Of a stretch of DNA of 37,833 nt, positions 1-37,833 are shown in pieces. The DNA is taken from the NCBI GenBank assembly GCA_016212705.1, contig JACREU010000120.1:1-37833 (forward strand). Direction: 5' to 3'. This DNA comes from Deltaproteobacteria bacterium. Its GTDB lineage: Bacteria; Desulfobacterota; GWC2-55-46. How positions within the stretch are numbered: the first letter of the stretch is position 1; each line of letters begins with the position of its first letter. The translations under genes were made by a program, and so were the position numbers. The notes beneath the pieces are model-generated. The model had not been told where the DNA came from. It made no database searches and saw nothing but the letters and a program-made list of their open reading frames with translations.

Positions 1-1
1 C

Positions 2-88
2 CTCGAGCATTGCAAGGGCTGCGGGATATGCGCGATGGAGTGCCCGGACAAGGTAAAGGCTATAAAGATGGAAGAGGAGGCCGACTGA
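2..88 (+). CDS. porD: 3' end of a 4Fe-4S ferredoxin-type subunit (2-oxoacid:ferredoxin oxidoreductase delta subunit), truncated by the window edge
   Basis: Frame starting at nt 2 reads LEHCKGCGICAMECPDKVKAIKMEEEAD*, with a CxxCxxCxxxCP cluster motif. Its stop overlaps the porA ATG (TGATG). Confidence 0.75.
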   Translation, partial: LEHCKGCGICAMECPDKVKAIKMEEEAD

Positions 89-1278
89 TGGCGATAACGA
101 TGACAAAAGGCCAGGCCGGACTTACCGGGAACTCGGCTATCGCCTACGCGATGAAACAGATCAACCCGGACGTCTGCCCCGCCTACCCCATAACGCCCTC
201 GACGGCGGTTATCGAGGAGTTCGCAAGCTACGTCGCCGACGGCGCTGTTACGACCGAGCTCATAACGGTTGAGAGCGAGCACTCGGCGATGTCCGCCTGC
301 ATAGGCGCCGCCGCGGCAGGGGCGAGGGTCATGACCGCGACCTCGTCGCAGGGACTGGCCCTCATGTGGGAGATGCTCTACATAGCCTCGGGCATGAGGC
401 TCCCGATAATACTTACGGACGTCAACAGGGCGCTTTCGGCCCCTATAAACATACACTGCGACCACTCGGACTCGATGGGCGCGCGCGACTCGGGCTGGAT
501 ACAGCTCTACTCCGAGACCGTCCAGGAGGCCTACGACAAACTCATACAGGCGGTCAGGATAGCCGAAGACGAGACAGTTCAGCTCCCGGTCATGGTCTGC
601 CTCGACGGCTTCATCACGAGCCACGCGATAGAGAACATAACGCTCCTCTCGGATGAAGAGGTCCAGGGGTTCGTCGGCGAGTACAACGCGAAGACGACCC
701 TTCTGGACATAGACCACCCGGTCACCATGGGCGCGATGTCTCTGCCGGAAAACTACATTGACTTCAAATTCCAGCAGTCGCAGGCCATGGCCCGTTCAAA
801 GGATGCGGTCTTAAAGGTCGCCGGGGACTTCGAAAAGAGGTTCGGGAGAAAGTACGGCTTATTTGAGGGATACAGGCTTGAAGACGCGGAGATCGCTATC
901 GTGATACTTAACTCCGCGGCAGGCACCACCAAGGTCGCGGTGGACGAGCTCAGGAAAAAGGGGCTCAAGGCCGGGGTGCTCCGCCCCCGGCTCTTCAGGC
1001 CCTTCCCGGTTAAGGAGCTCGCCGAGGCGTTGAAGGACAAGAAGGCGGTAGCCGTACTCGACAGGGCGGACTCCATGAACGGTTTCGGCGGCCCGGTCTT
1101 CAACGAGCTACGCTCCGCGCTCTACGATGTTCCGAAGAGGCCGAAGGTCGTAAGCAGGATATACGGGCTCGGCGGCAGGGACTACAAGGTGAAGGACGCA
1201 ATCGCCGTATTCGAGGAGCTAAGGACCATAGCCGATACGGGCATGGTGGATACGCTCCAGAAGTACATCACCATCTAA
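88..1278 (+). CDS. porA: Pyruvate (2-oxoacid):ferredoxin oxidoreductase, alpha subunit
   Basis: Translation has CPAYPITPSTAVIEEF, TVESEHSAMSA, NRALSAPINIHCDHSDSM and GWIQLYSE motifs typical of PorA. ATG at 88 is preferred over the ORF-track start at 10. Confidence 0.93.
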   Translation: MAITMTKGQAGLTGNSAIAYAMKQINPDVCPAYPITPSTAVIEEFASYVADGAVTTELITVESEHSAMSACIGAAAAGARVMTATSSQGLALMWEMLYIASGMRLPIILTDVNRALSAPINIHCDHSDSMGARDSGWIQLYSETVQEAYDKLIQAVRIAEDETVQLPVMVCLDGFITSHAIENITLLSDEEVQGFVGEYNAKTTLLDIDHPVTMGAMSLPENYIDFKFQQSQAMARSKDAVLKVAGDFEKRFGRKYGLFEGYRLEDAEIAIVILNSAAGTTKVAVDELRKKGLKAGVLRPRLFRPFPVKELAEALKDKKAVAVLDRADSMNGFGGPVFNELRSALYDVPKRPKVVSRIYGLGGRDYKVKDAIAVFEELRTIADTGMVDTLQKYITI

Positions 1279-1345
1279 GGCCTCACCCACGGCAAATAAA
1301 TAAAAACCGCGCCGGCCTTCAGGGCCGTGCTTAAAAGGACGAAAA

Positions 1346-2281
1346 ATGGCGACCCTTAAAGAGCTTTCGAAACAGAACGAACTCTTAACCGGAGGGCACA
1401 GGCTCTGCTCCGGGTGCGGCATCCCTCCGATAGTGAGGCTGGTGCTCCGGGCGGCCGGCGGGCCGGTCGTTGCCACCACCGCGACCGGGTGCCTCGAGGT
1501 CGGCACCACCATATACCCGTACACCGCGTGGAGGATCCCCTGGATACACTCCGCGTTCGAGAACGCCGCGGCGACCCTAAGCCGGATCGAGACGGCCTAC
1601 CGGGCGCTTACGCAAAAGGGGAAGCTCCCGGGCGGCGACAAGGACATAAAGTTCATCGCCTTCGGCGGCGACGGCGGCACCTACGATATCGGCCTTCAGG
1701 CGCTCTCCGGCGCCCTTGAGCGCGGGCATAACTTCCTGTACCTCTGCTACGACAACGGCGCGTACATGAACACCGGCATCCAGAGGTCGAGCGCGACCCC
1801 GTTCTTCTCGAACACCACAACCTCCCCGGCCGGGGAGGTGATACCCGGAAAGCAGGAGTGGAGGAAGGATCTGACGAGGATTGTGGCGGCCCACAACATC
1901 CCTTACGCCGCGCAGGCCTCCCCGCACAACTGGGCCGACCTCTCCAGAAAGGCCGAGAAGGCGTTGAGGATCCAGGGCCCGACCTTTATGAACGTCATGT
2001 CCCCGTGCCCGCTCGGCTGGTACACCAAGCCCGAGGACTCGATAAAGTGGGCGAAGCTCTCGGTAGACACCTGCTACTGGCCCCTTTATGAGATAGAGGA
2101 CGGCATACTTAAGATCACCTACAAGCCGAAGGAGAAAAAGCCGCTCGAGGAGTGGCTGAAACCCCAGGGCAGGTTCAAGCACCTGCTGAAGCCCGAGAAC
2201 AGGAACCTGCTTGACAAGTTCCAGGCGAGGGTCGACCTCGAGTGGCAGAGGCTCCTCGACCTCGACGGCAAGCGCATATAA
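1346..2281 (+). CDS. porB: Pyruvate (2-oxoacid):ferredoxin oxidoreductase, beta subunit (TPP-binding)
   Basis: GHRLCSGCGIPPIVR, ATGCLEV, GDGGTYDIGLQALSGALERGHNFLYLCYDNGAYMNTGIQRSS. Typical PorB TPP-binding motifs. Confidence 0.93.
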   Translation: MATLKELSKQNELLTGGHRLCSGCGIPPIVRLVLRAAGGPVVATTATGCLEVGTTIYPYTAWRIPWIHSAFENAAATLSRIETAYRALTQKGKLPGGDKDIKFIAFGGDGGTYDIGLQALSGALERGHNFLYLCYDNGAYMNTGIQRSSATPFFSNTTTSPAGEVIPGKQEWRKDLTRIVAAHNIPYAAQASPHNWADLSRKAEKALRIQGPTFMNVMSPCPLGWYTKPEDSIKWAKLSVDTCYWPLYEIEDGILKITYKPKEKKPLEEWLKPQGRFKHLLKPENRNLLDKFQARVDLEWQRLLDLDGKRI

Positions 2282-2292
2282 GGAAGGTATAG

Positions 2293-2775
2293 ATGCCTCA
2301 GAGTTCTTTCGTGATGTTCGAGGAGGAGTACCGCGAGATCACCGCCGCGGTCGAAAAGCTCCTCAGGGAATCCAACGCCAAGTGCGTCTACCTTGTAGAC
2401 AAGGACGGACAGCTCATCTCGTCGAGCGGGGACACGAAGGACATAGACGCGACATCGCTCGCCTCTCTCACCGCCGGGAACATCGCGGCGACCGGCGGGC
2501 TCGCCAAGCTCATAGGGGAGAAGGAGTTTTCGATCCTCTTCCACGAAGGGGAGCGCGACAACCTCCACATCTCGGTCGTGGGCCAGAGGGTCATCCTCCT
2601 CGTCATATTCGATAAGAGGTCCTCGCTCGGGCTCGTGAGGCTCCGGGTGAAAAAGGCGAGCGAGGAGCTCGGCAGGTCCATACAGAAGCTCCTGGACAGG
2701 ATGGCCGCCGACGTGGACAAGGAGAACCTCCTTAAGGAGATTACGGACGACGATATCGAGAGGCTCTTCCATTGA
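2293..2775 (+). CDS. Roadblock/LC7 domain protein, MglB-like GTPase-activating partner
   Basis: 160 aa with CVYLVDKDGQLISSSGD...SLASLTAGNIAATGGLAKLIGE..., a roadblock/LC7 fold pattern. Directly precedes an MglA-like GTPase. Confidence 0.85.
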   Translation: MPQSSFVMFEEEYREITAAVEKLLRESNAKCVYLVDKDGQLISSSGDTKDIDATSLASLTAGNIAATGGLAKLIGEKEFSILFHEGERDNLHISVVGQRVILLVIFDKRSSLGLVRLRVKKASEELGRSIQKLLDRMAADVDKENLLKEITDDDIERLFH

Positions 2776-2944
2776 GGGCCGGCCTTAAGTCCTTTTCTTA
2801 AATAAGCCAGTCAAATATAACCGGGCCAGGAGAGCGGCGCAGGGCGGACCCCCGGCGTTCGTCTCATCCGGCCCGCATCCTTAGCCGCGCGTTGAAAGAA
2901 AGCGCCGGACCGCCCCGCGGCCGTGCATAACCCGAAACCAAACA

Positions 2945-3059
2945 GCGATCCATGGATGGATCGCCAAATTGTGAGATCAAATCGAACAATTTGTAAGGCT
3001 TGGCCGAATTTACTTCGGCCAAGCCGTAGCGGAAAAAGCCATGGACGGACTTTTTCCGC
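2945..3059. repeat. Array of four consecutive perfect hairpins immediately 5' of mglA
   Basis: Stems: 2945-2964 (GCGATCCA/TGGATCGC), 2965-2993 (CAAATTGT/ACAATTTG), 2997-3025 (GGCTTGGCCGAA/TTCGGCCAAGCC), 3029-3059 (GCGGAAAAAG/CTTTTTCCGC). Confidence 0.9.
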
Positions 3060-3067
3060 ACCTTAAG

Positions 3068-3655
3068 ATGTCATTCATAAACTACTCCTCAAGGGAAATA
3101 AACTGCAAGATCGTTTACTACGGGCCTGGCCTTTGCGGCAAGACCACGAACCTGCAGTTCATCTACAGGAAGACCAGGCCGGAGGCGAAGGGGAAGATGA
3201 TAACCCTCGCGACCGAAACGGAGCGGACGCTTTTTTTCGACTTCCTGCCGCTATCGCTCGGCGACATCAAGGGCTTCAAGACCCGCTTCCACCTCTATAC
3301 GGTGCCGGGGCAGATATTCTACGACGCGTCCCGCAAACTCATATTGAAGGGCGTTGACGGCATAGTCTTCGTAGCGGACTCGCAGGTCGAGAGGATGGAC
3401 GCAAACATCGAGTCCTTCGACAACATGAAGATAAACCTCGAGGAGCAGGGTTACAGCTTGAGCGAAATACCCTATGTGGTGCAGTACAACAAGAGGGACC
3501 TCCCGAACATCGTCCCGGTCTCCGAGCTTAAAAAGATGCTGAACTCGAACGGCATCCCGGACTTCGAGGCCGTCGCTAGCGACGGCCTCGGGGTGTTTGA
3601 GACGCTCAAGGCCATCGTAAAGCTCGTCCTCATAGAGCTTAAAAAAGGGGCTTAA
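3068..3655 (+). CDS. MglA-like Ras-superfamily small GTPase
   Basis: SFINYSSREINCKIVYYGPGLCGKTTNLQFIY (P-loop GPGLCGKT) and VVQYNKRDLP (NKxD). The ORF track starts at 3041, but MSFINYS at 3068 is the more conventional start. Confidence 0.9.
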   Translation: MSFINYSSREINCKIVYYGPGLCGKTTNLQFIYRKTRPEAKGKMITLATETERTLFFDFLPLSLGDIKGFKTRFHLYTVPGQIFYDASRKLILKGVDGIVFVADSQVERMDANIESFDNMKINLEEQGYSLSEIPYVVQYNKRDLPNIVPVSELKKMLNSNGIPDFEAVASDGLGVFETLKAIVKLVLIELKKGA

Positions 3656-3745
3656 CGCGGCGGGGCCTGAAAACCCCGGCCTATCGGACAGGCGGGACTG
3701 CACGGCCCCGGCCTGCATTTATACACTTTCAAAGGAGCCGATCAG

Positions 3746-4192
3746 ATGGCACTGCGTGAAGACATTTCCAAGGACGTCTCTGTTGCGCTTAAGGCGGGGG
3801 AGAAGGAAAAGCTCTCGACTATAAGGATGCTCCTTAGCGCCGTTAAGTACAAGGAGGTCGATCTGAGGAGGCCGCTTAACGACGAAGAGGTGCAAGGCGT
3901 GGCCGGGACGCTCATCCGCCAGAGGCAGGATTCCGTCGAGCAGTTCAGAAAGGGCAACCGGCCCGAGCTCGCGGATAAGGAGGAGAGGGAGATAGAGGTG
4001 CTGAAGGCTTATCTCCCGCCTCAGATGACGGCCGAAGTTCTCCGCGCGCTCATAAAAAAGCTCGCGGCTGAAGCCGGCGCCTCCGGCCAGAAGGACATGG
4101 GCAAGCTCATGAAGGCCGTCATGCTGCACGTGAAGGGCAAGGCCGACGGCAAGCTCGTAAACGACATCGTAAAAGAGGTCCTCGGTCCCTGA
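3746..4192 (+). CDS. GatB/YqeY domain protein
   Basis: MALREDISKDVSVALKAGEKEKLSTIRMLLSAVKYKEVDL...YLPPQMT...GQKDMGKLMKAVMLHVKGKADGKLVNDIVKEVL is a typical YqeY sequence. Confidence 0.92.
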   Translation: MALREDISKDVSVALKAGEKEKLSTIRMLLSAVKYKEVDLRRPLNDEEVQGVAGTLIRQRQDSVEQFRKGNRPELADKEEREIEVLKAYLPPQMTAEVLRALIKKLAAEAGASGQKDMGKLMKAVMLHVKGKADGKLVNDIVKEVLGP

Positions 4193-4239
4193 AAAAGGGC
4201 CCCACTCTTTCTTAAAGAGGGGGGGGGATTATTGTCGCT

Positions 4240-4278
4240 CCTCCCCTTTATAAGGGGAGGCCGGGTGGGGTGTTTTTT
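4240..4278. repeat. Hairpin CCTCCCCTT-TAT-AAGGGGAGG followed by GGTGGGGTGTTTTTT; dispersed intergenic repeat or terminator-like element
   Basis: 9-bp perfect stem at 4240-4260, with a T-tract further downstream. A compositionally similar element lies at about 37215-37315. Confidence 0.5.
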
Positions 4279-4353
4279 GGACATTACATGTAAGGCGCGG
4301 CTTGCAGGACCTTTTTTAATCCCCGTGCGTAAAATCAAATCCAAGGGAATAAA

Positions 4354-5310
4354 ATGAAGATAAGGGAATTATACGAGAAGGCCGTAGCAAAGGGGATCGA
4401 GCTCGACCCGAGGGGAGAGGCCGAGGTAAGGAAAGAGCTTGAGAGGGAGAAAAAGGACTTCGAGGGACTCAAAGACAGGGACAAGAGGTTCTTCGACAAG
4501 GACAAGCTAACGAACCCGTACGCCGACTCCCGCATACTCTACGGAGACCCTGAGAAGGACGTCAAGCGCGTCCTCGTCGGCATCGACATGGAGATCGGCG
4601 AGGTGTTGCTCGCCGACAGGCTCCGTGAGCGCGGCAGACCCATCGATCTGATACTCGCCCACCACCCCGAAGGCAGGGCGATGGCCAACCTTTATGACGT
4701 CATGGACATGCAGTCAGGGATACTCCTTAAGTACGGCGTGCCGATAAACATAGCCGAAGGCATAATGGATGAGCGGATAAGAGAGGTGGAGCGCAGGCTC
4801 ATGCCCGCGAACCACACGCGGGCCGTAGACGCCGCGCGGCTCCTTGACATCCCCATCATGTGCATACATACGCCCACCGACAACGCCGTTACCGAGTTCC
4901 TCCAGAGGGCGTTTGATGAGAGGAAACCGTACCTCATTTCTGATATAATCGAGACACTCAGGGATATACCGGAATACGCGGCATCTGCGGGCGAGACAGG
5001 CATGGGGCCCAAGGTCGTCTCAGGGTCTGAAAAGAGAAAGGCCGGCAAGGTCTTCGTGGACATGACCGGAGGGACCGGCGGCTCGAAGAAGGTCTTCGAG
5101 AGCCTTGCGACCGCCGGCATCGGCACGGTCGTCGGGATGCACATAAGCGAGGACCACAGGAAAGAGGCCGAAAAGCACCACGTCAACGTGGTCATCGCCG
5201 GGCACATCTCGAGCGACACGCTCGGCATAAACCTCCTCTTGGACAAGGTCCTCCCGAATGACGTTGAAGTTGTCGAGACCTCCGGCTTCAGGAGGGTGAT
5301 AAGGACTTAA
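4354..5310 (+). CDS. NIF3-like (NGG1p-interacting factor 3) family protein
   Basis: LILAHHPEGRAMANLYDVM, CIHTPTDNAV, and C-terminal VVIAGHISSDTLGINLLLD: NIF3 family metal-site pattern. Confidence 0.8.
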   Translation: MKIRELYEKAVAKGIELDPRGEAEVRKELEREKKDFEGLKDRDKRFFDKDKLTNPYADSRILYGDPEKDVKRVLVGIDMEIGEVLLADRLRERGRPIDLILAHHPEGRAMANLYDVMDMQSGILLKYGVPINIAEGIMDERIREVERRLMPANHTRAVDAARLLDIPIMCIHTPTDNAVTEFLQRAFDERKPYLISDIIETLRDIPEYAASAGETGMGPKVVSGSEKRKAGKVFVDMTGGTGGSKKVFESLATAGIGTVVGMHISEDHRKEAEKHHVNVVIAGHISSDTLGINLLLDKVLPNDVEVVETSGFRRVIRT

Positions 5311-5315
5311 AGACA

Positions 5316-7640
5316 GTGGACTCAACTACGCTTGAAACCCTCGAATACGGCGCTGTATTAAAAGAGATCGCCGCGTTCGCCTCAAACCCGCTCGGGGAGG
5401 CGAGGGTCTTTAACACAAGGCCCTTTGCCTCCATCCAGACAATAGAAGAGACCTTCCGTGAATTCAAAGAAGTAAGGGACTGCGTCCAGGAGGCAGGGAA
5501 GCTCCCGCTCTCGGGTGTCGTTGACCTCGCCCCCCTCTTTGCGCTCGTCGAGCCGGATGGGGCGTACCTCCTGCCTGAGGACCTCGTCGTCGTAAAGGGG
5601 AACCTTGAGGCAACGGTCGCGCTTAAGGCCCTCATAACCCCCGCCTTCGAGCGCGCATATCAGAGGACAGCCGAAAAAATAAACTCGTTATCCGAGGTCT
5701 CCTTCCCGTTATCCGAAATAGAGAGGACGCTGGACGAGCGCGGCGACATCAGGGACAACGCCTCTACAGAGCTCCGGAGGATCAGGAAGGAGATACGCGC
5801 CGGCAGGGAGCGGGCGCGCTCCATCATCGAGCGCGTCTCCACGGACAAAAAGACCAGGGAGATACTCCAGGACGATATTATTACGATAAGGGACGACCGC
5901 TATGTCCTCTGCATAAAGGCCTCGGCCCACACCGCGTTCGACGGGATCATACACGGAAGGTCCATAAGCGCCCAGACGTATTTCATAGAGCCGCTTGAGC
6001 TCGTGGAGCTCAATAATCGGGTCGCGGTACTTAAGAAAGAGGAGCGCGCCGAGGAGATCGAGATATTGAAGGCCCTCACCTCGGTCATAAAGGCGCACAG
6101 GGACGGCATATTAAACGACCAGGCGATAGCCGCCGGACTCGACGACCTCCAGGCAAAGGCGCTCTTCGGAAAAGAGACCGGGGCCGTCATACCGGCGATG
6201 AAGAGGGAAGGGGAGATAGGGCTTTACGGCGCGAGGCACCCTCTCCTCGTCCTGAAAGAAAGGCGCGGCGGCCCCCCTGTCGTGCCAGTCGACATAGCCA
6301 TACCCGGGGGCTGTATGGCCCTCGTCATCTCGGGCGCGAATACCGGCGGCAAGACCGTCGCGTTAAAGACGCTCGGGTTACTCACTCTCATGGCCCTCTC
6401 GTCTATCCCGGTCACGGCGGACGAAGGGAGCGTGGCAATCGTCTTCAGCGGCATATTCTCCGACATCGGCGACAGGCAGGATATTATCGCGTCTCTTTCC
6501 ACCTTTTCCGCGCATGTAAAGAGGCTGAAGGGTTTTCTATCCGAGGCCGGTCCGGGCTCGCTCATCCTTGTCGACGAGATAGGCGCGGGCACCGACCCCT
6601 CGGAGGGCGGAGCCTTGGCGCTTGCGGCGCTGGAGACGCTCCGCGCCCAGGGCGCCAAGACCATCGTGACGACGCACCTTAACCTCCTTAAAGCCCACGC
6701 CCAGGTCGACCGGGCTTACCTTAACGCGTCCGTGGAATTTGATGAAAAGACCTTAAAACCACTCTACAGGCTCAACTACGGGGTGCCGGGTCCGTCCCTC
6801 GGGCTCTCCATCGCCGAGTCCCTCGGCATCCCGCACGCAGTTATAGAGCTCGCGCGCAAAAACATCAGGGAGAAGGAAGGGGCGTTCATCAACTCAATCA
6901 GGCTCCTCGAAGAGGAAAAGGAAGAGATACGAGGCCTGAAGGAGCGCCTCTCGGCGCTCGAAGGCAGGAGGAACGAGGCGGTAAAGAAACTCCGGGGAGA
7001 GAGGGCCTTGATGCTTGAAAAGGCGCGCGCAAGGGTCGAGACGCTCGTCTCGGAGGCGAGGCGGGATATGAAAGAGGCCATGGAGAAGCTCCGGGAAGAG
7101 GGGGCGGACAGGGGCAGAAAGTCCGCTCAATCGAGGATAGAGGAGATATCCGCAAGGGCGCTCTCACGCCTGCGCGCGCCCGGAAAAGAGATATACGCGC
7201 CGGCCCCGGGCGACAAGGTCGCGATAGACGGCTCCAGCTCCAAGGGCACCGTATTGAGCGTGGACGCCAACGCCAGGAAGGCCGAGCTCTCGGTGGGGGG
7301 CTTGAAGGTATGGGTCGCCTTCGAGAAGCTCGTCAAAAGGGGAGGGATGGAGAGGGCAAAGGCCGCTCAAGGGATAACGATAAACGCCGATATGGATGTT
7401 GCCTCGACCATTAATGTGATAGGCCGGAGGGCGGAGCCCGCCCTCGAAGCGGTGGCTAAATTCCTCGACAACGCGCACGCAAACGGTCTGCAGATGGTGG
7501 AGATAATCCACGGCGTCGGCACCGGGAGGCTCGCGAAGGCCATAGAGGAGCACCTTAAGGGCAACGGGCTCGTAAAGGGCTTTTCCCACGGCGACAGCGC
7601 GCGCGGCGGGGCCGGGGTTACCTTAGTGGAGCTTAAGTAA
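5316..7640 (+). CDS. mutS2: Endonuclease MutS2 with C-terminal Smr domain
   Basis: Walker A ISGANTGGKTVALKTLGLL, LILVDEIGAGTDPSEGGALA, TTHLNLLKAHA; Smr-type HGVGTGRLAKAIEEHL at the C-terminus. GTG start. Confidence 0.93.
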   Translation: MDSTTLETLEYGAVLKEIAAFASNPLGEARVFNTRPFASIQTIEETFREFKEVRDCVQEAGKLPLSGVVDLAPLFALVEPDGAYLLPEDLVVVKGNLEATVALKALITPAFERAYQRTAEKINSLSEVSFPLSEIERTLDERGDIRDNASTELRRIRKEIRAGRERARSIIERVSTDKKTREILQDDIITIRDDRYVLCIKASAHTAFDGIIHGRSISAQTYFIEPLELVELNNRVAVLKKEERAEEIEILKALTSVIKAHRDGILNDQAIAAGLDDLQAKALFGKETGAVIPAMKREGEIGLYGARHPLLVLKERRGGPPVVPVDIAIPGGCMALVISGANTGGKTVALKTLGLLTLMALSSIPVTADEGSVAIVFSGIFSDIGDRQDIIASLSTFSAHVKRLKGFLSEAGPGSLILVDEIGAGTDPSEGGALALAALETLRAQGAKTIVTTHLNLLKAHAQVDRAYLNASVEFDEKTLKPLYRLNYGVPGPSLGLSIAESLGIPHAVIELARKNIREKEGAFINSIRLLEEEKEEIRGLKERLSALEGRRNEAVKKLRGERALMLEKARARVETLVSEARRDMKEAMEKLREEGADRGRKSAQSRIEEISARALSRLRAPGKEIYAPAPGDKVAIDGSSSKGTVLSVDANARKAELSVGGLKVWVAFEKLVKRGGMERAKAAQGITINADMDVASTINVIGRRAEPALEAVAKFLDNAHANGLQMVEIIHGVGTGRLAKAIEEHLKGNGLVKGFSHGDSARGGAGVTLVELK

Positions 7641-7651
7641 AACTTAACCGT

Positions 7652-9394
7652 ATGAACATTCCGAAGGAAAAGATAGAGGAGGTAAGGGAGAGGGCCAATA
7701 TAGTCCAGGTCATCTCCGAGTACCTACCGCTCGCGAAGCGGGGGCAGAACCACCTCGGCCTCTGCCCGTTCCATTCCGAGAAGACCCCTTCGTTTACCGT
7801 AAGCGAGACAAAGGGGATATACTATTGTTTCGGGTGCAACGCCACGGGCAACGTCATCACCTTTCTCATGAAGAGGGACGGCATGTCCTTCCCCGACGCG
7901 GTAAAGACGCTCGCGAGGCGCTACGGCGTGATTATCCCCGAGGTGGAGAGGTCCGGGCCCGACCCCCGCGACCTACTCTTCCAGGCGTTAAGGGCCTCGA
8001 TGGAATATTTTATGCGGGAGCTGAAAGGGCCGGGGGGGGAGGAGGCGCGCGAGTACATCAGGAGGCGCGGCTTCGACGGAGAGATAGCCCAGAGGTTCAA
8101 CCTCGGGTACGCCCCGGACGTCTGGGAAGGGCTCACCGGGTTCCTGAGGAAAAAAGGCATCGCGGATGAGGCGTCGCTCTCTTCGGGCGTCGTCATAAAA
8201 AAGGAAAAGGGCGTCTACGACAGGTTCCGCGGAAGGGTCGTATTTCCCATAACCGACGTAAGGGGCAGGATTGCCGGCTTCGGCGGCAGATCGATAAACG
8301 GCAAAGACCCCAAGTATCTCAACTCGCCGGAGTCCCAGGTATTCAAGAAAGGCGAGACGCTCTACGGCTTCTATCAGGCCAAACAGCAGATGGCTTCGGC
8401 GGGCGCGATATTCGTGGAAGGGTACTTCGACCTCCTCGCCCTCCACAAGCACGGGTTCACGAACGCCGTCGCCACGATGGGTACGGCGCTAACGAAGGAG
8501 CACCTGAGGCTCGTAAAGGGGCATACCAACCTCGTTTACGCGCTCTTTGATTCGGACGCGGCGGGCAGGAACGCCTCCATCAGGGCGCTGGACATCGCGA
8601 TAGACGAGGAGATGGACCTGCGGGCCGTGACATTGAAGGGCGGCAAGGACCCGGACGAGTTCCTCGTCAAATTCGGGGCAGAGGCGATGAAAGAGGCTAT
8701 CGCGAAGGCCGAGCCTTTGATGGAATTTTTTTTAAAGGACCTCGGCGCGAGGCTCGATCTCAAGACACCGGCCGGGAAGAGAAAGTACCTCGACTCCGCA
8801 GTCCCGATGTTATCGAGGATAAGGAATGTGGCGGAAAGGGGGCATTATGCCGCGTTTGTCGCCACCGTCCTCAACATCCCGCAGGGATCGGTCTACGAAG
8901 CGCTAAAGATACCGCAAGGAACAGCCGAAAAGCCGGTGAGGGGGGCGATGGAGGCGCGGGAGGCGGTGGACATGAAGGGCGCGAGGCTCTCGGAGCTTAC
9001 GGTCGTCAAAGTCGTGGCCAGACACCCCGAGCTTTTAACCGACGGAGTCACTGTCGCCATGGGATCCTTCAGCGACCCTGTTTTAAAGAAGGCGGGGGCG
9101 ATAATCGCCGGGTCCATCCTGCGGGGTAAGCCGCTCGACGCCTCTGCCCTCATGGACGAGGCGGACGACGAGCCGACGCGCATCCTCATAGCCGGGCTCC
9201 TCATAAAGGACGACGACGGGTTCATAGAGGACCCGGCACGGATGCTCGAGGACAGTTTGAAAAGGGTCATGAATAGGGGTAATATAAAAGAGACCACCAT
9301 GCGCATGATCGAGAGGCTCGAGGAGATGGGCAGGACCGAAGTCGCTTCCGACATAAGAAAAAGAATGTCCACGGGGGCTAAGAGACGGCCTTGA
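7652..9394 (+). CDS. dnaG: DNA primase
   Basis: Zinc-binding [31 protein letters not shown] region [14 protein letters not shown]...[12 protein letters not shown]. Confidence 0.95.
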
Positions 9395-9402
9395 AGGCAG
9401 TT

Positions 9403-10956
9403 ATGATCGAAGACATAAAGGACATAGCCGAAGAGGAAGACTCCGAAGAGAACGGTCTCGAGCTCGACGAGGAAGAGATCGAGGAAGACGTCTCCGTTGA
9501 GCCTTCCGAGGAGCCCCGGCCTTCGGATTACGAGCACGCGCCGAGCGCGCTCGCCGACCCGGTAAAGGCGTACCTCCGGGAGATGGGGGCGGTCTTTCTC
9601 CTTTCAAGGGATGAGGAGGTGGGGCTTGCCAAGAGGATAGAGGAAGGCAAGCTCGCCATCACGAGGGAGTTCCTCGGCTCGAATATCATTATCGAAGAGC
9701 TCAAGAGCCTTGAGGCCCGCCTCTCAGAGAGGAGGGGGGGCGAAGAGGTCCTCGGCTTCGACGACGACGAGGGCTTTCTTACAGAGGACGAACAGGACCT
9801 CCGGGAGGTATTGGGCGAGATAAACGAGGCCGTAAAACTCTTCTCCAGGTCCTCGAACGCAAGGTACGCGGCCAAGGACGAGGCGAAGCTCGTAAAGGTA
9901 CTCCTCGATATCGAGAAGCGGGCCAATATCTGCGAGAGGACTATCGAGAGGCTCAAGAAAAGGGTCAACGAGATACGGAGGCAGAGGAAGAAGAAGGCCG
10001 CCGTGGAAAAGGCGCTCGGCATGACCGAGCGGGAGATATTGAAGGCGGCGGCGGACATCGCGAAGGGGAAGGAGCGCGCGCTCTTGGCGCGCGCCGGCGC
10101 ATTCGACGCGGGCCTTAAGGAGATAGAGTCTCTGAACGCCGAAATAGCCTCGCTCGAAGAGAGGAGCGGCCTCGACTACCACGGCCTGAGCGCCATGGTC
10201 AGGTCACTTTCCGTCTGGATAGGGCAGGTGGAGGCCGCCAAGGAAAAGCTCATAAAGGCCAACCTGCGCCTCGTTGTAAGCATCGCCCGCCGGTACACGA
10301 ACAGGGGCCTGCAGTTTCTCGACCTCGTCCAGGAGGGCAACATCGGCCTCATGAGGGCGGTCGAGAAGTTCGAGTACAGGAGGGGGTACAAGTTCTCGAC
10401 ATACGCGACCTGGTGGATACGCCAGGCGATATCGCGCTCCATAGCCGACCAGGCGCGGACCATACGCATCCCCGTCCACATGATAGAGACGATAAACAAG
10501 CTCGTCCGCATATCCCACTACCTCGTGCAGGATACCGGCAAGGAGCCGACGCCCGAGGAGCTCGCCGAGAAGATGAGCCTCCCCATAGACAAGATAAGAA
10601 AGATAATGAAGATAGCCAAGGAGCCGATATCCCTTGAGACGCCGGTGGGGGAGGACGGCGACAGCATGCTCGGCGACTTCATCGAGGACAAGGAGGCGGC
10701 GGTCCCGCACGACGAGATGATCTCGAACGACCTTACCGGCCACATGAACGAGGTGCTCTCCACCCTCTCCCCGAGGGAGGAGAAGGTCCTGCGCATGAGG
10801 TTCGGCATCGGCGAGAATAAGGACCACACGCTCGAAGAGGTCGGCGAGTACTTCAACGTGACGAGGGAGCGCATACGCCAGATAGAGGCGAAGGCGCTCC
10901 GTAAGCTCAGGCACCCGAAGAGGTGCAAGAAGCTCAAGACCTTCTCGGAGAGGTGA
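9403..10956 (+). CDS. rpoD: Primary RNA polymerase sigma factor (sigma-70)
   Basis: Region 2: [59 protein letters not shown]. Region 4: [46 protein letters not shown] 9403 is preferred over TTG 9391. Confidence 0.95.
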
Positions 10957-11122
10957 CAAGGATCTGTCGTTTTTTGAGGGCCGGCAGGCAGATTATAGCG
11001 GGCAAGGCCTTGGAACGCATGTTTATTGACACACTACCCGCCGTAAAAGCCCTCGAAATTCCATGCTATTTTAAGTTTCAGTTTCAAGCAAGTAGTTTCA
11101 TTAAAAAAATCTAAATTTTTCC

Positions 11123-11150
11123 TTGACATATTTTAATTTAGCGGTATAAT
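11123..11150 (+). promoter_or_regulatory. Sigma-70 promoter for the pentaheme cytochrome gene
   Basis: TTGACA (11123-11128), 16-nt spacer, TATAAT (11145-11150). Exact consensus hexamers. Confidence 0.85.
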
Positions 11151-11207
11151 TCGAACAAGGTTTAAAGACCTGAAGGCTCAAGACGGGCCGCCAAGGTCAA
11201 GGCGATG

Positions 11208-11248
11208 GTGCCACAATACAACCTGCGAGTTGTATTGATGGCATTTTT
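11208..11248 (+). terminator. Intrinsic terminator in the 5' leader of the cytochrome gene (candidate attenuator)
   Basis: GTGCCA-C-AATACAAC / CTGCGA / GTTGTATT-GA-TGGCA followed by TTTTTTTT, located between the promoter and the ATG at 11280. Confidence 0.7.
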
Positions 11249-11279
11249 TTTGGAAAAAAATGAAACATGAGGTCATACC

Positions 11280-12257
11280 ATGAAAAGAATACTTTTCAGC
11301 CTCCTCGCAGTATCAGCCATCGCCGTAACGGCAGGCCCGTCTTACGCGGTAAGCGTTAACGATTATCCGGCCGGACAGGCGGCGAGCGGCATAGCAGGGT
11401 CCAGGCACAACATGGGCTCTCTCGGAAGCGTCGTCTCAGCTAACGGCACTACGGAAATATGCGTCTTCTGCCACACCCCACATCACACGAACACGGCGAA
11501 CGGATTAAAGCCGATGTGGAACAGGGGCACATCGGCCCCGACCTCCTTCACCGCATATGGGAATACCATAGGCGGCACTACGATAAACAATACAGACATA
11601 GGCTCGACGACACTTGCGTGTCTTAGCTGTCACGACGGCGTAACCACCTTCGACAACCTTGTGAACGCGCCAGGCAAGGGCGGCGTCGTCTCGGGCGGCT
11701 CGGACCTCGGCTGGAGGTTCAGGATGCCTGTCGGCAGTTACTTGACTGCGGCCGCCGACCACTTCTCGGCATCCCAGTGTACCGCCTGCCACGGCACAGG
11801 CGGCCTTTATACGGACAACGACCTCACGTCGAGGCTCGTAATCGGCATGGACCTCTCGAACGACCATCCGGTCTCTGTCGCCTACAACACCAACAGGGCG
11901 GGCCTGCGCGCCACGAACACGACGATCAACTCCATAGACCTTACCAGCGAAATGGCCTCTTCCGCGGCCACCGCGTTTACCGGCAACCTCGCGCAGAACA
12001 GGTGGGCGGTCAAAGGGTTCATCTCCAGTACGGCGACTATATCGGACCTTCTCCGCGACGGCAAGGTCGAGTGCTCTTCCTGCCACGACCCGCACTTCAG
12101 GAACCTCTCATGGGACGAGGCTGAGCCGACCTGGGGCGACGAAGGCGGTTTCCTCACCTACTGTACGGCGGGCGAGGGTTGCGCGGACGGCCAGTTCCTG
12201 AGGCGTGTCGGCGGCAACACCGGCTCCGGCGTCTGCAGGACCTGCCACGAGAAGTAA
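11280..12257 (+). CDS. Secreted pentaheme c-type cytochrome (CXXCH family)
   Basis: Signal peptide MKRILFSLLAVSAIAVTAGPSYA. Five heme motifs: CVFCH, CLSCH, CTACH, CSSCH, CRTCH. Confidence 0.88.
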   Translation: MKRILFSLLAVSAIAVTAGPSYAVSVNDYPAGQAASGIAGSRHNMGSLGSVVSANGTTEICVFCHTPHHTNTANGLKPMWNRGTSAPTSFTAYGNTIGGTTINNTDIGSTTLACLSCHDGVTTFDNLVNAPGKGGVVSGGSDLGWRFRMPVGSYLTAAADHFSASQCTACHGTGGLYTDNDLTSRLVIGMDLSNDHPVSVAYNTNRAGLRATNTTINSIDLTSEMASSAATAFTGNLAQNRWAVKGFISSTATISDLLRDGKVECSSCHDPHFRNLSWDEAEPTWGDEGGFLTYCTAGEGCADGQFLRRVGGNTGSGVCRTCHEK

Positions 12258-12304
12258 GCGGACCGGCGCCGGTTCTCCGGCGCGGACGCTATAAGATAAA
12301 TACC

Positions 12305-12337
12305 AAAGGCGACAGACCGAAAGGCCTGTCGCCTTTT
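12305..12337 (+). terminator. Intrinsic terminator after the cytochrome gene
   Basis: AAAGGCGACAGaCC-GAAA-GGcCTGTCGCCTTTTT hairpin with a T-tract. Confidence 0.85.
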
Positions 12338-12560
12338 TATTTGGACCGGATGATGGTAAGAGAGTCTCGGGGGGCAGGGGGGGGAGGGGGGACTTCAGGG
12401 CGCAGTCCCCGGTCCTTGCCCAAAAAAACATGGAGGTATTACAGCAGGTCCCTTTTGACGCGTTACAGTCCCTTGAAGGTTTCGCGGGTAACGGGGGCTT
12501 ACAGAAGCGCCTCGCGAGGCACGGAGGTCTTTTTATCGACGGGCAAGGGCTTGAATGCGC

Positions 12561-13043
12561 TCAGGGCGAGGCTGGGGCGGAAGCCGGGGCAACGGGGGCT
12601 TCGTCGGGGGGCGGCGCAGGCGCCGCGTTCTTCATCTCTGCCTCTTTTGTGAGGAGCCTGTCGACGCGCTTTTGCATGTTGTTAAGCTTTATCATCATCT
12701 CGTTCGCCTCGCTCCCCCTCATATTTGTGAATATGACGAGCTTCAACTCCGACATGTCCTTCATGAGCGCGTCGAGGTCGGCCTTCAAGCCGTCGAGCTT
12801 TGACTGGGCCGAGTCCTTCTCCGCCTTGAGCATGATGTACCTGCCGGTAAGGTCGCTCAAGGTCTTGCCGCGATCGGCAAGCCTCTGCTCAAGAATCTTA
12901 ACATCCGTAGACCTGGCGGTCTTCTCGGCCTTGAGCTTCCCGGAGATATTTCCAATGTTCTCTTCGTATGCGCCCCTGGAGACGCATCCGGCGAAAACGA
13001 GCGTTAATGCGGTAAAGAGGAGCAGGTATCGGGCCATATCCAT
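12561..13043 (-). CDS. Coiled-coil lipoprotein of unknown function
   Basis: MARYLLLFTALTLVFAGC lipobox, heptad-rich body, Pro/Ala-rich C-terminus. Confidence 0.7.
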   Translation of the reverse strand: MDMARYLLLFTALTLVFAGCVSRGAYEENIGNISGKLKAEKTARSTDVKILEQRLADRGKTLSDLTGRYIMLKAEKDSAQSKLDGLKADLDALMKDMSELKLVIFTNMRGSEANEMMIKLNNMQKRVDRLLTKEAEMKNAAPAPPPDEAPVAPASAPASP

Positions 13044-13182
13044 TCTCGCTGATATTTTTATTGTAGATAGTACCAGAAAAACGCCTTTGTGTGAACAGGT
13101 TTCAGCTTGTCGGGGGCGGTCCGGAAAAAGCCGGATGTGATGGCCTGCGAGCCTTTACCGGGCGTCGTTTTCCTTATTTGAG

Positions 13183-13210
13183 TTGACTTTAGGGTCGCTT
13201 CTGGTATAAT
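13183..13210 (+). promoter_or_regulatory. Extended -10 sigma-70 promoter for rpsU
   Basis: TTGACT (13183-13188), 16 nt, TGG-TATAAT (13205-13210), upstream of the rpsU start. Confidence 0.75.
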
Positions 13211-13328
13211 TCGTGGGTTCGGTGGCGAAAGACGGATATCCCTGATGACGCCCGTTGGAGGTTGCGTAAGGCATTTCTCGTAGCCGCGCCGTTGTTTTGA
13301 CAGACCAATATTTTTCCTTGCAGAGGGG

Positions 13329-13544
13329 GTGTTACTTTTGTCAGAGGTAAAGGTATACGACGACCAGCTCGAGAAGGCGCTTAAGATATTGAAGCGCAAG
13401 CTCGCGCAGGACGGGACCTTCAAGGAGATAAAGAAGAGAAGGTTTTATGAGAAGCCCTGCGTGAAGAAGAAGAGGAAACGTCAGGAGGCGGCAAAACGCC
13501 GCGCCAAGGCGTCGAAGAAGAGCGCGAGAAGGGTGCAGGAGTAA
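13329..13544 (+). CDS. rpsU: 30S ribosomal protein S21
   Basis: VKVYDDQLEKALKILKRKLAQDGTFKEIKKRRFYEKPCVKKKRKRQEAAKRR: S21. The true start may be the TTG at 13338. Confidence 0.93.
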   Translation: MLLLSEVKVYDDQLEKALKILKRKLAQDGTFKEIKKRRFYEKPCVKKKRKRQEAAKRRAKASKKSARRVQE

Positions 13545-13564
13545 GCGCCCTCGACATTACACTT

Positions 13565-13597
13565 AAAAGCCCCGCCGAAAGGCGGGGCTTTTTTTTG
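13565..13597 (+). terminator. Intrinsic terminator after rpsU
   Basis: AAAAGCCCCGCC-GAAA-GGCGGGGCTTTTTTTT, 12-bp perfect stem. Confidence 0.93.
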
Positions 13598-13625
13598 GCG
13601 CAGAGATTTATATTTCGTGCGAAAA

Positions 13626-14020
13626 GCCTTTTGCGCCCTGCCGGGCTTTTTTCGGCATGGGGCTTCTCGCTACGCCCTCCCCTGCCCACGCGCTCGCCTC
13701 CGCCTCCCTTAGGCGCTCTCCGCCATGCGCCTGTGTATTGGTAAAACAGAACAAAGAATCTTTTTTGTTTTTCAGAAATCCCAGGCATAGGGTGAAGCGA
13801 CCTTAAGGGAGGAAGTGATGAGCGAGCCGAGGAAGTAAAAAGGCGCGAAGCGCCCTAAGCGGCGAGCGGTCCTCGCCGGACTGGCAAATCCGTATCGGAC
13901 AACTGTGCTTCAGGTAGACTTAAGTAACCCGATTTGAAATTGGCCCCGCGCCGAGCGGGGGAGGGGGAGGACGGAGCGAGAAGCCCTATGCCGAAAAAAG
14001 CCCGGCAGGGCGCAAAAGGC
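13626..14020. repeat. ~395-bp element bounded by 45-bp near-identical inverted repeats (MITE-like)
   Basis: Left arm 13626-13670 (GCCTTTTGCGCCCTGCCGGGCTTTTTTCGGCATGGGGCTTCTCGC) is the reverse complement of 13976-14020 with one mismatch. Weaker complementarity continues inward. Confidence 0.8.
13864..13896. repeat. Dispersed repeat module, copy 1
   Basis: GAGCGGTCCTCGCCGGACTGGCAAATCCGTATC; 32/33 identical to 27276-27308. Confidence 0.8.
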
Positions 14021-14122
14021 CTTGGGCAGAAGACTCGAATAAACAAGACCACGGTCATGTCGAGTACGAATTGCATGGTTTAGATTGCAAACCTGAACCC
14101 CGCAAGTATCGGGCAAAGGCCT

Positions 14123-14150
14123 GAGATTGCTTCGCTCCGCTCGCAATGAC
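14123..14150. repeat. Dispersed GAGATTGCTTCGCTCCGCTCGCAATGAC repeat
   Basis: Resembles 27411-27438 (GAGATTGCTTCACTTCGCCCACAATGAC) and the reverse-complement half motif GTCATTGCGAGGA at 33504-33516. Confidence 0.75.
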
Positions 14151-14167
14151 GAAGCGGAACCCCCCCC

Positions 14168-16150
<1,983 letters not shown>

Positions 16151-16397
16151 TTATGCCTCCTTATTTCAAGGTGAAATCGTCAGGGACCACCTGAAAAGAT
16201 ACCCCAACGGAAGCGGGGTGTCAAGAATCGGGTCCTCGTTGGACGGGCAAAGTCAGACCCAATGGTAATGGAATTGATATGGCAAAAGGTACGTTTTGAG
16301 AACCGGCCGTACGCCGAGTACCGCCGAGCGGTTGCATAAACCCCTATAATGTGTTAAAAATTTAACCTACGGGCCTGCATCCGCCCTGATTGCCCAT

Positions 16398-16685
16398 ATG
16401 AACTTCGGTCTCAACCAGAACATAAGCCATAACGGCGAGGTCTATCACATCCAGACCGAGGACGGCGGCAGAATGAACCCGGTCGTCACGACGGTCCTTT
16501 TCAAGGGCGGGTCGATAGTTACCTCAAAAAAGACCGCCTATGAGGACATACTCAAGTCGGAGAAGCTCGACGTCGTCATCAACGAGATAATCAGGGAACA
16601 GCATACGCTCGTCCTTAAGCAGTTGAAGTCAGGTCTTTTCGAGCGGAAAAAAACCGAGGAAGGCGAAGACAAGGGATGCCCATAA
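16398..16685 (+). CDS. Small hypothetical protein
   Basis: 95 aa (NFGLNQNISHNGEVYHIQTEDGGRMNPVVTTVLFKGGSIVTSKKTAYEDIL...). Its end overlaps the hisS start, consistent with translational coupling. Confidence 0.7.
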   Translation: MNFGLNQNISHNGEVYHIQTEDGGRMNPVVTTVLFKGGSIVTSKKTAYEDILKSEKLDVVINEIIREQHTLVLKQLKSGLFERKKTEEGEDKGCP

Positions 16686-17920
16686 CGGCGATAAGGGGCT
16701 TTAACGACATACTCCCGGGCGATTCCGATATATGGAGGAGGATCGAGAGCGAGGCCTACCGGATATTCTCCGGGTACGGCTTCTCGGAGATAAGGACGCC
16801 GGTCGCCGAGAAGGCCGAGCTCTTTTTGCGCTCAATAGGAGAGACGACGGATATAGTCGAAAAAGAGATGTACACCTTCGAGGACAGGCACGGAGACCCG
16901 CTCGCCTTAAGGCCCGAGGGCACGGCCCCGGTCGTGAGGGCCTACATAGAGCACAAACTATATATTGCGCCGGTCTCAAAGCTCTACTACACGGGTCCGA
17001 TGTTCCGCTACGAGAGGCCGCAGAAGGGGAGATACCGCCAGTTCTACCAGATAGGGGCCGAGGTGATGGGCGACGACTCCCCCCGCGCGGACGCTGAGGC
17101 CTTGTCGATGCTCATGTCGTTTTTCGCGAATATAGGCGTAGCCGGCGTGGAGCTCCAGATAAACTCGTTGGGGGACGCCGATTGCAGGCCCGCGTATAAA
17201 GAGAAACTGAAGGCGTATCTCGCCGGGGTCAAGGGTTCTCTCTGTGAGAACTGCCTCCGGAGGATGGATACCAACCCCCTCCGTGCGCTCGACTGCAAGG
17301 CATCGGGTTGCATCGAGGCCACAAAGGACGCGCCGTCCATAGTGGACTCGCTCTGCGAAGGGTGCGCCTCTCACTTCGGGACCGTCAGGAAATACCTTGC
17401 CCTCTCCGGGATAGAGGCGCGGATAAACCCGAGGATGGTCCGCGGGCTCGACTACTACACGAAGACGACCTTCGAGATAACCTCAACCGCCCTCGGCTCC
17501 CAGAACGCGGTAGCCGCCGGCGGCAGGTACGACGGGCTGGTCAAGGAGCTCGGCGGCCCCGAGACCCCGTGCTTCGGCTTCGCCATAGGCATGGAGAGGG
17601 TCGCGCTCATACTCAAGGAGACCTCCGCTCTCGCGGGAAGGCCCCTTACGGTCTTCATCGCCTTAGGTGAAAAGGCCGAGGCGGCGTCCATCCCCATACT
17701 CAGGTCCTGGAGGGAAAAGGGGATCAAGGTGATGGAGGAGTTCTCGCCGGGGTCTTTAAAGAGCAGGATGAAACGGGCGGACAGGCTTGGCGCGCGATAC
17801 ACCGTGATAATGGGCGACGACGAGCTCGCCAAAGGCGAGGTCGCGGTAAAGGACATGTTGACCTCGGCGCAGGAGAGGTTGTCTTTTGACGCCGCTTTGA
17901 CGAGGATACTATCGGAATAA
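16676..17920 (+). CDS. hisS: Histidyl-tRNA synthetase
   Basis: RGFNDILPGDSDIW, RPEGTAPVVRAYIEHKLY, YYTGPMFRYERPQKGRYRQFYQIGAE, RGLDYYTKTTFEI. Confidence 0.96.
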   Translation: MPITAIRGFNDILPGDSDIWRRIESEAYRIFSGYGFSEIRTPVAEKAELFLRSIGETTDIVEKEMYTFEDRHGDPLALRPEGTAPVVRAYIEHKLYIAPVSKLYYTGPMFRYERPQKGRYRQFYQIGAEVMGDDSPRADAEALSMLMSFFANIGVAGVELQINSLGDADCRPAYKEKLKAYLAGVKGSLCENCLRRMDTNPLRALDCKASGCIEATKDAPSIVDSLCEGCASHFGTVRKYLALSGIEARINPRMVRGLDYYTKTTFEITSTALGSQNAVAAGGRYDGLVKELGGPETPCFGFAIGMERVALILKETSALAGRPLTVFIALGEKAEAASIPILRSWREKGIKVMEEFSPGSLKSRMKRADRLGARYTVIMGDDELAKGEVAVKDMLTSAQERLSFDAALTRILSE

Positions 17921-18064
17921 AGGCTACCTCCAAAAATTAGATATTTTTTCTGAGGTCAAGGAAGGGCGGAAATAAAAAGCGCAGCATATATGGTAATATG
18001 TGAGCATTTTTGTTTCCGACCTGACGCAGAGATCAGGAAAAAGAGCAATTTTTAGATGTAGCCT
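17921..18064 (+). other. Candidate structured leader RNA or intergenic element closed by a long-range stem
   Basis: AGGCTAC (17921-17927) pairs with GTAGCCT (18058-18064), and AAAAAT (17932-17937) with ATTTTT (18048-18053). Internal hairpins CATAT/ATATG and CCTGA/TCAGG. Confidence 0.35.
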
Positions 18065-18075
18065 AAAAGGTTAAA

Positions 18076-18336
18076 ATGGACCCGTCATACTTCAATTCGA
18101 CACTAGTAGTCCTCGGTGCGTTCGCCATATTCCTCCTCGTATCCGTAGGCGTCATACTCGTCCTCTGGATAGCCATGCCCTTCTCGGTCTTCGGCACCAA
18201 GCCGCTCCTTAAAAAGCTCATAGAGGAGCAGGAAAAGACGAACAGGCTTTTGAAGGCCCTCCTCGACGCGTCCATCTGCAGGGAGGCGTATAAAGAAAAA
18301 GACGAAATTGCCGAAAAAAGAGATGGACTGCATTAG
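18076..18336 (+). CDS. Small single-pass membrane protein, unknown function
   Basis: Hydrophobic LVVLGAFAIFLLVSVGVILVLWIAM followed by a charged tail; lies in the hisS-gspE gap. Confidence 0.6.
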   Translation: MDPSYFNSTLVVLGAFAIFLLVSVGVILVLWIAMPFSVFGTKPLLKKLIEEQEKTNRLLKALLDASICREAYKEKDEIAEKRDGLH

Positions 18337-18396
18337 CGGCGGGTTTAGAGGGATTTAAGCGTTTTTAATGCGCCGCGAGGCGAAGAAAGCCGTAGG

Positions 18397-20184
18397 ATGA
18401 CCGAAAAGAAGGCCCTTACAATCGAGTTCGTAACATCGCTCCTCAGGAAAAAGAAGCTTATCGGAGAGGCCGAGGAGAGGGAGATACTTATCCGCGGCGA
18501 GGGGCAGAGGGCGCGGATCAAAAAGTCCCAGGAGTCGATGTACTCCGCCAAGAGACAGACGGTTGCCGAGTTTGTCTCGCCCGCCGAGGTCGTCGCCTCA
18601 TTAGGCCTTCCGCTCGTAACCGACCCCAAAAAGACCCTCACCGAGGACATGATAACCGAGGTCATCGCCGAAGAGGTCGGCCTCCCGTACAGGAAGATAG
18701 ACCCGTTAAAGCTAAACCTCGACATCGTCACCTCGCACATACCGAGGCCGTTCGCGCAGAGATACCTCGTCGTCCCGATAGAAGAGAAAGACCGCGTCGT
18801 GACGCTCGCGGTCGCCGACCCTTTCAACCTCGAGGCCGTGGAGAGCCTTAAGGCCACGAGGAAGATGAAGGTCGACCTCGTCTTGAGCTCGAAGTCCGAC
18901 ATACTGAAGATCGTCCGCGAGTTCTACGGCTTCAGGTACTCCGTCGGCGCGGCTGAAAAAGAGTTCTCGCACTCGACCGAATTAGGCAACCTCGAGCAGT
19001 ACGTGAGGCTCAAGGGGGCGGTCGAGCTCGACGCGACGGACCAGCACATCGTAAACGCCGTCGAGTACCTCCTCCATTACGCCTACGACCAGCGGGCGAG
19101 CGACATCCACATCGAGCCCAAGAGGGACCGCTCGCACGTCCGGCTCCGCATAGACGGCGTCCTCCACTACATACACACGATACCGAAGGTCGTCCACCCG
19201 TCGATCCTCTCGCGCATAAAGATGCTATCGAGGATGGATATAGCTGAAAAGAGAAAGCCGCAGGACGGGCGCATCAAGACCGAGTCGAGGGGGAGGGAAA
19301 TAGAGCTCAGGGTCTCTACGCTCCCGACGGCGTTCGGAGAGAAGGTCGTAATAAGGATATTCGACCCCGAGGTCCTCTTCCAGGACTTGAGCGGCCTCGG
19401 GTTTTTCCCGTCAGAGCTCGACGTCTTTAACTCGTTCATCAAAAGGACGTACGGCATCGTGCTTGTCACAGGCCCTACCGGGTCCGGCAAGACGACTACG
19501 CTGTACTCGGCGCTCAAATCGCTTTCATCGCCTGAAGTGAACATCGTTACGATCGAGGACCCGATAGAGATGATAGTGGAGGAGTTCAACCAGGTCGGGG
19601 TCCAGCCCCAGATAGGCGTAGACTTCGCCGGGTCGCTCCGCACCATACTCCGCCAGGACCCGGACATCATCATGGTCGGCGAGATAAGGGACAAGGAGAC
19701 CGCGGATAACGCCGTGCAGGCCGCGCTCACCGGACACCTCGTATTCTCAACGCTCCACACGAACGACGCGCCCTCATCCGTCACGCGGCTCATGGACCTG
19801 GGCGTCCCCGGGTTCCTCATAAACTCGACTGTCGTCGGCATCATAGCCCAGCGGCTGGTGCGGAAGATATGCTCGAACTGCAGGAAGACGAGGGTCCTGA
19901 AACCCGAGGAGGTCGAGTACTTAAGGCTCAAGGAAAAGGAGTACAGGGTCTATTACGGCGAGGGTTGCACGGAGTGCAGGGGGACGGGCTACAAGGGCAG
20001 GACCGGCGTATTCGAGATAATGGATTTTTCAGACAAGATAAAGGCGATAGTCGCCAAGACCTCCGACTCTACTGTAATACAAAAGGCCGCGCGCGCCGAA
20101 GGCATGTCGGTCCTCCGCGAGTCGGCCATAAGGAAGATGCTGCAGGGCGTAACCACTTACGAGGAGGTCATCTCCGTCACATGA
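18397..20184 (+). CDS. GspE/PilB-family type II secretion / type IV pilus assembly ATPase
   Basis: GspE N-terminal domain, LVTGPTGSGKTTTLYSALK, EDPIEMIVEEFNQVGVQPQIGVDFAGSLRTILRQDPDIIMVGEIRDKETA, tetracysteine CSNCRKT...CTECRGTGYKGRTGVFEI. Confidence 0.93.
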   Translation: MTEKKALTIEFVTSLLRKKKLIGEAEEREILIRGEGQRARIKKSQESMYSAKRQTVAEFVSPAEVVASLGLPLVTDPKKTLTEDMITEVIAEEVGLPYRKIDPLKLNLDIVTSHIPRPFAQRYLVVPIEEKDRVVTLAVADPFNLEAVESLKATRKMKVDLVLSSKSDILKIVREFYGFRYSVGAAEKEFSHSTELGNLEQYVRLKGAVELDATDQHIVNAVEYLLHYAYDQRASDIHIEPKRDRSHVRLRIDGVLHYIHTIPKVVHPSILSRIKMLSRMDIAEKRKPQDGRIKTESRGREIELRVSTLPTAFGEKVVIRIFDPEVLFQDLSGLGFFPSELDVFNSFIKRTYGIVLVTGPTGSGKTTTLYSALKSLSSPEVNIVTIEDPIEMIVEEFNQVGVQPQIGVDFAGSLRTILRQDPDIIMVGEIRDKETADNAVQAALTGHLVFSTLHTNDAPSSVTRLMDLGVPGFLINSTVVGIIAQRLVRKICSNCRKTRVLKPEEVEYLRLKEKEYRVYYGEGCTECRGTGYKGRTGVFEIMDFSDKIKAIVAKTSDSTVIQKAARAEGMSVLRESAIRKMLQGVTTYEEVISVT

Positions 20185-20191
20185 GGAAATC

Positions 20192-20782
20192 TTGAAGATA
20201 ACATCAGCCGAGTTCATCACAAGCGCCGTCGCCGCGCCGGGCTGGCCAAAGGACGGGCTCCCCGAGATAGCCCTCATCGGCAGGTCGAACGTGGGGAAGT
20301 CCTCGCTCATAAATTCGCTCACCATGAGAAAGGGGCTCGCGAAGACGAGCTCCACGCCGGGAAAGACGCGGACCATAAACTTCTACGCCATCAACCTGGA
20401 GTTCCGCCTCGTGGACCTCCCGGGTTTCGGCTACGCCAAGGTCTCGCACGAGGAGAGGCGCTCGTGGGAGGGGATGATCGGGGAATACCTCTCGGAGAGG
20501 CGGAACCTCAAGGGCGCGTTCCTCATCCTCGATCCGAGGCGCGACGCCGGAGAGGCGGAGTTGAAGCTCTGCGACTGGATAGAGGGCTTCGGCATCCCGG
20601 TCACAACGGTCTTTACCAAGATAGACAAGCTGTCGAGCAACCAGCTCTCGTCCCGGCTGAAAGTGCTTAAGAAGATCATCCCGGCGCACGAGGCGGTCCT
20701 TTTTTCGGCCACAACCGGCGCGGGAAAGCTCGACCTTGGAAAAAAGATATTCGAGATGCTCTCGGCCCCGGACCGGCCGTGA
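20192..20782 (+). CDS. engB: Ribosome biogenesis GTP-binding protein EngB/YsxC
   Basis: PEIALIGRSNVGKSSLINSLTMRKGLAKTSSTPGKTRTINFY, LVDLPGFGYAKVS, VFTKIDKL. TTG start. Confidence 0.94.
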   Translation: MKITSAEFITSAVAAPGWPKDGLPEIALIGRSNVGKSSLINSLTMRKGLAKTSSTPGKTRTINFYAINLEFRLVDLPGFGYAKVSHEERRSWEGMIGEYLSERRNLKGAFLILDPRRDAGEAELKLCDWIEGFGIPVTTVFTKIDKLSSNQLSSRLKVLKKIIPAHEAVLFSATTGAGKLDLGKKIFEMLSAPDRP

Positions 20783-20947
20783 TAGCGGTCACTGATTTCA
20801 AGGCCCTTTAGGGCTAAATATAATATGAGGCGAAGGCCTCGCCGAGGTAGCCTGCCCAGGGGCGTACGGAAGGGCAAGGGATACCCCTGCTTCATCATCA
20901 GTTGATTTCACTTGACAGAAAGGGCCTCCGAAGGATATTTTTGGAAA

Positions 20948-21658
20948 ATGAAAAACAGACCGATTATTTTAAGCATTGCCGCGTTGTTGCTCTTTGCGGG
21001 TTGCGCCGGCATGGGCGAGCACGAGAAGAAGGTCGACGAGCTCGGGAGAAAGGTGACGGAGCTCAAGGCGTCGATTGACGAGCGCGACGCGAAGGTCGAG
21101 GACCTCAACAACAAGTTTAACCTCCTCCACGAGAAGCTCGAGACCGCGAAGGCCGACATAGAGAAGCTCTCGCGCCCGTTGGTGCCCGAGGGGCTTAAAG
21201 TCGTGCCGTTAGAAGAAGAGCCGTCGTCCGCGGCAACTCCCGTGGTTGAGGCCCCGGTCCCGCCCCCGGTAAAGGCCGAGGGGCCTGACGAGCTTTACAA
21301 CAAGGGGCAGGACCTTTTCCTTAACGGCAACTTCGAGGAGTCGAGGAAGGTGTTCGCAAGGTTTTTGAAGGCCTATCCGGACCATACGCTTTCGGATAAC
21401 GCCCTTTACTGGGTAGGCGAGTCGTACTACTCGCAGAAGGACTTCGTTGCGGCGCTATCCAGGTTCAGGGAAGTAGTCGACAGGTATCCCGGGGAGAACA
21501 AGGCCCCGGACGCGCTTCTAAAGGCGGCGTACTCATGCCTGGAGATGGAAGATATTGAGAAGGGAAGAGAGTATCTCGAAAAGGTCGTAAGGAAGTACCC
21601 GGGCACGGAGGCCGCTTCCAAGGCCAGGAAGGCGCTTGACAGGCTCGCCAGGCGCTGA
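20948..21658 (+). CDS. CpoB/YbgF-like lipoprotein: coiled coil plus TPR
   Basis: Lipobox LLLFAGC, coiled coil, then LYNKGQDLFLNGNFEESRKVFARFLKAYPDHTLSDNALYWVGESYYSQKDFVAALSRFREVVDRYP, typical of the YbgF C-terminal repeat. Confidence 0.8.
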   Translation: MKNRPIILSIAALLLFAGCAGMGEHEKKVDELGRKVTELKASIDERDAKVEDLNNKFNLLHEKLETAKADIEKLSRPLVPEGLKVVPLEEEPSSAATPVVEAPVPPPVKAEGPDELYNKGQDLFLNGNFEESRKVFARFLKAYPDHTLSDNALYWVGESYYSQKDFVAALSRFREVVDRYPGENKAPDALLKAAYSCLEMEDIEKGREYLEKVVRKYPGTEAASKARKALDRLARR

Positions 21659-21695
21659 CCGGCACGGGGAAGGGGTTGACCCTTAAGGAGGGGTG

Positions 21696-22838
21696 ATGAA
21701 AAGGAATCTTATAACGGCGTTTGCTTTTGTCCTGGTTCTCTCCGCGTCTGCCGCGGCCTCTGCTGACGACGCCGTGGTCAAGGACGCGGATAAGGCCGTC
21801 GAGGCGGCGGGTCCGGCCGAATACAAAATAGTGCCGAGAGACACGCTCTGGGACATCTCCGGGAAGTTCTTGAAGAACCCTTTCAAGTGGCCCTCCATCT
21901 GGAAGATAAACCCGTACATAAAGAACCCGCACCTCATATACCCGGGCGACATCGTGAAGATCACGCCGGACGGGATAGAGATAGTGAGCAAAAAAGAGGC
22001 GGGGGCCGAGACCCTGCCAATCGTGACCCTTGAGGACGCTGTCGCTGGTCCAGAGGGCAAGGTGGTGGTGCTGGAGCCTGGCGTTGATAAGGCCGTTGTG
22101 GCTGAGCCGGTGGAGGCGTTGCCGGCGCCACCCGCAGTGGAAGCGCCCTCGAAGCCGTCCGTAAAGTCGAATAACATCCAGAGGAGGGGCTTCATTTCCG
22201 CAAAAGACCTCATTGCTACAGGGTCGATAGCCGCGGCCAAACTGGACAGCAACGTCTATGTAAGCCAGGGCGACTACGTCTACGCCGCGTTCAAGGGGCC
22301 CGTAAAAGAGGGGGACAGGTTCGCCATATTCCTTGAGGAAGCGGATGTGAAGCACCCCGAGACCGGCGGCAGGATAGGCTCGATCATCGACGTGCTCGGC
22401 GAGCTCGTCGTCACGGGCTTGAAAGGCGAAGTCGCTGAGGCGCGTATAGAGGTCTCCTACAAGGAGATACCGACGGACGCGAAGCTCGACGCGGTGAGGC
22501 CCGTCCTGACCGAGGTCGAGATCACCGAGGCCGAGAAGGACCTCTCCGGCTTCGTCGTCTTCGGCGCCGATGGGACCGAGAACCTGGTCAGCGGCGACAT
22601 CGCGTATGTGGACAAGGGCGAGAGGGACGGGCTCAAGAAGGGCAACCTGCTCCGGGTCTACAGGCCCGTAGAGGCCGTGAGCGACCCGAATGACGGCAGG
22701 GACGTAAACCTGCCCCCCATTGAGCTCGGCGCGGCCGTCGTACTGGAGGCCGGCGAGACCACTTCGTCCTGCATAGTTATAAAGAGTTCCCAGCCCATAA
22801 ACTGGGGCGACAGGATATCCACGCTCCGCACCAATTGA
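21696..22838 (+). CDS. Secreted LysM-domain protein
   Basis: Signal peptide; YKIVPRDTLWDISGKFLKNPFKWPSIWKINPYIKNPHLIYPGDIVKI (LysM). ATG 21696 has SD AAGGAGGGGTG. Confidence 0.85.
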   Translation: MKRNLITAFAFVLVLSASAAASADDAVVKDADKAVEAAGPAEYKIVPRDTLWDISGKFLKNPFKWPSIWKINPYIKNPHLIYPGDIVKITPDGIEIVSKKEAGAETLPIVTLEDAVAGPEGKVVVLEPGVDKAVVAEPVEALPAPPAVEAPSKPSVKSNNIQRRGFISAKDLIATGSIAAAKLDSNVYVSQGDYVYAAFKGPVKEGDRFAIFLEEADVKHPETGGRIGSIIDVLGELVVTGLKGEVAEARIEVSYKEIPTDAKLDAVRPVLTEVEITEAEKDLSGFVVFGADGTENLVSGDIAYVDKGERDGLKKGNLLRVYRPVEAVSDPNDGRDVNLPPIELGAAVVLEAGETTSSCIVIKSSQPINWGDRISTLRTN

Positions 22839-22919
22839 CCGCCGGAAGCGAGGGCGTTAAGGCCTCGCCTCCGGTCTTCGCTCCAGTATTTCCTTAAACC
22901 AGCACGGCCAAGGTCATTT

Positions 22920-24008
22920 ATGGATGCTGAAAGCGGATTGAAGCACTGGCTTGCCTTGAGCCGGGTAAAGGGGATAGGGCGTTTTCCCGTATCCGGGATA
23001 CTGGAGAGGTTCGGTGCGCTCGAGACGGTCTTCGCCGGGTCGAGCGCCGCCCTCGGCGCCTATTCAACGGAGTTTGCGGCCTCGATAAAGGCCTTCGGCG
23101 ACTGGGACTGGGTGGATAGGGAAATAGCGCTCGTAAAGGAGGCCGGGGCTCGCGTAGTCCCGTTCGACGACCCCGAGTACCCGCCGCTTTTACGCGAGAT
23201 ACCTGACGCGCCCGCGCTCCTGTATATGAAGGGCAGGAGAAGCGATTACGGGGCGCCCGTTGTCGCCATAGTCGGCACGAGACGGCCCACGCACTACGGG
23301 CTCAAGGTCTCGGAGACGCTGGCCAGAGACCTCGCATCCGCCGGGGTGACTATCGCAAGCGGCATGGCGCGCGGGTGCGACACCTGCGCGCACAGGGGGG
23401 CGCTCTTTGCGGGCGGCAGGACCGTCGCGGTCCTCGGCACGGGCGTGGACGTGCCTTACCCCGGCGAGAACGCGAAACTCTATAACGAGATAATTGAAAA
23501 AGGGCTCGTAGTCTCCGAATACCCTATGGGGACCCCGCCAGTGGGCTACAATTTTCCGAAGAGGAACAGGATAATAAGCGGCGTCTCCGACGGCGTCGTC
23601 GTAGTTGAGGCGCCCTTAAGGAGCGGCGCGCTCATGACCGCGAGGCTCTCGCTCGATTATAACAGAGAGGTGCTCGCGGTGCCCGGGCAGATGACCTCCG
23701 GCAGGTCCGCCGGGACGAACAGGCTCATAAGGGAAGGCGCGGCGATAGTCACTTCAGTTGATGACATATTCGAGGCGCTCTCAATAACGATAGCGCCTGA
23801 GGAAGATAATGACGCTCAAAAGGGAAAGAGGGAGATAGCCGGGGACGAGCTCCTTATATGGAAGGCGCTCAAGGACGAGTCGCTCCACATAGACGACATC
23901 GCCGGCATGACGAGCCTGAGCGCCGCAAAGACCTCGGCGCTCCTCCTCCAGATGGAGCTCAAAGGGCTCGTGAGGCAGGAGCCGGGGAAGAGGTTTTTAA
24001 AGAGGTAG
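22920..24008 (+). CDS. dprA: DNA processing protein DprA
   Basis: VAIVGTRRPTHYGLKVSETLARDLASAGVTIASGMARGCDTCAHRGAL, GTGVDVPYPGENAKLY, EYPMGTPPVGYNFPKRNRIISG, AVPGQMTSGRSAGTNRLIREGA. Confidence 0.95.
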   Translation: MDAESGLKHWLALSRVKGIGRFPVSGILERFGALETVFAGSSAALGAYSTEFAASIKAFGDWDWVDREIALVKEAGARVVPFDDPEYPPLLREIPDAPALLYMKGRRSDYGAPVVAIVGTRRPTHYGLKVSETLARDLASAGVTIASGMARGCDTCAHRGALFAGGRTVAVLGTGVDVPYPGENAKLYNEIIEKGLVVSEYPMGTPPVGYNFPKRNRIISGVSDGVVVVEAPLRSGALMTARLSLDYNREVLAVPGQMTSGRSAGTNRLIREGAAIVTSVDDIFEALSITIAPEEDNDAQKGKREIAGDELLIWKALKDESLHIDDIAGMTSLSAAKTSALLLQMELKGLVRQEPGKRFLKR

Positions 24009-24118
24009 GCGCGCTCGTAAAAAACGCGTCTGTGTTATACTAATCAGCGGCTGGCGGCTTTGGTTATCCATCAGCAAGGAAATATAAAAAGAACATATTG
24101 GGAGAAACAGGGACCGAC

Positions 24119-26257
24119 ATGGGAAAATCGCTCGTAATAGTCGAGTCGCCCGCTAAGGCGAAGACGATAAACAAGTTCCTCGGCAAGGACTTTACGGTCC
24201 TCGCATCCGTCGGCCATATAAAGGACCTCCCCAAGAGCAAGCTCGGGGTCGAGATAGATAACGGCTTCGAGCCCCATTACGAGGTCATAAAGGGCAAGGC
24301 CAATACGATAAAGGAATTGAAGAAGGCCGGGAAGGCCGCGGAACGCATATACCTCGCCCCTGACCCTGACAGGGAGGGCGAGGCCATCGCCTGGCACATA
24401 GCCGAGGAGATCGACAAGAAGAACGAGAAGACGCTGCGCGTCCTCTTTAACGAGATAACCGAAAAGGCGGTGAGGGAGGCGATAGAGCACCCGATCGCGC
24501 TCGACAGGAACAAGTTCGACGCACAGCAGGCGAGAAGGGTCCTCGACCGGCTCGTCGGCTACCAGGTAAGCCCAATACTCTGGGACAAGGTGAGGCGGGG
24601 GCTGAGCGCCGGGAGGGTCCAGTCCGTCGCCGTGCGCCTCATCTGCGACCGCGAGAGGGAGATACAGGCGTTCGTGCCCAGGGAGTACTGGTCGATCGAG
24701 GCCGAGCTTCTTACCGGCTCCGGCTCCGGTTTTACCGCGAAGCTCGCCAAAAAGAACGGGGAGAAGATAGAGCTCGGCAACGAATCCCAGGCGAAGCAGG
24801 TCCTCTCGGACCTCGATGGCGCGGCGTACAAAGTGGCGGAGGTCGAGACGAGGGAGACGAAGAGGAACCCGGCGGCGCCGTTCACCACGTCCAAGCTCCA
24901 GCAGGAGTCGGCGAGGAAGCTCGGGTTCACGGCGAAGAAGACTATGATGCTCGCCCAGCAGTTGTACGAGGGGGTGGATCTGGGCGACGAGGGGCCGGTC
25001 GGGCTCATCTCGTACATGAGGACGGACTCCACAAGGGTGTCGAATGAGGCGATAGCCTTTGCGCGCGCGCACATAGGCGAGAGGTACGGGGTGGACTTCC
25101 TCCCGGCCAAGCCAGCGATATACAAGTCGAAGAAAAAGGCGCAGGACGCGCACGAGGCGATAAGGCCGACTTATTTCCAGTACACGCCGGACGCCGTAAA
25201 GAAGCACCTCTCAAAGGACCAGTTCAGGCTCTACCAGCTCATCTGGAACCGTTTCATCGCGTGCCAGATGTCGAGCGCGCTCATCGACCAGACGAGGGCG
25301 CAGATAACGGCGGGCGATTACTTGTTTACCGCCTCCGGCTCGACGATAAAATTCCCGGGCTTCATGGCCGTCTACATCGAGGGGCAGGACGTCGAGGAGG
25401 AGAAGGAGGAGAAGCTCCCGCAACTCAAGAAGGACGAGCCCTTACAGCTCTCAAGCCTCACCCCGGCCCAGCACTTCACACAGCCGCCCCCGAGGTTTAC
25501 AGAGGCGTCGCTCGTAAAGGAGCTCGAGGAAAACGGCATAGGGAGGCCCTCGACCTACGCGGCGATAATCTCAACCATTCAGGACCGGGAGTACGTGGTC
25601 AAGGACAAGACGCAACTCAAGCCGACTGAGCTCGGCTTCACGGTCATTGGGCTCCTCATAGGGTCCTTCCCCGAGATACTCGACATCGAGTTCACCGCCC
25701 ACATGGAAGAGGAGCTCGACCAGATAGAGGAGGGGCAGGTCCAGTGGAGAAAGACGATGGAGGAGTTCTACGCGCCCTTTAAAGAATCCCTTGAGAGGGC
25801 CAAGAAGGACATGAAGAACCTGAAGGCCGAGGAGACGCCGACGGACATATCCTGCGAGAAGTGCGGAAAGCAGATGGTGATAAAATGGGGGAGGAAGGGG
25901 AAGTTCCTTGCCTGCTCCGGGTACCCCGAGTGCAAGAACACCAAGGACTTCACGACAGACAACGACGGCAAGGTCGTCGCCATCGAGCGCGTCGCCGAGA
26001 CGGTCGAGACGCTCTGCCCCAAGTGCGGGAAACAGATGACTGTAAAGAGCGGCAGGTTCGGACGTTTTCTCGCGTGTTCGGATTATCCGAACTGCAAGTC
26101 TACTCTCCCGGTATCGACCGGCATACCGTGCCCGAACGACGACGGCGGGATGCTCGTCGAGAGGAGGACTAAAAAGGGCAGGGTATTTTTCAGCTGTTCC
26201 AAGTACCCGAAGTGCAGTTACGCGACATGGGAGATGCCCAAGCCCGCCGCGGATTGA
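24119..26257 (+). CDS. topA: DNA topoisomerase I with C-terminal zinc ribbons
   Basis: KSLVIVESPAKAKTINKFLG, DPDREGEAIAWH, SAGRVQSVAVRLI, YMRTDSTRVS; C-terminal CxxC...CxxYPxC modules. Confidence 0.96.
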   Translation: MGKSLVIVESPAKAKTINKFLGKDFTVLASVGHIKDLPKSKLGVEIDNGFEPHYEVIKGKANTIKELKKAGKAAERIYLAPDPDREGEAIAWHIAEEIDKKNEKTLRVLFNEITEKAVREAIEHPIALDRNKFDAQQARRVLDRLVGYQVSPILWDKVRRGLSAGRVQSVAVRLICDREREIQAFVPREYWSIEAELLTGSGSGFTAKLAKKNGEKIELGNESQAKQVLSDLDGAAYKVAEVETRETKRNPAAPFTTSKLQQESARKLGFTAKKTMMLAQQLYEGVDLGDEGPVGLISYMRTDSTRVSNEAIAFARAHIGERYGVDFLPAKPAIYKSKKKAQDAHEAIRPTYFQYTPDAVKKHLSKDQFRLYQLIWNRFIACQMSSALIDQTRAQITAGDYLFTASGSTIKFPGFMAVYIEGQDVEEEKEEKLPQLKKDEPLQLSSLTPAQHFTQPPPRFTEASLVKELEENGIGRPSTYAAIISTIQDREYVVKDKTQLKPTELGFTVIGLLIGSFPEILDIEFTAHMEEELDQIEEGQVQWRKTMEEFYAPFKESLERAKKDMKNLKAEETPTDISCEKCGKQMVIKWGRKGKFLACSGYPECKNTKDFTTDNDGKVVAIERVAETVETLCPKCGKQMTVKSGRFGRFLACSDYPNCKSTLPVSTGIPCPNDDGGMLVERRTKKGRVFFSCSKYPKCSYATWEMPKPAAD

Positions 26258-26282
26258 AGGATTTTGCTTTTTCAGCTATAAT
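26254..26282 (+). promoter_or_regulatory. Candidate sigma-70 promoter at the end of topA
   Basis: TTGAAG (26254-26259), 17 nt, TATAAT (26277-26282). Implies a ~220-nt leader before the receiver-PilZ gene. Confidence 0.55.
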
Positions 26283-26511
26283 TCCTCTGAGGATGGCGGC
26301 GGGGACGGCGACGGCAGACCCGTTTCAAGGCGCAATAGATTTTCCGAGGTCTTGACGGCGGCCTTTAGGTCCTTGTCTTCATACGCCTGAAATTAATATG
26401 TTGGGCCGGACGCACCCTCGCCTCCAAGACTCTCCAGCAAGTAATCTTCCCCGGCCTGGTTTTTATTCCTCATATGATTCCCGAAAGGGATAACCCTCAG
26501 AAGGAAGCGGT

Positions 26512-27252
26512 ATGATCACAAAAGACTCAAGGAACGTCCTTGTCGCCGACGACTCCGTCTTCTTCAGGACCAAGCTCTCGGACATACTCGTCGAGGCCGG
26601 CCACAAGGTCAGGTTCGCCAAGGACGGCAGGGAGCTCATAAACGAGGTAAGGATAGACTCGAACGGCATAGACCTCCTCATCCTCGACCTGCAGATGCCG
26701 GATATAGACGGGTTCGGGGTCTTGAAGTGGCTTAACGACAACGGGTACAGGGGAAAGTTCCCGGTACTCGCGCTGACAGGCGTATACGAGCCGGGCAACA
26801 TCGTGGAGAAGCTGAAGGGTTTAGGGGCCTCCGGGCTGATGACAAAGGGCTACACCCCTGAGCAGATAATTTTCAGGGTCAACAGGACGCTATTCCCGGA
26901 CAAGGCCTCCAAGGGCATATGCAGGGAGAGGGTCCCGGTCTCCATCCCCGTGGACTTCATACTGGGCGACCGCGCGAGGACCGGCTTTCTCCTTAACCTC
27001 AGCGAGACCGGAGCGTTCCTCCACACCAAGGCGGACCTCTTGACCGGGGCGATGCTCCGGCTTAAATTTACGATCCCCGGCGCGGACAAGGTCATAGACC
27101 TTAAGTGCATAATAAAGTGGTCTACCTCCGAGGTCGCCTCGAAGACGCTATTCGGGGGCTACGGCCTCATGTACACGTCCGTAACGGACGAGGACCAGGA
27201 GATACTGAAAACCTTTATCGCTAACGAGAGCAGGAAGCTGGCTGAGGGGTAG
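26512..27252 (+). CDS. Response-regulator receiver domain fused to a PilZ domain
   Basis: NVLVADDSVFFRTKLSDIL...LLILDLQMPDIDGFGVLKWL...ALTGVYEPG; C-terminal RERVPVSIPVDF...LLNLSETGAFL PilZ-like region. Confidence 0.88.
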   Translation: MITKDSRNVLVADDSVFFRTKLSDILVEAGHKVRFAKDGRELINEVRIDSNGIDLLILDLQMPDIDGFGVLKWLNDNGYRGKFPVLALTGVYEPGNIVEKLKGLGASGLMTKGYTPEQIIFRVNRTLFPDKASKGICRERVPVSIPVDFILGDRARTGFLLNLSETGAFLHTKADLLTGAMLRLKFTIPGADKVIDLKCIIKWSTSEVASKTLFGGYGLMYTSVTDEDQEILKTFIANESRKLAEG

Positions 27253-27265
27253 AGGCGGTTTGTTG

Positions 27266-27438
27266 CCATTGCGAGGAGCGGTCCTCGCCGGACCGGCAAA
27301 TCCGTATCAAAGCGCCTCAGCCCGGAAAAGTCTACAGGCGCCGATTCGGCTTTGGCCGTGCGCCGAGCACGCGACGAGGCAATCTCCGGGTTATGACGTG
27401 CTTAAAGGATGAGATTGCTTCACTTCGCCCACAATGAC
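27266..27438. repeat. Composite dispersed repeat (CATTGCGAGGAGC ... GCGACGAGGCAATCTCC ... GAGATTGCTTCACTTCGCCCACAATGAC)
   Basis: Contains module copy 2 at 27276-27308 (32/33 match to 13864-13896) and the half-motif at 27411-27438. Confidence 0.75.
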
Positions 27439-27526
27439 AAGGTAAGGATTGGAAGGGGTTTACCCGGGAGTTTCCTTTAAGGAGGCTTCCGGGTTTTGTT
27501 TTATAGAGACATGCGGCAGAGGGCGC

Positions 27527-28009
27527 TCAGCCGCGCCTTAAGTAGTAGAAGACTGCGGCAAGTCCCACGCCGGACGTTATCGCGGAGTCCGCGATATTGA
27601 AGGCGGGCCAGTAGTAGGGGCCCGCGTGGAAGTAGAGGAAGTCGACGACCGAGCCGAACCTGACCCTGTCTACGAGGTTCCCTGCCGCGCCCCCGGCGAC
27701 GAGCGAGAGGCCGAGCGCGACGATGGAGTCCTTCGTTTCCTTCAGGAGAAAGAATATAACGGCGAGCGCCGCGCCGGAAGTCGCGATGAGGAAGACCCTG
27801 CGCGCGACGCCCCCCTCGTTGAATATCCCGAAGGCCGCGCCTGGGTTCCTGAAGTGTACGAGGTCGAAGAACCCTGCGATGATCTCGACGGACTCTCCCT
27901 CCTGGAAATAATGGATGACAACGAGCTTGGATATCTGGTCTATCACAAGCACGGCGAGCGCAATTATGACGAGGAGCCGGAGGTTTTTTATCTGAGCGCC
28001 TCCGTGCAT
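27527..28009 (-). CDS. lspA: Lipoprotein signal peptidase (signal peptidase II)
   Basis: [85 protein letters not shown] start at 28009; overlaps the ileS 3' end. Confidence 0.94.
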
Positions 28010-30792
28010 CTGTCGCAAAGCGTGGGGTGCGCGGCGTTATCTCCCACGCGGGGGCTGTAATGCCAGCACCTCTCGCACTTGTTGCCGGAGGCCTTTCTAA
28101 CCACGAAGTCCGCAATGTCGGTTGAGTAGAGGTGCGCCTCCCCGGCTGTATCCGTTGGGCCCGAGCCGATAGTCAGCCTCGATATGATGAGTACCTCTTC
28201 GAGCGCGCGGGCCTCTTCTTTTATGAGGGCCTCGTCCTTTTTAGGGTATACGACGACCTCGGCGTCAAGCGGGTGCCCTATGAGCTTTGTCTGCCGCGCC
28301 CCTTCGAGGGCCTTCGATATGTCGGCCTTTACGCGCGCGAGCTCGTCCCACTTCTCCTCGAGCTTGTCGTCTATCCAGGAGGCGTTCGGAACAGGCATCG
28401 CGGAGAGGTGGACGCTCTCCGCCTTTTCCCCCGGCATGAACGACCACGCCTCTTCAGAGGTGAAGACGAGGACCGGGGCGGTGAGCCGCACGAGGTGGTC
28501 GAGGACGTGGTATATCGCCGTCTGCGCGGCCCTCCTGCCCCTGGAATCCGCCCTGCAGGTGTAGAGCCTGTCCTTTATGACGTCGAGGTAGAAGGCGCTC
28601 AAGTCCACTGAGCAGAAGTTGTGGACTGAGTGGTATATGACGTGGAACTCGAAGGTCTTGTAGGCCTCGAGGACCCGTTCCGTAAGCCTTGAGAGCTTGT
28701 GGAGCGTCAGCCTGTCGAGCTCCTCGAGCTCCTCGAGCTCATTGAACGGGACGAGGTCCTTGACAGGGTCGAAGTCGTAGAGGTTGCCCAATATGTACCT
28801 GAATGTGTTCCTTATCCTCCTGTACGCCTCGGAGAGCCTCTTTAAAATCTCCTCAGAGATGCGGATATCCTCCCTGTAGTCCTCTGCCGCGACCCAGAGC
28901 CTCAATACCTCGGCGCCGTACTTGTTAATCACCTCCTGAGGGGCGATAACGTTGCCGATGGACTTGGACATCTTGCGCCCCTCGCCGTCGACGACGAACC
29001 CGTGCGTCAATACCGCCTTGTACGGGGGTGTCGAGCGCGTGCCAATGGAAGCGAGCAAGGACGAGTGGAACCAGCCCCTGTGCTGGTCGCTCCCTTCGAG
29101 GTAGAGGTCCGCCGGGAATTTGAGGTTTTCTCTCTTCTCCAGCACGGCAGAGAAGGAGACGCCGGAGTCGAACCAGACGTCGAGTATGTCCTCTTCTCTC
29201 TCAAAATCGGTTTTACCGCACTTCGGGCACTTAATGCCCTCTGGGATGAGGTCTTTAAGCTCCCTCTCGAACCATATGTCGGCCCCGTCTTTCTCAAAGT
29301 CGTCGGCGAGTTTCTCCGTCACCTTTACGTCGAGGAACGAATGCAGGCAGGACTTGCACCGTAGCGCCGGTATCGGCACGCCCCACGCCCGCTGTCTCGA
29401 TAAGCACCAGTCCGGCCTGTTCACGATCATGTTGTATATGCGGTCCCGGCCCCACGAGGGTATCCATTCGACCTGCTTGTCTATCGCTTCAAGCGCCTTC
29501 TTTCTTAAGTCCCCGGCCTCCATCGAGGCGAACCACTGCTCGGTGGCGCGGAATATGATGGGAGACTTGCACCTCCAGCAGTGCGGGTACGAGTGTCTTA
29601 TATCCTCTTTCAGAAGGAGCGCGCCTTTTTCCCTTAAGACAGTTATGATATTCTCGTTTGCCTTGAATACGAACTGGCCTTCGAACTCCGGGACCTCTTT
29701 CGTGAACTTGCCGTGGTTGTCGACCGGGTTGTAGATGTCGAGTCCGTATTTCAGGCCAATCTCGTAGTCATCCTGGCCGTGGCCGGGGGCGATGTGTACG
29801 CAACCCGTGCCTGCCTCCAGCGTAACATGCCCGCCGGGGAGCAGGACGGATGCGCGGTCGATGAAGGGGTGTTTCGCCTTAAGTCCTTCGATATCCGAGT
29901 AGCGGAATTTTTTTACGACCTTCGCGTCAGTCCAGCCGAACTTGGCTGATACGGTCTCAAGGAGCCCCTCTGCTACGATATACGCGTCCTTGTCATGTAC
30001 GACAAGGACGTAGTCGAGCTCCGGATGAAGCGCGACTGCGAGGTTCGCGGGCAGGGTCCACGGGGTAGTCGTCCAGATGACGACAAAGGCCTTTCCGGAG
30101 ATATTCACCTTGAGCCTGTCAGAGAGCTCCTGCCGGTCGAGCGCGAACCTTACGAATATCGAAGGCGACGTCTTGTCGGCGTACTCTACCTCGGCTTCGG
30201 CGAGAGCTGTCGCGCACGATGAGCACCAGTGCACGGGTTTTTTCCCCTTGTAGACGAGGCCTTTTTCTTTGAACCTTCCGAGCTCCCTCATTATCGAGGC
30301 CTGGTAGGAAAAATTCATGGTGAGGTAGGGGTTTTCCCACTCGCCGAATACGCCGAGCCTCTTGAAGTCCGCGCGCTGGACGTCGATGAACTTCGAGGCG
30401 TACGCCCTGCACCGTTTTCTTATCTCCGCTTTTGAGAGAGACTGCTTCTTGCCGCCGAGCTCCTTTTCGACCTGGAGCTCTATGGGGAGGCCGTGGCAGT
30501 CCCACCCCGGCACGTAGTCTGCCGCGAAACCCGTCATGGACCTCGATTTGACGATGAAGTCCTTTAGGAGTTTGTTCAGCGCGTGGCCTATGTGGATGTT
30601 CCCGTTCGCGTACGGCGGGCCGTCGTGGAGTATGTACTTCTCCCGGCCCTTGCCTGCAACGGTTATCTTCCCGTAAAGCCCGTTCTCCTCCCAGGCCTTC
30701 AGCATCTCAGGCTCTTTTTTCGGGAGCTCGGCCCTCATCTGGAAGTCGGTCTTCGGGAGGTTGAGCGTGTTCTTATAGTCTATTTCCGCCAC
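27988..30792 (-). CDS. ileS: Isoleucyl-tRNA synthetase
   Basis: [19 protein letters not shown] (HIGH), [12 protein letters not shown] (KMSKS), C-terminal zinc site [24 protein letters not shown]. Confidence 0.97.
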
Positions 30793-30900
30793 TTTTTTGG
30801 CCTCTTTCTCGTATTTATCAGGATGTATTCTAATAACATAAGGGAGGCGAAATTAAAACAGCTTTTTGGTGCTAGGCGCACGGCCAAAGCCGTTGGATAC

Positions 30901-31022
30901 CTCTTAGGAGTTCGAGTACTATAGCAGCTTGATTTAAATTTTGCCATCCGGCCAGGGTGGACGGCGCACGGCTCTTTAGAGGTTTGTATACTACAACCGC
31001 TTGATTTGAATTTTGCCCATCC
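30901..31022. repeat. Imperfect tandem repeat in the divergent ileS/uvrB intergenic region
   Basis: CTCTTAGGAGTTCGAGTACTATAGCAGCTTGATTTAAATTTTGCCATCC (30901-30949) versus CTCTTTAGAGGTTTGTATACTACAACCGCTTGATTTGAATTTTGCCCATCC (30972-31022). Confidence 0.8.
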
Positions 31023-31051
31023 CCGAGGATTTCATGATATTTTATAGGGAT

Positions 31052-33055
31052 ATGGATACCCCGTTCAGGATAAGGACCGACTTCGTCCCAAAGGGCGACC
31101 AGCCCAGGGCGATAAAGGCGCTCGCCGAAGGGCTCAAGAAGGGGTATCCACACCAGATACTCCTTGGCGTCACAGGTTCGGGCAAGACCTTCACGATGGC
31201 CAAGGTCATCGAGGAGACGGGCAGGCCCGCGCTCGTCATCGCGCCGAACAAGACGCTCGCCGCCCAGCTCTACGCGGAGTTCAAGGACCTCTTTCCCGAG
31301 AACGCCGTAGAGTACTTCGTCTCGTACTACGATTACTACCAGCCCGAGGCGTATGTGCCGACGACGGACATGTTCATCGAGAAGGACGCCTCTATAAACG
31401 ACGAGATAGACAAACTCCGGCACTCGGCGACCCACTCACTCCTTACGAGGAGGGACTCCATCATCGTCGCGTCGGTCTCCTGCATATACGGCATAGGCTC
31501 GCCCGACGACTACGGCAAGATGCAGGTCTACGTCGAGCGCGGCATGGAGACGGATAGGGGGGCGCTCTTAAACCGCCTCATAGAGATGCAGTACGCGAGG
31601 AACGACTACGACTTCCACAGGGGCGCCTTCAGGGTAAGGGGCGACGTCGTAGACATATTCCCGGCCTATGAGGCCGACACCGCCGTGAGGATAGAGTTCT
31701 TCGGAGACACCGTCGAGACGATAACCGAGATAGACCCTATGAGGGGGAAGCCGATAAGGAAGGTCGAGCGCGCCCTCATCCACCCGGCGAGCCACCATGT
31801 GACTACGCGGGACAACCTCCACCGCGCGATAGGGGCTATAAGGGCGGAGCTCCGGGAGAGGCTCGTCTTTTTAAAGTCGCAGAACAGGCTCCTGGAGGCG
31901 CAGAGGCTTGAGCAGAGGACCCAGTTCGACCTCGAGTTCATGGAGGAGATGGGCTACTGCCCCGGCATAGAGAACTATTCGCGGCACATTACCGGAAGGC
32001 TCCAGGGCGAGCCGCCGTACACGCTCATAGATTATTTTCCCGATGACTTCATCCTCTTTATCGACGAGAGCCACATAACGGTCCCCCAGCTGAACGGCAT
32101 GTACCACGGCGACAGGTCGAGGAAGGAAACGCTCATAGAGTACGGCTTCAGGTTGCCGTCGGCCCTCGACAACAGGCCGCTTAAGTTCGACGAGTTCGCG
32201 CGTAAGATCAAACAAACGGTCCATGTCTCGGCGACCCCGGCCGCTTACGAGTTCTCGGCAGCCGACGGGCGCGTCGTGGAGCAGATAATAAGGCCGACTG
32301 GGCTCATGGACCCTGAGATAGAGGTGAGGAGCGCGGCCCACCAGGTCGACGACCTCCTCGTTGAGATAAGGAAGCGCGTGAAGAAGGGCGAGAGGGTCCT
32401 CGTGACGACACTTACGAAGAGGATGGCCGAGGACCTTACCCAGCACTACGCCGAGGCGGGGCTTAAGGTAAAGTACCTCCACTCGGACATAGAGACGCTC
32501 GAAAGGATCGAGATATTGCGGGACTTAAGACTCGGCGAGTTCGACGTCCTCGTGGGCATAAACCTGCTGCGCGAGGGGCTGGACATTCCCGAGGTCTCGC
32601 TCGTAGCCATTCTGGACGCCGACAAGGAAGGGTTTCTCCGTTCCGCCCGTGCTCTCATACAGACCTGCGGCAGGGCCGCGAGGAATGTGAACGGCAGGGT
32701 CATCATGTACGCGGACAGGGTAACGGACTCGATGCGGACTGCGATAGGCGAGACCGAGAGGAGGAGGCTCATACAGGCGGGCTACAACGAGGCGAACGGG
32801 ATAACGCCTGAGACGATAAAGAGCAGTATAAAGGACATACTGAGCTCCATATACGAGGGGGACTACTATACGGTGAAGGGGCCGGCAGCGGCCGAGGATA
32901 CGGCGGAGTACGTGCCGCCGCACGAGATACCGAAGCTCTTAAAGGCGCTCAGGAAGGAGATGGAGAGGGCGTCGAAGGGGCTCGAGTTCGAGAAGGCCGC
33001 CGAACTGAGGGACAGGATCAAGGACCTCGAGGACATGGAGCTTAAGCTCGGCTAA
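31052..33055 (+). CDS. uvrB: Excinuclease ABC subunit B
   Basis: [65 protein letters not shown]-terminal UVR motif. ORF-track start 31013; [11 protein letters not shown] at 31052 preferred. Confidence 0.97.
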
Positions 33056-33074
33056 GCCTCCCCTTTTCCGCGTC

Positions 33075-33260
33075 TCATCTCCAGAGCCTCCGTTTAACGA
33101 TCGCCTTTGCCGGGACACTCTGGACCCAGAGATAGACGAACGGGTGGACGATGTACTCCCAGAGCCTTGAGAGCCTTATCGCCGTCGCCTTGCTCAAACC
33201 CAGTGCGCGGAGCCTGCAAAATATGTGCAGGCTGTTCAAATGGTGCTGTAAGTACGGCAT
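33075..33260 (-). CDS. Small protein of 61 aa, unknown function
   Basis: MPYLQHHLNSLHIFCRLRALGLSKATAIRLSRLWEYIVHPFVYLWVQSVPAKAIVKRRLWR. Minus-strand GGAGGTGA lies just upstream of the ATG (33261-33272 on +). Confidence 0.6.
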   Translation of the reverse strand: MPYLQHHLNSLHIFCRLRALGLSKATAIRLSRLWEYIVHPFVYLWVQSVPAKAIVKRRLWR

Positions 33261-33455
33261 ATGCTCACCTCCATGTGATTTGCGCTTACATCCTTGTACT
33301 TAGTTTATATATCGGCAGGTTGAAAAACGGGCTTTACGCGAATCAGGGGAAAGGGGCTTTTTTTAATACTGCGTTAATCAAAGTGTATGGTTTTTATACA
33401 GCGTAGTCCCTTTGGCGGATGGGCCGGTTAGTCCGGGGGTCTATTGGAAGACAAT

Positions 33456-33492
33456 AAAAGGGCGGGGCCTTTGAGGGCCCCCGCCCTTTTTG
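33456..33492. terminator. Intrinsic, likely bidirectional terminator
   Basis: AAAAGGGCGGGGCC...GGGCCCCCGCCCTTTTT hairpin flanked by A and T tracts, 3' of the PilZ gene on the minus strand. Confidence 0.75.
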
Positions 33493-33562
33493 GTGTTTTG
33501 TATGTCATTGCGAGGATTCAGTAACCTGCCCGTTCAAGACTCTGGGCGCGCGCCTGGCGTCC

Positions 33563-34243
33563 TCACTCCCTCGGCTTTACCGCTGAAATAAGGGTGAGGA
33601 ATGAGGAGAGCTTGCCTTCGGATTTATCGTCCGCCTCCTTGAAGAGGAGCCCGACTACGGCGCGCTCGCTGTCCTTCGACAGGTTCTTCACCTCGCCCTG
33701 GAAGCGGAGCTTCTCCTCGGCGCCCGGCAGTTGCACCGTGACTGCGAGCCCTTTCCCGATGTCGAGCGCGCCGAGCGACTTGTCCCTGTCCCTGATATCT
33801 CCGGTGTTTATGATCGCCCTGCACCCCTTTGTGCTTATGTCTATGACGACTATCTCGACGGTCTCATCCCCGAGCTCGGCTGACCCCGGCAGGATGCACT
33901 CGTACCTCGGCGTGTTCCTTACCTTGAATTCTTCGACCTTCTCCGGGTAAGCGACGAAGGCGAGTCTGAAAGGCGAGGCGAGCGTCTGCACGACCTCTGA
34001 TTTGAACCCGTAGACCGAGCCCTTGAAGAGGTAGCGGAGGATCATCTTGGAGCCCTTGAGGGAATCGACGCTGAAGCCGAGGTCATCGTCCGGGAGTTTT
34101 ACGATCAGGTATCTGCGGTGCTCGCCTCCAGCGAGCTCGCCGCGCATCTTGAGCTTGAGATCGACGAGCTCAAGGAGGAGCTCGGTCCCTACGGTGATGG
34201 GTATGTCGGGGTGCGCTGAGACGGTGTGCGCCTGATGGTTCAT
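33563..34243 (-). CDS. YcgR-like PilZ-domain protein (c-di-GMP effector)
   Basis: VRNTPRYECILPGSAE (RxxxR) and VVIDISTKGCRAIIN (DxSxxG) match the canonical c-di-GMP-binding PilZ motifs; N-terminal YcgR-type beta domain. Confidence 0.85.
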   Translation of the reverse strand: MNHQAHTVSAHPDIPITVGTELLLELVDLKLKMRGELAGGEHRRYLIVKLPDDDLGFSVDSLKGSKMILRYLFKGSVYGFKSEVVQTLASPFRLAFVAYPEKVEEFKVRNTPRYECILPGSAELGDETVEIVVIDISTKGCRAIINTGDIRDRDKSLGALDIGKGLAVTVQLPGAEEKLRFQGEVKNLSKDSERAVVGLLFKEADDKSEGKLSSFLTLISAVKPRE

Positions 34244-34253
34244 CCGCTTCTCC

Positions 34254-34589
34254 TTATCTGCTGTGGCACGGGTCGCACGGCCACTGGGTGTAGGTAGTCT
34301 CCCTGACGACGAGTTTCGTCTCCTTGTCAGTCACCTTGTAGTCGGCCTTTGCTATGGGGCACGAGCCGTACATCCGGTTCGTGTTGTCGAACTCGCCCTT
34401 TACGACGTAGTCGAACTTCGCGTCGTAGACGAACCACTTGTCCTCGTGCGTGAGGAGCGTCTCTCCGGGGACCTTGTACGTCAAGACCCGGGGGAAGGAG
34501 AGCTCTTTTTTCACCTCTTTTTCCTCAACCGCCTTCTGCGCGGCGCAGGCCGTGAGCATGAGCAGGAGTATTACGGAGAGTTGTTTCAT
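34254..34589 (-). CDS. Small lipoprotein with a C-terminal CXXCH motif
   Basis: MKQLSVILLLMLTACAA lipobox; ends TQWPCDPCHSR*. Confidence 0.7.
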   Translation of the reverse strand: MKQLSVILLLMLTACAAQKAVEEKEVKKELSFPRVLTYKVPGETLLTHEDKWFVYDAKFDYVVKGEFDNTNRMYGSCPIAKADYKVTDKETKLVVRETTYTQWPCDPCHSR

Positions 34590-34744
34590 AGGCGGCTCCG
34601 GTGTGTTTGAAATTTAAGGTACTATATCCGCAATCAGGGGGCGATTTCAATGGAATGTTTAATGCGCGTCCCAAAACTCTTTCTTGCCTGCGGGCGCGTA
34701 AAAGTATAAAATAAACGATTTAACCCCCTTTTGGAGACCTGACG

Positions 34745-37162
34745 TTGATGAAAAACAGATTCCTTGAAGCCTTGAACGCGCGCCCTCTCCTCTTTGACGG
34801 AGCGACCGGCACCATGCTCCAGAGGCTGGGTCTGAAGCCCGGCGGGTGCCCTGACGAGCTATCCCTCAAAGACCCGGCGATGGTAAGGAAGGTCCACGCC
34901 GCCTACATCGAGGCGGGCTCGGACATCGTTACGACCAACACCTTCGGCGCGAACAGGGCCAAGCTCGCCGAGTACGGCCTCGAAGGGAAGTTGAAGGAGA
35001 TAAACGTCGCGGCGGCGCGGTGCGCTCGCGAGGAGGCGGGGAAGGACCGGTTCGTCGCCGGAGGCTTCGGCCCCACCGGGAGGTTCGTTGAGCCGGTCGG
35101 CGACATGACCTTCGACGAGGCGTTCTCCATTTACGCCGAGCAGGCCGAGGCGCTCAAACTCGGCGGCGCAGACCTCGTCATCATCGAGACGATGATGGAC
35201 ATAAAAGAGATGAAGGCCGCGATAATGGCCGCAAAGTCCGTAGGCCTCCCGGTCGTCGCCACCATGACCTTCGACCAGACGATGAGGACGGTCCTCGGCA
35301 CGCCGCCGGAATCTTTCGCGATAATGGCCGCGGCCGTGGGCGCCGACTGCATAGGCGCCAACTGCTCATTGGGGATAGAAGGCATATACCAGGCCGTAAG
35401 CGCGATGTCGAGGGTGGTGGACACCCCGCTGATCGCGCAACCGAACGCGGGCCTGCCCGTGCTCAAGGGGACTGAGACCGTATTCCCGGCCTCCCCCGAG
35501 GAGATGGCGTCGTTCGTGCCGAAGCTCGTGGACTCCGGCGTCCGCGTCCTCGGCGGGTGTTGCGGGACGACGCCGGAGCATATAAGGAAGATGGGGACGA
35601 TTTTCAAGTCGCTCAAGCCGGTCCGGCGGGAGAGGAAAAACTTCACCGCGCTCGCCAGCAGGACGTCCTTTACTCTCTTCGGCGGAGGGCTCCCTGCGAT
35701 AGTCATAGGCGAGAGGATAAACCCGACGGGCAGGAAGGCGCTCGCGCAGGAGATAAAAGAGGGGAAGACCGCCGGCATCAGGAACGAGGCGCGCGCGCAG
35801 GCGGTAAGCGGCGCGCACGCCCTCGACGTCAACGTCGGCGTCCCCGGCATAGACGAGACGGAGTCGATGGGCAGGGCCGTATTCGCGGTGAATGAGAACT
35901 CGACGCTCCCCATAGTCATAGATTCGTCAAGCCCCGAGGCGATCGAGGCCGGGCTAAAGGCCGTTGACGGCAGGCCGCTCGTAAATTCGATAAGCGGGGA
36001 GGAGAAAAAGCTCGCCACCATCCTCCCTCTCGCCAAAAAGTACGGGGCCGCCGTCCTGGCGCTTACGCTCGACGATGCCGGCATACCGGATACCGCAGAG
36101 GGGAGGGTAGCCGTCGCCGAACGCATATTGAAGAGGGCGATAGAGGCCGGGATGAGGAAAGAGGACCTTATCTTCGACTGCCTCGCCATGACGGTATCCG
36201 CCGCGCCGTTGAGCGCGATAGAGACGCTCAAGGCCATAAGGCTTTTAAAGGAGAGGCTCGGGTTGACGACCGTCTTAGGCGTATCGAACATATCGTTTGG
36301 CCTGCCTGCCCGCGAGGTGATAAACGCGTCGTTCCTTACGATGGCCATAGCCGCGGGGCTGGATTCGGCCATCATCAACCCGAACAACAAGGCGATGATG
36401 GACGCGTACCACTCGTCCCTCGTGCTCCTCAATCAGGACATCAGGGCGGAGAGGTACATAAAGAGGCACCAGGCGCAGACGGCAGAGGCCGGCGCTGATA
36501 AAGGGACGGCCGCGCCTTCAGCAAGCGCACCGACGACGCTGGAGGCGAGGCTTAAAAAGGCCGTCATCGAGGGCGACGAGGAGAATATAGTCGCTCTTGT
36601 CGAAGAGGCGCTGAAAGATGGCTGGGACCCGATAAAAATAAGCGGGGAGGGGCTCGTCCCCGGCCTCGAAGAGGTCGGGAGGCTCTTTGGCTGTAACAAG
36701 TATTATCTGCCGCAGGTGATGCTCTCGGCAGAGACCATGAAGAAGGCCTTCGCGAGGCTCAAAAAGGAGCTCAAGGGAAAGAGCGGCCCGTCGCTCGGCA
36801 AAGTGATACTCGCGACCGTCGAGGGCGACATTCACGACATCGGCAAGAACATCCTCGCTACGCTCCTTGAGAACCACGGGTTCGAGGTAATTGACCTCGG
36901 CAAGAACGTATCGTCGGCGCGGATAGTAGAGGAGGCGGTGAGTAAAAAGGCCGATATCGTCGGCCTCTCCGCCCTCATGACGACGACGGTCATGGAGATG
37001 GACAAGGTAATAAAGGAGCTTAAGGACAGGGGCGTAAAGGTCATGACCATCGTCGGCGGCGCGGTCGTCACAAAGGAGTTCTCGGACAAGGTCAAGGCCG
37101 ACGAGTACGGAGGCGACGCCCTTTCCGCCGTTGAGAAGATGAAGAGGATGATGAGGCAGTAA
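34745..37162 (+). CDS. metH: Methionine synthase-like cobalamin-dependent methyltransferase (homocysteine-, pterin- and B12-binding domains; no C-terminal activation domain)
   Basis: LFDGATGTMLQRLGL, GGCCGTTPEHI, VIGERINPTGRKAL, EGDIHDIGKNILATLLENHGFEVIDLGKNV (DxHxxG). Ends at 805 aa. Confidence 0.88.
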   Translation: MMKNRFLEALNARPLLFDGATGTMLQRLGLKPGGCPDELSLKDPAMVRKVHAAYIEAGSDIVTTNTFGANRAKLAEYGLEGKLKEINVAAARCAREEAGKDRFVAGGFGPTGRFVEPVGDMTFDEAFSIYAEQAEALKLGGADLVIIETMMDIKEMKAAIMAAKSVGLPVVATMTFDQTMRTVLGTPPESFAIMAAAVGADCIGANCSLGIEGIYQAVSAMSRVVDTPLIAQPNAGLPVLKGTETVFPASPEEMASFVPKLVDSGVRVLGGCCGTTPEHIRKMGTIFKSLKPVRRERKNFTALASRTSFTLFGGGLPAIVIGERINPTGRKALAQEIKEGKTAGIRNEARAQAVSGAHALDVNVGVPGIDETESMGRAVFAVNENSTLPIVIDSSSPEAIEAGLKAVDGRPLVNSISGEEKKLATILPLAKKYGAAVLALTLDDAGIPDTAEGRVAVAERILKRAIEAGMRKEDLIFDCLAMTVSAAPLSAIETLKAIRLLKERLGLTTVLGVSNISFGLPAREVINASFLTMAIAAGLDSAIINPNNKAMMDAYHSSLVLLNQDIRAERYIKRHQAQTAEAGADKGTAAPSASAPTTLEARLKKAVIEGDEENIVALVEEALKDGWDPIKISGEGLVPGLEEVGRLFGCNKYYLPQVMLSAETMKKAFARLKKELKGKSGPSLGKVILATVEGDIHDIGKNILATLLENHGFEVIDLGKNVSSARIVEEAVSKKADIVGLSALMTTTVMEMDKVIKELKDRGVKVMTIVGGAVVTKEFSDKVKADEYGGDALSAVEKMKRMMRQ

Positions 37163-37318
37163 AGAATCATCGAGTTTCATATTGGTTAACACTTGGCTGT
37201 CTATCATTTAAAAATCTCCTCCCCCTGACGGGGAAGCGGTGTTGGGGGGGGGGTGAACGAGATTTCACCCTCTCCTCTATCCCCTCCCGATATTTAAGAT
37301 AAGGGGAGGGGAAGTTTA

Positions 37319-37351
37319 GAGATACCCCGCGGAGATTGCGCGGGGTATCTC
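37319..37351. promoter_or_regulatory. Perfect 13-bp-stem hairpin upstream of the rlmD-like gene
   Basis: GAGATACCCCGCG-GAGATTG-CGCGGGGTATCTC, with no T-tract. Confidence 0.65.
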
Positions 37352-37391
37352 ACTTAGGCGCTTGGCAGGCCACAATTTTTCAGGGAGCATC

Positions 37392-37703
37392 ATGGAACAC
37401 ATCGTTGATATAACATCCCTCGCCTTCGGGGGCAGGGGCATCGGCAGGATTGACGGCAAGGTCGTATTCGTCCCGTTTACCGCGCCGGGGGACAGGGCGC
37501 GAGTAGAGGTCGTCACGGAGAAGAAGGGGTTCTCGGAGGGGGCGCTCGTCGAGGTCGTCTCGCCCTCTCCCCAGAGGGTTTCGCCTTCCTGCCCGGTCTT
37601 CGGCGCGTGCGGAGGGTGCGCGCTCCAGCACATCTCCTACGATGGGCAGGCCGAGTGGAAGGAGCGTATATTCGAGGAGACCCTTAAAAGGAATGGGTCT
37701 TAG
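37392..37703 (+). pseudogene. rlmD: Truncated TRAM-domain 23S rRNA (uracil-5-)-methyltransferase (RlmD/RumA-like) fragment
   Basis: MEHIVDITSLAFGGRGIGRIDGKVVFVPFTAPGDRARVEV (TRAM) and CPVFGACGGCALQHISYDGQAEWKERIFEETLKRNGS*. The reading frame stops after ~104 aa, before the methyltransferase domain, at a composition shift. Confidence 0.8.
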
Positions 37704-37833
37704 GAAGCAAACAAGGTTATAAAGGGGTCTTGCGGAACATTTTTAACAGTTCCAAATATATGTTATCGCATCTGAGATTGAAACGAAACTCAGTTTCCTT
37801 CAGGTGCAGGTAGAAAGTATGTTTGTGGAGCCC

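Follow-up and report, generated by a model that had tools for sequence, protein, structure and literature searches.

A hairpin array upstream of mglA in a Deltaproteobacteria bacterium is very probably a truncated copy of a mobile element with IS5-type ends

ERIC, BOX, RUP, and Correia repeats are short, structured, interspersed repeats, and the element analyzed here is another, a likeness of description rather than of sequence. REP and BIME repeats consist of 20–40 bp palindromes with an unpaired GTAG/CGTC tag and are associated with RAYT transposases (PMC3733652). The QMITEs of Coxiella burnetii have 7–9 bp target duplications and 23–29 bp inverted repeats, and their 5′-truncated copies, which lack ends and duplications, resemble REPs (reviewed in PMC10969869). 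Chunjie, a 235 bp MITE of Geobacter uraniireducens, is inserted into an operon and has many size variants (PMC10969869). Insertion sequences of the IS5 family have YTAR as their published target duplication (PMC10359306).

A hairpin array directly upstream of mglA was analyzed in a 37,833-nucleotide contig of a Deltaproteobacteria bacterium, referred to as the window. The array is very probably the truncated remnant of a non-autonomous transposable element (MITE) of about 155 bp with IS5-type ends. Like REPs, the element is a many-copy extragenic palindrome, and its truncated copy resembles one, but a 20–40 bp unit, an unpaired GTAG/CGTC tag, and RAYT association do not describe it. The copy at mglA is end-less and REP-looking in the manner of truncated QMITEs and shares their strong stem-loop folding, whereas the dimensions of QMITE duplications and inverted repeats differ. 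Chunjie is likewise an operon insertion with size variants but differs in length; QMITEs and Chunjie were both compared by description, not by sequence. With IS5-family MITEs the element shares CAGGxTGYTGAAAAA-type ends, a 4-bp YTAR duplication, a length of about 155 bp, intergenic placement, and no conserved ORF was seen in it. It differs from them in an interior that is a chain of hairpins, conserved in number and order across phyla but not in the stems, and no intact parental insertion sequence with matching ends was detected in the host family.

Hairpins in the mglB-mglA spacer

A preliminary description of this DNA had reported four perfect hairpins with stems of 8, 8, 12, and 10 bp at positions 2945–3059, and a scan of the window together with shuffled controls bears this out. 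The hairpins are adjacent, with linkers of 0, 3, and 3 nt and loops of 4, 13, 5, and 11 nt in order. They form the densest hairpin cluster of the 37.8-kb window (4 within 120 nt), and the densest cluster in each of 30 dinucleotide-preserving shuffles of the whole window held 1 or 2 hairpins per 120 nt. The fold energy of positions 2776–3085 corresponds to z = −5.56, and none of 100 shuffles folded equally well. The CCATGGAYGG core attributed to hairpins 1 and 4 is real, with 2 matches against 0.08 expected by chance. The last stem lies 8 nt before the ATG at 3068 and an in-frame ATG stands at 3041, both as described. Position 3068 is the preferred mglA start because MglA of 34 relatives aligns nearly always from its M1; mglA orthologues in relatives are 78–97% identical. 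The mglB product matches NF052242 (MglB) below the cut-off of that model in addition to the match in Table 1.

The absence of a clear Shine-Dalgarno sequence before mglA was also correctly noted, but the array is not its cause, since most array-less relatives, including the empty-site congener, have no clear one either. In array-less relatives the mglA ATG is often preceded by just an A-rich run, and the missing Shine-Dalgarno sequence is general in the host family.

Table 1. Positions of the array, its junctions, and the flanking genes in the window
Feature	Position	Strand	Basis and details
mglB (Roadblock/LC7, MglB-like)	2293..2775	+	PF03259, E=2.6e-15
Left junction	2934..2944	+	Hairpin A and left terminal repeat missing; alignment of G000, G001, G003, and G004
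Hairpin 1 (hairpin B of full element)	2945..2964	+	GCGATCCA TGGA TGGATCGC; perfect 8-bp stem
Hairpin 2 (hairpin C)	2965..2993	+	CAAATTGT...ACAATTTG; perfect 8-bp stem; aligned with C100 copy
Hairpin 3 (hairpin D)	2997..3025	+	GGCTTGGCCGAA TTTAC TTCGGCCAAGCC; perfect 12-bp stem
Hairpin 4 (hairpin E with subterminal inverted repeat)	3029..3059	+	GCGGAAAAAG...CTTTTTCCGC; perfect 10-bp stem
Decayed right terminus	3060..3067	+	ACC TTAA G versus consensus ATCCTG plus target duplication NTAG; aligned to full copies
mglA (MglA-like small GTPase)	3068..3655	+	ORF; Arf/Ras-like matches

A dispersed element with IS5-type ends

The compound repeat cassette envisaged in the preliminary description has further copies in both the host genome and its relatives. 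The full element is about 155 bp long and consists of five hairpins in a row between imperfect inverted ends, CAGGGTGTTGAAAAA...TTTTTCAACATCCTG. Among the matches listed, the host genome (G000) carries one full copy at C100:13696–13850 (85% identical to the 127-base query) and a partial copy on C27. The C100 copy reveals a fifth hairpin (A) ahead of the four seen in the window, together with the outer ends. With the C100 copy as query, at least 26 of 59 relatives carry matches, and three genomes of one genus, one of them a single contig, have at least 45–54 raw matches each, fragments and short end matches included (both counts among the matches listed). A scan of species genomes with the right-end hairpin located over 100 stretches, which belong to Sedimenticola and further Gammaproteobacteria and to one MAG each of Nitrospirae and Desulfarculus. 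The host-family version is rare elsewhere in the phylum, with 11 of 395 genomes among the matches listed, five of them from the host family. Searches of plasmid and phage records for the element, of viral contigs with the full right end, and of literature text for the end sequences returned no match; in Rfam the window had no match at the gathering score and the C100 element none at E≤1.

The many dispersed copies carry no coding gene, and full copies have the terminal inverted repeats. Long ORFs are overlapped by 22 of 77 copies, compared with 75% of random windows. The four arrangements of neighboring genes around copies occur 18, 16, 10, and 7 times, with no preferred one. This intergenic, orientation-free placement fits an inserted element tolerated between genes rather than one dedicated to regulation or termination. 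Insertion beside gene ends may be helped by the two stop codons, TAA and TAG, that YTAR includes.

A second short repeat family at L079–L084, L089–L092, and L094 (G009, G018, and G024) has the same right end, GCAGATGGACTTTTTCAGCAGCCTGTTAG, and a different interior (..GAGCTTTTTGAGCAGCCTG, ATGCGAGGCG); at several loci the two ends are about 100 bp apart. In the gammaproteobacterial MAG VBWC, near-identical copies at L101, L114, L149, and L150 have matching CTAG/CTAG or TTAG/TTAG flanks, which suggest recent spread; in this assembly the third and fourth hairpins are interrupted by runs of N.

Target duplication was assessed in 79 oriented copies taken from Gammaproteobacteria, Nitrospirae, and Desulfarculus. 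The left and right 4-mers are identical in 42 of them, where 16 are expected, and none of 2000 shuffles reached this value. Non-standard flank pairs agree as well (ATAA/ATAA, CCAG/CCAG, and six CTAA/CTAA). The C100 site is empty in the congener G001, which reads GGGATTTTAA|AGGCTATTTC, and likewise in G002; the occupied allele of the host genome reads GGGATTTCAG-[element]-TTAG-AGGCTATTTC. Together, the matching 4-mers and the empty site indicate that the element duplicates a 4-bp YTAR target.

The same ends occur on transposase genes. Viral contigs were scanned for the short end pattern plus YTAR, and this yielded IS5 elements: those with ends CTAR-CAGGxTGYTGAAAAA...CTAG encode IS5-family transposases. 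The transposases at L222 and L204 score 291 and 266 bits against NCBIfam transpos_IS5_4 (NF033581; cut-off 140), those at L222, L223, and L204 all match PF05598 and PF01609, and L222 is flanked by CTAG/CTAG. A copy-rich, class-level relative (G058) contains a damaged IS5-type relic (L200:949–1807, that is, G058:C173:58964–59822) with ends TTAG-CAGTTTGCGGAAAAA and CTAG-CAGTTTGCTGAAAAA. The element therefore has the ends and YTAR duplication found on IS5-family transposase genes. Putative viral contigs (IMG/VR) also carry short elements, about 150 bp long, whose ends are YTAR-CAGGCTGCTGAAAAA (L221:669–825 and L230:3582–3749 and 10677–10844).

No match to DUF772 (PF05598) or DDE_Tnp_1 (PF01609) was found in the host genome or in the copy-rich genomes G009, G018, and G024, and the few transposase matches elsewhere in the host family lack ends of this type, so the mobilizer was not seen there. 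Movement in trans by an IS5-type transposase is therefore putative, and the family may now be orphaned in the host lineage, its mobilizer missing or lost. Candidate autonomous elements, taken as two terminal inverted repeat pairs 0.5–1.5 kb apart, were rejected because they enclose unrelated genes or a second short repeat.

The window copy is incomplete. It starts at hairpin B, its hairpin 1 aligning to positions 27–46 of the C100 copy, and it has neither hairpin A nor either outer end; the terminal inverted repeats are thus not kept. Its right end has decayed to ACCTTAAG and adjoins the mglA start. Because both outer termini are missing, a target duplication of its own is not demonstrable there, and TTAA at 3063–3066 is a putative right target duplicate. 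Hairpin E ends in the variant TGCGGAAAAA, whereas the usual end is TGTTGAAAAA. This variant is also present in the copies G004:C39:7192 and G004:C43 and in the IS5-type relic of G058, so the GCGG/CCGC pairs of the window need not have arisen in place. The former copy (G004:C39:7192–7310) lies upstream of a possible ORF starting ATGTCCTCGTACCTG.

The proposed history starts from a full element, which inserts at YTAR and duplicates those 4 bp. In the host genus, an ancestral or exchanged copy would have landed in the mglB-mglA spacer immediately ahead of the mglA start, after which its hairpin A and outer ends would have decayed. The elements were probably moved by an IS5-type transposase supplied in trans, their arms would stay complementary through replication template switching, selection on the hairpins, or both, and the mglA copy presumably has no dedicated regulatory role.

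The array beside mglA in related genomes

Among the mglA loci read, the array lies upstream of mglA in G000, G001, and G004 only. It is absent from the congeners G002 and G003, from G006, and from the other relatives whose spacer was read, and is not conserved with mglA across relatives. G003 is the congener closest at this locus (L241); its spacer is identical to that of the window at 161 of 166 positions, lacks the array, and reads ccgaaaccaa-aagATG. The preliminary description had offered a cis-acting element controlling mglA as one origin of the array, which does not agree with its absence at mglA in G003 and the rest of the family, or with copies that sit between unrelated genes without orientation bias.

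Comparison with G004 gives a different picture. The array is identical at 125 of 126 positions (window 2942–3067 versus L243), whereas 4-fold sites of G000 and G004 are 72% identical in mglA and 65% in mglB, and the adjacent spacer is about 78% identical. Conservation so far above the neutral neighbors is not predicted by a plain dead insertion. It could reflect selection or exchange between the lineages; a G004-like tract was looked for further into mglA, with no sign of one. Given the conservation of the array despite diverged neutral flanks, later co-option may have occurred.

The array may thus have begun as a MITE and now act in cis on mglA, for instance as an RNA structure that controls translation or stability separately from mglB. 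Besides the G004 identity, the array is kept in all three carriers, its end lies 8 nt from the start codon, and the differences between G000 and G001 include paired changes such as GCGATCC/GGATCGC versus GCAATCC/GGATTGC. Against this, G003 lacks the array with the frame and flanks otherwise intact, G002, G006, and the rest of the family lack it too, and the missing Shine-Dalgarno sequence is lineage-wide. Exchange between lineages would also explain the G000/G004 identity, and G001, which is closer to G004 by its flanks, has 11 differences from the G004 array in 125 positions; constraint is therefore uneven. We consider present-day function as a cis-element unlikely; a role of the array in mglA control is possible but unsupported.

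Pairing maintained in the hairpin chain

The origin of the array as a mobile-element remnant is ordinary; what is extraordinary is the amount of structure maintained in its family. The unusual feature is the succession of five hairpins, in each of which the two arms stay complementary as the sequence changes. Standard pairs make up 97.5% of the pair cells in 65 full-length copies, double changes occur in 15 of 41 pairs, and 115 cells are changed on both sides; kinship among the copies inflates these figures. None of 500 shuffles reached these values, and pairing falls to about half when the partner is slid by one column. The compensatory changes that the preliminary description had proposed to look for are therefore many. 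Hairpin D has the most double changes of the five helices, and its loop core GCCGAATTYACTTCGGC is common to the window copy, the family copies, and the Desulfarculus copies.

The base flanking the element serves as a control free of inheritance through the element. In 61 of 65 copies the base immediately outside forms a pair with the hairpin A interior (44 expected; 0 of 5000), and in 57 of 65 so does the next flank base (49 expected). In 9 of 57 copies the left duplicate has a last base other than G; seven of these nine retain the final G of the right duplicate, which suggests a joint change of the left arm and the interior once the element was in place. Insertion guided by pairing between an interior CTAA and the flank was considered and rejected: the two duplicates match each other (position 1, 43 of 57; 26 expected), and in other lineages pairing between flank and interior is not the rule, which makes changes after insertion the better fit. 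Replication template switching is a known route to the creation and repair of hairpin arms (PMC8794818). Either template switching or selection for structure may be the source of the compensatory changes.

The chain recurs in distant hosts. Representatives from Sedimenticola, a Nitrospirae MAG, and a gammaproteobacterial MAG each fold into five consecutive hairpins. In these elements the last hairpin is nearly that of the host family, but the majority of the other stems are different. The Desulfarculus and host-family elements have in common the last hairpin and the apical part of D. A tentative reading, on balance doubtful, is that these elements are a widespread, multi-phylum class whose transposition or survival depends on the folded five-hairpin chain, the stems being rewritten by lineage with pairing kept and the target base beside the first hairpin co-evolving. 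If so, the elements would be natural archives of mutation by template switching, or of selection on single-strand structure in a DNA transposon.

Another reading would make the element a structured selfish element that needs a folded single strand, DNA or RNA, for its propagation, the IS5-like ends being only part of the process. The shared five-hairpin order with largely different stems, the pairing statistics of the 65 copies, and the lack of a detected IS5 transposase in several copy-rich hosts all favor such a requirement. However, DDE transposition fully explains the 4-bp duplication and the ends. Template switching is enough by itself to preserve and rewrite stems (PMC8794818), and the fact that the flanking duplicated base is paired speaks for changes after insertion. 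This reading is quite unlikely.

Mobilization as a REP/BIME array by a REP-associated tyrosine transposase (RAYT), close to the REP/BIME-like label first given to the array, is highly improbable. GTAG stands directly before hairpin E of the window, and 28 of 65 copies have it there, but the tag is not conserved. A 4-bp direct target duplication contradicts this mode of movement, and the unit of about 155 bp with inverted ends and the IS5 genes that carry those ends also speak against it. A RAYT/REP origin was rejected in a search of 16 genomes for Y1_Tnp, in which single weak matches appeared in G009, G024, and G028 and no match in the host genome, G002, G015, G017, G018, G022, or G029, several copy-rich relatives among them. 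Chance or local tandem duplication, to which the CCATGGAYGG shared by two hairpins might point, is refuted by the shuffles and by the identical hairpin order in dozens of copies, in agreement with the earlier judgment that the array is not a simple tandem duplication.

The mobile-element reading of the array puts a repeat family that can be tested in place of an attractive but unsupported idea, that of an RNA switch built into mglA. Since the outer target copy is paired with the interior of the element, dozens of independent insertions are available in which compensatory changes arose after insertion. With them one can ask directly whether such changes require selection or whether template switching alone suffices. 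The family is also a warning that intergenic hairpins which covary in genomes of this kind are not necessarily functional RNAs.
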